This document shows positions 1 through 64,000 of a stretch of DNA of 64,000 nucleotides, in pieces. The position numbers and the translations under genes were made by a program. Position 1 is the first letter of the stretch; each line of letters opens with the position of its first letter. A model generated the notes under the pieces. It was not told the DNA's origin. It was given only the letters and a program-made list of their open reading frames with translations, and did no database searches. The stretch lies in the NCBI GenBank assembly GCA_026393975.1, contig JAPKZD010000009.1, positions 186,001 through 250,000 of the forward strand, read 5' to 3'. This DNA is from Candidatus Aminicenantota bacterium (lineage in GTDB: Bacteria; Acidobacteriota; Aminicenantia; Aminicenantales; Saccharicenantaceae).

Positions 1-1517
1 ATGGGCGTGTTCCGTTCGACGGCCAGCCGCGGGATGCCGCGGACGATGTGGACGCCGAACTTGAGCCCCTTCCGATGGACATCATCGGCAAGAGGCTTGA
101 AGCCGCGCCCGCCGGCCGCCGACGGGAACCTCGACTCGGCCGGGACGAAGCGTCCGAACGCGTCGACCTCCGATTTCGAATGGACGGGATAGTCCGGCCC
201 GAGTCTCTGCGGATCGGACCACTCGATGTCGACGACGACGTAGCGCCAGCCGAGCTTGGCCAGCTTCGCGGCCATGAAGTCGGCGTTGGCCTTGACTTCG
301 TCCTCGGTCACGGCCTGGCCGAACGAATCCCAGCTGTTCCAGCCCAGGGGCGGGGTAAGGGCCCAGGCGTGGAAAGGTTCCGTGACGGCGCGTGTTTTCT
401 CGTTATCGGCCGGACGGACTTTCCCGGCCAGCTTGCGGATGAGCTCGACTTCAGCCGCAATGTAGGGCTTCCCGTTCGCCCGGAAGATATCGTGGAACCA
501 GACCGCGGGCTCCGGGCTCCCTTCCTTCGACCCCCAGGGAAAGATCGTCTGGGTCTTGCCGTTCACGAAGCCCCAGTTCATGGCCCCGACGTCCTCGGAC
601 TTGAAGAGAGGCAGGATGTCTTCGAACCGGCTGCCGGCCGTCCGGGCCATGTATTCCGTGCACACGAGCGGGCGCCCGTGGACCTTGAGCGCGTCGATCT
701 TGCTCTTCGTCCCGGCCCTGTCCGTGTAGGCATGGAAGGAGATGATGTCGGAATTTTCGACCTGGAACCGGTTGAGCGCGGCGAACTCTTTCGATTCGTC
801 CCAGATCCCCGCGGTCAGCGGTTGGGCGGGCGCGGCCGTCCGGGCCCAGGCGAAGGCCTTCTCGAGGAGCGGCAGGGACCTCGAGCCGTAGCCCGAATTC
901 CCCGGCTCGTTGTAGAGGTCCCAGGCCAGGACGCGCCGGTCCTCCCGGAAAAAGCCGACGACCCCTCGGGTGTAGACCTCGAGGACGCCCCAACGCGCCG
1001 GATTCTCGGCGAGGTCCGGGCCGGGGCACTGCACCCAGCCCGAATTGTGGACGCCCGGCCGCGGCTTAGGCTGGGGACCCAGCCGGAATTTGGCGTTCCA
1101 GCAGTCGTCGAAGAGGACGAACATGGTCCCGATGTGGTGCTTGTCGGCAATCGCGAGAAACCGCTCCAGCCGTTTCAGGAACCCGCCGGGGTCCTGCTCC
1201 CAAAGGAGATAATGGAGGAAGACCCGGACCGAATCAAAGCCCAGGTCTTCGGCCCAGCCGAGTTCCTCGTCGATCGTCGCCGGGTCGAAGGTCTCCGCCT
1301 GCCACATTTCCAGGGTGTTGACGGCCGTCCGGGGGATGTAGTTGCAGCCGAGAGCCCACGGTTGCGACCCAGCCCAGGCCCGGGCTTTGATTTCGCTCCA
1401 GCGGCGGGTCGGATCTTTCGCTCCCTGTTGCTGGGCATGGGCGAATGAAAGGGCGAATACGACCAGGAATGAAAACACGCCCATCCGCATGAACGCGCAG
1501 TTCTCTTGAATGGCCAT
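1..1517 (-). CDS. GH5-like / GH27 fusion glycosidase (3' end outside window)
   Basis: Secreted glycosidase built from two catalytic modules; the C-terminus runs off the left edge. The start at 1517 has an AGAGGAGG ribosome site 7 bases upstream and is followed by a hydrophobic signal segment ending AHAQ. Residues about 30-360 resemble the cellulase-family proteins often named 1,4-beta-xylanase: LGCNYIP and LFDDCWN near the start, an acid/base in WDLYNEPGNSG and a likely nucleophile in CTEYMAR. From about residue 375 a GH27 alpha-galactosidase module begins (PPLGWNSWDSFG, then YVVVDIEWSD and KGLKFGVH); its catalytic Asp residues lie beyond the edge. It follows the upstream glycosidase by 13 bases, so the two are probably co-transcribed. 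Substrate is not determinable from sequence; hemicellulose or galactoside is likely. Confidence 0.82.
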   Translation of the reverse strand, partial: MAIQENCAFMRMGVFSFLVVFALSFAHAQQQGAKDPTRRWSEIKARAWAGSQPWALGCNYIPRTAVNTLEMWQAETFDPATIDEELGWAEDLGFDSVRVFLHYLLWEQDPGGFLKRLERFLAIADKHHIGTMFVLFDDCWNAKFRLGPQPKPRPGVHNSGWVQCPGPDLAENPARWGVLEVYTRGVVGFFREDRRVLAWDLYNEPGNSGYGSRSLPLLEKAFAWARTAAPAQPLTAGIWDESKEFAALNRFQVENSDIISFHAYTDRAGTKSKIDALKVHGRPLVCTEYMARTAGSRFEDILPLFKSEDVGAMNWGFVNGKTQTIFPWGSKEGSPEPAVWFHDIFRANGKPYIAAEVELIRKLAGKVRPADNEKTRAVTEPFHAWALTPPLGWNSWDSFGQAVTEDEVKANADFMAAKLAKLGWRYVVVDIEWSDPQRLGPDYPVHSKSEVDAFGRFVPAESRFPSAAGGRGFKPLADDVHRKGLKFGVHIVRGIPRLAVERNTP

Positions 1518-1530
1518 CGACCTGCCTCCT

Positions 1531-3018
1531 CTAGCGCCGCGCTTGTTTATCGTCCGGCCGGCGGTTCGGCACGACGACGGCCTTCTCTCCCGCCGCCAGG
1601 TTGACCATGACCCAGGAGATAGGCCGCCCGGCCTTGTCTCCTCCCTGCAGGGCTTTCCGGGCGATGCCGTTGACCCGCAGCTCTTGCCAACGGCCTTCGA
1701 TGACGGCCTTCCAGACGACGTTCCCGCCGGCGCGGACGGCGAAGGACGTCCCCCGCCTTCCATCATGGCGGACATCCACGACGCTGTCGAAGACCGGCAC
1801 ATTCCGGAGCTCGGCCCATTCCGTCTTCCCGGTGAGCCGAGACCGCGTCGTGACCGTCCGGGCGCGGGCGTCCGGCTCGACGCCCATGAGCCCCGTCGCG
1901 ACCGCCCCGATCACGGCGAATGGAACCGCGGGGTATTCGCGCCGCTTCTTGGCCGGGTCGGAAAGCCTTAGGATCTCGGCATAAGCCGCGTCGTCCGCGC
2001 CGTATCCGTAGAAGATCTCCGGAAGATAGGATTCGACTTCGATCCCCTCCGGCTCTCTCCCGAGAATCCCGCCGAGGGTCGCGTCGCGGCGTTCTCCGGC
2101 AGGGATAAGGCCAAAGTAGAGCGGGAAGACTCCGCCCCAGAACATCTCCTCGAAAACGAGCTTTCCATCCTCGAGGGCAAAATCGGCGAACTTTCCCCGG
2201 GCTTCGTTCCACCAATCCTCCATGTATCTCTCTCTCAGCCCTGCGGCCCGCTGGCGAAGAGAATCGGCCGCTCCCGAATCGCCGCGAAGCTCGAGGATCC
2301 CGGCGTAAGAATCGAACGCCCGCGCTTCCGCCGCGACAAGGTCCGCCCCGTAAAGGGTCCTATCCGAAGAGGGGCCCTCGTCGTAGCCTCCAAGCCCCCG
2401 GTTGCCGTATTCCTTTCGATGCTCGGGAACCCCGTCGCCGTCCTTGTCCCAGGCCTGGACATATTCCTTGACGGTCAGACCGTAGAAGTTGAGGAACGCC
2501 GGGTCTTCGATATAAGCCCGGTTTCCCGTCCACAGGTACTGTCTCCAGCAGGCGTCCAGGACATCGAAGTTGGCCGGCAGGTTGTACCAGAAGTCCTTGT
2601 CGTTCTTGTAGTCGACCGGAGCCGGCCGGTCCCACTTGTCGATCTCCCAATACGAACAGAAGTCGCGGGCCGGGCTGATCCCCAGGGCGAACTTCCGCAG
2701 CATGTTCAGGTTGAACGCGCCCAGTCCGAGGAGCTGGGCCCCGTTCGCCTGGTGGGATACGTCGCGCATGCAGAAGGCGAAGCGCGACGGAAGGGCGGCC
2801 TCGTACCAGTCGCCCACAGGGTCGTTATGCGTCGAAGCGGGGAAGACGTAGTCCAGGGCCTGAGCCTTGGCCCAGGCGAAGGCCGCCGTCAACTTAGTGT
2901 CGGAGGACTCGAGGACAACGGGGCTCCCCGGCGGCGTCCGCGACTGCCGAGCCGCGGCCGCGACAGCCGAGATGGCCAGCACGAGGCAGAGTGCGGCAGT
3001 CAGCGCCTTTCTCGTCAT
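1531..3018 (-). CDS. secreted six-hairpin (alpha/alpha-barrel) glycosidase-like protein
   Basis: A protein of 495 residues with signal peptide (MTRKALTAALCLVLAISAVAAAA). I chose the ATG at 3018 because GAGGGGAG lies 7 bases upstream; an upstream in-frame start at 3054 would add 12 residues before the signal peptide. The body (GDWYEAALPSR, CMRDVSHQ, WYNLPANFDVLDACWRQYLWTG, DKDGDGVPEH) has the look of (alpha/alpha)6-barrel glycosidases such as GH63/GH78-like enzymes, with Asp/Glu-rich loops. I cannot assign a family or substrate. It leads an operon with the GH5/GH27 fusion, which supports a role in breakdown of plant or microbial polysaccharide. Confidence 0.75.
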   Translation of the reverse strand: MTRKALTAALCLVLAISAVAAAARQSRTPPGSPVVLESSDTKLTAAFAWAKAQALDYVFPASTHNDPVGDWYEAALPSRFAFCMRDVSHQANGAQLLGLGAFNLNMLRKFALGISPARDFCSYWEIDKWDRPAPVDYKNDKDFWYNLPANFDVLDACWRQYLWTGNRAYIEDPAFLNFYGLTVKEYVQAWDKDGDGVPEHRKEYGNRGLGGYDEGPSSDRTLYGADLVAAEARAFDSYAGILELRGDSGAADSLRQRAAGLRERYMEDWWNEARGKFADFALEDGKLVFEEMFWGGVFPLYFGLIPAGERRDATLGGILGREPEGIEVESYLPEIFYGYGADDAAYAEILRLSDPAKKRREYPAVPFAVIGAVATGLMGVEPDARARTVTTRSRLTGKTEWAELRNVPVFDSVVDVRHDGRRGTSFAVRAGGNVVWKAVIEGRWQELRVNGIARKALQGGDKAGRPISWVMVNLAAGEKAVVVPNRRPDDKQARR

Positions 3019-3155
3019 TTCGGGCTCCCCTCGCTTCGGAACTCTCGAGCGCACAATCTTCCGCGGTTATACCAGACGCCCCGGAAAAAGACAAGGCGCC
3101 CCCCGGCCCCGGAAACGGCGGGCGGATTTTTGAATTGCGGCCGGCAATCGGTTAT

Positions 3156-3161
3156 TATAAT
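3156..3161 (+). promoter_or_regulatory. -10 element of the aldolase promoter
   Basis: Perfect TATAAT 37 bases before the aldolase start. No good -35 at normal spacing: TTGAAT lies 20 bases upstream and TTGCGG 15 bases upstream. The transcript would carry the GAGGAGG ribosome site. Confidence 0.5.
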
Positions 3162-3198
3162 GAGGAAGGGTTCCAACGAGTTTCGAGGAGGTGTGACG

Positions 3199-4224
3199 AT
3201 GCCCGTATCCTACAAAGACCTCGGTCTGGCCAACACCCGCGACATGTTCCGGCGCGCCTTCGCCGGGCAGTACGCGGTCCCGGCCTACAACTTCAACAAC
3301 ATGGAACAGCTTCAGGCGATCATCACGGCCTGCGTCGAGACGCGTTCGCCCGTCATCCTCCAGATCTCGAGCGGGGCCCGGAAATACGCCAACCAGACCC
3401 TCCTCCGCTACATGGCCGAGGGCGCGGTCCGGATGGCCCGGGACATGGAGAAAGACATGGGCTCGGACTGGGAGATCCCCGTCACCCTCCACCTCGACCA
3501 CGGCGACAGCTTCGAGCTGGCAAAATCCTGTATCGACAACGGATTCTCGTCGGTCATGATCGACGGCTCCCATCTCCCTTACGAGGAAAATATCGAGCTG
3601 ACGCGGCAGGTCGTCGACTACGCCTTGACGCGCGACGTCTCGGTCGAAGGCGAGCTCGGCCGTCTGGCCGGGATCGAGGACAAGGTCCAGGCCGAGAAAT
3701 CGACTTATACGCATCCCGACGAGGTCGTCGATTTCGTCCGCCGCACGACCGTCGACTCGCTGGCCATCTCCATCGGCACCTCCCACGGCGCCTATAAGTT
3801 CAAACCCGAGCAGTGCACGCGCGACGCCCGGGGCATCCTCATCCCGCCGCCGCTCCGGTTCGACATCCTGGCCGAGGTCGAGAAAAAGCTCCCCGGCTTC
3901 CCCATCGTCCTCCACGGCGCCTCCTCGGTCATCCAGGAGGCCGTGGCCACGATCAATAAATACGGCGGGGCGATGAAGGACGCCATCGGCGTCCCGGAAG
4001 ACCAGCTCCGGCAGGCGGCCCGCTCGGCCGTCTGCAAGATCAACATCGACACCGACGGCCGGATGGTCATGACGGCCACGATCCGCAAGGTCTTCGCCGA
4101 ATCGCCCGGGGAGTTCGACCCGCGCAAGTACCTCGGCCCGGCCCGGACGGCCCTGGTCGAAATGTACAAGAGGAAAAATCGCGAGGTCCTCGGCTCGGCC
4201 GGGCGCTACGGGTCGGAATTCTGA
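3199..4224 (+). CDS. fba: class II fructose-bisphosphate aldolase
   Basis: Predicted to interconvert fructose 1,6-bisphosphate with DHAP and glyceraldehyde 3-phosphate in the cytoplasm, zinc-dependent. The 341-residue protein has the class II layout: AYNFNNMEQLQAI at the start, HLDHGD with the zinc-binding His and catalytic Asp, VEGELGRLAG, and HGASSV near residue 235 with a later zinc His region. Ribosome site GAGGAGGT precedes the ATG at 3199; a longer in-frame reading from 2419 is not needed. It is a monocistronic gene between convergent/divergent neighbours. A tagatose-type or sulfofructose-type aldolase of the same family cannot be excluded. Confidence 0.92.
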   Translation: MPVSYKDLGLANTRDMFRRAFAGQYAVPAYNFNNMEQLQAIITACVETRSPVILQISSGARKYANQTLLRYMAEGAVRMARDMEKDMGSDWEIPVTLHLDHGDSFELAKSCIDNGFSSVMIDGSHLPYEENIELTRQVVDYALTRDVSVEGELGRLAGIEDKVQAEKSTYTHPDEVVDFVRRTTVDSLAISIGTSHGAYKFKPEQCTRDARGILIPPPLRFDILAEVEKKLPGFPIVLHGASSVIQEAVATINKYGGAMKDAIGVPEDQLRQAARSAVCKINIDTDGRMVMTATIRKVFAESPGEFDPRKYLGPARTALVEMYKRKNREVLGSAGRYGSEF

Positions 4225-4233
4225 GGCCGGAGG

Positions 4234-4902
4234 CTATTTTTTGCCCGGGCGATAGACGCTGAGGATCCTCTCGCGGAGTTTCACGATCCCGTCCGGGATT
4301 TTGCTTCGGGCGATTCCCTGGGCGAACTTGGTCAGGCCGAGGGGAACGCGGCCCGGGTCCGTGTAGATATGATAGACCGCGAGCAGCCCTCCGTCCTCGA
4401 ACTTGCGGATGAGCCAGAAGCCGGACGTATCGACAACCGTCTGGCTCGGCTTGAGCTCCGGCCAGGGGAGATTTTCCCAGGCCACTTCGAACCCGGATTC
4501 GTGTCGCGTGGAGGTGTACCTCAAGCGATACTGCTTTTTGACGCCGAGCGGCAGGTGGAGTTTGACCTCGACGACAGAGCATGGACCGATCGCCTCGCAG
4601 ATCCTGACGGCCCCGACGCTGGGCATGTAATCGGCGTAGCAGCCGTAGTCCGTGAGGACCGCGAAGGCCTCGTCGAGCGACCCCGGGAGGATGCCGACCG
4701 CCTCGTAGGTCCTCCCCTTGCGTCCGGGGTTGGGCAGGTCCCTGAGGACGATCTTGCCCTTGAGGATGAGGGCGCGCTCTTCGGGAGACAGGGCGATCTC
4801 CCGGTTCGACTCGGGACGAGGGCTCGTAGCGGCCCTCGCCGATCCCGGCACGAACAACAGGAGGAACGTCACCGCCGACAGAAGCGCGGATAGCAGGACC
4901 AT
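4234..4902 (-). CDS. secreted START/SRPBCC-fold lipid-binding-like protein
   Basis: About 222 residues with an N-terminal signal segment (MVLLSALLSAVTFLLLFVPGSARA). The body resembles START/polyketide-cyclase (SRPBCC) domains, with the usual DEAFAVLTDYGCYADYMPSV stretch near the start and DTSGFWLIRKF and a C-terminal helix. I place the start at ATG 4902 (AGAGGA 10 bases upstream; a GTG directly before it at 4905 is equally possible). In-frame TTG/ATG codons at 4944/4941 lack a ribosome site. It ends 9 bases from the aldolase gene, convergent. The hydrophobic ligand is unknown. Confidence 0.72.
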   Translation of the reverse strand: MVLLSALLSAVTFLLLFVPGSARAATSPRPESNREIALSPEERALILKGKIVLRDLPNPGRKGRTYEAVGILPGSLDEAFAVLTDYGCYADYMPSVGAVRICEAIGPCSVVEVKLHLPLGVKKQYRLRYTSTRHESGFEVAWENLPWPELKPSQTVVDTSGFWLIRKFEDGGLLAVYHIYTDPGRVPLGLTKFAQGIARSKIPDGIVKLRERILSVYRPGKK

Positions 4903-4987
4903 CACTCGGCATTCCTCTTTGGCGGCCCCATTCTCCGCCATCAAAAGCGAAATTTCAATAAAATAACTGTCGTGCTATGTTCTCTCG

Positions 4988-4993
4988 TATAAT
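4988..4993 (+). promoter_or_regulatory. -10 element for the small membrane protein
   Basis: TATAAT 22 bases before the ATG at 5016, in an AT-rich patch that separates two divergent genes. No convincing -35 hexamer at 16-18 bases. Confidence 0.4.
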
Positions 4994-5015
4994 GAGAGGT
5001 ACAGGAGGTGTCGTC

Positions 5016-5390
5016 ATGCAAGATCACATCAAGGTCATCGGGATCCTCTGGGTCATCTTCGGCGCGTTGAGCCTCTGCCTCGCGCTGTTCGCCTTCCTCT
5101 TCTTCTTCGGCGTCGCCCAGATCCCCAACGTGGAGGAGGTCGGTCCGGGGGTCCTGCGGATCATCGGACTCGTCGTTAGCTCGTTCCTGGCCCTCATCGG
5201 ACTGCCCAAGATCGCCGGCGGCCTGGGCCTCATCCAGCACAAGGAATGGGCCCGGATCCTCATGCTGGTCATCTCCTTCATCAGCCTGGTCAACTTCCCC
5301 TTCGGCACGGCCCTGGGCGTCTACTCGATGATCGTCCTCTTCAACCCCGAGACGGTCAGGATGTTCCAGAGCCCGCCCCCGCCGAAATGA
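5016..5390 (+). CDS. small four-helix membrane protein
   Basis: 124 residues with about three to four hydrophobic segments (IGILWVIFGALSLCLALFAFLFFFG; GLVVSSFLALIGLPKIAGGLGLI; ILMLVISFISLVNFPFG) and a proline-rich tail SPPPPK. The start at 5016 is set by ACAGGAGGTG just upstream; an in-frame ATG at 4977 would lie before the -10 element. Similar short proteins are common in Acidobacteriota; no function is assignable. Convergent with the RraA-like gene 18 bases downstream. Confidence 0.72.
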   Translation: MQDHIKVIGILWVIFGALSLCLALFAFLFFFGVAQIPNVEEVGPGVLRIIGLVVSSFLALIGLPKIAGGLGLIQHKEWARILMLVISFISLVNFPFGTALGVYSMIVLFNPETVRMFQSPPPPK

Positions 5391-5408
5391 CGGACGGAGG
5401 AGCGCGGC

Positions 5409-6248
5409 TTATTTCTTGACCGACGGGTCGGGCTTGAGCCCGACCTTCTTGTAGAGTTCCCTCCGCCCGGCTTTGTCCCCGTCCATGATCTTCCGGGCGT
5501 ACTTGGCCACAGCCTCGGCCTTGGCCCGGGGCACGACGACGACCCCGTCGCCGTCGGCCACGATGACATCGCCTGGAACGACCAGAACACCGCCGCAGAC
5601 GATGGGCCGGTTGACGGACTCGAGTTCGTTCCTTCCCGGACGAATGCCGCGGCCGACGCGCCTCAGGTAGAGCGGGACCTTCTGGGTGATGACCTCGTCC
5701 GTGTCGCGGGCCGTGCCGCTCGTGACCACTCCGACGCAGCCGAGCGACTTCCATTCCAGGATGTTGTAAGAGCCGATCGAACCGACGTCGGCGCTCGGGG
5801 CGTCCTCGATGACGAGGGCCGTGCCCGGCCGGAGGAGAGCGGCGTAGGACTCCGTGGATTTCTTGTCGTACCAATCGCCGGCCCAGTCGTCATAAGCCTT
5901 GATCGATAACACTCCAGCCGTCGGGTTCTGGGTCGGAACGTAGCGGGCCGTGACAGCCAGACCGACGAACCGATGGCTGAAGTTGACGGTGTCGCGCCAG
6001 AGCGAGTGGATCTCCGGGTCCATCGTGCCGGTATCGACGAGGCCCACGGCGTCCATCCCGTCGACGACGTCGGAGACCCTTAAGTCCTTGAACAGAGCCA
6101 AAACGGCCTTGTCGGCGGCCTCGGAATAGCTGGGCGTAGCGATGTAGTTCCACCCGACGCGGAGTGCCGCTGTGTCCGGGGCCTTCGCAGTTTGCGCGGA
6201 AACGGGCAGGGATAGGGAAAGTAGCAGAAGGCATAGAACGATGATCAT
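5409..6248 (-). CDS. secreted RraA-family protein
   Basis: 279 residues. Residues about 60-260 match the RraA/4-hydroxy-4-methyl-2-oxoglutarate aldolase fold: VSDVVDGMDAVG, LVIEDA, WKSLGCVGVVTSGTARD and the VVPGDVIVADGDGVVVVPR signature of the family. In the aldolases a GxxxRD-type loop (here TARDTDE) binds the metal-enolate. Unlike typical family members, it has a clear signal peptide (MIIVLCLLLLSLSLPVSAQT), so it should act outside the cytoplasm. Ribosome site AAGGAGGG lies 7 bases before ATG 6248. Exact substrate unknown. Confidence 0.82.
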   Translation of the reverse strand: MIIVLCLLLLSLSLPVSAQTAKAPDTAALRVGWNYIATPSYSEAADKAVLALFKDLRVSDVVDGMDAVGLVDTGTMDPEIHSLWRDTVNFSHRFVGLAVTARYVPTQNPTAGVLSIKAYDDWAGDWYDKKSTESYAALLRPGTALVIEDAPSADVGSIGSYNILEWKSLGCVGVVTSGTARDTDEVITQKVPLYLRRVGRGIRPGRNELESVNRPIVCGGVLVVPGDVIVADGDGVVVVPRAKAEAVAKYARKIMDGDKAGRRELYKKVGLKPDPSVKK

Positions 6249-6293
6249 GTCGAACCCTCCTTCAGAAATTCAGGCGCGGAGCATCCGGCGTCG

Positions 6294-6722
6294 CTAGATT
6301 ATGAGCTTGCCGATGCCGATGAGGAACAGGATCGCCCCGAAGGCGAGAAGGTACTTGAAGGGGATGGCCAGGCCTTCCTTGACATGGACGACCCAGACGT
6401 CCCGGTCGTAGCTCTCCCCCGTCTCGCCCCGGTATTTCTCTTTGACCTCTTCGATGACCCTCTGGATCTTATCGAGCTTGGCCTTGTGATTGTTGACTGC
6501 GGCCTGGATCTCCTGCTTTTCGGCCTGGGTCAGGGTCCTCTCGAAAACCTTGTCCGTCTCATAGAACCTCAGCGCGCCGTCGACCTGGAAGAAAAAGGCG
6601 ACGAGCGGGATCCCGATGGCGACGAGGATCAGGAGGAGACCTTGACTGCGGTTGCCGCCCCGCCGTCGCGACCGCTTCGTCTCCGGAATGTACCGAGCGT
6701 CCCAATCGTCTTTCTCAGGCAT
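6294..6722 (-). CDS. hypothetical two-helix membrane protein with coiled coil
   Basis: 142 residues: a basic N-terminus (KRSRRRGGNRS), a membrane segment (LLLILVAIGIPLVAFFF), a charged helical stretch likely to form a coiled coil (ERTLTQAEKQEIQAAVNNHKAKLDKIQ...), and a C-terminal membrane segment (YLLAFGAILFLIGIGKLII). AAGGAGG lies 6 bases before the ATG. It sits 45 bases upstream of the RraA-like gene on the same strand. I do not recognise a family. Confidence 0.65.
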   Translation of the reverse strand: MPEKDDWDARYIPETKRSRRRGGNRSQGLLLILVAIGIPLVAFFFQVDGALRFYETDKVFERTLTQAEKQEIQAAVNNHKAKLDKIQRVIEEVKEKYRGETGESYDRDVWVVHVKEGLAIPFKYLLAFGAILFLIGIGKLII

Positions 6723-6813
6723 GGACGGCCTCCTTCATGAGTTTTGTCGGAATTCCGGGGGTATGGGTCCAAAATATCTTTTTACAGGGGGGAAGTCAAT
6801 AAGGAGAAGGGCA

Positions 6814-7227
6814 TCAATTTTGAGGATGAAGCTGCCACGCGCCGTTTACTTTTTTGTACCGGGTCGTCATCGTTTTAGCAAACCTGCGGCCGTCCCACGT
6901 ATATCGATCGAAACAAATGTCAGGCGGATCGATGATGATCCTGTCATAAGAATTCTTCTCGCCTCTTGTTCGTTTGGAGATCGCCGTGCCCGCCTGCGCG
7001 ACGATGATCGACCGCTTGACCGTTATGTAGTGACTTTGTAAATCTCCCGTGTAGTCTTGGTGGTAATGTCCGGCCAGCAGTAGATCGAGGCCGCAGGGTT
7101 CGAGTGCTTCCGCGGCCAGGGCTCCCCGTCCCACCAGTGTGGCGTAAGGGTTATCCAGGGGAGGCAAGAATGGGTGATGGGTGACAAACACTTTGAAAAG
7201 ATGGCTGCCCGCCGCACAAAATTTGAT
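6814..7227 (-). pseudogene. 3' half of a calcineurin-like metallophosphoesterase gene
   Basis: The reading frame encodes only the C-terminal part of a metallophosphoesterase: KVFVTHHPF and LLLAGHYHQDYTGD carry the metal-binding VTHHP and GHxH motifs, while the N-terminal DxH and GDxxD/GNHE motifs are absent. Homology begins at once after the stop codon of the aldo/keto reductase gene (TAG at 7228-7230) and is in the same frame, with no room for a promoter or start. This shows the gene lost its 5' half when the neighbouring low-GC segment arrived or by deletion. A GTG at 7191 could start a 125-residue fragment, but it would lack half of the active site. Confidence 0.8.
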
Positions 7228-8214
<987 letters not shown>

Positions 8215-8233
8215 TCTATTATCTCCTGTGAAA

Positions 8234-9307
8234 TCAATTGTTTTTCGGTTTTGCTCTCAAGTACTGGTTCGGATATTGCGGATCGTCTCCGAGTATTTTT
8301 GCCGCGTGCAGCGGGAAATACGGATCGCGCAGGAACTCGCGAGCCATGATGACGACATCCGCTTGACCAGCGACCAGAATGTTTTCCGCCTGCACAGCAT
8401 CGGTAATCAACCCGACAGCTCCGGTCATGATCCCGGCTTGTCTCCTTATCTCCTCAGCGAACGTCACCTGATATCCTGGCGCGATCGGAATTTTCGCGCC
8501 CGGCACGACTCCCCCCGCCGAACAGTCGATCAGATCGACCCCGACTTTTTTCAGCTCTTTAGCCAGCTCGATGGATTGCGGAAGATCCCAACCGCCTTCG
8601 ACCCAATCGGTGACTGAGATGCGGACGAAGACGGGAAGATCGCTTGGCCAAGTCTCCCTCACCGCTTTCGCCACTTCAAGCGGAACTCTCATCCTGTTAA
8701 TTAATTCACCGCCGTACTCGTCTTTCCTTTGGTTCGAAAGCCGCGATAGGAATTGGTGCAAGAGGTAGCCATGAGCCATGTGGATCTCGACCACTTGGAA
8801 TCCCGCATCCAGACTTCGTCGCGCTGCCTCACTCCACTGTCGGACGACAGCCTTCATGTCGGCAAGTGTCATTTCCCTCGGTTGGGGATAGTTATCCGAG
8901 AATTTCACCGCGCTGGGGGCGATAACCTCCCACCCTTCTTCAGATTTCGGTACCATCCCTTCACCGATCCATGGAATTTTTGTGGAGGCTTTCCTACCAG
9001 CGTGTGCGAGTTGTATGCCCGGAATCGCGCCCTGAGATTTGATGAAGGCCGTGATTCTTTTGAAGGCTTTCACTTGTTCATCATTTCCTATCACTAAGTC
9101 TGCCGGTGAAATCCTTCCTTCCGGAGATACTGCCGTGGCTTCTGTGAATACGAGGGCAGCTCCTCCGACAGCCCTGCACCCTAAATGAACCAAATGCCAG
9201 TCGTTCGGAACGCTATCCATCGCAGAGTACTGACACATAGGAGATACAACTATCCTGTTCTTGAATTCCAAGTTTCTGATTTTGATCGGAGATAGTAGTC
9301 TGCTCAT
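8234..9307 (-). CDS. Old Yellow Enzyme-type NADH:flavin oxidoreductase (YqjM-like)
   Basis: 357-residue FMN enzyme predicted to reduce activated C=C bonds (enones, nitro compounds). It follows the YqjM/xenobiotic-reductase pattern: [13 protein letters not shown] with the FMN-modulating Cys, [10 protein letters not shown], the substrate-binding [20 protein letters not shown] and [23 protein letters not shown]. It is the first gene of a two-gene unit with the aldo/keto reductase, a pairing that suits detoxification of reactive carbonyls. No clear ribosome site precedes ATG 9307 (AGGGAT is 14 bases away). Low GC marks it as part of the accessory segment. Confidence 0.9.
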
Positions 9308-9365
9308 AGTTCAAGATGATCCCTAAGTAAGCTAAAATTCATATGAGATTCCATTCCTATGATAG

Positions 9366-9560
9366 ATGTTCTGCAAGGCGCTCGCAACTAAGCCGAGATC
9401 GATCTTTCCCAACGACCCGGCTCTCATCAAGCAGGTCTACCTGGCTGTTGAAGAGGCGGCGAAGAAGTGGACCTTCCGCCACCGGGACTGGGCTATGATA
9501 TACTGCCAGCTGATAATCTATTTTGGCGACCGTTTGGGGGAACGTGCTCAAATGCAAAAA
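9366..9560 (+). pseudogene. C-terminal remnant of an IS256-type transposase
   Basis: Codons for SIFPNDPALIKQVYLAV, KKWTFRHRDWAMIYCQL and IYFGDRL match the last ~55 residues of mutator/IS256-family transposases, which typically end with a (F/L)PND...KKWT...W...YFGDR tail. The catalytic DDE part is missing upstream, where the Old Yellow Enzyme promoter region begins, so only the right end of the element survives. The frame runs on into the following small gene by chance. Confidence 0.7.
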
Positions 9561-9620
9561 AGGGATTTGCATAGAATATCTGACACTCCCGTTCGTAAAC
9601 AAGTTTGGTCAGGGGGCAAA

Positions 9621-9860
9621 ATGAGAAAAGTCCTTGGAATTGGCAGCGAGGCCATCTCCGCCTCGCAGAGAATCGAAGAGAGAAAGAAAAAGGAACCACC
9701 TCTCGGCGCCGGCGAAAGGTTTGCCACCCTCTCCAAAAAGCTGGAGAAGAAGGGTGCAACAAACCCCGATGCTCTCGCGGCCTGGATAGGTCGGAAGGAC
9801 CTCGGGAAGAAACGCTTCCAGAAGCTCGCGGCAAAGGGCCGGAAGAAAGCCAGCAAGTAG
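9621..9860 (+). CDS. small basic protein with KG...ALAAWIGRK motif
   Basis: 79 residues, strongly basic. The C-terminal half (FATLSKKLEKKGATNPDALAAW, IGRKDLGKKRFQKLA) resembles small proteins found in phage and mobile regions, in which a K-x-L-x-x-K-G-x-x-x-P-x-A-L-A-A-x-I-G-R-K pattern repeats across families. Start ATG 9621 has GGGGG at -9 only. No known function. It lies between an IS remnant and a hairpin-rich stretch, so it is probably part of imported DNA. Confidence 0.5.
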   Translation: MRKVLGIGSEAISASQRIEERKKKEPPLGAGERFATLSKKLEKKGATNPDALAAWIGRKDLGKKRFQKLAAKGRKKASK

Positions 9861-9890
9861 GAGGACCCGAAGAGACACCTTTTTTATGAC

Positions 9891-9953
9891 GTCCAAAACG
9901 ACTCTTCAGCGGCATGCCGCTTGCGGCCTGCCTGCTGGCAGGGCTTGTTGGAC
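9891..9953 (+). repeat. 63-bp hairpin-forming element
   Basis: Outer arms GTCCAA (9891-9896) and TTGGAC (9948-9953) enclose GCGGCATGCCGC and GCCTGCC/GGCAGGGC sub-hairpins. The right arm sits in GTTGGAC, which fits the GTTRRRY core of integron attC sites, but the left arm GTCCAAA misses the matching AAC. The rest of 9954-10132 has further short inverted repeats (CGGTAC/GTACCG near 9960-9980, CGATA/TATCG near 10070) and no ORF or RNA family that I recognise. Confidence 0.35.
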
Positions 9954-10132
9954 GGGCGATCGGTACGGTTCCCTGTACCGTTGCCACCAGCCAGGCGGCG
10001 CTGGCAAAGTGACCGCGGCAAGGCGAATTCCCGCCCTTGGCGCTGAATCTCCTACCTAACCATGCCGATAGGATATCGTCGGCTGCGCATCGGTGCAATA
10101 ACTCCACGTCGGGGGAAACGGGGTTCTTTCGG

Positions 10133-10208
<76 letters not shown>

Positions 10209-10275
10209 ACCGGGAATGCCTAATATTACAGGAAGCGGCTTTTTCCGTCAAGAAGCCGCGGAGCACGATTCCGAA

Positions 10276-10303
10276 TTGACCCGCTGCCGACCGCTGTGAT
10301 AAT
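10276..10303 (+). promoter_or_regulatory. promoter of the GH78 gene
   Basis: TTGACC (10276-10281), 16-base spacer, GATAAT (10298-10303). It lies 31 bases before the rhamnosidase start and divergent from tRNA-Ala. Confidence 0.6.
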
Positions 10304-10334
10304 TAGAAGGAACCATATCCGTAGGAGGTTCCCC

Positions 10335-13037
10335 ATGACCCCGTGCATCCGTTTTAGGCTGAAAACCCATTTGACTCTAGGTCTCTTGGCTTTCACCCTT
10401 ATCGCGGCCTTAGCCGCCTTCTCCGCACCGCTCACCGCAACTCTCGCCCTTTCGGCCCCCGAGGGTCCCGGGCCGCTCGCCCCGACGGCTCTGCGCTGCG
10501 AATACCTCGAGAACCCGATGGGCGTCGACATCCCCAAACCCCGTTTCTTCTGGGTCGTCGAACACCCTGAGCGTGGCCAGGTCCAGTCGGCCTGCCAGAT
10601 CCTCGTCTCGACCGACCCCAAGGCCGCCGCGGGAGATATCTGGGACAGCGGCAAGGTCGCCTCGGCCAAATCGACCCAGGTCGTATTCGCCGGGAAGTCG
10701 CTCGAAAGCGGCAGGACATACTTCTGGAAGGTTCGCACCTGGGACCGGGACGGACGGGAAAGCCCCTGGAGCGACACCGCACGCTTCGACACCGGGCTCT
10801 TCAATAAAAGCGACTGGAAGGGCGTCTGGATCGGCAAAAAGAACCAGCTCCGCAAGGAGTTCAGCTTCAAGGGACGCGTCAAGCGGGCCAGGGCGCACAT
10901 CGCCGGCCTCGGCTACTACGAGCTTCGTCTCAACGGACGAAAGGCCGGGAACCACGTCCTCGATCCGGGCTGGACGACCTACGACAAGCACGTCCTCTAT
11001 GTAACCTACGACATTACGTCGTTCGTCCGCGAAGGGGCGAACGCCGTTGCCGTGACTCTCGGGAACGGCTGGTACAAGTCGCGGGCCCTCCTCCTCCAGA
11101 TCAACGTCGAGCTCGAGGACGGTACCACGGCGAGTGTTGTCAGCGACGCCTCCTGGAAAGTCGCCGACGGCCCCATCTTCGAAGACAGCATCTACAACGG
11201 GGAGTCGTACGACGCCCGCCGGGAGACGCCGGGCTGGGACCGGCCCGGATTCGACGATAAGGAATGGCCCGCGGCCGAGGCCGTCAAGGCGCCGACCGGA
11301 GTCCTTTCGGCCCAGATGATGCCAGCCATTCAGGTCACCGACACCCTCGTCCCGCTCAAGATGTCGAACCCGCAACCCGGCGTTTACGTCTTCGACATGG
11401 GCCAGAACTTCAGCGGCTGGGCCCGCCTCAGAGTGCAGGGGCCGCAAGGCACCGACGTCCGCCTCCGCTTCGCCGAGCTCCTCTACGACGACGGCACGCT
11501 CAACCGGGAAAACCTGCGCTCGGCCCAAGCCGAGGACCACTACATCCTCAAGGGCGACGGCGAAGAGATGTGGGAACCGCGCTTCACCTATCACGGCTTC
11601 CGCTACGTCGAGGTCACGGGTTTCCCTGGGACACCGAAGCTCGACAGCGTCCGCGGCCGGGTCGTCCACTCCGCCGTCGAGCCCATCGGCAGCTTCGCCG
11701 CCTCCAAGGACATCCTCAACGGGCTCCAGCGCATCATCACCTGGGGCCAGAAGACCAACCTCCACAGCATCCCGACCGACTGCAATCAGCGCGACGAGCG
11801 CATGGGCTGGATGGGCGACGCCCAGGGCACGGCCGAGGAAGCCATCTTGAACTTCGACATGGCCGCCTTCTACACGAACTTCGTCCGCGACATCCGCGAC
11901 GTCCAGGACGAAAAGGGGCGGCTCTCGGACACAGTCCCTCACATCTGGGGAGGGGAAAACGCCGACCCGGCCTGGGGGACGGCCTATCCCCTGATCTGCT
12001 GGTACATGTACCAGTACTACGGCGACACGCGCGTCCTCGAAGAACACTACGACGGGCTCCGAAAATACGTCGAGTTCCTGAGGAGCAAGGCCGAGGGCGG
12101 CCTCGTCAAGTTCAGCTCCTATGGCGACTGGGTGGCCGTCGAGAAGTGTCCCGGGGCGATCGTTTCGTCGTTCTATTATTATTACGACGTCAAGATCATG
12201 GCGGACGCGGCGCGAGTGGTGGGGAAAACGCAGGACGCCGCCCTCTACGACAAGCTCGCCGCCGACATCCGGACAGCCTTCAATAAGGAATATTACAACC
12301 CGAAAACCGGCGACTACGCCGACGGGACACAAACCGCGAACACCCTGCCTCTCTTCCTCGGTATCCCGACGGAAAAAGAGGGCGGCACCTGGGGCCGGCT
12401 TTTCGACGACATCGTCTACAAGCACAACTCGCACCTGACGACCGGCATCGTCGGCACGAAATACATCATGGAGCTTCTGACCCGGAACGACGCGTCAGAC
12501 CTGGCCTACGACATCGCCATCAAGACCGATTATCCGAGCTGGGGCTACATGATCGTCAACGGGGCGACGACCCTCTGGGAGCTGTGGCAGAAGCGCGAGG
12601 GCCCGTCGATGAACTCGCACAACCACCCGATGTTCGGCAGTGTCGGGTCCTGGCTCTACAAGGCCCTGGCCGGTATCAACCTGGCGCCGGGGACGACCGG
12701 GTTTGAGAAGATCCTCATCCAGCCGCAGACCGTGCGGGACCTGATGCACGCCTCGGGCTCGACGAGGACGGTCCGGGGCGAGGTCGCCTGCGCCTGGTCG
12801 CGGACGGAGAGGACGATCCGGGTCGAAGTCACCATCCCGGGCGGTTCGGAAGCCGAAGTCGTCATCCCCAAGCTCAACATCCGCAATATCAAGGTCAGCG
12901 AGGGCGGCAAAACGATCTGGGGGAGTGACAAGTTCATCGTCGGCGCCGCCGGAGTCACCGGCGCGGTGGATAAGGACAACGCCATCCGCATCAAGACGGG
13001 CGGCGGCCACTACGTCTTCGTTCTCGAAGGAGAATAA
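10335..13037 (+). CDS. secreted GH78 alpha-L-rhamnosidase
   Basis: 900-residue enzyme predicted to release terminal alpha-L-rhamnose from pectic or other glycans outside the cytoplasm. Order: signal segment (HLTLGLLAFTLIAALAAFSA), fibronectin-like domain (PTALRCEYLENPMGVDIPKPRFFW), beta-sandwich domains (YYELRLNGRKAGNHVLDPGWT), the (alpha/alpha)6 catalytic barrel with SIPTDCNQRDERMGWMGDAQ, where the family's general-acid Glu lies, and a C-terminal beta domain. AGGAGGT precedes ATG 10335. The nitroreductase gene follows after 2 bases. Confidence 0.93.
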   Translation: MTPCIRFRLKTHLTLGLLAFTLIAALAAFSAPLTATLALSAPEGPGPLAPTALRCEYLENPMGVDIPKPRFFWVVEHPERGQVQSACQILVSTDPKAAAGDIWDSGKVASAKSTQVVFAGKSLESGRTYFWKVRTWDRDGRESPWSDTARFDTGLFNKSDWKGVWIGKKNQLRKEFSFKGRVKRARAHIAGLGYYELRLNGRKAGNHVLDPGWTTYDKHVLYVTYDITSFVREGANAVAVTLGNGWYKSRALLLQINVELEDGTTASVVSDASWKVADGPIFEDSIYNGESYDARRETPGWDRPGFDDKEWPAAEAVKAPTGVLSAQMMPAIQVTDTLVPLKMSNPQPGVYVFDMGQNFSGWARLRVQGPQGTDVRLRFAELLYDDGTLNRENLRSAQAEDHYILKGDGEEMWEPRFTYHGFRYVEVTGFPGTPKLDSVRGRVVHSAVEPIGSFAASKDILNGLQRIITWGQKTNLHSIPTDCNQRDERMGWMGDAQGTAEEAILNFDMAAFYTNFVRDIRDVQDEKGRLSDTVPHIWGGENADPAWGTAYPLICWYMYQYYGDTRVLEEHYDGLRKYVEFLRSKAEGGLVKFSSYGDWVAVEKCPGAIVSSFYYYYDVKIMADAARVVGKTQDAALYDKLAADIRTAFNKEYYNPKTGDYADGTQTANTLPLFLGIPTEKEGGTWGRLFDDIVYKHNSHLTTGIVGTKYIMELLTRNDASDLAYDIAIKTDYPSWGYMIVNGATTLWELWQKREGPSMNSHNHPMFGSVGSWLYKALAGINLAPGTTGFEKILIQPQTVRDLMHASGSTRTVRGEVACAWSRTERTIRVEVTIPGGSEAEVVIPKLNIRNIKVSEGGKTIWGSDKFIVGAAGVTGAVDKDNAIRIKTGGGHYVFVLEGE

Positions 13038-13039
13038 AA

Positions 13040-13552
13040 ATGAACTTCCAAGAGCTGATAAGGGCACGATACAGCGTCCGCGCCTATAAACCCGACCCGG
13101 TCGAAGAGGACAAACTCGCGCGCGTCCTCGAGGCCGCCCGCCTGGCACCGACGGCGGCCAACCGCCAGGCCTTCCGCGTCGTCGTCCTGCCGACGAAAGG
13201 CCGTGAGGCCGAGCTCCGCCGCATCTACGGCCGCGACTGGTTCACCCAGGCCCCGCTCGTCCTGGCCGTCTGCGCCCTGCCCGCCGAAAGCTGGGTCAGG
13301 AAGGCGGACGGCTGGAACGCCGCCGAGGTCGACGCTACGATCGCCATGGCCCATCTCGTCCTGGCCGCGGCCGAGGAAGGATTGGGGACGTGCTGGATCG
13401 CAGCCTTCGACCCGGCCGCGGCCCGCGATGTGCTCGGCCTGCCCGTCGACGTCGTTCCGGCCGCCTTCACGCCGCTCGGCTACCCGGCCGATTCCCCCGC
13501 GCCGAAAAAGAGACGGCCTCTCACCGACCTCGTCCGCAAAGAACGCTGGTAA
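13040..13552 (+). CDS. nitroreductase-family FMN oxidoreductase
   Basis: 170-residue compact nitroreductase-fold protein. RARYSVRAYKPDPV and EAARLAPTAANRQAFRVVVL form the FMN phosphate-binding region; AAEEGLGTCWIAAFDP and PLGYPAD are the usual C-terminal flavin-contact elements. Cytoplasmic, dimeric in the family. It starts 2 bases after the rhamnosidase stop with its ribosome site (GAAGGAG) inside that gene, so it is translationally linked. The physiological substrate (nitro-aromatic, quinone or other) is not evident. Confidence 0.87.
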   Translation: MNFQELIRARYSVRAYKPDPVEEDKLARVLEAARLAPTAANRQAFRVVVLPTKGREAELRRIYGRDWFTQAPLVLAVCALPAESWVRKADGWNAAEVDATIAMAHLVLAAAEEGLGTCWIAAFDPAAARDVLGLPVDVVPAAFTPLGYPADSPAPKKRRPLTDLVRKERW

Positions 13553-13576
13553 GTTTTTTTTGAAGGGAATCTCATC

Positions 13577-15670
13577 ATGATCCAGAAACGAGCCGTTCTC
13601 GTCGCCCTGATCGTCCTATTTCTCGGGATCCCCGCCGCTTCTCAGATGACCCCCTGGCTGCAATGGACGTTTTTGCCCCAGAACCAGATGGACGAGATCA
13701 TCGGCGAGGCCTCCGGCGAGACGGCCTTCAACCACGTCATGGCCATGTGCGGCTTTCCGCGCGATCGCAAGCCCGCCGAGTACGCCGGGACGTTCGCCGA
13801 GGCCCAGTACGTCCTGGACCGGCTCAAGGACTACGGGTTGGCCGACGCGGCCATCCTCCGTTTCCCCGGCGGCGAGACCTGGGACGGGGTCAAAGGCGAG
13901 CTCTGGGAAGTCAAGCCCGGACGCCAGAAGATCGCTTCCTACGTCGACCTCACGGCCATGCTGGCCCAGGGAAGCACCCCGGCCGACGTCACCGCCGAGC
14001 TCGTCTGGGTGGGAGACGGCGAGCCGAAGGACTTCGAAGGCCTCGAAGTGAAGGATAAGATCCTCGTCACGTCGGGTTCCGCGGGCACGGTCCACAACAT
14101 CGGCTGTCTGAACAAGGGCGCGGCCGGGGTCATCTCGTTCGCGTCGCCGCGGCCCCTCTTCGACGCGCTCATCATCCCCTGGGGCGGCCTCTACGCGCGG
14201 AGCGGAGCAGTGAAATTCGCCTTCTGCCTGCCGCCGCGCGAGGGAGTCCTTCTCCGCGACCGGCTCAAGCACGGCGAGAAGATCACCGTCCGGGCCGTGG
14301 TCGAATCCAAAACGGAAAAGGCCGAGCTCCAAGACATCGTCGCCTCCATCTCCGGCACGGACGCGAACGCCCAGGAGGTCATCGTCACGGCCCACATCTT
14401 CGAGGGCTACAGCATGTTCGGGGCGAACGACAATTCCTCGGGGTCGGCCGCCGTCCTCGAGGCCGCACGGACGCTCCAACGGCTCGTCGCGGAGGGCCGT
14501 CTGCCCAAGCCCAGGCGGACGATCCGCTTCTTCTGGGCGCCCGAGTTCTCCGGGACGATCCCCTACGTCAAGGCCGAGGCCGAACGGATGAAACGGACGC
14601 TTTGCGACATCAACCTGGACATGGTCGGCGATCAGTTGACACGGAGCCTGGCCTTCTTCACGGTCATGCGGACAACCTACGGCAATCCCCATTACCTCAA
14701 CGATGTCATGGAGAATTATTATCGTTACGTGGGCGAGGCCACCCGCTCCTACGTCACGAACGGAATGAGCGGGACCATGAACCGGAGGATCGTCGCCCCG
14801 ACCGGGAGCGAGGAGCCGATGTACTATTACATCGGCACCCACTTCGGGTCGTCCGACCACGAGGTCTTCAACGACTGGGGCGTCGGCATCCCCGGCGTCG
14901 TCATGAACACCTGGCCCGACCAGTGGTATCACACTTCGGAGGACCGGCCCGACAAGCTCGATCCGACCCAGATGAAGCGGGCCGTGATCATCACCGCCGC
15001 TGCCGCCTATACGATTGCGTCGGCCGACGACACTTTGGCCGCCCGGATCGCCGCCGAGATCGTCTCCAACGCCTCGGCTCGGATCGGCCATCAACTGGCC
15101 CGCGGACTCGAGGAGATGGGACGGACGGACGCGGCGGCCTTCCCCGCGATGTACAAGCGGGTCCGCGGCTATATCGAGGCGACGGCCCGGAACGAGCGGG
15201 CCACGGTCGGCTCCGTCCTCCAGCTCGCCGGGGACAAGGCGGGCTTCGGTCGATATCTGGCCGAGCTCAGTGCCTCCGTAACCGGGCTCGAAGCGGCCCA
15301 TCTGCGGACGATAGACCAGGCCATGCGCCGGCAAGCGGTGTCGCTGCGGCTGAAGCCGGTCGATCTCAGGTTGTCCGTCGCGGAGAAAAAAGCGGCCGCT
15401 CTCATCCCCAAGCCCCTACCCAAGATCAAGGCGGAGGGATTCCAGGGCTACCAGACGGCCATTCAGGAGGCGCGAAAGGCCCTGGGCACGGTCGCGCCGG
15501 ACCGCGGGGCGTCCCGCAACGCCTCGGAGATCCAGTTGCTTTGCGACGGGAAGAACAGCGCCCTGGACATCAAGAAGATGCTTGATACCCAGTTCCGCCA
15601 GGAGACGCCTCTCGAGGCCGTAGTCGGACTTCTCGGGGTGCTCAAGAAAGCCGGCCTGGTGAATTTTTAA
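13577..15670 (+). CDS. secreted M28-family zinc aminopeptidase
   Basis: 697 residues with signal peptide (VLVALIVLFLGIPAASQ). A PA-like insert (IGCLNKGAAGVISFASPR) precedes the M28 catalytic domain: AHIFEGYSMFGANDNSSGSAAVLEA has the zinc His and bridging Asp, WAPEFSGT the general base Glu position, INLDMVGD the next zinc ligand region and HFGSSDHEVFND a late ligand. The last ~60 residues (LLCDGKNSALDIKKMLDTQ...) look like a small winged-helix/PqqD-type tail. It has a paralogue at 51764-53851 with the same layout. It likely releases amino acids from peptides in the periplasm. Confidence 0.87.
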   Translation: MIQKRAVLVALIVLFLGIPAASQMTPWLQWTFLPQNQMDEIIGEASGETAFNHVMAMCGFPRDRKPAEYAGTFAEAQYVLDRLKDYGLADAAILRFPGGETWDGVKGELWEVKPGRQKIASYVDLTAMLAQGSTPADVTAELVWVGDGEPKDFEGLEVKDKILVTSGSAGTVHNIGCLNKGAAGVISFASPRPLFDALIIPWGGLYARSGAVKFAFCLPPREGVLLRDRLKHGEKITVRAVVESKTEKAELQDIVASISGTDANAQEVIVTAHIFEGYSMFGANDNSSGSAAVLEAARTLQRLVAEGRLPKPRRTIRFFWAPEFSGTIPYVKAEAERMKRTLCDINLDMVGDQLTRSLAFFTVMRTTYGNPHYLNDVMENYYRYVGEATRSYVTNGMSGTMNRRIVAPTGSEEPMYYYIGTHFGSSDHEVFNDWGVGIPGVVMNTWPDQWYHTSEDRPDKLDPTQMKRAVIITAAAAYTIASADDTLAARIAAEIVSNASARIGHQLARGLEEMGRTDAAAFPAMYKRVRGYIEATARNERATVGSVLQLAGDKAGFGRYLAELSASVTGLEAAHLRTIDQAMRRQAVSLRLKPVDLRLSVAEKKAAALIPKPLPKIKAEGFQGYQTAIQEARKALGTVAPDRGASRNASEIQLLCDGKNSALDIKKMLDTQFRQETPLEAVVGLLGVLKKAGLVNF

Positions 15671-15677
15671 AAAACAC

Positions 15678-15708
15678 TTGACTCTGACGTTACGTCATAG
15701 TTGATAAT
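15678..15708 (+). promoter_or_regulatory. MerR-type promoter/operator
   Basis: TTGACT (-35, 15678-15683) and GATAAT (-10, 15703-15708) are 19 bases apart, the over-long spacing typical of MerR-controlled promoters. A perfect 13-bp dyad TGACGTTACGTCA (15685-15697) fills the spacer. The -10 ends 6 bases before GTG 15715, so transcription should begin on the start codon. Confidence 0.8.
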
Positions 15709-15714
15709 GGCCTC

Positions 15715-16479
15715 GTGGACAAGGCCATGAAGAGCGGATATCTCATCAAGGAGTTCGCGGACCTGACTAAGGTCACAGTCCGGACGCTGCACTACTACGA
15801 CCAGATCGGCCTGCTCAAGCCGAGCTTCGAACGGGCCAACGGCTATCGAGTTTACACGGACGCCGACCTCCTGAAGCTCCAGCAGATCGTCACGCTGAAG
15901 TTCATGAGGTTTTCGCTCGGCCAGATCCGGAAACTTCTCGACAGCAAGGGCTACGAAGCCGTGAAGTCCCTCAAGGTCCAGGCCGAAGCGGTCAAGGACG
16001 AGATCGCCCGGCTGCGCGAGGCCTCGCGGGCCATCGAGCAGGTTCTGAGCCTGCTCGAGACCAAAGGCCAGATCAACCGGAAAAAACTCATAAAAATCAT
16101 GGAGGTTATTCAAATGGGCGAAGACGTCAAAAAAACGTGGCACGAAAAGTTCTACACGGAGGCGGAGCTCAAGGAGTTTGCCGAGGTCGGAAAGAACTAC
16201 ACGCCCGAGACGATGGCCGCCTACCAGAACCGCTGGACGGCGCTCATCGACGAGGTCAAGCAGAATCTCACGATCGACCCCGCAAGCGAGAAGGCCCAGG
16301 ACCTCGGCAAGAGGTGGACGGACCTCCTCAACGAAGCTTACGGCGGCCACCCGGAGCTCAAGACCAAGATCGCCAAGGCCTACAACACCGGCGCCATCCC
16401 GGCGGAGCAGAGGCCGTTCGGCCCGGAGATCTGGGACTTCATCAAGAAGGCCCACGAGGCCGCCAAAAAGAAAACGTGA
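15715..16479 (+). CDS. MerR-family regulator with TipAS ligand domain
   Basis: 254 residues. Residues 5-75 are the MerR winged helix (YLIKEFADLTKVTVRTLHYYDQIGL...NGYRVYTDADLLKLQQI), followed by a dimerisation coiled coil and, from about residue 135, a TipAS-like globin-fold antibiotic-binding domain (YTEAELKEFAEVGKNYTPE...GHPELKTKIAKAYN). TipA-type proteins activate transcription on binding thiopeptides or other cationic ligands. I use the GTG at 15715, which matches the predicted transcript 5' end; ATG 15727 is an alternative with a weak AAGG. The operator directly upstream suggests autoregulation. Confidence 0.88.
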   Translation: MDKAMKSGYLIKEFADLTKVTVRTLHYYDQIGLLKPSFERANGYRVYTDADLLKLQQIVTLKFMRFSLGQIRKLLDSKGYEAVKSLKVQAEAVKDEIARLREASRAIEQVLSLLETKGQINRKKLIKIMEVIQMGEDVKKTWHEKFYTEAELKEFAEVGKNYTPETMAAYQNRWTALIDEVKQNLTIDPASEKAQDLGKRWTDLLNEAYGGHPELKTKIAKAYNTGAIPAEQRPFGPEIWDFIKKAHEAAKKKT

Positions 16480-16513
16480 GGCAGGTCCGGGAGGACTCGA
16501 GAGAACAAAATGG

Positions 16514-16542
16514 TTGGATGAAGCCGCCGTTCGCAATATAAT
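16514..16542 (+). promoter_or_regulatory. promoter of the epimerase/isomerase pair
   Basis: TTGGAT (16514-16519), 17-base spacer, TATAAT (16537-16542); the epimerase ATG follows 29 bases later with GAAGGAA as ribosome site. Confidence 0.7.
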
Positions 16543-16571
16543 GACCTTGTATCCGGACGGAAGGAACGGCC

Positions 16572-18148
<1,577 letters not shown>

Positions 18149-18200
18149 CGGCAGACGAGCGACCAGTCAAGAGGCGGGAGCCGAAGGGGAATCGTCGACG

Positions 18201-19244
18201 TCACTCAGCCGCGGCTTCGGCCATGGCGGCGACGTTGCGGGGAGGGACGTCGGGCAGGATGGCTTCGTGGCTGGGGCTGACGATCAAGCAGGGTCCGAGG
18301 ACGTCCTTGATCCGACGGACCTCGGCCTTCACTTCGTCGGGCGTGCCCAGGTTCAGGACGCCCTGCGTGTCGACCCCGCCGAGGAAGGCGATCTTCCCGC
18401 CAAAATCCCGGGCCAGCGTGCCGGCGTCCATGTTGGCGGCCTTGGCCTGGAGCGGATGGAGGCAGTTCACGCCGGCGGCGATGAGTTTGGGGATGACCCG
18501 GTGGATCGAACCGCACGAGTGGAGGATGACCTGGGTGCCGCGGCGGCGGGCCTGGTCGGTAAGCTTCTGGAACCAGGGCAGGATGAACCGGTCGAAGAGG
18601 CCGGGGCTGATCATCAGGTCGAGCTGGGTGCCGAAATCGTTTCCGAAGAAGTAGGCGTCGATGCGGCTCCCGGCGGCGTCGAAAAAACGCTCGTTCGCCT
18701 CGTAATAGAACCCGCAGATCCGGTCCGTGGCCGCCTCGATGACCTCGGGGTGAGTGCGCATCTTGACGAAGTACGCCTCCATCCCGAAAAAATCCATGAG
18801 GTCGTGGAAGAACGGCGTCCAGAACCCGCTCGCGCGGTAATACGGGCCGGCCTCGTCGAGGGCCCGCAGGGTGCCCGTGAAATCGAGGGAGCGCGGGTCC
18901 GGCCAGTCGAACGCGTCGAGTTCGGCCGGGTCCTCGACGCCGGCGAGCGGGCCCGCCTGGCCATGGCTCGTCTTGCCGGCGCTCCAGCCGAAGATCCCTT
19001 TCGAGGCCGGGTCCGGGAATGTGGACTCGACGAAGCTCGGCGAGATCCAGCGGAAGTCGTCGCCGAGCTTGCGCCGGAACTCCTCCTCGGTTCTGGTGCC
19101 GAAATAACGGTGAAGACCGGGCCAGCTGTCGGGGTGGGGATTGCCGAGCCAGAGGCCGCAGCGCGGGCCGGACCGAAGGGCGACGATGTCCTTGAGGAGC
19201 TCGCGGCTGGTCACGGGGCCAGGAGCTTGATCGATTGCGGCCAT
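18201..19244 (-). CDS. uroporphyrinogen-decarboxylase-like protein (URO-D superfamily)
   Basis: 347 residues with the URO-D/corrinoid-methyltransferase fold: FGNDFGTQLDLMISPGLFDRFILPWFQKL, ILHSCGSIHRVIPKLIAAGVNCLHPLQ and FLGGVDTQGVLNLGTPDEVKAEVRR. HSCG matches the zinc-site sequence of the methyltransferase branch more than true HemE, so a role in methyl transfer is more likely than haem synthesis. The start is set at ATG 19244, directly behind a TTGACA/TATAGT promoter; there is no ribosome site. Paralogues of this type are abundant in Planctomycetes and Acidobacteriota sugar loci. Confidence 0.82.
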   Translation of the reverse strand: MAAIDQAPGPVTSRELLKDIVALRSGPRCGLWLGNPHPDSWPGLHRYFGTRTEEEFRRKLGDDFRWISPSFVESTFPDPASKGIFGWSAGKTSHGQAGPLAGVEDPAELDAFDWPDPRSLDFTGTLRALDEAGPYYRASGFWTPFFHDLMDFFGMEAYFVKMRTHPEVIEAATDRICGFYYEANERFFDAAGSRIDAYFFGNDFGTQLDLMISPGLFDRFILPWFQKLTDQARRRGTQVILHSCGSIHRVIPKLIAAGVNCLHPLQAKAANMDAGTLARDFGGKIAFLGGVDTQGVLNLGTPDEVKAEVRRIKDVLGPCLIVSPSHEAILPDVPPRNVAAMAEAAAE

Positions 19245-19253
19245 CCTGAAAAG

Positions 19254-19283
19254 ACTATAGGGCCGGCCGCGGGCCGGTGTCAA
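19254..19283 (-). promoter_or_regulatory. promoter of the URO-D-like gene, nearly leaderless
   Basis: On the minus strand TTGACA (19283-19278), 18-base spacer, TATAGT (19259-19254), then 9 bases to the ATG. The spacer holds a GC-only dyad CCGGCC/GGCCGG, a possible operator. The mRNA leader can be only about 2-3 bases. Confidence 0.7.
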
Positions 19284-19390
19284 GAACGCCGGGCCTCCCT
19301 CCGAGCGTCCGCGCTTCCCCCCGGTCTCCTGCTTCTGATATCATACGGGCGAAGTCGGACGACCGTCATCCATTCGATCAAGGAGAAATC

Positions 19391-20179
19391 ATGCGGAACC
19401 GCTCAAGGAAAACGTCGTTGGTCTTGTTGTTTTTCACGCCCCTCGTCTTTTTGTCCCTGGCTGCCTCGGAGGTGACGGGACCGCCGCCGTCGGCGAAGCC
19501 GGCATACTTGTACAAGACGACTTTCGTGCGGGCGGCCCCGGGGAAGCTCCTCGACTTGATCGCTCTCTACAAAATTCGGATGGCCGTCGATGACGCGTCG
19601 GGAGACGGACCTCTTTTCTGGTGGCGCCACACGCAGGGCGACCAGTGGGACCTCATGCTCCTCTCCCCCATGGGGAGCTACGCCGAATACTACGCAAAAA
19701 ACAAGATCGCCCGGAGGAAGAAAGCCGCCGAGGCGTCCGGCCTTTCCCAGGAGGAGTTCGCGCGAAAACTCGACGCCTGTTCGTCCTGGCGGGAGGACAT
19801 TTTCGTCATGGGACCTCCGCTCGAATTCGTTAAAAAAGCGTTCGAGGGCACGGCCTATTACCACATCGAGATCTTCGTCTCGCTCCCGGGAAAGCAGGAA
19901 AAGCTGTTCAAGGAGCGCGAGATGGAGAACATCTATGCGGTCGAGACGGGGCGGCCCTATAACATGATCTTCGTCCGGGACCAGGGGGCCGTTTGGGACC
20001 TGTTCACGCTCGGATGCTACCGCGACCTCCAGCACTGGGCCGGGACGGGCGATCTTTCCAAGGAGAAGAGGGAGGCGGCGGCGCGCAAAGCCGGCTTCGC
20101 GAGCCCCGACGAGATCGGCCCCTACATGAGGACGCTCATCGACATGCACCGGGACACGATGGGCGTGGCGATAAAATAA
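19391..20179 (+). CDS. secreted hypothetical protein (tandem dimeric alpha/beta-barrel-like)
   Basis: 262 residues with a signal peptide (SLVLLFFTPLVFLSLAAS). Two similar halves (YLYKTTFVRAAPGKLLDLIALYK... and YYHIEIFVSLPGKQEKLFKEREMEN...) each look like a dimeric alpha/beta-barrel (ABM/NIPSNAP-like) ferredoxin fold, suggesting an internal duplication. AAGGAGA lies 5 bases before ATG 19391. No enzymatic residues can be named; function unknown. Confidence 0.68.
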   Translation: MRNRSRKTSLVLLFFTPLVFLSLAASEVTGPPPSAKPAYLYKTTFVRAAPGKLLDLIALYKIRMAVDDASGDGPLFWWRHTQGDQWDLMLLSPMGSYAEYYAKNKIARRKKAAEASGLSQEEFARKLDACSSWREDIFVMGPPLEFVKKAFEGTAYYHIEIFVSLPGKQEKLFKEREMENIYAVETGRPYNMIFVRDQGAVWDLFTLGCYRDLQHWAGTGDLSKEKREAAARKAGFASPDEIGPYMRTLIDMHRDTMGVAIK

Positions 20180-20231
20180 GTCCGCGGGCGGGAGGCCGAC
20201 GACGTCTTTGACGAGGTCCCGGCTGGTTAAG

Positions 20232-22328
20232 CTACTTCCTGCACCGGTCCATGAGCGATTCGATGTCCCGTCGTTCTTCCTCGGTGATGGCGGTCCCTTT
20301 GATGGACAGATACTTCCGGCAGAAGGCGAGGGCCCGCGTCTTGTCCCCCGTCTCGAGATAGGCCAGGGCCAGATTGTAGACGGGCAGGTCGTAATTCGGG
20401 TCGAGGGCGACGGCCTTTTCCCAGCAGGCGATCGCCTCGGCCGTGTTCCCCGCGATCTTCCAGGCCCCGCCCAGTCCGTTATGGACGGAGGCCAAGGAGG
20501 GGTCGGTGGCGATGGCCGCCTCGAAATAGCCGAAAGATTTTTTCACATACTCCGGGTTCCTCGTTTTCAAGCCCCAGGCGACATAAAAATTGCCGAGGTT
20601 GCCGTTGATGATCGCGTCCCCCGGCGCCAGGCCGAGGGCGGCGTTGAAGTGCTCGAGCGCCTTCTCGAAGTCCCCTTTCTTCCAGTAGGCCTCTCCGAGA
20701 GAACCCCGGACGTTCGCGTCATTGTTGAAGAGAACGAGGGCTTGGTGGAGGACTTCGATCCCCCGGTCGAACTTCTGTCGCTCGACAAGGGCGATGCCGT
20801 ACGACGAGACCATCGTGAAGTCGCCGGGGTTGGCCCGAGCTCCCCGTTCGAGCGTGCCGAGGTGGGCATCCTTCCGCCCCTGGGCATAGTGAAGCTCGGC
20901 CAGCTGGGCATAAGCCCGGGTAAAATCCGGACGGGCTTTGATAAGGTCTTCCAGGAGGCGGACGCTCGCGTCCGGCTTGTTCTCTTTGGCCAATTGGCCG
21001 GCCAGCACGAGCTTCTGCTCGAAGGGCAGGAGCGTCTTGAGGTCGTCCGCGATGCCGTAGGTCTTCTTGGGGGGAACGGCCGGCGCGGAGGTGTAACCTA
21101 GGCTCCGGAGCCGTTCCTCCGTCTCCCGGTCGGTTCTCCGGACGGCCTGAGCCCCGGGCGGAGCGGCGTCGCGCGCCATCTTCCCCTCAAGGATTTTCTT
21201 GTAGGAAGCGATGTCCGTTCTTGAGGCCAGGTTTGTCGCCTCATTGAAGTCGTTCTGGAGGTCATAAAGCTCCGGGATGGGCGAATCGATATACTTCTTG
21301 CCGCCATCGATCAACCCCCGCAAGGGGGCAGCCCCGCGGTGGAGATATCCTTCCAGGGCCTCGAAATAAATGGGCTGGGCTTCCCGAGTTTTGCCTTCGA
21401 GCAGCGGCCGGAGGGTTCGGCCGCTAAGGGAGGGGGGCGTCTTGAGGCCGAGGAGATCGCAGACCGACGGGAAGATGTCCACATGGCTGACGTAGTCCTT
21501 GACCCGCAAAGCCGTCATGCCTGGGGCGGCGACGATGAGCGGGACCCAGATCGTCGCATTATAGGCGAAGTAGCTGTGCGTCATTTCCCCGTGCTCGCCC
21601 AGGGATTCGCCGTGGTCGCTGGTCATAATGAAGAGCGTCCGGCCCGTCTCGCCCTTCGCGTCGATCGCGCGTAAGAGTTTTCCGAGCATCTCGTCGACGT
21701 AGGCCACTTCACCGGAATAGAGATCGTCCGCGAAACGGGTCGCATAGGGCTCGGGCGGCGCGTAGGGGGCGTGAGGGTCGAAGAGATGGATCCAGAGGAA
21801 CCATCGGCCGTGTTGCGCGGCCAACCAGCCAAGGGCGGCGGCCACCGTATTTTCGGCCCGCCGCTCGGGGTAGTCGAGCATGGTGGCGGGCCGGGCCGGG
21901 TACTTGTCATCGTAGACGTCAAATCCTTCATTCAATCCGAACCGGGAGTCCAAGGAAAACGCGCTGACAAAGGCCCCTGTCGCGTAGCCGGCGGCCTTGA
22001 GCGTCTTGGCCAAATTCGGAAATCCCTGGGGCACGATGCCTATTCCGTTGTCATCGACGCCGTGGGCCAGAGAGGTCACGCCTAGGAGGATGTTCGTGTG
22101 GGACGGGAGGGTCAACGGGGCGTGGGCGAAGGCCCGCTCGAACAGCGCGCCTCTCGCGGCCAGGCTGTCGATCTGGGGCGTCCGGAGATATTTCGGGCTG
22201 TAGCAGCTCAGCCGATCCGGCCTGAGGGTATCGACCGTGATGAGGAGGAGGTTGAGGTCCGCGGCCCGGGCCGAGGCCGCGCCCAGGAGAATGAGCAAGC
22301 CCAGGAGGACCGCCCTAGAATGCCTCAT
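20232..22328 (-). CDS. sulfatase/alkaline-phosphatase-superfamily protein with TPR domain
   Basis: 698 residues: signal peptide (LLGLLILLGAASARA), sulfatase fold (residues ~25-390) and 6-7 TPR repeats (residues ~430-690; e.g. AYWKKGDFEKALEHFNAALGLAPGD). Metal-site motifs TVDTLRPDRLSC, HLFDPHAPY and TSDHGESLGEHG are present. At the nucleophile position the CxPSR of formylglycine sulfatases is replaced by Thr73 (LTLPSHTN), so it may act as a phospho- or sulfo-transferase/hydrolase without formylglycine, or not need it. Such sulfatase-TPR fusions recur in Acidobacteriota. Its transcript appears leaderless. Confidence 0.85.
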   Translation of the reverse strand: MRHSRAVLLGLLILLGAASARAADLNLLLITVDTLRPDRLSCYSPKYLRTPQIDSLAARGALFERAFAHAPLTLPSHTNILLGVTSLAHGVDDNGIGIVPQGFPNLAKTLKAAGYATGAFVSAFSLDSRFGLNEGFDVYDDKYPARPATMLDYPERRAENTVAAALGWLAAQHGRWFLWIHLFDPHAPYAPPEPYATRFADDLYSGEVAYVDEMLGKLLRAIDAKGETGRTLFIMTSDHGESLGEHGEMTHSYFAYNATIWVPLIVAAPGMTALRVKDYVSHVDIFPSVCDLLGLKTPPSLSGRTLRPLLEGKTREAQPIYFEALEGYLHRGAAPLRGLIDGGKKYIDSPIPELYDLQNDFNEATNLASRTDIASYKKILEGKMARDAAPPGAQAVRRTDRETEERLRSLGYTSAPAVPPKKTYGIADDLKTLLPFEQKLVLAGQLAKENKPDASVRLLEDLIKARPDFTRAYAQLAELHYAQGRKDAHLGTLERGARANPGDFTMVSSYGIALVERQKFDRGIEVLHQALVLFNNDANVRGSLGEAYWKKGDFEKALEHFNAALGLAPGDAIINGNLGNFYVAWGLKTRNPEYVKKSFGYFEAAIATDPSLASVHNGLGGAWKIAGNTAEAIACWEKAVALDPNYDLPVYNLALAYLETGDKTRALAFCRKYLSIKGTAITEEERRDIESLMDRCRK

Positions 22329-22334
22329 GCCGCC

Positions 22335-22340
22335 ATTATA
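22335..22340 (-). promoter_or_regulatory. extended -10 promoter of the sulfatase-TPR gene (leaderless)
   Basis: Minus-strand TGC-TATAAT with TATAAT at 22340-22335, followed by 6 bases and then ATG 22328, so transcription should start on the A of ATG. The extended TGn element offsets a poor -35 (AGTGAT). No ribosome site is present. Confidence 0.7.
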
Positions 22341-22358
22341 GCATAGCGATAATCCCTA

Positions 22359-25007
22359 TCACTCCCCGGCTTCTTCGATCATCCGGACCTCGCTCCAGGT
22401 TCCGTCGCTCTCGACGCGCAGGGTCTTGATTTCGAAGGACCGGAAGTCCAGTGATATGATTTTTATTGGGCGCGCAACTCGTAGCGCGGCCCGCGTTTTT
22501 CTTCCCACAGCTTCTTGAAGCCGGACGATGAGGGCCTCGCCGTCCCATGAGCGCTTGCAGGCGAGGAGACGGATGGAGGCCGGCGCTAGGGTAATCAGCG
22601 ACTCGACCGATGGGGCCTTCCCGGAATCATAAGGCAGATGGGCGTAGGCCAAAGGGGGCGCGGCCAAGTGGTCGGCCAGGCCCGGCATCATCGCCTTGAT
22701 CACTGCGGGACTGCCGGCGGTGACGAGGATGCGGAACTCGTGGACGCCGATGTCGGCGAACTTCCAAGCCGGAGGGCATGTCCCTCCGGTACGTGTCCCC
22801 GCGGCGGACGCCGAGCGTTCGAGGTCGAACCCCTGTTCATGACAGTAAGCCGAACTCCGGAGGACGGACAGCCGCAACTCGCCGTCCCGAAAATCAAGGC
22901 CGTGCTGGCCGCCCGACGCGACCCCCACGGCCGCGGCCTTCCTGCCGGACTTCCCTTCAATGACGAGCCAGCGTCCGTGGACGTGCTCCTCCCCGTCGGC
23001 CGGACGGCGGATGGCGCCTCCGGGAACCTCGCAGAAGAGGCCGGCCGCGGTCAGGGCCGTCGGCACGCACAGCTTCAGCCGCCGCCGTTCCTCATTCCAA
23101 ACGACGCGGAGCCGGAATTCGAGGACAGGCCAGCGCGGATAGGATACGGCGTCCATGACGACGCGGCTGTTCCGGTAGACGAGGATCGAGCGCGTCACCG
23201 TCCTGATGGGGCCCTGCTCGATGACGGAGGGACGGCCGGCCGGCCGGAACCGTCCGGCGATTTTCCGGTAGCTGCCGCAGCCCGTGCCCCACGAATCCGC
23301 CGTATCCTCGACGACGAGCGGTTCGAGGAGCGGGCCGGCAAGAACCTCCCCGGCGCCACCCGCCTTGAGCGACGTGACGAGGCCGGTCTTACGGTCGACG
23401 CGATGGACAAGCGCGGCCGGTCCGGGGACATGTACCGAAGGGTCATGTCCCCTCTCTGGTTTCTCCTTCTTTCCTTCCGGCACTTCGAACGCTTTGATGA
23501 AGTACCGCGAAACACCGACGCCCGGCAAGTCGTCGATGAAGCTCACGCGGCGGCGCCAGTCGTTGAACGGCAGGAGCGCTTCAGGCTGCTCTTCCTGGCA
23601 GACGACCTCCCGGCCGTCGGCCCGGAAGAGACGCAGGCGCCACTGGCCCTTCCAGAAAGGCCGGTAGTCGGCCATGCATTCGAACTCGACGGGGGCGCGG
23701 CGGAGGGACGGGTTGGCGTTGAAGACGGTGACGGGGAGAGCGGGGTTCGCGACGCTCCCTCTGTTCCATGACGCCGCGGCCCGGAGCGCAACCGACCGCG
23801 ACACGTCCTCGGCCCGGCCGTACAGGTCGAGGGCGTCCCGCTCGGCCGGCTCGACGCAGGAGCCCGTGAGGATGTCGTGGAAGTCGTTTAAATTGTGCAT
23901 GTTCCAGGCTTCTCCGAGCTCGGTCTCGGGGAAATCCGCCCCGGCGAGCCACCAGGAAGCGGCAGCGACGGCTTCGGCCTGGACGAGTCGCCCGAGGCTC
24001 ACGACGGCCCGCCGCTTGACCCGGGAGAGGGAGGTGTAGCATCCGGTGAAGCAGCGTTGCAGGTCGCCTTCGAAAACGGGCGCGGCAGCCGCAGCGTCCT
24101 TCACCGCTTCGAAGAACCTGTCGGGCGAGCTGTGGACGACTCTGACCCGCGTTTCGCCGGCGATGAAGGCGTCGATCGTTCTGAGGTCGCGGCGCGTCGC
24201 CCCGCCGCCGTGGTTGCCCAGGCCCCAGAACACGGACACGTCGCGGCCGAGCTCCAGGGCGAGCGCCACGCCTGCCCGCAGCCTGTCCTCGATGTTGTCC
24301 CGTTCGGTGTGGTAGAGCCCGACGGCGATCCGGTAGGCCGGGATCGTCGTGCCGTCGACGCCGCGCCAGCGGTAGAGATCGGCGGGCAAGGCCAACTCGG
24401 AAGCTTGGGGCCGCATGTGGATGTACATTTCGTAGCCGGCGAGCTTCAGGATCTGGGGCAAGCCGCCGCTGTGTCCGAACGAATCGAAGTTGTAGGCGAC
24501 GCCGGGCGAGACGCCGAATCTCTCCCGGAAATACCTCCGCCCTTCGGCGATCGTCCGGACGAGCGACTCGGTCCCCGGCAGGTTGACGTCGGGCTGGATG
24601 AACCAGCCGCCCGCGACGGCCCAGCGGCCGGCCCGGACGTGGCGGAGGATAGCTTCGAACAGCGCCGGGTCGAGCTGTTCAGTCCATTGGTAGAGGACGG
24701 CCTCGTTGTGACAGAAGACGAGGTCCCGGTGCTCGTCGAGGATATCGACGGCGTTGCGGAACGTCGCCAGGGCTTCCGAGGCCCCTTCTTCCCAACGCCA
24801 CTGCCAGACCGGGTCGAGGTGGGCGGTACAAATCAGGTGGACCGTCGGTATAGCACGGAGGCCGCCGCGGCGCTCTCCGGGGACATGTACCGGAGGTACA
24901 TGTCCCCCTTCTTCCTGCCAGCGTCCTTTCTTGCGGCCCTCTTCTCGGGGACATGTACCGGAGGTACGTGTCCCCTTTCTTCCTTCGGGCTGCTTTTTCC
25001 GGCTCAT
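22359..25007 (-). CDS. GH38 alpha-mannosidase with four embedded palindromes
   Basis: 882 residues, zinc-dependent retaining alpha-mannosidase. Zinc ligands are in TAHLDPVW (His63, Asp65); the nucleophile is Asp175 in YNFDSFGHSGG; NLNDFHDILTGS holds a further zinc His. A beta-sandwich C-terminal half follows. The start overlaps the symporter stop (ATGA), which couples mannose release to uptake. Oddity: residues ~11-21, ~34-43, ~519-528 and ~736-746 are translations of GGGGACATGTACC-type palindromes (peptides GTRTSGTCP, GHVPPVHVPG, GHDPSVHVPG, GTRTGGTCP). All four keep the frame open and lie outside catalytic motifs. The N-terminal ~50 residues before TVHLICTAHLD are not part of the family. 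Confidence 0.9.
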   Translation of the reverse strand: MSRKKQPEGRKGTRTSGTCPREEGRKKGRWQEEGGHVPPVHVPGERRGGLRAIPTVHLICTAHLDPVWQWRWEEGASEALATFRNAVDILDEHRDLVFCHNEAVLYQWTEQLDPALFEAILRHVRAGRWAVAGGWFIQPDVNLPGTESLVRTIAEGRRYFRERFGVSPGVAYNFDSFGHSGGLPQILKLAGYEMYIHMRPQASELALPADLYRWRGVDGTTIPAYRIAVGLYHTERDNIEDRLRAGVALALELGRDVSVFWGLGNHGGGATRRDLRTIDAFIAGETRVRVVHSSPDRFFEAVKDAAAAAPVFEGDLQRCFTGCYTSLSRVKRRAVVSLGRLVQAEAVAAASWWLAGADFPETELGEAWNMHNLNDFHDILTGSCVEPAERDALDLYGRAEDVSRSVALRAAASWNRGSVANPALPVTVFNANPSLRRAPVEFECMADYRPFWKGQWRLRLFRADGREVVCQEEQPEALLPFNDWRRRVSFIDDLPGVGVSRYFIKAFEVPEGKKEKPERGHDPSVHVPGPAALVHRVDRKTGLVTSLKAGGAGEVLAGPLLEPLVVEDTADSWGTGCGSYRKIAGRFRPAGRPSVIEQGPIRTVTRSILVYRNSRVVMDAVSYPRWPVLEFRLRVVWNEERRRLKLCVPTALTAAGLFCEVPGGAIRRPADGEEHVHGRWLVIEGKSGRKAAAVGVASGGQHGLDFRDGELRLSVLRSSAYCHEQGFDLERSASAAGTRTGGTCPPAWKFADIGVHEFRILVTAGSPAVIKAMMPGLADHLAAPPLAYAHLPYDSGKAPSVESLITLAPASIRLLACKRSWDGEALIVRLQEAVGRKTRAALRVARPIKIISLDFRSFEIKTLRVESDGTWSEVRMIEEAGE
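22771..22800 (-). repeat. REP-like palindrome R1 (inside GH38 gene, degenerate)
   Basis: One intact arm GGTACGTGTCCCC, the other decayed to GGGCATGTCCC. Translated in frame as GTRTGGTCP in the GH38 protein. Confidence 0.8.
23424..23452 (-). repeat. REP-like palindrome R2 (inside GH38 gene)
   Basis: 29 bp: GGGGACATGTACC, spacer GAA, GGGTCATGTCCCC; two arm mismatches. Read in frame as GHDPSVHVPG between GH38 domains. Confidence 0.85.
24879..24907 (-). repeat. REP-like palindrome R3 (inside GH38 gene, perfect)
   Basis: 29 bp with perfect 13-bp arms GGGGACATGTACC and GGTACATGTCCCC around GGA. Preceded by GGAAGAA on the minus strand. Encodes GHVPPVHVPG. Confidence 0.92.
24947..24975 (-). repeat. 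REP-like palindrome R4 (inside GH38 gene)
   Basis: 29 bp, arms GGGGACATGTACC and GGTACGTGTCCCC, one mismatch; preceded by GGAAGAA on the minus strand. Same orientation as R3, 68 bp away. Encodes GTRTSGTCP. Confidence 0.92.
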
Positions 25008-26761
25008 ACCTCGTCCTTGGCCGGCAGATTCTTATACCAGGTGAAATAAAGGATGACCGCGAGCCCGGCCGCGGCGCCGGCCCAAAGGCCGAGCTGCTTC
25101 CAGTTGCGCAGGAAAAGGTAGAACGGCAGGATGGCCAGCGTGAACTGGAAGACGGCCGTGACCAAGCCGTTGAGCATGTCGATCTTCGGCATCTTGTCCT
25201 TGGTCGGTACGAGCCCCCGCCGCACGCACTCCCGCCGCACCGGCCCCCAGAACCCGAACGGCCGGACCTTGGCGTAGAACTTGACCAGGACCTCCATGTC
25301 CGCGGGTTTGGTCAGGACCGCCGCGACGAGCGTCGCCGCGAGGCTCAAGCCCACGTCGAGGGCCAGGCTGGCCGAGGCGTGAAGGCCTTTCAGCAAAAGG
25401 AGCCGCAGCGTGATCAGCCCCGCCGAGGCGCCCATGCCCCAGACGAAGGCCTTGGCCCCGAACCGCCAGTAGTGCCAGCGCAGGGTCGCCGGCACCAGGA
25501 TGACCGTGACGACGACGAAGACCATGGTCTCCCAGGCCGTGACGATGTTCGTGAAGGACAGCGAGAAGACGAATCCGACGAGAACCGCGACGACCGAAGC
25601 CGCCTGCCCCAGCCGGACGAGCTTCTTCTGGGTCATGTTCTTGGCGAAGTAGCGCTTGATGAAATCGTTGATGACGACCGAGCTCGTCACATTGATCATG
25701 GCGCTGATCGTCGACATCAGGGCGGCCAGGAGCACGGCCATGAACAGCCCCCGCAATCCGACCGGCATTTTCAGGAGGACGAGAGGCATGATCTTCTCGG
25801 CGTCGAAGCCCGCCTGCGACCCCAGGTAGAAAATTCCCAGGACCATGAAGGCGCAGCCGAGGACCCAGCGCAGGTTGTAGCCGACCGTCCACATCCCGGC
25901 CGCGAGCTGGGCGTCGCGCGGCGTCCGCGTCGTCAGGAAGAACTGGAAGTCCCAGACGTTCGGCCCGGCGAGGAGCCGGAAGACCATCCAGAAAAAGCCC
26001 GCCGCCATGAGCGGGCCGAAGAGCCCGAAATGCTGGTAGGCCGGCGGCGTATCCGTCATAAAGCCCGTCCACAGCTTCCAGGTCGGGGCGAGCGAGAACC
26101 AGGCCGGGTCCTTGTGGATGAACGTCGTCGCCGCGGGCTGGGCGAAGACCATGACGCCCAGGATAACGGCGCCGGCGCCGATGAGGATCGTCTGGAAGAC
26201 GTCGGTCAGGATGACGCCGAAGAAGCCGCCCAGGGTCACGTAGACACCGACGACGGCGAGCACGATGAGCGTCGCCTCCCAGCGCGGCAGGGGCAGGAAC
26301 TCCTCGGCAAACTTCCCCGTCCCGACACTGATGAACATCAGGTTGCAGATCATCAGGACGAGGAGGAAGATCGACGACGCCAGGCGGGCCGCCTCGGCGT
26401 CCTTCGTCGCCCCGAAGCGCGTCTCGTTCCACTCGGCGAAGGTCATCACGCCGGACCGCCTGATGTACTTGGCCTGGAAAGCCATGTAGAACGAGATCAT
26501 GAACCAGCCCCAGAAGATGTGCGTCGCCCACATCGACTTGAGGCCGAGGTAGAAGATGAGCCCGATCATGGACATCGTCCCGCCGATGTCGATATAGCTC
26601 GAGCACCCGGACAGGCCCAGCATCCACCAGGGCACGTTCCGGTCGGCGAGGTAGAAGGAGTCGAGCTTTTTCGTCGCCCGCTTGCGGACGACGACACCGA
26701 TCATTACGACACCGAGGAGGTAGACGGCGATGATGACGAGGTCGACGGGATGGAGGTTCAT
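25004..26761 (-). CDS. sodium:solute symporter (SSS family)
   Basis: 585 residues with about 13-15 membrane helices; takes up a solute, probably a sugar, with sodium. Seen: FYLADRNVPWWMLGLSGCSSYIDIGGTM (the family's helix 1-2 region), YVTLGGFFGVILTDVFQ, and the sodium-site region LMSTISAMINVTSSVVINDF. The longer C-terminal section (KMPKIDMLNGLVTAVFQFTLAILPFY) is like those of large SSS members. ATG 26761 is preferred (AAAGGG upstream); the ATG at 26785 lies inside palindrome R5. Its stop overlaps the GH38 start by 4 bases. Confidence 0.9.
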   Translation of the reverse strand: MNLHPVDLVIIAVYLLGVVMIGVVVRKRATKKLDSFYLADRNVPWWMLGLSGCSSYIDIGGTMSMIGLIFYLGLKSMWATHIFWGWFMISFYMAFQAKYIRRSGVMTFAEWNETRFGATKDAEAARLASSIFLLVLMICNLMFISVGTGKFAEEFLPLPRWEATLIVLAVVGVYVTLGGFFGVILTDVFQTILIGAGAVILGVMVFAQPAATTFIHKDPAWFSLAPTWKLWTGFMTDTPPAYQHFGLFGPLMAAGFFWMVFRLLAGPNVWDFQFFLTTRTPRDAQLAAGMWTVGYNLRWVLGCAFMVLGIFYLGSQAGFDAEKIMPLVLLKMPVGLRGLFMAVLLAALMSTISAMINVTSSVVINDFIKRYFAKNMTQKKLVRLGQAASVVAVLVGFVFSLSFTNIVTAWETMVFVVVTVILVPATLRWHYWRFGAKAFVWGMGASAGLITLRLLLLKGLHASASLALDVGLSLAATLVAAVLTKPADMEVLVKFYAKVRPFGFWGPVRRECVRRGLVPTKDKMPKIDMLNGLVTAVFQFTLAILPFYLFLRNWKQLGLWAGAAAGLAVILYFTWYKNLPAKDEV

Positions 26762-26777
26762 GGGCGCCCTTTCAGCC

Positions 26778-26806
26778 GGGGACATGTCCCCCCGGTACGC
26801 GTCCCC
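26778..26806 (-). repeat. REP-like palindrome R5 (symporter leader)
   Basis: 29 bp, arms GGGGACATGTCCC and GGTACGCGTCCCC; sits 16 bases upstream of the symporter ATG, so it would be in the mRNA leader. Minus-strand orientation (GTGAAGA flank). Confidence 0.85.
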
Positions 26807-26892
26807 TCTTCACGCTTCACGTCAAAAAGATATATCATCTCGGGCCCGCCGGCGTCAACGACTCCGAGGTCGTAGAGCAGAATAAAAGGATC

Positions 26893-26921
26893 GGGGACAT
26901 GTACCTTTGGTATGTATCCCC
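26893..26921 (-). repeat. REP-like palindrome R6
   Basis: 29 bp, GGGGACATGTACC, spacer TTT, GGTATGTATCCCC. Intergenic between the symporter and the RAYT gene. Confidence 0.88.
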
Positions 26922-26984
26922 TCTCATGGAAATGTGAGATGATCCGCTGACTGGACGCGTCTTAAATAATCAGAGGGGAAAAGT

Positions 26985-27013
26985 GGGGACATGTACCTTA
27001 GGTACGTGTCCCC
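26985..27013 (-). repeat. REP-like palindrome R7 (left flank of RAYT)
   Basis: 29 bp, GGGGACATGTACC, spacer TTA, GGTACGTGTCCCC; ends 17 bases before the transposase ATG. AAGAAG precedes it on the minus strand, giving its orientation. Confidence 0.92.
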
Positions 27014-27030
27014 CTTCTTGTGAGGTTTCC

Positions 27031-27642
27031 ATGCCCCGAGCCGCACGTATCGTCATTCCAGGAATACCACATCACATCACCCAACGCGGGAATCGCCGCC
27101 AACGCGTCTTCTTTTCTGATGATGATAAGGCCCTCTATCTCCGTTTGTTCTCCAAATGGGCGGAGAAGTCGGGCCTCATCGTGTGGGCATACTGCCTCAT
27201 GGATAATCACGTCCACCACGTGGCTGTCCCCTTCAAAGAGGCCAGCCTCGCCGAAGCCCTCGGACAAACCCACAAAGCCTATACTAAGGTGATTAACGAA
27301 AGGGAAGGCTGGCGGGGATTCCTCTGGCAGGGCAGGTTCAGCTCGTATCCTATGGACGATCCATATCTTTACCGCGCCATGCGGTACGACGAGCTCAATC
27401 CCGTTCGGGCGAAGATCGTCGAGAACGCAATAGAATACAGTTGGTCAAGTGCCAGGGCCCACGTCCTTGGCGAAGCAAATCCTTTGCTTGCCCGACCCCC
27501 CCTCGGGATGAATGGTCAGGAATGGGCGATCTACCTCAGGGAGGGCCTGATCGAATCGGAGACAAGGCTGTTCAGGGATCATTCGGGAAGCACAACGCCA
27601 TTGGGCGATGAAGATTTTTTCAGAAGAATTGGGGTAATCTAG
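27031..27642 (+). CDS. REP-associated tyrosine transposase (RAYT, Y1_Tnp/IS200-like)
   Basis: 203-residue single-strand DNA transposase of the HuH/Y1 type. Seen: ARIVIPGIPHHITQRGNRRQRVFF, a catalytic HuH in MDNHVHHVAVP, LAEALGQTHKAYTKVINE, and the typical FLWQGRFSSYPMDDPYLYRAMRYDELNPVRA, with Tyr residues for strand attack. Members bind and cut REP palindromes. GAGG lies before ATG 27031; an upstream in-frame start at 26983 would translate palindrome R7. GGGGACATGTACC-type palindromes flank it in opposite orientation (R6/R7 on the left, R8/R9 on the right). Confidence 0.92.
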   Translation: MPRAARIVIPGIPHHITQRGNRRQRVFFSDDDKALYLRLFSKWAEKSGLIVWAYCLMDNHVHHVAVPFKEASLAEALGQTHKAYTKVINEREGWRGFLWQGRFSSYPMDDPYLYRAMRYDELNPVRAKIVENAIEYSWSSARAHVLGEANPLLARPPLGMNGQEWAIYLREGLIESETRLFRDHSGSTTPLGDEDFFRRIGVI

Positions 27643-27666
27643 TCCCCTTTGATGTTTTCAAGTTCA

Positions 27667-28089
27667 TCAGGAATTGCCGATGGTTTGAAGAGTCTCCCTG
27701 AATGGTTTAACGTACTCAAAAAACGTCGGATTATCCTTCGCTTGTTGCTCAGATTCAAGTTCTTTAACGATTTCCTTCAGCCGGTCCAAAACCTCAGTTT
27801 CATTATGCGTTTGCAGCTCCCGAGTAAGAATCCCCAAAAAAGCGCTCTCGGCTGCCATGCGGAGTGTACTATTGGATCCCGAAAGGCAAGGAATGATCGC
27901 ATTAAAGGCCATAAGATTATCGAAGGTCGCGTTCTTCAATATTTTCAAGCTTGAATGGATCATCGTTTCCAACGGGGAGCCAGGAGGAACTTGGGGCTTT
28001 CTCAACAAGCGCAGATAATCTTCATTTCGATGGAGCGTCGAAAAAAAGCGCTGGTCCAGAGGATCGGGCTTTCGCTTCCAAAATGCCAT
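27667..28089 (-). CDS. hypothetical helical protein
   Basis: 140 residues, all-helical by composition (ETMIHSSLKILKNATFDNLMAFNAIIPCLSGS... TETEVLDRLKEIVKELESE), without signal peptide or membrane segment. GGAGG lies 7 bases before ATG 28089, which supports expression. GC is low, as in the neighbouring transposase. It lies between the RAYT gene and palindromes R8/R9, so it may be cargo or an unrelated gene captured between repeats. Family not recognised. Confidence 0.6.
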   Translation of the reverse strand: MAFWKRKPDPLDQRFFSTLHRNEDYLRLLRKPQVPPGSPLETMIHSSLKILKNATFDNLMAFNAIIPCLSGSNSTLRMAAESAFLGILTRELQTHNETEVLDRLKEIVKELESEQQAKDNPTFFEYVKPFRETLQTIGNS

Positions 28090-28182
28090 GAGCCGCCTCC
28101 ACTCAAGGGCGATATATTCGAATTCCGAGAAGTTGAGTATTTTTCAAATCGAATGCTTATGTCAAGCACGAAATCAGAAGCA

Positions 28183-28211
28183 AGGGACGAGTAAGACAAG
28201 TACATATCCCC
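28183..28211 (+). repeat. REP-like palindrome R8 (decayed)
   Basis: One arm is close to consensus (AGTACATATCCCC), the other is degraded (AGGGACGAGTAAG). Plus-strand orientation by the AGAAGCA flank. From 28207 an 8-bp inverted repeat CCCCGGTT/AACCGGGG (ending 28244) follows. Confidence 0.55.
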
Positions 28212-28265
28212 GGTTTCCGATATGCCGTCTGCTGAGAACCGGGGAGAATAGAGACACGGAAGAAC

Positions 28266-28294
28266 GGGGACACGCACAAAGAGTACATGTCCCC
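28266..28294 (+). repeat. REP-like palindrome R9 (right flank)
   Basis: 29 bp, GGGGACACGCACA, spacer AAG, AGTACATGTCCCC; preceded by GGAAGAA on the plus strand, i.e. inverted relative to R1-R7. Lies in the ftsH upstream region. Confidence 0.75.
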
Positions 28295-28315
28295 TATTAA
28301 TCCGCCCCCCCCTGT

Positions 28316-28341
28316 TTTTCCGCCGGAAAACGTGCTAAAAT
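28316..28341 (+). promoter_or_regulatory. ftsH upstream dyad and -10
   Basis: Dyad TTTTCC-GCC-GGAAAA (28316-28330) followed by TAAAAT (28336-28341), 24 bases before the ftsH ATG. No strong -35; the dyad is a possible operator. Confidence 0.4.
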
Positions 28342-28365
28342 AGCCCCTAAAAAGGATTGATAATC

Positions 28366-30261
<1,896 letters not shown>

Positions 30262-30266
30262 GGACG

Positions 30267-31184
30267 ATGAACAGAGAAACGCACTGCCTGGACATCCGGG
30301 GGCGGCGTTTTCTTCTCGGTCCTCGCACCTGGATCATGGGCATCATCAACGTCACCCCCGACTCATTCTCCGACGGCGGGCGGTACTTCGACACCGAACG
30401 AGCGGTCGACCGCGGCCTCGAGCTCGCCGCCGACGGCGCGGACATCCTCGACGTCGGCGGGGAGAGCACGCGGCCCGGCTCGCTCCCCGTGCCCGAGGCC
30501 GAGGAGCTCCGGCGGGTCGTCCCCGTTATTGGAGCGCTGAGGAAGCGGACCCCCTGTCTTCTATCCGTCGACACGACGAAAGCGGCCGTCGCCCGCGCCG
30601 CCCTCGACGCCGGGGCCGACATCGTCAACGACACGAGCGCCTTCCGTTTCGACCCGGCCATGCCGGGAGAAGTCGCCCGCTCCGGGGCGGGCGTCATCCT
30701 GATGCACATGCAGGGCACTCCCCTCACCATGCAGAAATCGCCGCGCTACGGCGATCTCCTCGGCGAGGTCCGCGCCTTCCTCGGGGAGAGGATCCGGGTG
30801 GCCGAGGCCGCCGGGATCCCCCGGGAGCGCGTCGTCGTCGACCCGGGCATCGGCTTCGGCAAGACTTTCGAGGACAACCTCGCCCTCCTCCGCCGCCAGG
30901 ATGTCTTCCGCGAGCTCGGCCGGCCGCTCCTCCTGGGCTTCTCGCGGAAAGCGTTCCTCGGCCGGCTCCTCGGCCTCCCCCCGGAGGAGAGGCTGGAGGG
31001 GACGATCGCGGCAGCCGTCCTCTCGGTCGAGCGCGGCGCCCACATCCTGAGGGTCCACGACGTTGGGCCGGTCGTCAGGGCCGTCCGCGCCGCAGAAGCC
31101 ATTCTTGGCTTCAGGGCCGATGCCGCCGCGGCCGCCGAAATGAACGATAACGCCGTCGAGAGGAAGGCGGGCGATGTTCGCTGA
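30267..31184 (+). CDS. folP: dihydropteroate synthase
   Basis: 305 residues; joins p-aminobenzoate to 6-hydroxymethyl-dihydropterin diphosphate in folate synthesis. The two Pfam-defining motifs are present: MGIINVTPDSFSDGG and DILDVGGESTRPG, followed by VNDTSAF, VILMHMQGTP, DPGIGFGKT and LLLGFSRKAFLG. TIM-barrel, cytoplasmic. The C-terminal ~25 residues are a variable extension. Its stop lies inside cdaA (11-base overlap), an arrangement (folP-cdaA-cdaR-glmM) conserved across many bacteria. Confidence 0.95.
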   Translation: MNRETHCLDIRGRRFLLGPRTWIMGIINVTPDSFSDGGRYFDTERAVDRGLELAADGADILDVGGESTRPGSLPVPEAEELRRVVPVIGALRKRTPCLLSVDTTKAAVARAALDAGADIVNDTSAFRFDPAMPGEVARSGAGVILMHMQGTPLTMQKSPRYGDLLGEVRAFLGERIRVAEAAGIPRERVVVDPGIGFGKTFEDNLALLRRQDVFRELGRPLLLGFSRKAFLGRLLGLPPEERLEGTIAAAVLSVERGAHILRVHDVGPVVRAVRAAEAILGFRADAAAAAEMNDNAVERKAGDVR

Positions 31185-31947
31185 CATTTGGACGATCCTC
31201 CGCCAGATCACGGTCCTCGACGTCCTCGACATCCTCCTCATCGCCTTCATGATCTACTACGTCATCCTGCTCATCAAGAACACCAAGGCCTACGAGGCCG
31301 CCGTCGGACTGGCGCTGATCGGCGCCCTCTATTTACTGACGGTGTGGGGGCGCCTCGGCGTCTCCAACCGGATCATCCGGTCCTTCATCAACTACGTCAT
31401 CATCGCCATCATCGTCCTTTTCCAGGGCGAGATCCGGAGGTTCCTGACCGAGATCGGTTCGCGGACGTTCCACAAGCCCTTCGTCCTCCGGTCCTTCCAG
31501 GAGAAGATCGAGGACCTCTTCCAGGCCATCGACTTCCTCTCCCAGAAGAAGATCGGCGCCCTGATCGCCATCGAGAAGGAGATCTCCCTCTCGACCTACG
31601 CCGACCGCGGCGTCGAGGTCGATGCCCTCCTCTCCAAGGACCTCCTCGTTTCGATCTTCTTCCCCCATTCTCCCCTCCACGACGGGGCCGTCATCATCAA
31701 GGGCGACAACATCGTCGCGGCGGGATGCCTCCTGCCCCTGCCGGCCGCCCATCGGCTGAAAAACCCGCTCAAGACGAGGACGCGGCACCTGGCGGCCATC
31801 GGGCTATCGGAGGAGACGGACGCGGCGGTCATCGTCATCTCCGAGGAGACGGGGACGGTTTCCCTGGCCATCAAAGGCCGGCTCGAAAAATACGACGACA
31901 AGGACGCCATGGAAAAACGCCTGCTCGGCTACCTGAGGGACAGATGA
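31174..31947 (+). CDS. cdaA: diadenylate cyclase CdaA (c-di-AMP synthase) with RHL variant motif
   Basis: 257 residues: three N-terminal membrane helices (LDILLIAFMIYYVILLI; AAVGLALIGALYLLTVWG; FINYVIIAIIVLF), then the DAC domain. The DGA motif is at residues 170-172 (HSPLHDGAVII). The second catalytic motif, normally RHR, reads TRHLAAIG at residues 203-210, with Leu206 replacing the last Arg. The gene overlaps folP by 11 bases and its regulator cdaR by 4. Expected role: make c-di-AMP for osmotic and cell-wall control; the substitution makes activity worth testing. Confidence 0.92.
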   Translation: MFADIWTILRQITVLDVLDILLIAFMIYYVILLIKNTKAYEAAVGLALIGALYLLTVWGRLGVSNRIIRSFINYVIIAIIVLFQGEIRRFLTEIGSRTFHKPFVLRSFQEKIEDLFQAIDFLSQKKIGALIAIEKEISLSTYADRGVEVDALLSKDLLVSIFFPHSPLHDGAVIIKGDNIVAAGCLLPLPAAHRLKNPLKTRTRHLAAIGLSEETDAAVIVISEETGTVSLAIKGRLEKYDDKDAMEKRLLGYLRDR

Positions 31948-32645
31948 TACGGCACCCCAAGCGATGGCTCCTCAAGGACTGGAAGCTGAAACTCGTCTCG
32001 CTCGTCCTGGCCCTCGGCCTCTGGCTCATCCTCGTCCCGGCCGAGAAAATGTACTCCGAGAAATCCCTGACCATCCCCCTCGAAACGCGGAACATCCCGG
32101 CGGGGCTGGAGGTCGTCGAGAAACTGACAGCGACGATCGACGTCACGCTCCGGGCACCCAACCGGCTCCTCCACGAGATCGGACCGTCGGGCCTCGTGGC
32201 CAGGATCGACCTCGAACGGGCCACGGTCCTGCAGCAGGAATACCCCCTCAACAACTCCATGATCGCCGTTCCCCCCGGCGCCGAAGTCGTGAAGATCACG
32301 CCGAACAAGGTCACGATCAAGCTGGAGAGGACGGCCGAGGCGACCCTCGACCTCCATCCCACGATCCGCGGGAAAGCGGCCCCGGGTTTCCGGATCGCCC
32401 GGACCGAGATCGAGCCATCGAGCGTCCGCGTGGGCGGACCGGAAAGCCGGGTCCAGAGCAAGGAGGCGGCGACGACGGCGCCTGTCGACGTGTCGGGCCT
32501 GGCCGAGTCCACCGTCTTCGAAGCGGACATCATCCTCCCCCGGCCGGAACTCCGCCTCGTCTCGCCGCAGACGAGCGCCCGGGTCACGGTCCACATCGAA
32601 CAGGACAAGAGCGCGGCGAAAACGCCTCCCGCCAAAAAAAAATAG
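31944..32645 (+). CDS. cdaR: YbbR-domain protein, CdaA regulator
   Basis: 233 residues: one N-terminal membrane helix (KLKLVSLVLALGLWLILVPA), then two YbbR-type domains facing the exterior (EKSLTIPLETRNIPAGLEVV...; TLDLHPTIRGKAAPGFRIARTEIEPSSVRVGGPES). YbbR/CdaR proteins bind and tune CdaA. The ATG overlaps cdaA's TGA; it ends in a Lys-rich tail and its TAG overlaps the GTG of glmM, so all four genes are translationally coupled. Confidence 0.9.
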   Translation: MIRHPKRWLLKDWKLKLVSLVLALGLWLILVPAEKMYSEKSLTIPLETRNIPAGLEVVEKLTATIDVTLRAPNRLLHEIGPSGLVARIDLERATVLQQEYPLNNSMIAVPPGAEVVKITPNKVTIKLERTAEATLDLHPTIRGKAAPGFRIARTEIEPSSVRVGGPESRVQSKEAATTAPVDVSGLAESTVFEADIILPRPELRLVSPQTSARVTVHIEQDKSAAKTPPAKKK

Positions 32646-33991
32646 TGAAGAAAAAACTCTTCGGAACCGACGGAATACGGGCGGTCGCCGGCGCTTTTCC
32701 GCTCGACCCGCCGACCATTTCTCGGCTCGGGCAGGCCCTCGTCGGCCTCCTCGAGAGGAAAAACCTCGGGACGAAGGTCCTCATCGGCCGGGACACCCGG
32801 GAATCCGGGCCCTGGATGGAACGGGCCCTGGCCCGCGGCGTGCGCGCTGCCGGGGGCGAAACCGTGTCCGCCGGCGTCATCCCGACGTCGGCCGTCTCCT
32901 ACCTGACAAAAACGCACGGATTTTCAGCCGGAGCGGTCATCTCGGCCTCCCACAATCCGTTCCGCGACAACGGGATCAAGGTCTTCTCGCCGCTCGGCAT
33001 CAAGATCCCCGACGCCTGGGAGCTCGAGCTCGAGGCCGACGTTTTGGGGGGCCGCGGGCGGCTGCCGGGCCATGACCTGGACGTCGCCGTCGACCCCGAT
33101 CTGGCCGGCGACTACGCGGATTACCTGGTGAGCCGGGTCCGCCTGACGGGATCGCCGTCCGGACTCAAGGTCGCCGTCGATTGCGCCAACGGGGCGAGCT
33201 CCGCGCTGGCGCCCCGCATCCTCCGCGGGCTCGGCTTAGAGGTCGAGGCGCTCCACGCGGCACCGGACGGCACGAACATCAACCTCGATTGCGGGTCGCT
33301 CCATCCCGAACGCCTGGCTGCGCGGGTCAGAGAGACGGGTGCGGCGCTGGGCGTCGCCTACGACGGAGACGCCGATCGCGCCCTGTGGGTGGACGCGAGC
33401 GGCCGCCTCCTTAACGGTGACCACACGCTGTTCGTCCAGGCCCTGCACATGAAGGAGACCGGCCGGCTCCTGACGAGCGACGTCGTGGCCACGACCATGA
33501 GCAACATGGGCCTCGAGGCGGCCTTGGAAAAAGCCGGCCTCGGGCTCGTCCGGACCAGAGTCGGCGACAAGTACGTCCACGAAGAGATGGTCACGCGGGG
33601 GGCAAACCTGGGCGGCGAACAGTCGGGCCACACGATCTTCCTCGACGATTTCCCGACCGGCGACGGCCTCCTGACCTCTCTGCGGATGCTCGAGGTCATG
33701 GTCGAGCGGGACAAAACGCTCGCTTCGCTCGTCGAGGACATGACCGAGTTCCCGCAGACGCTGGTCAACGTCCGGGTCACGCGGAAACCGGACTTCGCGG
33801 AATTCCCGGAGATCACGGCGGCCGTGGAAGAGACGCGGGCCCGCCTCGGCCGGGAAGGGCGCCTGGATCTGCGCTATTCGGGAACGGAGCCCCTGGCCCG
33901 GGTCATGGTCGAAGCGCGCGACCGGGACCTCGTCGAATCCTGCGCAAAAAGGGTCGCCGACGCCGTTCGCAAACACCTTGGGGAGAAATGA
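32645..33991 (+). CDS. glmM: phosphoglucosamine mutase
   Basis: 448-residue alpha-D-phosphohexomutase that converts glucosamine 6-phosphate to glucosamine 1-phosphate for UDP-GlcNAc. Seen: LFGTDGIRAVAG, the phosphoserine loop AVISASHNPFRDNGIK, metal loop YDGDADRALWVD, sugar-binding GGEQSGHTIF and phosphate-binding RYSGTEPLARVM. GTG start at 32645 overlaps the cdaR stop (GTGA-type TAGTG). In other bacteria GlmM binds CdaA and modulates it, so the gene order is meaningful. Confidence 0.95.
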   Translation: MKKKLFGTDGIRAVAGAFPLDPPTISRLGQALVGLLERKNLGTKVLIGRDTRESGPWMERALARGVRAAGGETVSAGVIPTSAVSYLTKTHGFSAGAVISASHNPFRDNGIKVFSPLGIKIPDAWELELEADVLGGRGRLPGHDLDVAVDPDLAGDYADYLVSRVRLTGSPSGLKVAVDCANGASSALAPRILRGLGLEVEALHAAPDGTNINLDCGSLHPERLAARVRETGAALGVAYDGDADRALWVDASGRLLNGDHTLFVQALHMKETGRLLTSDVVATTMSNMGLEAALEKAGLGLVRTRVGDKYVHEEMVTRGANLGGEQSGHTIFLDDFPTGDGLLTSLRMLEVMVERDKTLASLVEDMTEFPQTLVNVRVTRKPDFAEFPEITAAVEETRARLGREGRLDLRYSGTEPLARVMVEARDRDLVESCAKRVADAVRKHLGEK

Positions 33992-33992
33992 C

Positions 33993-34700
33993 ATGAGACT
34001 CGCCGTCAACATCGACCACTTCGCGACGCTCCGGGAGGCCCGAAAAGCGACGGAGCCGGAGCCCGTCCTCGTCGCCCTGCTCGCCGAGCAGGCGGGCGCC
34101 CACGGCATCGTCTGTCACATCCGCACCGACAGGCGGCACATCAAGGAACGCGACTTGCGCCTCCTCCGGGACGCCGTCAAGACCAAGCTCAACGTGGAAA
34201 TGGCCGCGACGGAAGAGATGAAGAAGATCGCCCTCGAGATCGGGCCCGACGTCGTTTCGCTCGTCCCCGAGCGCCCCGAGGAGCTGACGACCGAGGGCGG
34301 GCTGAAAGTCGCGGCGAACAGGAAGGTTCTTGGCCCCCACATCAAGGCCCTGGGGAAGGCGGGCATCCGGACGAGCATTTTCATCGACACGAACCTCGAC
34401 GAGATCGCGGCGGCGCGGGAGCTCGGCGTCGACCTCATCGAAGTCAACACCGGGAAGTACGCCGATTTCAAGGAAGGGCGGGCCCGGGAGAAAGCGCTCG
34501 AGGCCGTCCGGAAGGCGGCCGAGTTCGGGCATAAGATCGGGCTCGAGGTCCACGGCGGGCACGGCCTCGATTACAGGAACGTCGGCCCCATCGTGGCCAT
34601 CCCGGAGATCAGCGAACTCAGCATCGGCTTTTCCATCGTCGCCCGGGCGGCCGTCGTCGGCATCGAGCGCGCGGTTTGGGAGATGCTCGACCTGCTCTGA
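33993..34700 (+). CDS. pdxJ: pyridoxine 5'-phosphate synthase
   Basis: 235-residue TIM-barrel enzyme that closes the pyridoxine ring from 1-deoxyxylulose 5-phosphate and 3-amino-2-oxopropyl phosphate in vitamin B6 synthesis. Motifs: LAVNIDHFATLREAR, GIVCHIRTDRRHI, NVEMAATEEM, SLVPERPEELTTEGGLKV, IELNTGxYA as IEVNTGKYADF, and EVHGGHGLDYRNVG. GGGGAGAA lies 5 bases before ATG 33993; one base separates it from glmM. Confidence 0.95.
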   Translation: MRLAVNIDHFATLREARKATEPEPVLVALLAEQAGAHGIVCHIRTDRRHIKERDLRLLRDAVKTKLNVEMAATEEMKKIALEIGPDVVSLVPERPEELTTEGGLKVAANRKVLGPHIKALGKAGIRTSIFIDTNLDEIAAARELGVDLIEVNTGKYADFKEGRAREKALEAVRKAAEFGHKIGLEVHGGHGLDYRNVGPIVAIPEISELSIGFSIVARAAVVGIERAVWEMLDLL

Positions 34701-34737
34701 CCGGGGATTGTCCCTCTTTTTGAATATGAGGCTGGTC

Positions 34738-35964
34738 ATGGACATACGCGTCAATATCGATCGTTTAAAACAGGACCTCGAGGAGCTCGGCCGGATCGGG
34801 AGGGACGAGCACGGCGGCGTCAGCCGACCCTCGTTCAGCCCGGCCGACTTCGAAGCCCGGGCCTGGCTCAAGAAAAAGATCGAAGAGGCAGGCCTCTGCT
34901 ATCGCCAGGACGGCGCCGGCAACCAGTTCGGCCGGGTCGAGTGCCAGGGCAAGACCGTCATGGCCGGCTCCCACATCGACACCGTGCCGAACGGCGGCAT
35001 GTTCGACGGCACTGTCGGCGTCGTCGCGGCGCTCGAAGCCGTGCGCCGGATCATGGAGGAAAAGATCCCGGTGACGAAGGCCCTCGAAGTCGCCTCCTTC
35101 ACGGACGAAGAGGGAAACCTCGTCGGCGATTTCCTTGGCAGCCGGGCCTTCATGGGCCTTCTCGACGAAAGTGAAATCCGGAACGGCCGGACGTCTTTCG
35201 GCATGTCTTTCCACGACGTCCTGAAGAGAACGGAGTTCACGGCCGACGGCATCCTGGCCGCGCACAAGGAGAGGCCCGAGCTCGAGGCCTACATCGAGCT
35301 TCATATCGAACAGGGCCCGGTCCTCGAGGACGAAGGCGTGTCTGTCGGCATCGTCGAAAGGATCGCGGGGAAACACTACCGACAGTGCGCCTTCATCGGA
35401 GAGTCCGGACACGCCGGGACGACGCCCCTCGAGCTCAGGCGGGACGCCTTCCTGGGGCTGGCCGATTTCGCCCTCAAGGCGACACAACACGTGGCCGTGA
35501 AGCACTACGGCAGCATGCTGACCATCGGCAAGGCCGCCCTCCATCCCGGTTCCTTCAGCGTCATCCCCGGCCGGGCCGACTTCACCCTGGAGTTCCGCAG
35601 CGCCTCGCTCGAGGCCCTGGCCGCGATCGAAAAAGAGGTCTTCGCCCTGGCCGAAGACATCGCTTCGACGCGGGGCTTGACCTTCGCCTCCCGTATCGTC
35701 GACAAGACGACGCCGGTGACGATCGCCCCCCGGATGTTGAACCTGATAGAAGAAGAGTGCCGGACGCTCGGCTATCCTTCGATGCGCCTCGCGAGCGGGG
35801 CCGGCCACGACGCCCAGATCCTCGCCGGCGCCTGCGACGCGGGCCTGATCTTCATTCCCTCGCCCGACGGCGTCAGCCACTCCCCGGCCGAAGCGGTCGA
35901 CTGGGGCGACCTGGAGAAAGGCGCGAACCTCCTCCTCCGGACACTCGTCCGCCTCGCCTCCTAG
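34738..35964 (+). CDS. M20-family hydantoinase/carbamoylase-type amidase
   Basis: 408 residues; family members hydrolyse N-carbamoyl amino acids, allantoate or ureido compounds. Seen: VMAGSHIDTVPNGGMFDGTVGVVAALE (metal-ligand His and bridging Asp), SFTDEEGN (catalytic Glu pair), ELHIEQGPVLED, and GAGHDAQILAGACDAGLIFIPSPDGVSHSPAE with the late His. I take ATG 34738 (TGAGG 7 bases upstream) over the ATG at 34726. It follows pdxJ by 37 bases and ends in a 4-base convergent overlap with the diheme gene. Substrate is unresolved. Confidence 0.88.
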   Translation: MDIRVNIDRLKQDLEELGRIGRDEHGGVSRPSFSPADFEARAWLKKKIEEAGLCYRQDGAGNQFGRVECQGKTVMAGSHIDTVPNGGMFDGTVGVVAALEAVRRIMEEKIPVTKALEVASFTDEEGNLVGDFLGSRAFMGLLDESEIRNGRTSFGMSFHDVLKRTEFTADGILAAHKERPELEAYIELHIEQGPVLEDEGVSVGIVERIAGKHYRQCAFIGESGHAGTTPLELRRDAFLGLADFALKATQHVAVKHYGSMLTIGKAALHPGSFSVIPGRADFTLEFRSASLEALAAIEKEVFALAEDIASTRGLTFASRIVDKTTPVTIAPRMLNLIEEECRTLGYPSMRLASGAGHDAQILAGACDAGLIFIPSPDGVSHSPAEAVDWGDLEKGANLLLRTLVRLAS

Positions 35965-37163
35965 CGGATGCCGCGGCCGAAGATCACGATCTTTTTCTCC
36001 CCGATGAGCGGCCAGCCGTTCTTCCAGTCGTATTCTTCGTATCCCTCGGGCATGGGATTGATCCGGATGACGCAGACACCGCGGACGCAAGCCCCGGCGT
36101 TGTGGTCGATACCGGGGACGTAGTCCCAGCCGTCCCCGAACGTGCTTGACTTCTGCGACCGGTCGGGCCGCCCCGGTTTCGTCCGGTCTCCCATGAGGTC
36201 GCGCTGGGGTTTCACTAACCGGAAAGGGCCCTCGCCCGTGAGCCGGCCCGTCCCCTTTTCATAGGAGGAGGGATCGAGCGGCCGGCCGTCCCGCTCGTAG
36301 GCGAGGAGGAGCCAGGGTGCCGTCGGGATCGTCGTCCCATCCTTGACCCCGGACGGCAGATTCCCGGGATACTTGACGAAGGCCCGGTCGGAGCCGTCGA
36401 AAGCCCGGGGCCCCGCGTAGAAAACGCCCTTGGGGAAAGGCCTGTCGATGTCCTCGAGGCTGTAGTCGACGCTGTAGCCGTCGGGAGCGAAAACGGTGAT
36501 GCCCGCGGCCCCCGTCAAGAAAACCTTCGCCGAGGCGAGCAGATCGATGATCCTGACGCCCTTGTAGACGACGTAATCGTCCGTGGGTTCCTTGGTCGTG
36601 TTCATCAGCATGAGCTGGGACTGGACGGGGAGCTTCCGGATCTCGTCCCAGCCGAGGGCGATCGTCGGGGCCTGCGGCAGCCCCGGCCGGCTGGCCGGGT
36701 CGCCGGGATTCCGGAGGTCGGCGATCTCGGCGCCGTTCCGGTGCCCGTCGCCGTCGGAATCGAGCCCGGCGACGGCCGCGAACGCGTCGAATGTCCGGCC
36801 GGCTTTCTTGTAATCGAGCCCGTAAGCGTTGAGCGTATCCGTCGTCGTCTTCGGCACGCCGGTCGCGTATCTCGGATTCGGGTAGACCAGGAGATGGCAG
36901 TAGCCGCAAGGGCTGTACTCCCGCTCCGTGTCCGTCTCCCGGACCCCGCCCCGGTGGCAGGTCTGGCAGTCGTCCAGGCGCGTCCCGGCCGCGGCCGGAT
37001 ACTGCCGGACGAAGCCCTTCATGTCGGCGTCCGTTCCGTGGCCGACGTAGGCCCGCGAGGATACGGCCTCCTGCCCGGTCCCGGCGACAGCGAGCCAGCC
37101 CGCAAAGCCCAAGCCGAGAATTACGATCAAGAACAGGCCGATTTTGCGTCCATGGTCATTCAT
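35961..37163 (-). CDS. GEGP-motif diheme protein (periplasmic cytochrome-like)
   Basis: 400 residues with an N-terminal signal anchor (KIGLFLIVILGLGFAGWLAV). Two haem-binding CxxCH motifs (DCQTCHRG, PCGYCHLL) lie near residues 65-90; an EF-hand-like GLDSDGDGHRNGAE follows. Residues ~190-340 (ITVFAPDGYSVDYSLEDI; PTAPWLLLAYERDGRPLD...TGEGPFRLVKPQ) recall the sulfite-oxidase-type molybdopterin-binding fold but without a clear cofactor Cys. This matches the GEGP motif-containing diheme proteins of Geobacter relatives. Likely periplasmic electron transfer. GGGAG lies 7 bases before ATG 37163. Confidence 0.78.
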   Translation of the reverse strand: MNDHGRKIGLFLIVILGLGFAGWLAVAGTGQEAVSSRAYVGHGTDADMKGFVRQYPAAAGTRLDDCQTCHRGGVRETDTEREYSPCGYCHLLVYPNPRYATGVPKTTTDTLNAYGLDYKKAGRTFDAFAAVAGLDSDGDGHRNGAEIADLRNPGDPASRPGLPQAPTIALGWDEIRKLPVQSQLMLMNTTKEPTDDYVVYKGVRIIDLLASAKVFLTGAAGITVFAPDGYSVDYSLEDIDRPFPKGVFYAGPRAFDGSDRAFVKYPGNLPSGVKDGTTIPTAPWLLLAYERDGRPLDPSSYEKGTGRLTGEGPFRLVKPQRDLMGDRTKPGRPDRSQKSSTFGDGWDYVPGIDHNAGACVRGVCVIRINPMPEGYEEYDWKNGWPLIGEKKIVIFGRGIR

Positions 37164-37218
37164 GCGTCTCTCCCGAGTCACGCATCATAATTAAATCCGC
37201 GGTCGGTCGCAAGGCCTC

Positions 37219-37309
37219 AGAAGGGGTCAAACCTTAATTCGTATACTTCCTATCAGAGTAGACGGGGCCCTGAAAGAAAAAGTATAGGAATTAAGGTTTG
37301 ACCCCTTCT
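37219..37309. repeat. long inverted repeat, 30-bp arms
   Basis: Arms 37219-37248 and 37280-37309 are complementary except one base; each contains GGGGTCAAACCTTAATTC or its complement, and the loop is 31 bases. It lies between two divergent genes, so it is not a terminator. It is unrelated in sequence to palindromes R1-R9. The arm core is AT-rich in an otherwise GC-rich region. Confidence 0.9.
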
Positions 37310-37385
37310 TTCCCTTCTTGCCCTTTTTGCCAGCCGCGAGTTTGATGCCGAGGAACTGTATGATAGAATCTTCCTGAGGCCGAAG

Positions 37386-38228
37386 ATGTCGCAAACCTGG
37401 TCCCATCGTCCGTTGGTTTTAGCCGTTTTGGCTGTATTCCTGGCGGCCCCCATTTTTTCGGAAGTCCTGACCGTCGGAAGCCACAGGGCTCCGGGGCCCG
37501 TCAAGATCGACGGACGGGGCGACGACTGGCCTCCCGCGAACCCGGTCCTGGAGACGAAAGCCGGGGCGGAGCTCCGTTTCCAGAACGACGGCCGAAATCT
37601 CTATATTCTCCTCGTCCTGAAAAAAATCGAAGCCCTGAAATCGGCCGAAGCCACGGGAATGACGATCTTTCACCGTCCCGGGAGAGGGAAAAAACCGGGA
37701 AGCGGCGTCCTCTTCCTGGCCAAGGACATGCCGGCCGAAGATATCATCCGGTGGCGCGAAAGCCAGGGCGCTCTCCTGACGGACGGGGAAAAGGCGGAGA
37801 TCAGGAAATCCGCCCGGCAGCCTCTCTTCCTGGCCTTCGCCGTCGGCGCGAAGGGAAGCATGTACGGGCCCCTCGTCCGGCGTCAGGCGGAGACCGACCC
37901 CCCGGATTTTGTCGTCTCCAGGGGAGCGGGCGAAGCGACCTACGAATTCCGGATCCCGCTCGCGTCACCGGATTCCGTCCCGGGCGGGATCGGCGCGGAG
38001 CCAGGACAGACCATCCGGATTTCCTTCGATTGGGGCGGCACTGTTAGAGGAAGCCTCTCCAGCAAGGGCAGCCGGGAAGCCCCGAGCTCCGAGAGCGGCT
38101 ACATGTCCGGTACCGGAAGGACATGGGGACAGGAATTCCTGGACACCTTCGACTCCATGTCGCGCCCGTCTATCGGCACGGGAAAATACTCCTTCGCCGT
38201 GGACGTGAAGCTGGCGGACATCAAATAG
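37386..38228 (+). CDS. secreted CBM9-like (DOMON-type) protein
   Basis: 280 residues: signal peptide (LVLAVLAVFLAAPIFSE) and one carbohydrate-binding family 9-like beta-sandwich (PVKIDGRGDDWPPANPV, LRFQNDGRNLYILLVL, YEFRIPLASPD, IRISFDWGG). Such domains bind sugars or, in DOMON relatives, haem. A TAGAAT element with TG extension (37364-37369) and TGAGG serve as promoter and ribosome site. The dihydrouridine synthase ATG follows its stop directly. Exact ligand unknown. Confidence 0.72.
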   Translation: MSQTWSHRPLVLAVLAVFLAAPIFSEVLTVGSHRAPGPVKIDGRGDDWPPANPVLETKAGAELRFQNDGRNLYILLVLKKIEALKSAEATGMTIFHRPGRGKKPGSGVLFLAKDMPAEDIIRWRESQGALLTDGEKAEIRKSARQPLFLAFAVGAKGSMYGPLVRRQAETDPPDFVVSRGAGEATYEFRIPLASPDSVPGGIGAEPGQTIRISFDWGGTVRGSLSSKGSREAPSSESGYMSGTGRTWGQEFLDTFDSMSRPSIGTGKYSFAVDVKLADIK

Positions 38229-39206
38229 ATGCCGCTCCGGATCGGCGCAATCCCCATCGATTTCCCGGTCGGCCTCGGGGCCCTGGCCGGATACAGCGAC
38301 CTCCCCTACCGTCTCATCTGCCGCTCGCTAGGCGTCCCCTACTGCGTCACCGAAGCCATGCTCGACCGCCAAGTGCTCCTCGAAGGGAAGCTTCGCAAGC
38401 GGCTTATCCGGATCGACCCGGCCGACCACCCCGTGGCCGGTCAGATCATGGGCACCGAGCCGGACGTCATGGCCGAAGCGGCACGGTCCCTCGACGGGAT
38501 GGGCTTCGATATCATCGACCTCAATTTCGCCTGCCCCGTGAGGAAAGTCGTTTCCCACAAGCGCGGCGGCGCCTTGATGAACGACCCCGACCGGGCACTG
38601 GCCATCGTCCGGGCCGTCGTCGAGGCCGTCCCGGGCCGGCCGGTGACGGTCAAGCTGAGACGGTCGTTCCAGAACGCGGATAAAACCCACGAAGTCTTTT
38701 GGACAATCGCCCGCGGCGCCTTCGAGGCGGGCGTCGCGGCGATCGCCGTCCACGCCCGGAGCGTCGAGCAGAAGTACACCGGCCGGGCCGACTGGGGTTT
38801 CCTCGCCGCTCTCAAACGCGAGTTCCCGGACCGGACGATCCTCGGCTCGGGCGACGTCATGTCCCCCGCCGACGCTCTGCGAATGCTCGACGAGACGGGC
38901 GTCGACGGCGTCCTGGCGGCGCGCGGGGCCATCGGCAACCCCTGGTTCTTCGAACAGGCCCGCGACCTCGCCGCCGGACGGCCGCCCCGCAAGCCGGGTC
39001 TCGACGAACAGAGAGAAGTGATCTACCGCCATTTCCGCCTGGCTTGCGAAGCCTACGGCCCGCAACGCGGCCTCAAGATCCTCCGCCATTTCAGCCTCCA
39101 GTACGCCAAGATGCATCCGCGCCGGACCGACCTCCGGAACGCGCTCATCGCCGTCCGAACCGAGGACGAGTGGCGCGCCGTCATCGATTCTTTCTACACC
39201 GTCTGA
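38229..39206 (+). CDS. dus: tRNA-dihydrouridine synthase
   Basis: 325-residue FMN enzyme that reduces uridine in tRNA D-loops. Motifs: LGALAGYSDLPYRLICRSLG, TEAML, QIMGTEPDVMAEAAR, DLNFACPVRKVV with the catalytic Cys, VKLRRSF, IAVHARSVEQKYTGRADW, GSGDV and ARGAIGNPWFF. The DusB-type length fits. It starts immediately at the stop of the CBM9-like gene. The paralogue class (DusA/B/C) is not clear. Confidence 0.93.
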   Translation: MPLRIGAIPIDFPVGLGALAGYSDLPYRLICRSLGVPYCVTEAMLDRQVLLEGKLRKRLIRIDPADHPVAGQIMGTEPDVMAEAARSLDGMGFDIIDLNFACPVRKVVSHKRGGALMNDPDRALAIVRAVVEAVPGRPVTVKLRRSFQNADKTHEVFWTIARGAFEAGVAAIAVHARSVEQKYTGRADWGFLAALKREFPDRTILGSGDVMSPADALRMLDETGVDGVLAARGAIGNPWFFEQARDLAAGRPPRKPGLDEQREVIYRHFRLACEAYGPQRGLKILRHFSLQYAKMHPRRTDLRNALIAVRTEDEWRAVIDSFYTV

Positions 39207-39243
39207 GGCTTTACAGACCGCGCCCGATGTGCTATCTAAGACG

Positions 39244-39340
39244 TTGCTCCGAGTCGAAAGCGCTACAGCCAGGCCGGCCAGGCCCTTCGACCGCCAGGGA
39301 GGAGCGGGAAACGGCTCCTCCTTCCGTATTCGAAAAGGAG
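39244..39340 (+). promoter_or_regulatory. candidate Moco (molybdenum/tungsten cofactor) riboswitch
   Basis: The 97-base leader before the tungstate-transport/Moco operon has CTCCGAGTCGAAAG at its 5' side, AGGCCGGCCAGGCCC, and a strong hairpin GGAGGAGC/GCTCCTCC with loop GGGAAACG (39299-39322). The 5' CTCC can pair with the ribosome site AAAAGGAG (39333-39340), which gives a means to block tupA translation. Placement and layout fit the Moco RNA motif class; I cannot run a covariance search, so the class is an inference. Confidence 0.55.
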
Positions 39341-39345
39341 ACATC

Positions 39346-40170
39346 GTGCGCCGCTTCGTATTCATACTCCTCGGCTTGGCCCTCGGCCTATCCCCCGTCT
39401 TGCCGGCCGAACGAAGCCTTATGCTGGCCACGACGACGAGCGTCGATGCCACGGGCCTCCTCGACGTCCTCGCCGACGCTTTCAAGAAGGACACGGGGAT
39501 CGCGCTCAAATGGATCGCGGTCGGGACGGGTGCCGCCCTCAAGCAGGCCCGGGACGGGAACGCCGACATCGTCATCGTCCACGCCAAAAAGCTCGAGGAC
39601 GAGTTCCTCCGGGACGGCTTCGGCGTTAACCGCCGTGTGATCGCCCGGAACTATTTCATGATCGTCGGGCCCGTCGACGACCCCGCGCGTGCCGCCGGCT
39701 CATCCTCCGCCGCGGAAGCCCTCGGCCGCATCAAAGCAAGCGGGGTCCCGTTCATCAGCCGGGGCGACAAGTCCGGCACGCACATGCGCGAGCTCGACCT
39801 CTGGGTCCTGGCCGGCGGCAAGCCGGAAACCGCTTACCTCGAAACGGGCCAGGGCATGGCCGAAACCTTGCGCGTCGCCGCCGAAAGATGCGGCTACACG
39901 CTGACGGACACCGCGACGTTTTACGGACTTCAGGGGCTCGCCGGGCTCAAACCTGTCTACGAAAACTCGCCCGAACTCGAGAATATCTACTCCGTCATCG
40001 CCGTCAATCCGGCCCGCATCCCCACGGCCCGCTACGGCGAGGCCATGGCCTTCGTCGCCTTCCTCACTTCACCGTACGGCCAAAAGCTCATCGGAGAGTT
40101 CAGGGGAAAAGGCGGGCGGCCGCTCTTCGAACCGATGGCCGCGATCCCCGGCGTGGACCTCGTCAAATGA
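39346..40170 (+). CDS. tupA: tungstate ABC transporter, substrate-binding protein
   Basis: 274 residues: signal peptide (FVFILLGLALGLSPVLPAE), then the TupA fold. The LATTTSVDATGLLDVL motif and FISRGDKSGTHMRELDLW are the hallmark oxyanion contacts of tungstate binders. GTG 39346 is chosen for AAAAGGAG 5 bases upstream. tupB overlaps by 4 bases. It captures tungstate (possibly molybdate) in the periplasm for the cofactor genes downstream. Confidence 0.9.
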   Translation: MRRFVFILLGLALGLSPVLPAERSLMLATTTSVDATGLLDVLADAFKKDTGIALKWIAVGTGAALKQARDGNADIVIVHAKKLEDEFLRDGFGVNRRVIARNYFMIVGPVDDPARAAGSSSAAEALGRIKASGVPFISRGDKSGTHMRELDLWVLAGGKPETAYLETGQGMAETLRVAAERCGYTLTDTATFYGLQGLAGLKPVYENSPELENIYSVIAVNPARIPTARYGEAMAFVAFLTSPYGQKLIGEFRGKGGRPLFEPMAAIPGVDLVK

Positions 40171-40817
40171 TCTTCCGCGAACTCGCCCTGGCCATCTGGG
40201 TTTCGCTCAAGACGAGCGGGCTCGCCGCCCTCATCGCCAGCGCCGTGGCCGTGCCGGCCGCGCTCTTCCTCGCCGGACGGGACTTCCGCGGCAAGCGGCT
40301 CGTGCTGCTCATTAATCAAACCTGGATGGCCGCCCCGACCGTCGTCATCGGCCTCCTCTTCTACTCGCTCCTCAGCCGGAGCGGCCCGTTCGGCGGCTTG
40401 GGACTCCTCTACACCCAGGCAGCCATGACCGTCGGCCAGGTCTTCCTCATCCTGCCGCTCATCATCGGTTTCTCGTACACCGCCCTTCGCCAGGTCGACA
40501 AGCGGGCGCGCCTGACCGCGCTGACCCTCGGCGCGAGCCGGAGGCAAGCCGGATGGATCGTCCTCCGCGAGGCGAAGTACGCCCTTCTCATCGCGGTTCT
40601 GGCCGGCTTCGCCCGGGCCATCTCGGAAGTCGGCATCGCCATGATGCTCGGCGGCAACATCCGCAACGCCACCCGGAACATCACGACCTCGATCGCCCTC
40701 GAAACGGCCAAGGGGGAATTCCGGAACGGCGTCGTCCTGGGCGCGGTCCTTCTTGTCATCACCCTCGGCATCAACCTCCTCGTTCATACGGGGCTCCGGG
40801 GCAAGGACAAGGATTGA
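40167..40817 (+). CDS. tupB: tungstate ABC transporter permease
   Basis: 216 residues with about five membrane helices and the ABC permease loop LTLGASRRQAGWIVLREAKYALLIAVLAGFARAISEVG. The ATG overlaps tupA's TGA (ATGA) and tupC starts 1 base after it. It should form a homodimer in the inner membrane. Confidence 0.9.
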   Translation: MIFRELALAIWVSLKTSGLAALIASAVAVPAALFLAGRDFRGKRLVLLINQTWMAAPTVVIGLLFYSLLSRSGPFGGLGLLYTQAAMTVGQVFLILPLIIGFSYTALRQVDKRARLTALTLGASRRQAGWIVLREAKYALLIAVLAGFARAISEVGIAMMLGGNIRNATRNITTSIALETAKGEFRNGVVLGAVLLVITLGINLLVHTGLRGKDKD

Positions 40818-40818
40818 G

Positions 40819-41875
<1,057 letters not shown>

Positions 41876-41883
<8 letters not shown>

Positions 41884-43195
41884 TACGCTCGACGGCGCTA
41901 AAACCCGATTTATAAATCGGGGCAAAAAGCGCTGCTCAGTATCAGCCCTGAGTATACCCCGGGCTTCAGACTGGGGAGCCGAATGGGTTAAGTACGAAGA
42001 GGCCCGAGTGCTCGTCCTGTCCGCCCTGAAAACGCACCCGCCCGAGTCCGTCCTCCTGGCCGAGGCGATGGGCAGGACGCTGGCCAGGGACATCAAGGCC
42101 CGTGAAAATATCCCGCCTTTCACCAAGGCGACCATGGACGGGTATGCCGTCAAGGCTGAAGATACCCGGGCTGCCGGAAGGGACAATGCCGTAGAGCTCG
42201 AGGTCACGGAGGACCTGCCCGCGGGCCGTGTTTCCCGAAAATCCGTCGGTCCGGGACAGGCCGTCCGCATCATGACCGGAGCTCCCCTGCCGAAAGGCGC
42301 CGACGCCGTGGTCATGGTCGAGGATACAGAGAAATCCGGCGGCCGCGTCAAAGTCCGCCGCGAGGTCAAGCCCGGCGCCAACATCGGTCAAGCCGGCGAG
42401 GATCTCAAGAAAGGCGAACTCGCCCTCGAACGGGGCGCGGTCATCGGGCCGGCCGAGACCGGCCTGTTGGCCGCGGCAGGGCTCGCCCGCGTCCCGGTCG
42501 TCAGGCGCCCGAAGCTGGCCGTCATCGCCACGGGCGACGAAATCGTCGAGCCGGGCGATAGAAAAGGCCCCGGCCAGATCCGGAACTCCAACGGCCCCGC
42601 TCTCCTGGCCATGGCCCTTCGGGCTGGGGCGGACGCGAAATATCTCGGCATCGCCCGGGACAGGAGCTCCTCGCTCCGCGCCAAGCTCGCCCGGGCGAAA
42701 GGGGCGGATATCCTGGTCCTCGCCGGAGGAGTCTCGGTCGGCGATTACGACCTGGTCAAGGACGAGCTCCGGGCGGCCGGAGTCAGGCCCGTTTTCTGGC
42801 AGGTCCGGATCAAGCCGGGCAAGCCCGTCTTCTTCGGCCGGCGCGGAAGCCGGCTCGTCTTCGGACTGCCGGGCAACCCGACGAGCGCCATGGTCACGTT
42901 CCTCCTCTTCGCCCAACCGGCCATCGAGCGCATGCTCGGCCGGACAAACCCCGGCCCGAGGGGCGGCCGGGCGGTCCTCACGGAGGACGTCGTCCTCAAA
43001 CCGGGGCGGAAGCAGTTCCTGCGCGGTGTCCTCGAAGCCGAGGGCGCGGTCCTCAAGGTCGCGCCCTATGCCGACCAGAAAAGCGGCGTCCTGCGGTCCA
43101 TGGTCCACAGCCGCGTCCTCATCGTCGTCCCGGCCGACGTTTCGCGTCTCGAAAAAGGCCGGGACGTCGAGATCCTGTACATTGACGGAGCATGA
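41876..43195 (+). CDS. moeA: molybdopterin molybdotransferase
   Basis: 439 residues; inserts molybdate or tungstate into molybdopterin-AMP. Motifs: VKYEEARVLVLSAL, ENIPPFTKATMDGYAVK, GAPLPKGADAVVMVEDTE, VIATGDEIVEPG, ADILVLAGGVSVGDYD, KPGKPVFFG and GLPGNPTSAMVTF. The family usually begins near VKYEEA, but here ~37 extra residues are encoded from ATG 41876, the stretch holding an extended palindrome at 41896-41932. No start codon closer to VKYEEA exists in frame, so the native start may have been altered by this insertion. An even earlier in-frame start (41825) lies inside tupC. Confidence 0.92.
41896..41932 (+). repeat. palindrome at the 5' end of moeA
   Basis: Perfect 18-bp palindrome CCCGATTTATAAATCGGG (41904-41921) nested in GCGCT/AGCGC arms, AT-rich at its centre. 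A second imperfect hairpin (AGCCC/GGGCT, 41944-41965) follows. It falls in the non-conserved N-terminal codons of moeA. Confidence 0.75.
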
Positions 43196-43198
43196 TCC

Positions 43199-43672
43199 AT
43201 GGCCAAGCTCAGCCACGTCGACCGCGAGGGCAAGGCCCGGATGGTGGACATCGGGGCCAAGGCCGTCACCCGGCGCGAGGCGGCCGCCTCGGCGTTCATC
43301 AAGCTCGGCCCGCAAACGTTGCGCCTGGTCAGGGCCAACAAGATCGCCAAGGGCGACGTCCTGAACACGGCCCGGCTGGCCGGCATCCAGGCGGCGAAGA
43401 GGGCCCACGAGCTCATCCCCCTCGCCCATCCCATCCCGCTGGAGAACGTGGCCGTCGAGCTAGAGGTCATGAAAACAGGCATCAAGGTCCGCTGCCGCGT
43501 CGCCGCCGCGGCCAAGACCGGAGCCGAGATGGAGGCGCTGACCGGCGCCGCCCTCGCCGCGCTCACGGTCTACGACATGGTCAAGGCGGTGGAGCGGGGG
43601 GCCGAGGTCGTTCGCCTGCGCCTCGACTTCAAGAGCGGCGGGAAAAGCGGGGTCTTCCGGAGACGGGCATGA
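43199..43672 (+). CDS. moaC: cyclic pyranopterin monophosphate synthase
   Basis: 157 residues, the MoaC partner of MoaA in the first step of molybdopterin synthesis. Motifs: LSHVDREGKARMVDIGAK, GDVLNTARLAGIQAAKRAHELIPLAHPIPL, and GAEMEALTGAALAALTVYDMVKAVE with its catalytic Lys. It follows moeA by 3 bases and overlaps the MOSC gene by 4. Confidence 0.95.
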   Translation: MAKLSHVDREGKARMVDIGAKAVTRREAAASAFIKLGPQTLRLVRANKIAKGDVLNTARLAGIQAAKRAHELIPLAHPIPLENVAVELEVMKTGIKVRCRVAAAAKTGAEMEALTGAALAALTVYDMVKAVERGAEVVRLRLDFKSGGKSGVFRRRA

Positions 43673-44139
43673 AGACGTCCGCCGCGGCGGGGGCCGGCAC
43701 GATCGTCTCCGTCAACACGAGCCGCAAGAAAGGTCAGGTCAAGACGCCCGTCCTGTCCGCCGAACTCGTTGCCGGAAAGGGGATCGCCGGCGACGCCCAC
43801 CTGGGATTCGCCCATCGCCAGGTTTCGCTCCTGATGATCGAGGACGTCGAGGAGCAGAGATCCCGTCTCGCGGCCGGGCCGGCCGTCCCTCTCGGGCCCG
43901 GGGCCTTCGCCGAGAACCTGACCACGCGGGCAATCGACCTCGGCGGGCTTGCGGTCGGCGACGAGCTCCTCGTCGGGGACGGCGTCCGCCTGCGGGTCAG
44001 CCAGATCGGCAAGGAATGCCATACGAAGTGCGCCGTTTTCCATCTCACCGGCGACTGCATCATGCCCGTCCGGGGGATTTTCTGCGAGGTCCTGGCGGGC
44101 GGGACGATCCGCGCCGGAGACGCCATTGAAAAACGGTAA
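43669..44139 (+). CDS. MOSC-domain protein
   Basis: 156 residues, a single MOSC domain: VSVNTSRKKGQVKTPVLSAELVAGKGIAGDAHLGFAHRQVSLL, FAENLTTRAIDLGGL and GKECHTKCAVF with the conserved Cys used for sulfur/cofactor transfer. MOSC proteins bind sulfurated molybdenum cofactor. The ATG overlaps the moaC stop, and its end overlaps the moaA start by 14 bases. Confidence 0.9.
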   Translation: MKTSAAAGAGTIVSVNTSRKKGQVKTPVLSAELVAGKGIAGDAHLGFAHRQVSLLMIEDVEEQRSRLAAGPAVPLGPGAFAENLTTRAIDLGGLAVGDELLVGDGVRLRVSQIGKECHTKCAVFHLTGDCIMPVRGIFCEVLAGGTIRAGDAIEKR

Positions 44140-45097
44140 AGTCCTGCGCATCTCGGTCACCGACCGCTGCGACCTGCGCTGCGTCTACTGCATGCCCGAA
44201 TCGGGGGTTCCCCTGGTACCGATGGCGGACATGCTGAATTATGAGGAGATCGCCGCCGTGGCCCGCGCGGCCATGGCCGTTGGCGTCCGGCGTTTCCGAC
44301 TCACGGGCGGCGAGCCCTTGGCGAGGCGGGGGATCGTCTCGCTCGTAAGCCTGCTCGCCCGGCTCGGACCCGAGGACTTGGCTATGACGACCAACGGCAT
44401 GCGCCTCGCCGAATCCGCGGCCGGGCTCAAGGCGGCCGGCCTCACAAGGGTGACCATCAGCCTGGACACGCTCCGTCGGGACCGCTTCGAGACGATCACC
44501 CGGAGGACAGGTTTCGACCGGATCTTCGAGGGCCTCGACGCCGCCCGGACGGCGGGACTCGTCCCGATCAAGGTCAACACCGTCGTCATCCGGGGCGTCA
44601 ACGATGACGAGGTCCTCGACTTCGTCCGCTTCGCCGAGAAGGAGAACGTCGAAGTTCGCTTCATCGAGCTCATGCCGACGAGCGGGCTCAGCCCGGAGTG
44701 CAAGGAGCTGGGGAGCTGGCGGCCGGCGCTCTTCGTCAAGGGCGAGGAGGTCAGGGCCCGCGTCGCCGAGGCCTTCGGGCCCCTCGAACGCGTCCCAGAC
44801 GCCGACGGCGTGGCGGACATCTATCTCGTGAAAGGGACGACACGGCTGGGATTCATCACGCCCGTATCGAACCCTTTCTGCCTGGGCTGCGAGCGGCTGC
44901 GGCTCGGCCCCGACGGCCGGCTGAAGGTCTGCCTCTTCGACCGGGGCGGAGTCGACGTCCGGAAAGCCTTGCGCGAGGACAAAGCCGGCCCCGTGGAGCT
45001 CGCGGCCGTCCTGCGGGCGGCTTTCGAAACGAAGACGACCTGGGAACGCGGCGACCTGGAGTCCCTGTCGAGCGACATGTTCAGGATCGGAGGGTGA
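44126..45097 (+). CDS. moaA: GTP 3',8-cyclase (radical SAM)
   Basis: 323 residues. N-terminal SAM cluster TDRCDLRCVYCMPE (CxxxCxxC), the GGEP motif FRLTGGEPL, and C-terminal cluster NPFCLGCERLRLGPDGRLKVCLF; the ending RIGG supplies the family's double Gly. It converts GTP to 3',8-cyclo-dihydro-GTP, then used by MoaC. I choose TTG 44126 (CGGAGA 6 bases before); the frame stays open far upstream, but no better start exists near IRVTDRCD-type codons. Confidence 0.94.
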   Translation: MKNGKVLRISVTDRCDLRCVYCMPESGVPLVPMADMLNYEEIAAVARAAMAVGVRRFRLTGGEPLARRGIVSLVSLLARLGPEDLAMTTNGMRLAESAAGLKAAGLTRVTISLDTLRRDRFETITRRTGFDRIFEGLDAARTAGLVPIKVNTVVIRGVNDDEVLDFVRFAEKENVEVRFIELMPTSGLSPECKELGSWRPALFVKGEEVRARVAEAFGPLERVPDADGVADIYLVKGTTRLGFITPVSNPFCLGCERLRLGPDGRLKVCLFDRGGVDVRKALREDKAGPVELAAVLRAAFETKTTWERGDLESLSSDMFRIGG

Positions 45098-45099
45098 CG

Positions 45100-45594
45100 A
45101 TGAAGGTCGGTATTCTCACGGTCAGCGACAAGGGGGCGAGGGGCGAGCGCGAAGACAGGAGCGGTCCGGCCATCCGGGAGATGATGGAGGCGGCCGGAGG
45201 GGAGATTGTCCGCGCGAAAATCGTCGCCGACGAACAGGACGAGATCCGGGCCGCCCTCATTCAATGGTCGGACGAAGGGCTCGACCTCATCTTGACGACC
45301 GGCGGGACGGGCTTCAGCCCCCGCGACTGGACTCCTGAGGCGACCAAGGCCGTGATCGACCGCGAGACGCCGGGCATCCCCGAGGTCATGCGCCGGGCCG
45401 GCATGGAGAAAACGCCGACGGCCATGCTCAGCCGGGCCGCGGCCGGGATCCGGAAACGCACCCTGATCGTCAACCTGCCCGGGAGCGAGAAGGCCGTGCG
45501 CGAAAGCCTCGCGGCGATCCTGCCGGCGCTTCCCCACGGGGTCGATATCCTCACGGGGACAGCGTCGGAGTGCGCCAAGCCCCGTCGCGGCTGA
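45100..45594 (+). CDS. mogA: molybdopterin adenylyltransferase
   Basis: 164 residues; adenylylates molybdopterin before metal insertion by MoeA. Motifs: VGILTVSDKGARGEREDRSGP, DLILTTGGTGFSPRDWTPEATKAVIDRETPG and LIVNLPGSEKAVRESL. A ribosome site GGAGGGTGACG precedes ATG 45100. It is the last gene before the terminator; moaD/moaE/moeB are not in the window. Confidence 0.93.
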   Translation: MKVGILTVSDKGARGEREDRSGPAIREMMEAAGGEIVRAKIVADEQDEIRAALIQWSDEGLDLILTTGGTGFSPRDWTPEATKAVIDRETPGIPEVMRRAGMEKTPTAMLSRAAAGIRKRTLIVNLPGSEKAVRESLAAILPALPHGVDILTGTASECAKPRRG

Positions 45595-45626
45595 GCGCCG
45601 ACAGATCCCCTGAAGGATTTCTTTCT

Positions 45627-46049
45627 TTAGCCGTCCGAAAGGTCGGGCTTGAAAGTCCGCCCTTTTTTTATTTCGGAGACATGGCGCTTGTCGGCGAGCA
45701 TCTTCTCCTTGGCCCGCTTCGAGCGCTTCCGTTTCTGACGCCGGATCTTGGCGATCCTCTGCTCCTCCGCGCTTTGTCTCCCCAGGATTGCCGTCTCGAT
45801 CTTGTCAGTCAGGATGCGGCGCGCCAGGAACCGGTTGAGGGATTGCAGCCGCTCCTGCTGGCACTTGACCTCGAACCCGGTGGGCAGATGCTTGAGGTAG
45901 ACGCAGGTCGCGACCTTGTTGACGTTCTGGCCGCCGTGGCCTCCCGAGCGGATAAATTTTTCGACGATGTCCGCCTCGCGGATGCCGAGCTTCTCCATCC
46001 GCTCCGCGAGGGCTTGCTCTTTGTCGGGCCTGACACCGAATATCGCCAT
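45627..46049 (-). CDS. release-factor-like peptidyl-tRNA hydrolase (ArfB/RF-related)
   Basis: 140 residues. The GGQ catalytic loop is in RSGGHGGQNVNKVATCVYLKH, and the basic C-terminal tail (KIRRQKRKRSKRAKEKMLADKRH) can reach into the mRNA channel, as in stalled-ribosome rescue factors. It lacks codon-recognition domains 1-2 of RF1/RF2. Its 3' end overlaps the + strand terminator of the molybdopterin operon. The start at ATG 46049 has AGAGAC only. Exact class (ArfB, PrfH or RF-like) unresolved. Confidence 0.85.
   Translation of the reverse strand: MAIFGVRPDKEQALAERMEKLGIREADIVEKFIRSGGHGGQNVNKVATCVYLKHLPTGFEVKCQQERLQSLNRFLARRILTDKIETAILGRQSAEEQRIAKIRRQKRKRSKRAKEKMLADKRHVSEIKKGRTFKPDLSDG
45637..45669 (+). 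terminator. rho-independent terminator of the molybdopterin operon
   Basis: Stem AAAGG/CCTTT with inner CGGGC/GTCCG around TTGAAA, followed by a run of seven T. It lies 43 bases after the mogA stop and inside the 3' end of the convergent release-factor-like gene. Confidence 0.65.
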
Positions 46050-46144
46050 GGGTTTCGTCTCTTTCCCTCCGGACAGTGCTCGCTAAAGATAATATAACCA
46101 ACGACAGGAGGAATCAATTTTTTCTGAGGCCGGAAAGAAGCTCC

Positions 46145-46180
46145 TTGACTATACACATATTTTATGTATATTATGTGTAT
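46145..46180 (+). promoter_or_regulatory. toxin-antitoxin promoter with operator dyad
   Basis: TTGACT (46145-46150) and TATTAT (46169-46174, 18-base spacer) are overlaid by a dyad ATACACATA (46151-46159) / TATGTGTAT (46172-46180). An RHH antitoxin is expected to bind here for autorepression. Confidence 0.75.
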
Positions 46181-46196
46181 AAGAAGGAGACGAAAA

Positions 46197-46421
46197 ATGC
46201 AAGTGAGACATAATATTACACTTGACGCGGACGTCTCGAGGGAACTCGACAGCGTAGCCGGGGAACTCGGGGAGAAAAAGAGCGCCATTATCGAGAAAGC
46301 CCTCGAAACCTATTTCGACCTGCTGGACTTGAGCCTGGCCAAAAAAAGGCTGGCCGACCTTGAAAAGGGAAGCGACCGGCTCCTCGATTCAGAGGAAGTC
46401 TGGAAAAAGCTGGGAATTTAG
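46197..46421 (+). CDS. ribbon-helix-helix antitoxin
   Basis: 74 residues. The N-terminal strand [17 protein letters not shown] followed by helix [21 protein letters not shown] is a MetJ/Arc-type RHH DNA-binding fold; the C-terminal half ([26 protein letters not shown]) is the toxin-neutralising tail. AAGGAGA precedes ATG 46197. The toxin gene starts 1 base after its stop. RelB/ParD-like type. Confidence 0.88.
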
Positions 46422-46422
46422 G

Positions 46423-46695
46423 TTGTTCAAGCTCCGTTTCCTCGGCCGGGCCGTCGACGATCTCGGAAGGATCGACCGTCCGCTCCAGAAAATCATCAAG
46501 GCGAAGCTGCTCATCCTGGCCGAGAACCCCGAAGCCCTGAAAAACAACATCAAGAGACTGAGCGGGCCCGATAAGGACCTCTATCGCCTAAGAGTGGGGA
46601 GTTATCGAGTCATCTTCAAGAAGCATAAAGAAGAGCTCGTGATCATCGTCGTCCGGATCGGACATCGGAAGGAGGTCTATTTATCGCTCGCTTGA
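46423..46695 (+). CDS. RelE/ParE-family toxin
   Basis: 90 residues with RelE-fold features: [54 protein letters not shown], and the C-terminal [11 protein letters not shown]. RelE toxins cleave mRNA on the ribosome; ParE toxins act on gyrase, and sequence alone does not settle it. Start taken at TTG 46423, 1 base after the antitoxin stop; the in-frame ATG at 46360 lies inside the antitoxin gene and is unlikely. Confidence 0.87.
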
Positions 46696-46807
46696 AGCCG
46701 GATTTCGGGAAGTGACAATTCGGAAATTGGTATTGTGTCACCGAATTAATTGGAATAAAATCCTCTTTCTTAAACAGACTCGCATCGTCATGGACAAGGA
46801 GGCCCGC

Positions 46808-48508
46808 ATGAGGCCATCGCGTACAGGTCATTTCGCACTTGTTCTTTTCGTCGCCGCGGCCTTATTGATCCCCGCCATCGCGGCCGCCCAGGCCGTCGCG
46901 ACCGCTCCCTCTCCGCCCCAATCCCAAACCCCTCCTGCCGCCCCAAAGACGACCGCCGAAACGACCGAATACGCCGCAACGTCGACCTACGCCGACGTGC
47001 TGTCCTTCATCCGCGACCTCCAGAGACTCTCGCCCCTCGTCCGGGTCGAAACGATCTGCACTTCGGCGGAAGGCCGCGACGTCCCGCTCCTCGTCATCGG
47101 CAAGCCCCTGCCCCAAGACCCGCTGGCCCTGCGCTACGACAAGCGCGTCGTCGTCTACTTCCAGGCCAATATCCACGCCGGCGAGGTCGAGGGCAAGGAG
47201 GCGACGCTGATGCTCGCCCGGGACATCCTCCTCGACCCCAAGCTCCCCTATCTCGACAAGATCGTTCTCCTCGTCGCGCCCATCTTCAATGCCGACGGGA
47301 ACGACAAGATGAGCCCCGACAACAGGCGCGGCCAGGTCGGCCCTGAGAAGGGCTCGGGCGTCCGCCACAACGGCCAGAACCTCGACCTCAACCGGGACGC
47401 CATGAAGCTCGAGAGCCCCGAGATGCGCGGCCTCGTCCGCAACGTCCTCCTCCGCTGGGACCCGCTTGTCCTCGTCGACTGCCACACGACCGACGGCTCC
47501 TACCACGAGGAGCCGGTCACCTACTCCTGGCCGCTCTGCCCGAACGGCGATCCGGCGATCGTCAAGTACGTGCGCGAGAAAATGCTCCCGGCCGTGGACG
47601 CCACGCTCGAGAAAAAATACGGCACGCTGTCGATCCCCTACGGCGATCCCCGGGATTTCCAGGACATGGAAAAGGGCTGGCAGACGTTCGGCCACCAGCC
47701 CCGCTTCGTGACCAACTACGTCGGCCTGCGCAACCGGCTCTCCATCCTCGACGAGAACTACAACTATGCCGACTTCAAGACCCGCGTCCTCGGAAATTAC
47801 AGCCTGCTCAAGTCGATCCTCGATTACTGCGAGGCGAACGCTCCGGAGCTTTCCCGCCTCGTCGCCGACGCCGACGCGCGGACGGTCCTCCGGGGGCTCG
47901 CCCCGAAGGAGACCGACACCTTCGGATTGGACATCGACGTCCAGGCCCTTCCCGAGAAAGTGTCCGTCCGCGGCTACGAGATGGAGGTCACGCCCCGCGA
48001 AGGGAGCCCCTATCCGCAGGTCAAACGGACCGACCGCAAGAAGACCTACGTCATGCCCTATTTCGCCGACTTCTTCCCCAAGCGCACGGTTCGCCTGCCC
48101 TGCGCTTACCTTATCCCCGTCTTCGATACGGGCGTCCTCGACAAGCTCCGCCAGCACGGCATCGCCGTCGAACGCCTGACAGAGCCCGTGACCCTCGAGA
48201 CCGAGTCCTTCCGCATCAAGGAGATCAAAGGGGCCGAGCGCCTTTACCAGGGCCACCGGACCAACACCGTCAAGGGCGAATACGCCGTCGAGAAGCGGGA
48301 GTTCCCGAAGGGGACGCTCGTCGTCCGGACGGCCCAGGCCCTCGGCCGGCTGGCAGCCTATCTCCTCGAACCGGAGAGCGACGACGGACTTCTCGTCTGG
48401 AATTTTTTCGACAGGGATATCGTCAGCCAGTGGGGACGGGGGGCGCAGACCTATCCGGTCTACAAGCTTTATACCCCCCGGAGCCTGGCCGCCGCCGGCG
48501 TCGATTGA
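46808..48508 (+). CDS. secreted M14-family zinc carboxypeptidase
   Basis: 566 residues: signal peptide (FALVLFVAAALLIPAIAAAQ), a Pro/Ala-rich linker, then the M14 domain. QANIHAGEVEGKE has the HxxE zinc ligands, LVDCHTTDG the third His, and SILDENYNYADF the likely catalytic Glu. About 200 residues of C-terminal region with no assigned domain follow. AAGGAGG precedes ATG 46808; an in-frame start at 46712 would precede the signal. Cleaves C-terminal residues from peptides outside the cytoplasm. It converges directly with the EIIA fusion gene (0 bases). Confidence 0.87.
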   Translation: MRPSRTGHFALVLFVAAALLIPAIAAAQAVATAPSPPQSQTPPAAPKTTAETTEYAATSTYADVLSFIRDLQRLSPLVRVETICTSAEGRDVPLLVIGKPLPQDPLALRYDKRVVVYFQANIHAGEVEGKEATLMLARDILLDPKLPYLDKIVLLVAPIFNADGNDKMSPDNRRGQVGPEKGSGVRHNGQNLDLNRDAMKLESPEMRGLVRNVLLRWDPLVLVDCHTTDGSYHEEPVTYSWPLCPNGDPAIVKYVREKMLPAVDATLEKKYGTLSIPYGDPRDFQDMEKGWQTFGHQPRFVTNYVGLRNRLSILDENYNYADFKTRVLGNYSLLKSILDYCEANAPELSRLVADADARTVLRGLAPKETDTFGLDIDVQALPEKVSVRGYEMEVTPREGSPYPQVKRTDRKKTYVMPYFADFFPKRTVRLPCAYLIPVFDTGVLDKLRQHGIAVERLTEPVTLETESFRIKEIKGAERLYQGHRTNTVKGEYAVEKREFPKGTLVVRTAQALGRLAAYLLEPESDDGLLVWNFFDRDIVSQWGRGAQTYPVYKLYTPRSLAAAGVD

Positions 48509-49333
48509 TTACTTTTTCTTCTTCTTGGCCGAGACCAGGTACTTGCCGCAGTTCTCGCACACGTAGATGTCGTTCGAGCCCTCCATGGCCGAATACATCT
48601 GGGTCGAGATGTTGATATTGCAGCTCTGGCAGACCCCGTCGATCGCATCGGCCACCGCGAACCCGTAGCGATCCATCAGCCGGTCGAAACGGGAGACGAG
48701 GTCGCGATCGAGCTCCTCGCGGATCATGGCCGCCTGCTTATGGATCTCCTTCTGCTGTTCCTTCGTGCCTTTCTTCTTCTTGAGTTCGATTTCCTGGAGC
48801 TTCTTGAGGAGCCGGGCCCGGCTGACGATCTTCTCCTCGTGGACGAACTTGAACTCGATCTCGGACAGGATGTCGTAGAGCTCCGCCTTGTCCTTGGCGG
48901 CCTGGATCCGGCCCCGGTTCTCGGCCCGGATGAGGAAGCGGGCCAGCCCGGCGAAGAGATGGTTGAAGAGACCGGGCAGGGTCGGGTTCCAGACGACGAG
49001 GATGATCAGGTGGACCTTCTGACCGTCGTGGGCGTCAAAGTCGATGCCCTTCTCCGAGCGGCCGACGGCGACGGCGATCTCGCCGCCGGAATCGACACGG
49101 GCGTGCGGAAGAGCGACACCGTAGCCGATGGCCGTGGAGACGAGGTTCTCCCTGTCGATGATCCGGGTCAGAATGAGCTTCTTATTGTCGATGAGCTTCT
49201 GCTTGGCCAGGACATCGAGAAGCTCTTCGATGGCTTCGACCTTGTCTTTGTTCTTGAGGTCGAAGATGACTTGAGGGGGTTTGAGATAATCCGAAAAATA
49301 ACAGCTTCGGGGAAGGGTTTTATTCTCCATCAC
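48509..49333 (-). CDS. PTS EIIA (PtsN-type) domain fused to zinc ribbon
   Basis: 274 residues in three parts. Residues ~15-150 are a fructose/nitrogen-type EIIA domain with phospho-acceptor His77 in GYGVALPHAR. Residues ~155-225 are a charged coiled coil (EEKIVSRARLLKKLQEIELKKKKG). The end is a C4 zinc ribbon (VCQSCNIN and VCENCGKYL) of the zf-RING_7 type known from COG1579 proteins. The GTG start at 49333 coincides with the predicted transcript start; no ribosome site is visible. Likely a phosphorylation-controlled regulator that binds nucleic acid or protein through the ribbon. No other PTS gene is in the window. Confidence 0.88.
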   Translation of the reverse strand: MMENKTLPRSCYFSDYLKPPQVIFDLKNKDKVEAIEELLDVLAKQKLIDNKKLILTRIIDRENLVSTAIGYGVALPHARVDSGGEIAVAVGRSEKGIDFDAHDGQKVHLIILVVWNPTLPGLFNHLFAGLARFLIRAENRGRIQAAKDKAELYDILSEIEFKFVHEEKIVSRARLLKKLQEIELKKKKGTKEQQKEIHKQAAMIREELDRDLVSRFDRLMDRYGFAVADAIDGVCQSCNINISTQMYSAMEGSNDIYVCENCGKYLVSAKKKKK

Positions 49334-49339
49334 CGCAGG

Positions 49340-49368
49340 AGTTTAGCACACTCCGCCGAAAAAGCCAA
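49340..49368 (-). promoter_or_regulatory. promoter of the EIIA/zinc-ribbon gene, leaderless
   Basis: Minus strand: TTGGCT (49368-49363), 17-base spacer, TAAACT (49345-49340) preceded by TGC, then 6 bases to GTG 49333. Transcription is expected to start at the GTG. Confidence 0.65.
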
Positions 49369-49371
49369 CAT

Positions 49372-50991
49372 TCAGTTTTTCCGCTTGAACGAGCTCGTCG
49401 GCAGGAACTGGGGAAGGGCCTCGCGATCCTGAAGGATGGCGATGATTCCCCGGGCCCAATCGGTGATCTGGAGCGCCCCGCGGAGGTCCCAGTCGGGCTG
49501 GATCTCGTCGGTCACCTTGTGGTATTTCGTCTTCCGGTAGTCCTCGAATTTCCGCTGGACGAAATCCTTGTCCGGCCCCTTGGCGACGATCCCCTGGCTG
49601 AGCCAGACGCCGGGGATCCCCGCCCGGGCGAAGCTCAGCTGGTCGGCGCGGTAGAAAAAGCCGAGCTCGCCGTTCCGTTCGGGGATATAGCGGAGGCTCA
49701 GCTTTTCGGCCGCCTGCCGGCAGACCTCGTCGAGGTCCGAGTGCCTGGCCCCGATGGCGAAGACGTCCTCGGTCTCGCCCCAGACGTTGGTCATTTCGAG
49801 GTTGATGTCCGCGACAACCGTGTCGTTCGGGAACGGCATGTGCCGGGCGAAGTAGTCCGACCCGAGGAGGAGCTGCTCCTCGGCGGTCACGGCGACGAAG
49901 CAGAGGTCGGCCTTGAGTTTCTCCGGCCTCTGGGCGTAATAGCCGGCCAGGGCGAGGAGGGCGGCCGAAGCGGACGAGTTATCCACGGCCCCGTTGTAGA
50001 TCTGGTCGCCCTGGAGCGTCTCGTCCTTGCCGAAGTGGTCGTAGTGGGCCGAGAGTACGATCGTCCGCTTCCGGGCGCCGGGGTGCTTGGCCCGGACGAT
50101 GCCGGCGACGTTGACGCCGTCGACCGTGCGGGTGATCCTGTGCTGGCGGACCTTGGCCCGGAGGCCGAGCGGAACAGGCGCGAAATCCGCGCTCTCGGCC
50201 CTGGCCCGCAGGGCCTTCCGGTCGAGCTTGACGGCGCTCAGAAGCTTGTCGGCCGTCTCGCCGTTGACCCAGCCCTCGAACAGGAGCCGGGGGTTCCGGT
50301 CGGGCAGGAAAAAGCTCTCGTTACCCCAGGAGGCCCGGAGAACGTCCCAGCCGTAGGCCGCGCCTTTCGTGTCGTGGATGATGAGGACGCCGGCGGCGCC
50401 GAGCTCCTCGGCCTTTTCGAACTTGTAGGGCCAGCGGCCGTAATAGGTCATGTCCTCGCCGTCGAAGACGCCGCCGGGGCGGTTGCCCGGCTCGTTGACC
50501 TCGACGAGGAGGACCTTGCCCGTGAGGTCCATGCCCTTGATGTCGTCCCAGTTCCGCTCGGGCGCCTGAACGAGGTAGCCGCAATAGACGAGGTCCCCGG
50601 CGGCTTCGGCCGGCGTGTCCTCCCGCTCCGTCCGGATGACGAATTCGTCGCCGGGGACGGGCGTGATCGTAACAGCCGGCGCGACGAACTCGAGCGAGGC
50701 CGCGGGGTCGGGCTTGGAACCCCGCAGGGGGAACGTCTGCCTGTAGCTCGCTCCGAAGGCCGGCTCGAGGCCCATCGTCCTAAAGTAATCCTCCTGGTAG
50801 CGGGCGGCCATCTCGATGCCCTTCGTCCCTACGGCCCGGCCCTCGAGGAGGTCGTCGGAGAGGTAGCGGATGTGGGACTCGATCTCCTTGACCGTGATGG
50901 GCTCCATCCGGTCCGATGAACCTTGGCAGGACCAGAGGCCGGCAAGCGCGCCCAAGCAAAGAAGCCCGGAAAACCCTCTGGAGACTTTCAT
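49372..50991 (-). CDS. M28-family peptidase lipoprotein with PA insert
   Basis: 539 residues. The N-terminus (GLLCLGALAGLWSCQGSS) ends in a lipobox Cys, so it is probably membrane-anchored. A PA domain (GDLVYCGYLVQAPE...AAGVLIIHDTKGAAYG) interrupts the peptidase. M28 zinc ligands: SAHYDHFG, AVDNSSASAALLALAG, TAEEQLLLGSDYFA, ADINLEMTNVWG and KYHKVTDE. GAGGAGGGAGGAACG precedes the ATG. It is an exopeptidase of the aminopeptidase/glutamate-carboxypeptidase-like kind. Confidence 0.9.
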   Translation of the reverse strand: MKVSRGFSGLLCLGALAGLWSCQGSSDRMEPITVKEIESHIRYLSDDLLEGRAVGTKGIEMAARYQEDYFRTMGLEPAFGASYRQTFPLRGSKPDPAASLEFVAPAVTITPVPGDEFVIRTEREDTPAEAAGDLVYCGYLVQAPERNWDDIKGMDLTGKVLLVEVNEPGNRPGGVFDGEDMTYYGRWPYKFEKAEELGAAGVLIIHDTKGAAYGWDVLRASWGNESFFLPDRNPRLLFEGWVNGETADKLLSAVKLDRKALRARAESADFAPVPLGLRAKVRQHRITRTVDGVNVAGIVRAKHPGARKRTIVLSAHYDHFGKDETLQGDQIYNGAVDNSSASAALLALAGYYAQRPEKLKADLCFVAVTAEEQLLLGSDYFARHMPFPNDTVVADINLEMTNVWGETEDVFAIGARHSDLDEVCRQAAEKLSLRYIPERNGELGFFYRADQLSFARAGIPGVWLSQGIVAKGPDKDFVQRKFEDYRKTKYHKVTDEIQPDWDLRGALQITDWARGIIAILQDREALPQFLPTSSFKRKN

Positions 50992-51076
50992 CGTTCCTCC
51001 CTCCTCATTTTTCTATCGTTTCTATAACGGACGGGACTATACCACAGCACGCCCGGGACGGTAAGGACCGGAATTC

Positions 51077-51105
51077 TTGACCGTCGCCTAGCTTTGGCTT
51101 AACAT
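51077..51105 (+). promoter_or_regulatory. promoter of the DUF6305-like gene
   Basis: TTGACC (51077-51082), 17-base spacer, TAACAT (51100-51105); 40 bases before ATG 51146, with AAAGGAG as ribosome site. Confidence 0.6.
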
Positions 51106-51145
51106 GGAGTCCGGCGGCCGAGAGCGCCGACGAAAGGAGCCAACC

Positions 51146-51760
51146 ATGATGACGTCACATAAATCCGCCGCGATCGTCCTCGCCGCGGTCCTCGTCCTAT
51201 CCCTGGGCGCGGCCTCACTCCTCGGCCAGGGCCAGGAGGCCAAGGCCGAGCTTCCCGTCCTCGTCACGTCCTGCGGTCAGAGCATCGGACCGACCACGAT
51301 CAAGGTCGTCCTCCAGCGCCTGAAGCTCGCGTACGACATCGACCCGCTGGCGACGCCGGAGACGCTCCAGGCCAAGGCCAAGGCGGGGACGCCCTACAAG
51401 TCGCTCATCATCACCATGGGGGCCAGCCTCAAGGGCATGGGCGCAGCGGGCATCGAGATTGAGGACGAGCTCGCCCGCGCCGCGGCCCTCATCGCCGAGG
51501 CCCGGAAGCTCGGCATCAAGGTCATCGGCGCCCACATCGAGGGCATGAAGCGCCGCTCCCAGGGCGCGGCGGCCGGCGACACGACCGATGAGCAGAGCAT
51601 CGACGCCGTCGCCCCGAACTCGGCCATCCTCCTCGTCTTAAAGGAAGGGAACTCCGACGGCCGCTTCACGGTCATCTCCCAGGCCAAGAAGATCCCGCTC
51701 GTCGAGTTCGAGAGGACGCTGGACCTGATCCCCGCCTTGGAGAAGATGTTCGCGAAATAA
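51146..51760 (+). CDS. secreted DUF6305-like protein
   Basis: 204 residues: signal peptide (AAIVLAAVLVLSLGAASLLGQ) and one alpha/beta domain (ELPVLVTSCGQSIGPTTIKV, YKSLIITMGASLKGMGAAGIE, ARKLGIKVIGAHIEGMKRRS). I recognise the VLVTSCGQSxGP start as that of the DUF6305 family, function unknown. Convergent with the M28 gene, 3 bases apart. Similar proteins occur beside peptidase and transporter genes in Aminicenantes-like genomes, but that is a recollection, not a result. Confidence 0.75.
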   Translation: MMTSHKSAAIVLAAVLVLSLGAASLLGQGQEAKAELPVLVTSCGQSIGPTTIKVVLQRLKLAYDIDPLATPETLQAKAKAGTPYKSLIITMGASLKGMGAAGIEIEDELARAAALIAEARKLGIKVIGAHIEGMKRRSQGAAAGDTTDEQSIDAVAPNSAILLVLKEGNSDGRFTVISQAKKIPLVEFERTLDLIPALEKMFAK

Positions 51761-51763
51761 GGC

Positions 51764-53851
51764 CTATTTTTTCTTTATGGTGACCAGCCCGAGCTTCTCC
51801 TGGACGCCGACCCATTTCTCGACATCGAGAAGGTCAAGCGGCTCGTACTCCGCCGAAGCCGCGTCGCGGATATCGAGGATCGACCGCTTCCCATCGATGA
51901 AGTTCCGGAGCTCCATCTCGGCCATCATGATGGCCATGGGCGGCTGATATTTCAGCTTCTGGAATTCCTCCCGCAGCCGCCGCGCTTCGTCCCGGCCCAT
52001 CTTTGGTGTCCGGACGGGGACAAGGCCTCCGAGCCGGATCTCGTCCTTCGTCGGGGCCGCATTTTCCGCTTTGACGTTTAAACTCCGGCAACGCGAAGCA
52101 TAGAGCCCCTCGACCTCTTTGATGTAGGCCGCCCGAACCGTGTCGAGACCGGCCAGCCGCCCGAGGAGGAGGTTCTCCAGGTCCCCGTCCTTCCGGATGA
52201 AGAAGCGGACGGACGCCAGGGCTTCCTTTTCCCTGAGGAAGGCCTGGTTGACCACGACCCGGGCCTCCCGGACGGCTTTGTGAACGGTCTTGGCGTCGGC
52301 GTCGAGGAGCATCCGCTCCGCCCGGGCCTTGTCGTCCCCGACCCTTCCGCCCTGCCGGCCGGAAATCTCGGCCATCATCCGTTCGACCTCGGCCGGGCCG
52401 GCGCTCCCCAACAAAGAGGCGGCCGCCGCCGAGATCGTCACGACCCTCTTGAATTGAGTCGGGTCGGACTTGTCGGACGTGTCGCCGCTCGTATGGTACC
52501 ACTGGTCGGGCCAGACGTTAATCGAGACGGCCGGGATACGGACGTTCCCGTCGACGAAAACATCATGGTCGCTTCCCCCGGAATAGCGTTCGACCAGGTT
52601 GTAGAAGGGGTCGCGGGAGCCGGTCGGCGCCAGGATTCCTCCCGACCGCCAGTTCGACTCCTGGGCGTCCCTCTGGGAATCCCCCATCCACTGAACGAAC
52701 GAGGCCATGACGTCGTTGAGATAGGTCGGCAACGACCACGGAGTTTGATTGAGGCGAAAATAGCTCAGGTTTTTGATCAGGCCCTCGCCGACCATGTCCA
52801 GGTTGATGTCGGCGAAGATCTTCTTCTTGATGTCCGGATTTATTTCGAGATAGGCCTCGGTCCCCGAGATCTCGGGCACGAAGAGGAACCGCACCGACCT
52901 CTTGAGGGGCGGGATCTTGCCCTCGGAGGTGAGCTTCTTCAGGATCCGGGCCGTTTCCAGGATGGCCGTGCAGCCGGAAGCGTTGTCGTTTGCGCCCTGC
53001 TTGGCCCAGCCCTCGAAGAGGTGGGCGGTGAAGACGAGCTCCTCGTCCGGGAACTCGGTCCCCTTGATCAGGCCGACCGTCATCTGGTCCTTGTAGTTCG
53101 GGACCTGCTCCGTCTTGACCACGGCCCGGACGACGATCTTCTGGCCGCGCTCCAAGGCGTCGCGCAGATCCTGGCCCTGGCGCTCCGAGACCATGAAGCC
53201 GAAGGTCGGCTTGTCCTTTTCCCCGCGCCGGATGCTGGACCAGCCGACCTGGTCGCGGTCGTACTCGGGATGGCTCGAAGACCAGCCGATGAGCCCCACG
53301 GCGCCGTACTTCTCGACGCCCAGACGGCGGGCACCGTCGGGATAGCCGTTGACGAGGAGGATCTTGCCTTCGACCTTGTTGTCCTTGTAGAAGTCCTCGC
53401 GGTTCCCGGGCCCGACATAGACCAATTCCGCCGTCGTGTCCGTGGACGAACTCCCGGAGCAGAGGCAGGCCGGGACCTCCTTGAGGTCGGCGATCTTGCG
53501 GAGTTCCGGCTCGACGGTCCAGAGCTCGGCCGCCTCCGCGTCCCAGGTCGTTTTCCCGTCCACGGGCAGATCGACGATGGTGGATTCGTCGATCCCGTAT
53601 TCCCGGAGCTTGTCGAGGATGAACGCGGCCTCGAAATAGCCCTTCTGGTATTCCTCGGGCTTGCGGTTCCTGTTCACGCCAGTGAGGATAATCTCGTTCT
53701 GGAGGGCGATCTCGCCCGACGCCTCGTTGACGATGGCCCGGAGCAGGCCCGGAGGAGAGAGAGGCACGTGGGGCGGCGTGTCCTGGGCTTTGACGGGCCT
53801 GATGCCGGCCATGGCGAGGATCAGGCCGCAGGCGACGGCGATGTGTTTCAT
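51764..53851 (-). CDS. secreted M28-family zinc aminopeptidase (paralogue)
   Basis: 695 residues with signal peptide (GLILAMAGIRPVKAQ). The layout equals that of the 13577-15670 protein: N-terminal EASGEIALQNEIILTGVNRNRKPEEY, PA-like domain (VEKYGAVGLIGWSSSHPEY), M28 core (TAHLFEGWAKQGANDNASGCTAILETARILKKL, PEISGTEAYL, INLDMVGEG, RYSGGSDHDVFVDG) and a C-terminal small domain. CAGGAGG lies 6 bases before ATG 53851. It adds to the set of at least three M28 enzymes here. Confidence 0.88.
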   Translation of the reverse strand: MKHIAVACGLILAMAGIRPVKAQDTPPHVPLSPPGLLRAIVNEASGEIALQNEIILTGVNRNRKPEEYQKGYFEAAFILDKLREYGIDESTIVDLPVDGKTTWDAEAAELWTVEPELRKIADLKEVPACLCSGSSSTDTTAELVYVGPGNREDFYKDNKVEGKILLVNGYPDGARRLGVEKYGAVGLIGWSSSHPEYDRDQVGWSSIRRGEKDKPTFGFMVSERQGQDLRDALERGQKIVVRAVVKTEQVPNYKDQMTVGLIKGTEFPDEELVFTAHLFEGWAKQGANDNASGCTAILETARILKKLTSEGKIPPLKRSVRFLFVPEISGTEAYLEINPDIKKKIFADINLDMVGEGLIKNLSYFRLNQTPWSLPTYLNDVMASFVQWMGDSQRDAQESNWRSGGILAPTGSRDPFYNLVERYSGGSDHDVFVDGNVRIPAVSINVWPDQWYHTSGDTSDKSDPTQFKRVVTISAAAASLLGSAGPAEVERMMAEISGRQGGRVGDDKARAERMLLDADAKTVHKAVREARVVVNQAFLREKEALASVRFFIRKDGDLENLLLGRLAGLDTVRAAYIKEVEGLYASRCRSLNVKAENAAPTKDEIRLGGLVPVRTPKMGRDEARRLREEFQKLKYQPPMAIMMAEMELRNFIDGKRSILDIRDAASAEYEPLDLLDVEKWVGVQEKLGLVTIKKK

Positions 53852-53976
53852 GGGAACCTCCTGGCGGGACATGAAAAGACATTCTAGGACCCTTGCGGAA
53901 GAAAAGCAAAGGGCTTCTGTGCTACAATACCGCCGGGACTGAGGTGGTCGACGGGGGTTCGAAGGGAGGTCAGGCC

Positions 53977-54549
53977 ATGGTCGCCACGGAAACCGCCAAA
54001 ACGGTCGTGCTCGTCCTTTTCGGGCTTTGCATCCTCTGGATCATCATCATCGTCGTCAAGAACGACATGCAGACGATCGTCCGCGCCCTCCTCGTCACCG
54101 CGGTCATGGGGTTGGCGCTCTACTTCCTCAACCAGACCAAGCTCGAGAAGCTGTCTTACACCGCCGTCAAGAACGAGCTCTTCCCGGTGAAGAAGCGGAA
54201 CTACAAGTTCGAATTTCGGGAGGGCTACGTCGCCGGCCGCCCGACGACCACCTACATCTTCGAAGACCCGGGCCCACCGCTCCCTCAGGTCATGATGAAC
54301 GGCGGAAAGTACATGGCCATCAAGGACGTCCGGTGGGTCAACAGCGTCCTGAAGTATCTCGGCCTCCCGCCCGTCGCGGAGGGCGTCGACGAACTGGCCT
54401 CGATCACCCACCAGACAATCGACGCCGACAAGTACCGCTGGGATAATTACGAAAAGGGCGTCCTCCTCCTCGAGCGGGGGCTCTGCCGCGACATGACCGC
54501 GGCGCAGATCTTCACCTGCATCGCCCGGATCACGATTTACAGCCGCTAG
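53977..54549 (+). CDS. hypothetical membrane protein of the permease/deacylase operon
   Basis: 190 residues: two membrane helices (VVLVLFGLCILWIIIIVV; ALLVTAVMGLALYFL) and a soluble C-terminal domain (YKFEFREGYVAGRPTTTYIFEDPGPPL...KYMAIKDVRWVNSVLKYLGLPP). GGGAGG lies 7 bases before ATG 53977. It leads a tight operon (5 bases to the permease) with a TRAP-type permease, a micro-protein and an AstE-like deacylase. No known family. Confidence 0.68.
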   Translation: MVATETAKTVVLVLFGLCILWIIIIVVKNDMQTIVRALLVTAVMGLALYFLNQTKLEKLSYTAVKNELFPVKKRNYKFEFREGYVAGRPTTTYIFEDPGPPLPQVMMNGGKYMAIKDVRWVNSVLKYLGLPPVAEGVDELASITHQTIDADKYRWDNYEKGVLLLERGLCRDMTAAQIFTCIARITIYSR

Positions 54550-54554
54550 GCCCG

Positions 54555-55847
54555 ATGAACGCGACGACGTCAGCCGCCCTCGTTCTGGCCGTCATGGTCG
54601 CGGCCTACGCCGCGGCCAAGGCGCTCAAGGTCTCGACCGAGATCTCGCTCTTCGCCGCCGCCCTGGCCGGGGCCCTGGCCGGGGGCAGCGGCATCCCGGC
54701 CCGCCACATCGTCGAGGGCGCCTTCACCTACTTCGACATCGTCCTCATCTTCGTCACCGCCACACTGTTCATGAACCTGCTCAAGGAATCGGGGGCGGCC
54801 GTGTTCGTCGTCCGGGCCATCCTCCGCCGCTTCCACCGCCACAAGGCCCCGCTTTTCGTCCTGCTGACGCTCCTGCTCCTCGTCCCGGGCGCGCTGACCG
54901 GGGCCGGGAGCGTCACCGTCCTCATCATGGGCGGCATGGCGGCCACGGTTCTCGGCACCATGGACATCCCCAAACCGAAGGTGGCGGCCATCATCTTCGT
55001 CATCGCCGGCTTGAGCGCCGCCGCCCCGCCCGTCAACCTCTGGGCCATGCTGACCGCCGCGGGTACCAACATGCCCTACGTCGGCTTCTTCCTGCCGCTC
55101 CTCGTCCCCTGCGTCGTCCTGGCCCTGCTGACGATCTTCATCCTCGGCTGGAAGTCCAAACCTGTCGATCTGGAGAAAGCCCTGGCCGAGCTGCCCGAGG
55201 CGCCTCCGAAGATGAACTGGGTCCGCGTCTCCTTCCCCTTCCTCGTCTTTTCCCTCCTCATCGTCGCCGGCCGCGTTTTTCCATTTTCGTTCCCCATCCT
55301 CGGCCTGCCGCTGATGTTCGCCGCGGCCGCGGCGGCCGCGTTCATCCTCTCCCCGATCAAGCTCGCCTTCTTCAAAACGTCGAGGGACACGATCCATCAG
55401 CTCCTGCCCCTCATCGGGACGCTGACCTGCGCCGGTATCCTGGTCCAGGTCATGGCCCTGACCGGGGTCCGGGGGCTCATCGCCATTACGACAGTGACTC
55501 TGCCCATCACGGTCGTCTTCCTGACCCTCTTCCTGACCCTGCCCGTGTCCGAGGCGGTCCTGATGTGGGGGGCAGCGCCGGTCCTCGGCGTGCCTCTCGT
55601 CCTCCTCTTCAACACGATCGGGCTCAACCCGGTCGTGGCCCTGGCCGGGATGAGCGTCATCTGGCCCCTCGGCGACGCCATTCCGCCCACGGCCATCATC
55701 GGACGCCTGACGACGACGACGGTGGGCATGAAAGAGCCCTACACGAAATTCCTGAAATATTGCCTCGTACCGGCAGTGCTCATCGCCGTCGTCGGGACAC
55801 TGATGGTCGTCTTCAGCAAGAAACTGGCCTTCTTGACGGTGTTTTAA
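54555..55847 (+). CDS. TRAP/DctM-type large permease-like protein
   Basis: 430 residues with 10-12 membrane helices; composition and the segments GAGSVTVLIMGGMAATVLGTMDIPKPKVAAIIFVIAGLSAAAPPVNLW resemble the DctM/GntP-type ion-transporter superfamily. A substrate-binding protein gene is absent nearby, so uptake might use another partner. Follows the hypothetical gene by 5 bases and precedes the 51-residue protein by 1 base. Substrate unknown; dicarboxylate or amino-acid derivative is plausible, given the amide-cleaving neighbour. Confidence 0.72.
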   Translation: MNATTSAALVLAVMVAAYAAAKALKVSTEISLFAAALAGALAGGSGIPARHIVEGAFTYFDIVLIFVTATLFMNLLKESGAAVFVVRAILRRFHRHKAPLFVLLTLLLLVPGALTGAGSVTVLIMGGMAATVLGTMDIPKPKVAAIIFVIAGLSAAAPPVNLWAMLTAAGTNMPYVGFFLPLLVPCVVLALLTIFILGWKSKPVDLEKALAELPEAPPKMNWVRVSFPFLVFSLLIVAGRVFPFSFPILGLPLMFAAAAAAAFILSPIKLAFFKTSRDTIHQLLPLIGTLTCAGILVQVMALTGVRGLIAITTVTLPITVVFLTLFLTLPVSEAVLMWGAAPVLGVPLVLLFNTIGLNPVVALAGMSVIWPLGDAIPPTAIIGRLTTTTVGMKEPYTKFLKYCLVPAVLIAVVGTLMVVFSKKLAFLTVF

Positions 55848-55848
55848 A

Positions 55849-56004
55849 ATGAATACGATCGTGACCATTCTCTATTATCTCCTGACGGCCTACGTCGCCG
55901 TCCTCCTCGTCGCGAATTTCCTGAAAAACAAGAAATGGCAGGACGAGGTCCTCTACATCATCGTCCTCATCCCGTTCGTCCTGAGACTGCTGAGGCTGAA
56001 ATGA
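55849..56004 (+). CDS. 51-residue membrane micro-protein
   Basis: Starts MNTIVTILYYLLTAYVAVLL and has a second hydrophobic stretch (YIIVLIPFVLRLLRLK). It begins 1 base after the permease stop and its TGA overlaps the next ATG (ATGA). Tight packing in the operon supports that it is real. It could be a small permease subunit (like the small TRAP subunit), but that is an inference. Confidence 0.7.
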   Translation: MNTIVTILYYLLTAYVAVLLVANFLKNKKWQDEVLYIIVLIPFVLRLLRLK

Positions 56005-57152
56005 CGAGGAAAGCCGTCATCGCGGCGTTCGGGGCGGCCCTGGCCATCTTCGCCGGGCTGAGCTTTTACCGGAGCCGCCATCTCCGGGAGCCGGTCGTAC
56101 CCGGTCCGAGCGTATCCCGAGTGGCTCATCTCGGCGACTACTTCGGCCCCATCAAGGGCACGGTGAACGACGTCAACGTCTACGTTCTCGAAGGGAAAGA
56201 GCCCGGCGGTACGATCCTTCTCCTCGGCGGCACCCATCCGGAGGAGCCGGCGGGGCGGCTCGCAGCCTGGATCTTCGCCGAGAACGCCAAAATAGCCAAG
56301 GGCCGGATCTTCGTCATCCTCACCGCCAACCGCAGCGCCTCGACCGTGACCCGCCTCGGCGGGGCCTATCCGCCCGACTTCACCATCCCCACGGCCTGGG
56401 GCGGCCAGAAGTTCCGCATGGGCGACCGCTGGTCCAATCCGCTCGACCAGTGGCCCGATCCCGAGGTTTACCTCCACTATCCGACCCGCCAGGAGCTGGC
56501 CTACGTCGACATCCGCAACCTCAACCGGGCCTTCCCCGGACGGCCGAACGGAACCCTGACCGAAAAAACCTGCTACGCCATCACCGAGCTCGTCCGCCGC
56601 GAGAAGGTCGACATCGCCATCGACTTCCACGAGGCCGAGCTCCAATACCCCGTGATCAGCACCATCGTCGCCCACCAGAAAGGCGCGGACCTGGCCGCCG
56701 CGGCGTCCATGTTCATCAGCAGCGTCGAGGGCTTCGCCATCGGCGTCGAGAACTCGCCCAAGGCCCTCCGCGGCCTGTCCCACCGCGAGATCGGGGACGC
56801 AACCGACGCGATTTCCCTCCTCCTCGAGGCCCCGGAGCCTTTCCTCGACGCCACGCGCGGTCGGACCGACCGCAAGCTTCTCCTCACCGGAAAGGACGAC
56901 TTCGTCGTCCGGGCCGGAAAACGCGGGCTCCTTTTCGAGAAGATCGACGAGAAGGGCTGGCCGATCGACATCCGCGTCGGGCGCCACACCTCGACGGTCC
57001 TCCAGATCCTCGAGATCTGGTCGGGCGACAACCCGGCGAAAGCCGTGGTCCTCTCCGGAGTTCCCCGCTACACCGACATCGTCCGGGACGGTGTCGGCGC
57101 CTACCTCAAGGATCCGAAGACGATCGACCCCGCCAAGCTCTTCTACGAATAG
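56001..57152 (+). CDS. succinylglutamate desuccinylase/aspartoacylase-family (M14-like) protein
   Basis: 383 residues with an N-terminal signal anchor (VIAAFGAALAIFAGLSFY). LLLGGTHPEEPAGRLAAW has the zinc His/Glu pair, TANRSAS and DFHEAEL the later His and substrate region of the AstE/AspA family. It would release an acyl group from an N-acyl amino acid, or cleave a gamma-glutamyl-like bond, outside the cytoplasm. It ends the operon; 296 bases of non-coding DNA follow. Confidence 0.83.
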   Translation: MTRKAVIAAFGAALAIFAGLSFYRSRHLREPVVPGPSVSRVAHLGDYFGPIKGTVNDVNVYVLEGKEPGGTILLLGGTHPEEPAGRLAAWIFAENAKIAKGRIFVILTANRSASTVTRLGGAYPPDFTIPTAWGGQKFRMGDRWSNPLDQWPDPEVYLHYPTRQELAYVDIRNLNRAFPGRPNGTLTEKTCYAITELVRREKVDIAIDFHEAELQYPVISTIVAHQKGADLAAAASMFISSVEGFAIGVENSPKALRGLSHREIGDATDAISLLLEAPEPFLDATRGRTDRKLLLTGKDDFVVRAGKRGLLFEKIDEKGWPIDIRVGRHTSTVLQILEIWSGDNPAKAVVLSGVPRYTDIVRDGVGAYLKDPKTIDPAKLFYE

Positions 57153-57448
57153 TGAGGTACTTCTCCCGATTTCGGGGAACTCCCCTATTCGGCTTGGCGA
57201 AGGATATCACCCTTAGCCCCCCGGCCCCCCCGGGAACCAGACCCAGTCGTTCCTACGCCCGAAGGGCGACCCCCCTCCGGCGGGGAGCGGATTCTGAGAA
57301 GCGACCGACAGAAGTGCGGCGGAGCGGCACGAAGCCGCACTTCTGGGAAATATCTGAATTAGGTCCTGGATCTAACTTCTCGGCAAATTTGCTTGAGCCA
57401 TTCACTGCCCCGGGCAGCGTCCGTGGCGGGTGACTTCAGGGCGCGACT
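57153..57448. other. non-coding stretch between convergent operons
   Basis: Contains an imperfect hairpin CCCG/CGGG (57163-57185) just after the deacylase stop, a strong perfect hairpin (57309-57345) and C/G-rich tracts. No open frame with a ribosome site. No T-run follows either hairpin in either direction, so a rho-independent terminator is not supported. Confidence 0.5.
57309..57345. repeat. perfect 12-bp inverted repeat
   Basis: CAGAAGTGCGGC (57309-57320) and GCCGCACTTCTG (57334-57345) around a 13-base loop GGAGCGGCACGAA, itself with GCGGC/GCCGC-type pairing. Confidence 0.75.
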
Positions 57449-58534
57449 CTATTCAGAAAAACGGCGGCGAGTCAGAAACATTATGACGATCATCGCCAGG
57501 ACATAAACCGCGGTCAGCGCCACGCTTGGCCAGTTTTTTCCCGCGGCATCGCGAAAGAGCGGTCCCTCCCCCGGCCGGGGCAACGGCCGGGGGTCCCAGG
57601 GAAGGCCGTAGCGCTCGCAAAGGCCCTTGATATTGAGCAAGTGGATGACCGGGATCTTTTCCGCGGCCATGGCCTGGAGAACGCCGCGCTCGGTCGGAGG
57701 CGGGACAAAAACGCCGGAGGCGAGCCCCGGCCGCAGTTTCAGCACTTCGGAGTTCGTGCCGATATTGGCCCAACTGCCGCCGATGTTGACGAACGCCTTG
57801 ATGGGCCTCGTCCCGGCCCCTTCGCGGTAGAGTTTCATCCTCAGCTCGACATTCCGTTCGAGGTCGGATTCCTCGAGGAACGGGACGCCGCTTTCGCGGA
57901 TGCGCGACTCGAGAAGCGCGCGGCCTTCCGGGCTCATGTCCCGTCCGACGTCCTCGTCCCCGCCGATAGCGCGGGCGAGGGGAGAGATCGCGAGAACACC
58001 CGCGGCCCGAAGGCAATCTTCCATGTCGGTCCAGTTGAACCCGGGGATGTTGGCTCCCCACTCCGAAGCGCCCAGGGAGGAGATGACGACCGGCTCGAGT
58101 CCCATGACCTCGGCCGCGGAAAGGGTGGCGACGATGAGGGCCGGAAAAGAACTCGATGCGCCGACGGCGACGGCATCTCCCCGCCTTACTCCGGCTTCGT
58201 GAAAGAGGGATACGACGAGAGCGGCGAAGTTCGGGTTCGTCGTCGTCCTTTTCGCCTCGAGCCGGCCGGCCGAGGTCGTGATGGGCGACGTCTCCAGTCC
58301 GATGAGCCCGGTCCCGTTCGGGTCGGTTTCGCGGTCGACGGGGGCGCCCTCCTCGACGCGGCAGGCCCGTATCGCCGCGGTCGCAGCGGCCATCGTGCGC
58401 GAGGCCTTGTTCATCTCCGCACGCACGTCCGGCTCCGGAAAAGGAAGGAACCGGACGAGGAGAAGATAGGCGAAGCTCAACGCCGCAGCCGCGGTGACGG
58501 GCCCGAACAGGCCTCTCCCGAAAGGCCGTTTCAT
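57449..58534 (-). CDS. pgsW: poly-gamma-glutamate system protein
   Basis: 361 residues: N-terminal helix (LFGPVTAAAALSFAYLLLVRFL), a soluble domain with DPNGTGLIGLETSPITTSAGRLEAKRTTTNPNFAALVV and GASSSFPALIVATLSAAEVMGLEPVVISSLGASEWGAN, and a C-terminal helix (SVALTAVYVLAMIVIMFL). This matches the poly-gamma-glutamate system family (PgsW) that occurs with PgsB/PgsC. Biochemical role is unknown. It overlaps pgsC by 4 bases. Confidence 0.83.
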   Translation of the reverse strand: MKRPFGRGLFGPVTAAAALSFAYLLLVRFLPFPEPDVRAEMNKASRTMAAATAAIRACRVEEGAPVDRETDPNGTGLIGLETSPITTSAGRLEAKRTTTNPNFAALVVSLFHEAGVRRGDAVAVGASSSFPALIVATLSAAEVMGLEPVVISSLGASEWGANIPGFNWTDMEDCLRAAGVLAISPLARAIGGDEDVGRDMSPEGRALLESRIRESGVPFLEESDLERNVELRMKLYREGAGTRPIKAFVNIGGSWANIGTNSEVLKLRPGLASGVFVPPPTERGVLQAMAAEKIPVIHLLNIKGLCERYGLPWDPRPLPRPGEGPLFRDAAGKNWPSVALTAVYVLAMIVIMFLTRRRFSE

Positions 58535-58965
58535 AGGAGCGACACCAGCCGGACGACGGCGAAGGTCAGCGTGGCCACGGCGGCGAGCGAGGCCAGGGTC
58601 GGCAGGACCTTCTGCCGGGCCAAGCTCGAGGCCAGGATGCCGGGGATGACCCAGCCGATGACGCGGAGCTCGACGGGCGCCGCGAACAGCCTCGGCAGGA
58701 CGAGGAGCCAGACTTGCGAGAGGACCGCCCCGACGAGGACCATCAGGACGAAGCGGCGCCGCCCGAAGAGGATGAGGTTGCGGGCAAGGAACCTGTAGAT
58801 CGCCAGGGTCAGCAGGGCGACGGCCAGAGTGGCGGCGGCGCGAAGCGGCCGGTCGAGATAGAGGGCGAAGTAGCCGGGCACGATGATGCCGCCAGGAGAG
58901 ATGTCCGTAATCTCGGCCCAGAGGAGGGCCAGGATGAGGCCGATGAGGAGCGTTTCAACGATCAT
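58531..58965 (-). CDS. pgsC: poly-gamma-glutamate biosynthesis membrane protein
   Basis: 144 residues, about four to five helices: IVETLLIGLILALLWAEITDISPGGIIVPGYFALYLDRP and FVLMVLVGAVLSQVWLLVLP, matching the CapC/PgsC family (SPGGIIVPGY is its hallmark). I take ATG 58965, which overlaps pgsB by 11 bases. Forms the membrane synthase with PgsB. Confidence 0.85.
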   Translation of the reverse strand: MIVETLLIGLILALLWAEITDISPGGIIVPGYFALYLDRPLRAAATLAVALLTLAIYRFLARNLILFGRRRFVLMVLVGAVLSQVWLLVLPRLFAAPVELRVIGWVIPGILASSLARQKVLPTLASLAAVATLTFAVVRLVSLL

Positions 58966-60058
58966 GCGGGGTCCCCTTCTCATCCCAAAAACGGACGAGC
59001 CGCTCGCCCGGCCCGACAATGTTGCCGAGGCCGACGACGACGGGTTCGCCCGGAGCGGCCGACACGACACGGTTCATGAGCACTTCGGGAGACGACCCGT
59101 CGTAAACAGAAAAATCCGTGCCGCCCGGGATCGGCGACTTCCGGATCTTCCGCAGGGCCGCCCGGGCCGGCCGGCCGAGAAGGACGACGCGGGCAAAGTC
59201 CCGGAAAAAACCTTCATGAACCGCCTGGACCCACTGGAGCGTCCGGTCGCCGCGGTCCTCGCGCAGGCTGAGGAGCCCGATCCACCGTCGCGATGCAGGC
59301 GGGAATTTCCCGCCGATCTTCAAGAGCGCCGCGGCCGAGGATTCCGGGTCGTTCGCGGCGAAGGCGCTGACGCAGACCGCCGGCTGGGGCGGGTCGCCGA
59401 ACCGGCCGCGCCAGGCCCGGAGGCTCCCGAAATCGGGCGAGGCGGCGGCGACTCCCCGCTCCGCCGTCTCTCTCTCGACGCCCAAGGATGCGAGGACGGC
59501 CAGCGCGAGCCGGACATTCGGTTCGAACTCTCCGAATGATAAATGCGGGCCCGCGCTTGGTCCGGCGACCGCAGCCAAAGGGGCCACCGGATGGAGCCTC
59601 GACGCGGTCCGCGCGGCCGCTTCTTCGAAGACGGGACAGATCTCTTCCTCCGGGATGAAGATGTCCGCGCGTTCGGGGAACGCCGACGCGAAGGAGCGGG
59701 CGATATCGTCCTTGCACCGTCCCATCTCGTCCAGGTGGTCGAGCCGGACGTTGGTCAGGGCCAGGGTGCCGGGCCGGAGGATCCGCCGGGATTCCGCGGC
59801 CAGGCACTCCGCACCGACGCTCATCATTTCGGAAACGAGGGTGTCGGCGCCCGTCGCCGCGGCCAGCCGGATGAGCCGGACCTGTTCCCTGATGGATGCC
59901 GGTCCGGCCCGCAGGATCTCCCGTTCCGAACCGTCCGGGAAAATCAATACGGGCTTCGAGCCGGTGGTTTTGGCCAGGACCCGGACCCCTGACTCCCTCA
60001 GGCCGGCCGCGACGAGCCGGGTGACGCCGGACTTGCCTCGGGTTCCTGTGACGGCCAC
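58955..60058 (-). CDS. pgsB: poly-gamma-glutamate synthase, Mur-ligase-like ATPase
   Basis: 367 residues from GTG 60058, with the P-loop TGTRGKSGVTRL, SEMMSVGAEC, TNVRLDHLDEMGRCKDDIARSF and VSAFAANDPESS, like CapB/PgsB (amide ligase). In the same frame without stop, codons upstream to 60193 encode a hydrophobic anchor (ELLVFAACLGVLLFYLSV) as other PgsB proteins have, but there is no ATG/GTG/TTG there (a CTG is at 60133). The true start is thus uncertain, and the protein probably reaches back to near the TAG of the GWxTD gene. Confidence 0.83.
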   Translation of the reverse strand: MAVTGTRGKSGVTRLVAAGLRESGVRVLAKTTGSKPVLIFPDGSEREILRAGPASIREQVRLIRLAAATGADTLVSEMMSVGAECLAAESRRILRPGTLALTNVRLDHLDEMGRCKDDIARSFASAFPERADIFIPEEEICPVFEEAAARTASRLHPVAPLAAVAGPSAGPHLSFGEFEPNVRLALAVLASLGVERETAERGVAAASPDFGSLRAWRGRFGDPPQPAVCVSAFAANDPESSAAALLKIGGKFPPASRRWIGLLSLREDRGDRTLQWVQAVHEGFFRDFARVVLLGRPARAALRKIRKSPIPGGTDFSVYDGSSPEVLMNRVVSAAPGEPVVVGLGNIVGPGERLVRFWDEKGTPHDR

Positions 60059-60193
60059 CCGTCGCGGGACACGCGCAAGCGCCCGCGCAAGACGGACACG
60101 CTCTACGGAAAGATAGAAAAGAAGGACGCCCAGACAGGCGGCGAAGACGAGAAGCTCGCGCGTGGTCGGTCTCTCCGGGCTCTCGTGGGGCGG

Positions 60194-60826
60194 CTACTTC
60201 TTTTTATCGAGGGCCGCCAGGTCCTGCTTATATTTTTCGAGGTCGGCGATGCCGAAAGTCACGTTCTTGTTGTAGTCCTCGAGCTCGCCCCGATATCTGT
60301 CGCCCGAGTTGACGACCTTCCATTGGCTGGGCTGGACAAAGATGAAGTTGTATTGGACGAAATACCGGCTATGGGGATAGGTCCAGACTTCGCCCCTGTT
60401 CGCTCCGACGTCCTCATTCGTGCGGTCGGTCGCCTGGCGCATCTCGTTGGGAATGCCGGCGGAGGGCCAGCTTGAGTTTTGGTCGACGTCGATCGACGCC
60501 GGGCTGCCGTTGAGGAGATAGACCCGGGACCGGTCGGTGTTCCACGGCTGTTGGTTGTTCTCTTTCCAAAAATTCTTCTTGACGTATTCCAGCCGGGCCT
60601 GGTACATGGCCCTCGCGTCCTGCGTCCGGGCCGCCCAGAAGAGCTCCTGGAAGACCTTTCGGCCGTCCACTGACAATGTGCGGTAGGCCTTCCGCTCGAA
60701 ATCCTGCATGATGATGTAATGCTGGGTATACCAGGCATCCTTTTTCGGGATCGCACTGACGCCGCGGGCGGGCAGGCACAGAATAGCCAGAATAAAAAGA
60801 AGGGTCGCCCCAATAGGTTTCTTCAT
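60194..60826 (-). CDS. GWxTD-domain protein
   Basis: 210 residues: signal peptide (TLLFILAILCLPARGVSA) and a GWxTD-like domain (FQELFWAARTQDARAMYQARLEYVKKNFWKENNQQPWNTDRSRVYLLNGSPASIDVD). GWxTD proteins are abundant in Acidobacteriota and of unknown function. GGGGAGG precedes ATG 60826. Its stop TAG is followed in the same frame by the pgsB coding region; it leads the pgsB-pgsC-pgsW unit. Confidence 0.75.
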   Translation of the reverse strand: MKKPIGATLLFILAILCLPARGVSAIPKKDAWYTQHYIIMQDFERKAYRTLSVDGRKVFQELFWAARTQDARAMYQARLEYVKKNFWKENNQQPWNTDRSRVYLLNGSPASIDVDQNSSWPSAGIPNEMRQATDRTNEDVGANRGEVWTYPHSRYFVQYNFIFVQPSQWKVVNSGDRYRGELEDYNKNVTFGIADLEKYKQDLAALDKKK

Positions 60827-60861
60827 GATCGACCTCCCCATCGAAAAGACATCACGGAATA

Positions 60862-60890
60862 AGTATAGGCCCGGAGCGGACACGCGTCAA
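60862..60890 (-). promoter_or_regulatory. promoter of the GWxTD-pgs operon
   Basis: Minus strand TTGACG (60890-60885), 17-base spacer, TATACT (60867-60862), 35 bases before ATG 60826. Confidence 0.8.
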
Positions 60891-60908
60891 CAAGACTCCG
60901 GAGGCGGC

Positions 60909-60945
60909 TTGACAACCACCCCCACCGGGAGCATCATTAATGATG
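60909..60945 (+). promoter_or_regulatory. promoter/operator of the VWFA-related gene
   Basis: TTGACA (60909-60914), 17-base spacer, CATCAT as -10 (60932-60937). A perfect 14-bp palindrome CATCATTAATGATG (60932-60945) covers the -10. The divergent operon promoter is 18 bases away. Confidence 0.55.
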
Positions 60946-60983
60946 GAAAGGGTGGGGTGTACAGTTGATTGCCGGAGGGGCAC

Positions 60984-63200
60984 ATGTCCGGACTCCGATC
61001 TTTCCCTGAAACGACCGCCCGCCGCACGGCTTCGATCGCCCTGGCGGCCGGCCTCCTCTGCCTTCTCGTTCTCCAATCCCCGGCGGCAATTCCCAAAGCC
61101 CCTTCCCAAGAGCGGCAGGACCTGACGAAGCCTCTCCAGTACGAAGTCACGGTCGCCCTCAAGCTCATCCATGTCTACGTCACGGACAAGAAGGGCAAGC
61201 CCGTCGAAGACCTGAAGCTCGAGGATTTCATTGTCACCGACAACGGCCAGCCGGTCGTCCTGACGGACTTCGAGAAGCACAGCCTCCAGTCCGCTCCGGC
61301 AGAAGCGCTCAAGTCCGAGCCGGTCGCAGAGAACCCGGCGGCCCCTCCCCCCGCCGCCCTGAAAACGACGCGGAGATTCTTCCTCTTTTTCGATTTCGCC
61401 TACAACAACGGCCGGGGCATCGTCAAGGCCAGGACGGCCGCTCTCCATTTCCTCGACAAAGAGCTCGAGCCGGACGACGAGGTCGGCATTTTCACATACT
61501 CGATGTTCAAGGGCGTCCGAGTGCACGAGTATCTGAGCCGGGACCATGCCAAGATCCGCGAGGTCGTCGACTCCATCGGCAGCAAAGACATCGCCGGGCG
61601 GGCCAGCGAGATCGAACAGCAGTATTGGCTCATGGCCCAGGAGCCCCTCCTGGGGGGGGGCGGGGGGAACGATGCCCAGGCGTCCCTCCGTCAAAAGATC
61701 GCCGAAGCCGACCGGCAGGAATCGAAGAGGATCGTCCAGACCTTCATCCTCAGGCTGACCGCTCTGGCTAAGGCCCTCCGCTACATCCCGGGCCAGAAGC
61801 AATTCATCCTCTTCTCGACGGGTGTCCCCGCCTCCCTCATCTATGGCACTCAGGCCGGAAATCCCTCGAACTTGGCCGGCCGGGCCAAGTTCGACGTCGG
61901 CGACCGCGTCCTCAGGACCCAGAACGAGGAGATGTACAAGGAATTCGGCGCCTCGAACTGCACGTTCTACTGCTTCGACACCCGGGAAACGGCCAAGGGG
62001 ACGGACCTCTTCGCCTACGACGCCATGACCTTCGAAACAGGCTCCCGGGGGCTGTTCGGACAGCAAGGAGTTTTTCAGGATTCGACGGACATCTTCCGGG
62101 ACGAAAAGACGACCGGGCTCAACGCCCTGAAGAGGCTGACCGACATCACCGGCGGCAAGTATTACTCGAACATCAACATGTACGAGAAGAACCTCGACCA
62201 GGTCCAGGCCCTGACCAGGACCTATTATGTCGTCGGCTACTCCATCGGGGAGCATGAGGACGGCCGGTTCCACGAGGTCAAGGTCGCGGTCAAGCGGCCG
62301 GGTTGCGAGGTCCGGGCCCAGGCCGGCTATTTCAACCCCAAGCCCTACCGCGAATTCACGCCGCTCGAAAAGGAGCTCCATCTCTATGACCTGGCCTTGA
62401 ACGAACGGTCGCTGTCGCGGCTGCCCGAGAACTTCCCCTTGACGGCGCTTGCCTTCGGGACCGGGGGCACCGAGGGACTCGAGATCCTGGCCGCGGTCCC
62501 GGGAGAGGTCACGGCCAAGTTCTCCGGGGAAAAGGTCGAGTACGTCGCCCTCATTTTCGACGCCAAGGGCGACATCCGCGACGTCCGGCGGCTCGAAACC
62601 GACCCGCGGCCGCGCCGCAGTCAGGCCATCGTTTTCACCTCCGGGACTTCGCTCGTGCCGGGCGACTACACCTGCCGTCTCGTCATCAGGGACATGGCTA
62701 CCGGCCTGAGCGCTGTAAGCTCGGTTCGTTCGGTCGTCCGGGCGGCGCCGGGGCAGGGCTTGAGGCTCGGGACACCCCTCCTTCTCCGGGACGAAACCGG
62801 TTGCGCCTACCTCGAAGCAACAGCGGCGAGGGGAAAGGTGGCCACCCCGTGGGGAGAGGTCTACGCGTTCGATAAGACCGCCTTCGCTCCCGCCGTCGGA
62901 CCGATATCGAAGCTCACCTCGCGGCTCGTGGCCGTCGTCCCTTACTCCGTCGCGGGAACGAACGAGCCCGACGTCGTCCTGTCGGGGCGTTTGATAGATG
63001 CGGTGAGCGGCCAGGCCGTGCCGGTCGCGATGACACTCGTCGGCAGGAGCTGGCACAGCGCCGCGGAAACGGTCAGCCTGGAATTCCCGCTGGGCGGCCT
63101 GGCCCCGGGGAAATACATCCTCTACATCAACGCCGAGGACCGCGTCTCCAAAACACTGGCCAGCGCCCAGACGGCGCTGGTCATTAAAAACGCTTTCTGA
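60984..63200 (+). CDS. secreted VWFA-related domain protein
   Basis: 738 residues: signal peptide (ASIALAAGLLCLLVLQSPAA), then a VWFA-related domain of the Acidobacteriota type (IHVYVTDKKGKPVEDLKLEDFIVTDNGQP; RFFLFFDFAYNNGRGI; YIPGQKQFILFSTGVP; LTDITGGKYYSNINMYEKNLDQV) with later beta-rich domains. A MIDAS-like site is partial (DFAYNN), so metal binding is doubtful. GGAGGGG lies before ATG 60984. A run of nine G (61652-61660) encodes part of a Gly stretch. Likely cell-surface or periplasmic adhesion or signalling; role unknown. Confidence 0.83.
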   Translation: MSGLRSFPETTARRTASIALAAGLLCLLVLQSPAAIPKAPSQERQDLTKPLQYEVTVALKLIHVYVTDKKGKPVEDLKLEDFIVTDNGQPVVLTDFEKHSLQSAPAEALKSEPVAENPAAPPPAALKTTRRFFLFFDFAYNNGRGIVKARTAALHFLDKELEPDDEVGIFTYSMFKGVRVHEYLSRDHAKIREVVDSIGSKDIAGRASEIEQQYWLMAQEPLLGGGGGNDAQASLRQKIAEADRQESKRIVQTFILRLTALAKALRYIPGQKQFILFSTGVPASLIYGTQAGNPSNLAGRAKFDVGDRVLRTQNEEMYKEFGASNCTFYCFDTRETAKGTDLFAYDAMTFETGSRGLFGQQGVFQDSTDIFRDEKTTGLNALKRLTDITGGKYYSNINMYEKNLDQVQALTRTYYVVGYSIGEHEDGRFHEVKVAVKRPGCEVRAQAGYFNPKPYREFTPLEKELHLYDLALNERSLSRLPENFPLTALAFGTGGTEGLEILAAVPGEVTAKFSGEKVEYVALIFDAKGDIRDVRRLETDPRPRRSQAIVFTSGTSLVPGDYTCRLVIRDMATGLSAVSSVRSVVRAAPGQGLRLGTPLLLRDETGCAYLEATAARGKVATPWGEVYAFDKTAFAPAVGPISKLTSRLVAVVPYSVAGTNEPDVVLSGRLIDAVSGQAVPVAMTLVGRSWHSAAETVSLEFPLGGLAPGKYILYINAEDRVSKTLASAQTALVIKNAF

Positions 63201-63351
63201 GGCTAATCTTCTGGACCGGCGCAAGGCCGGCGGGAACTCCAAGAATTCACCCGAAATCCATTTTATTGGATAAGTCCAGAAAACCGTAGAAAACAGGCCA
63301 TAATGTCATAGTTAACTTATTAATAACAAATGAATTAATAAGACTCACGCA

Positions 63352-63368
63352 TTGGCATGATACTTGCT
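63352..63368 (+). promoter_or_regulatory. sigma-54-type promoter
   Basis: TTGGCATGATACTTGCT matches TGGCAC-N5-TTGC(A/T): the GG at 63354-63355 and GC at 63366-63367 are 10 bases apart, the strict sigma-54 spacing. The only deviation is T for C at TGGCAC. A transcription start near 63379 would give a leader of about 200 bases before the TonB receptor. Confidence 0.8.
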
Positions 63369-63444
63369 TAATTACTTGTTAGGAACAATGTTAAATACTA
63401 AAATTTTTTTAGAGGAGGAGGTGAGAGTTAATAAAGGAGCAAGT

Positions 63445-63576
63445 ATGATGAGTTGTGGAGAGGTAGGAGCACTCGGCTTGTGCTCCGGGACGGCCTTCGT
63501 TTCCGCCGGCATCCCGCCAACGAAAAGCGGGCCGCCTTTTGGCCAGTATTTTTCAACATCTAGGAGAATTTTTTAA
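63445..63576 (+). CDS. 43-codon leader ORF / structured leader of the TonB receptor gene
   Basis: MMSCGEVGALGLCSGTAFVS..., 43 residues, preceded by AAAGGAG. Its TAA overlaps the ATG of the receptor gene (TAATG), suggesting translational coupling. The DNA also folds: GGAGCAC/GTGCTCC (63466-63486) and CCCGC/GCGGG (around 63513-63532). It may be a leader peptide or an RNA regulator; protein function cannot be named. Residues Cys4, Cys14 and the Gly/Pro-rich tail are not a known family. Confidence 0.4.
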   Translation: MMSCGEVGALGLCSGTAFVSAGIPPTKSGPPFGQYFSTSRRIF

Positions 63577-64000
63577 TGAGTAAAAAATTAGTTATCGCGA
63601 TTCTCGCGCTGTTCATGGCCGGGATCGCCTTCGCCCAGGTGTCCTCGACCTCCAAAATGGAAGGAAAGGTCGTGGACAGCACGGGCGCTCCGCTTCCCGG
63701 CGTCTCGATCGAAGCGACGAGCCCGAAGTTGGTGGGCAAGTCGACGGCCGTGACGGACGGAGACGGTACGTTCCGTCTGTTCTCCCTGCCTTCCGGAACC
63801 TATGAAGTGATCTTCACCCTGCAGGGATTCAAGACCCTCATCCGGAAGGACGTCATCATCCAGATGTCCCAGACCATCACCCTGAACGTCAGCCTGGACC
63901 AGGCTGCCCTCGAAGAGTCGGTGACGGTCGTCGGACAGAGCCCGCTCATCGACGTTAAGAGCACGGTCAAGGGCATGACCATGACCAAGGAAGTGTTCAT
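63576..64000 (+). CDS. TonB-dependent receptor, N-terminal part (3' end outside window)
   Basis: The 141 residues present start with a signal peptide (VIAILALFMAGIAFAQ), then a carboxypeptidase-regulatory-like domain (MEGKVVDSTGAPLPGVSIEATSPKLVGKSTAVTDGDGTFRLFSLPSGTYEVIFTLQGFKTL) and the start of a plug region (LEESVTVVGQSPLIDVKSTVKGMTMTKEVF). This is the usual front end of Acidobacteriota TonB-dependent outer-membrane receptors. AGGAG lies 9 bases before ATG 63576, which overlaps the leader ORF stop. Confidence 0.92.
   Translation, partial: MSKKLVIAILALFMAGIAFAQVSSTSKMEGKVVDSTGAPLPGVSIEATSPKLVGKSTAVTDGDGTFRLFSLPSGTYEVIFTLQGFKTLIRKDVIIQMSQTITLNVSLDQAALEESVTVVGQSPLIDVKSTVKGMTMTKEVF

Follow-up and report, generated by a model that had tools for sequence, protein, structure and literature searches.

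The window, by which we mean the whole 64,000-nt stretch analysed (contig JAPKZD010000009.1, positions 186,001 to 250,000), comes from the 2.95-Mb MAG of a Candidatus Aminicenantota bacterium (hereafter G000), whose nearest relatives are G009 (JAGNLW010000001) and G011 (MEYF01000131). Between a symporter gene and an FtsH gene it carries a module consisting of a transposase gene (TIRYT), a 140-aa ORF, and a set of 29-bp palindromes (Table 1). As the preliminary description had said of the stretch that holds the 140-residue gene, GC content is low here: 0.55 in the transposase gene and 0.46 in the 140-aa ORF plus spacer, versus 0.63 for the window. The 140-aa ORF matches no Pfam or NCBIfam family and has no relative in the related loci examined, and a search of positions 22000-30000 gave no Rfam match.

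Table 1. Features of the module and palindromes in its vicinity (window positions)
Feature	Position	Strand	Remarks
Degenerate palindrome	22772..22800	+	Within mannosidase-like ORF; in-frame length changes
Palindrome	23424..23452	.	Within mannosidase-like ORF; in-frame length changes between species
Dispersed palindrome, first of doublet	24879..24907	+	Mannosidase/symporter junction
Dispersed palindrome, second of doublet	24947..24975	+	Mannosidase/symporter junction; period 68
Palindrome variant	26778..26806	+	Overlaps symporter ORF start; common to G004 and G010
29-bp palindrome	26893..26921	+	Foot lost
29-bp palindrome GGGGACATGTACC-TTA-GGTACGTGTCCCC	26985..27013	+	17 nt before start codon; 13-bp stem
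Foot CTTCTT	27014..27019	+	Beyond GTG arm; family consensus GTTCTT
TIRYT, Y1/HUH single-strand transposase	27031..27642	+	203 aa; Pfam, alignment, fold
140-aa ORF	27667..28089	-	Within module
Half site	28199..28211	-	Degenerate arm
Foot AAGAAC of right-hand palindrome	28260..28265	-	Reverse complement of GTTCTT
Right-hand 29-bp palindrome	28266..28294	-	Orthologous copies in gene-less G004 and G010

The initial reading of the gene as a Y1-type transposase is borne out by a Pfam match, by the catalytic motifs, and by a fold like that of TnpAREP. The Pfam search finds a Y1_Tnp domain (E=1.4e-8), and the protein carries N59-H60-V-H62, WQ, and Y119 within YDELNP, so that the Y1 HUH domain, the catalytic Tyr, and the class 2 Y---NP motif are all present; H60, H62, Y119, N123, and P124 are invariant in an alignment with 34-35 relatives. 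The AlphaFold2 model (pLDDT 91.5) has its best fold match in E. coli TnpAREP bound to a REP hairpin (4er8; TM 0.74 by target), followed by the TnpA proteins of IS608 and ISDra2, and the sequence-profile ranking also puts 4er8 first and ISDra2 second. Judged by its motifs, the protein fits subclass 2.1 of Quentin et al. (2018; PMC6006769), which ranks second in size among the Y1 subclasses surveyed there. It shares with this subclass NHVH, WQ, and a Y..LNP-type motif, as well as the occurrence of low-identity paralogues in one genome: the gene is single copy in G000, and two further Y1 genes encode proteins 47% and 35% identical to its product. The second letter of YDELNP deviates from the subclass pattern Y[IV][EH]LNP, and relatives of the window protein have YVERNP or YVELNP. 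It is shorter than the subclass 2.1 median (203 aa versus 238). The C-terminal HTH domain of that subclass was not detected; none of the 35 family members has an HTH Pfam match at E<=1, and the model shows C-terminal helices at 162-170, 175-184, and 194-200.

The palindromes are strongly enriched in the window. The arm GGGGACATGTACC has 18 matches with at most two mismatches versus 1.04 expected, a number reached in 0 of 100 shuffles, and seven full palindromes of the form GGGGAC-(8-30)-GTCCCC are present versus 0.74 expected. The inverted 29-bp palindromes that the preliminary description had placed around the gene are found at 26893, 26985, and 28266; of its flanking copies, the one at 26893 has no foot and the one at 28199-28211 amounts to a half site only. 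Beyond the 140-aa ORF, at a distance of 624 nt from the stop codon, follows the right palindrome. The palindromes on the left (26893 and 26985) and the one on the right have opposite orientations, with their feet towards the gene; this assignment rests on two independent marks, the ATG/GTG asymmetry of the arms and the TTCTT/AAGAA flank. The palindromes adjoining the TIRYT gene in G009 show the same geometry.

Read from the outside in on the two strands, the arms differ as ACATG versus ACGTG in 97 of 117 copies from seven genomes (25/25 in G005 and 15/15 in G004), which produces a T.G wobble in the hairpin of one strand and an A.C mismatch in that of the other. The flank past the GTG arm is conserved in the 97 oriented copies (G46 T63 T66 C49 T66 T51 per cent), the opposite flank shows a weaker T-rich trend, and nothing is conserved farther out. 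From this flank profile, the element is therefore about 35 bp long, with the structure 5'-AAGAAC-hairpin, and each copy is oriented because of its one-sided GTTCTT foot and conserved T.G wobble. The three-nucleotide centre is variable, with 30 different trinucleotides among 95 copies. Seen from outside, the GTG arm is GGGGACAC, which fits the GGGGWSAS consensus; the other arm is GGGGACAT, whose last letter deviates. For the copy at 26985, the computed folding energies of the strands as single-stranded DNA are -12.2 and -10.7 kcal/mol (z -5.5 for the former). The exact motifs GGGGACATGTACC, GGTACATGTCCCC, and GGGGACACGTACC have no occurrence in the literature searched, where ten-letter pieces of them match unrelated texts only.

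The palindrome, which had been proposed to belong to a spreading repeat, is indeed dispersed beyond the window: a loose count gives about 36 copies of up to 42 bp across G000 (at most 6 arm mismatches, counting stretches around matches), and GGGGACA-(7-34)-TGTCCCC occurs 28 times versus 0 in the reversed control. The copies are clustered, with 8 of the 36 lying in the 5.6 kb that surround the gene (Poisson p ~1e-14), and about six close pairs are seen among them, two clearly inverted.

The symporter-FtsH interval differs widely among relatives. It spans only about 37-59 bp in G010, G012, and G001, holds 2.7 kb of other genes in G004 (symporter 99% identical), and contains TIRYT in G009 and G011. 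Simple vertical inheritance of the gene in G000, G009, and G011 is poorly supported, with fourfold-site differences of 0.57-0.59 versus about 0.18-0.45 for the neighbours, although its composition differs as well. Because G004 and G010 share the right palindrome without the gene, this palindrome is older than the gene at the site. At three other sites (C5:146000, C5:209943, and C17:184799), G004 lacks a palindrome-bearing segment of about 150-260 bp; two of these hold a different palindrome (GGGTCAAACCTACTTTTT...), of the type flanking a long TIRYT paralogue in G008. Palindrome length also differs between G000 and G004: 29 versus 52 bp at C17:342851, between nearly identical flanks, 40 versus 29 at C12:3820, and 29 versus 49 at C2:54114. 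The centre thus changes in place and the outer arms stay. The comparison of single copies between relatives, suggested in the preliminary description, shows several sites that are empty or hold another palindrome in G004. At none of the compared sites was a clean insertion of a single element seen opposite an intact empty site; the differences are segments of about 60-400 bp or a changed centre.

Inverted ends accompany the gene far beyond this genus. Among 88 homologues with both flanks available (Aminicenantes, Omnitrophota, Desulfuromonadales, WOR-3, Spirochaetes, and others), 59 have inverted repeats scoring at least 14 within 350 nt on both sides, as does none of 69 control intervals taken 1 kb farther away, and GGGACA is present in most of these ends. 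They are mostly non-palindromic in Omnitrophota and often palindromic in the Aminicenantes genera g1 and g4. The ends change along with the protein: mismatches out of 8 positions number 0.7 at protein identity above 80% and 4.1-4.9 at 40-65%, and the end sequence inside the core tracks protein divergence (Mantel rho 0.21, reached in 3 of 5000 permutations). Around ten long TIRYT paralogues of relatives, strong palindromes were found at one only, that of G008 (C227 locus, 182-242 and 1283-1343; type AAGAGGGGGTCAAACCTACTTTTT...).

The strict 29-bp family is limited to the genus plus a few other genomes. In G050, which belongs to another family, an internally deleted TIRYT remnant (C227:2033-2340, 84% identical over 49 aa) occurs along with 10 strict 29-bp palindromes; its congeners G036 and G047 have no strict palindromes. 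Horizontal transfer or contamination is possible in the case of G050. Shorter derivatives are also present in relatives. G020 (C7) and G024 (C91) have several copies of about 315-335 bp that retain both ends and the first ~42 codons and are mutually 90-93% identical; from their sequence, these are MITEs, that is, internally deleted TIRtrons with intact ends. In G026, 22-bp GGGGACAC palindromes form regular doublets (73-75-bp period) on contigs C6, C19, and C35, resembling REPINs. There is good comparative evidence that TIRtron-type units move, and the presence/absence differences between close relatives, together with the MITEs, indirectly support the view that the unit in the window is recent.

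We therefore interpret the segment as a TIRtron, with a TIRYT of subclass 2.1 type located between inverted palindromic ends that we propose as its cognate signal, and we assign this reading a probability of about 0.82. The family is new; its type, the TIRtron, is known and is a cousin of the REP elements. The preliminary description had spoken of a REPtron of an unknown family: the RAYT-like gene with cognate, inverted, dispersed palindromes and a REP-like foot stands, and the type, TIRtron/TIRYT, was already described in kind. In the available part of Di Nocera et al. (2013; PMC3733652), TIRtrons have inverted repeats with GGGGWSAS, some end families are self-complementary, moderately abundant, and arranged in dimers or clusters, and the acidobacterium K. 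versatilis has three TIRYT genes with different ends. Our unit agrees with these in having a Y1 RAYT-like gene between inverted GGGGWSAS-type repeats, and differs in its host lineage, Aminicenantes, and in its outer motif, here GGGGACA[TC]. The one-sided GTTCTT foot, the conserved wobble, the MITE derivatives, and the in-place change of the centre, all features of our family, have no match in that part of the article.

Over 79 genomes, kinship ignored, the median number of palindromes per Mb is 5.7 with a close TIRYT versus 1.2 in the others (p=0.006), and 27 of 44 genomes with a close TIRYT have at least 10 palindromes versus 7 of 35 others (Fisher p=2.6e-4, kinship ignored). There are exceptions on both sides: 16 genomes with a close TIRYT hold at most five palindromes, G005 has 97 palindromes and no detectable TIRYT, and the close relative G004 (96% complete) has 81, more than G000, with no TIRYT found even by profile search at E<=10. 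The preliminary description had held that the repeats should not be equally dense in RAYT-free relatives, and on this point G004 speaks against it, although the association over the 79 genomes is still positive. Palindromes in a genome are thus, as G004 shows, no proof of a resident enzyme. The explanation may be loss of the gene from G004 and G005 once the repeats had spread, a gap in the MAGs, which can lose repeat-flanked genes, or upkeep of the repeats by another factor. Di Nocera et al. (PMC3733652) likewise saw no obvious correlation between gene and repeat presence.

These palindrome-rich genomes speak for a different explanation, in which the palindromes are binding sites for a host protein or structural signals, spread and maintained without TIRYT, and the transposase gene landed among them. 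The greater age of the right palindrome would agree with this, and so would the doublets, which persist at the orthologous mannosidase/symporter junction (in G009 and G001) despite diverging flanks. Against it, homologues in several phyla come with their own inverted GGGACA ends, the ends diverge along with the protein, and the MITEs share their ends with the gene-bearing unit; we consider it improbable, although the strongest of the alternatives.

The stable hairpin, a GC-rich stem followed on one side by the pyrimidine tail TTCTT, and the intergenic position of many copies could also suggest intrinsic transcription terminators or mRNA-end hairpins. Yet the tail has few consecutive T, inverted ends of a transposase gene across phyla are not expected of terminators, and some copies lie at a gene start (26778) or within a conserved ORF. 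The latter (22359-25007, minus strand), which we take to be mannosidase-like from its sequence likeness to GH38 enzymes, contains the copies at 22772 and 23424, where the length differences of five relatives with respect to G000 (-6, 0, +12, -30, and +30 at 22772; +105, +27, -39, 0, and -3 at 23424) are all multiples of three. At the ORF start (24840-25010) some differences are not, as expected outside the real coding part. A terminator function for the family is thus quite unlikely.

Less likely still is a canonical REPtron, with a group 2/3 RAYT and GTAG-type REPs. It would have the same fold and inverted arrangement, and the window protein scores 54 bits against NCBIfam REP_Tyr_transpos, under the cut-off of 80; however, the foot is AAGAAN/GTTCTT, no GT[AG]G foot exists 5' of the hairpin in the flank profile of the 97 oriented copies, which speaks against a canonical GTAG REP, and YDELNP (YVERNP in relatives) with NHVH fits subclass 2.1 and not 2.2, 2.4, or 2.5 (Table 1 of PMC6006769). 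An ordinary IS200/IS605 insertion sequence is the least credible, since despite the Y1/HUH motifs and fold common to that family, and the closely similar internally deleted copies in relatives, the motif is Y---NP and not Y---Q, the gene is single copy with paralogues 47% and 35% identical and no near-identical copies, and its ends are palindromic and dispersed.

For the TIRtron, we propose the following mechanism. The single-stranded palindrome would fold into a 13-bp hairpin with a 3-nt loop, to which TIRYT may bind as TnpAREP binds REP. TnpAREP chooses the strand by the foot and by irregular features of the hairpin (PMC8266576), and by analogy the one-sided foot (5'-AAGAAN-hairpin) and the conserved wobble would let TIRYT discriminate between strands. 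Tyr119 would then cut and rejoin single strands: acting on the ends of the whole unit, TIRYT would move the unit; acting on pairs of ends with little or nothing in between, it would spread or remodel short palindromes (solo, doublets, and MITEs). Binding, cleavage, and strand choice are what we infer for the TIRYT type, and the product of this particular gene may be active. The parallels with the REPtron/TnpAREP/REPIN systems of E. coli and Pseudomonas are the fold (4er8), the foot with an imperfect hairpin, the inverted flanks, some doublets, and a dispersed repeat; the differences are the lack of a GTAG foot, the few copies, and the apparently small share of doublets in G000 (regular 73-75-bp doublets being found in G026).

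Quentin et al. reported no REP-like sequences near subclass 2.1 genes (PMC6006769), unlike what we see here. Ends of subclass 2.1-type genes can be recognised in several phyla; those of Aminicenantes have become dispersed, oriented palindromes. We raise tentatively, as something short of an even chance, that subclass 2.1 has a REP system of its own, independently evolved, with GGGGACA palindromes, an AAGAAN foot, and a fixed wobble, in which ever shorter MITEs arose from TIRtron ends (full unit, 320-bp deletion derivative, doublet, and 29-bp palindrome) and centres were rewritten in place. If true, this would reveal the route from transposon ends to REP-type repeats. The set of intermediate forms in relatives is unusually complete, and because full unit, deletion derivative, doublet, and solo palindrome coexist within one order, such an origin becomes testable; the palindromes also supply defined oligonucleotide substrates for a TIRYT assay, of which the literature consulted contains no example.

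The other Y1 genes of G000 also have palindromes nearby. Upstream of the paralogue on contig 4 lies a 40-bp palindrome whose arms are related, and the paralogue on contig 15 (314 aa; locus C15:194678-198127) lies between two 67-bp near-perfect palindromes (AAGAAGGTACCAGGTCTACGCAATGCC...; locus positions 941-1006 and 2022-2088) with AAGAA/TTCTT ends. The 67-bp palindrome has five copies in G000; a pair on contig 23, spaced 1.2 kb, encloses an unrelated ORF. As the neighbouring palindromes differ, each of the three Y1 genes of G000 has a palindrome type of its own beside it. At 57278-57358 the window also holds another interspersed repeat, about 82 bp long and containing an inner hairpin (TTCAGATATTTCCCAGAAGTGCGGC...GCCGCACTTCT...). 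It lies 1-24 nt from six palindromes of G000 (C3:36380, C3:36771, C5:146000, C5:209943, C15:189106, and C17:342851), like a composite mosaic element, and a stretch similar to it matches many places in G004.
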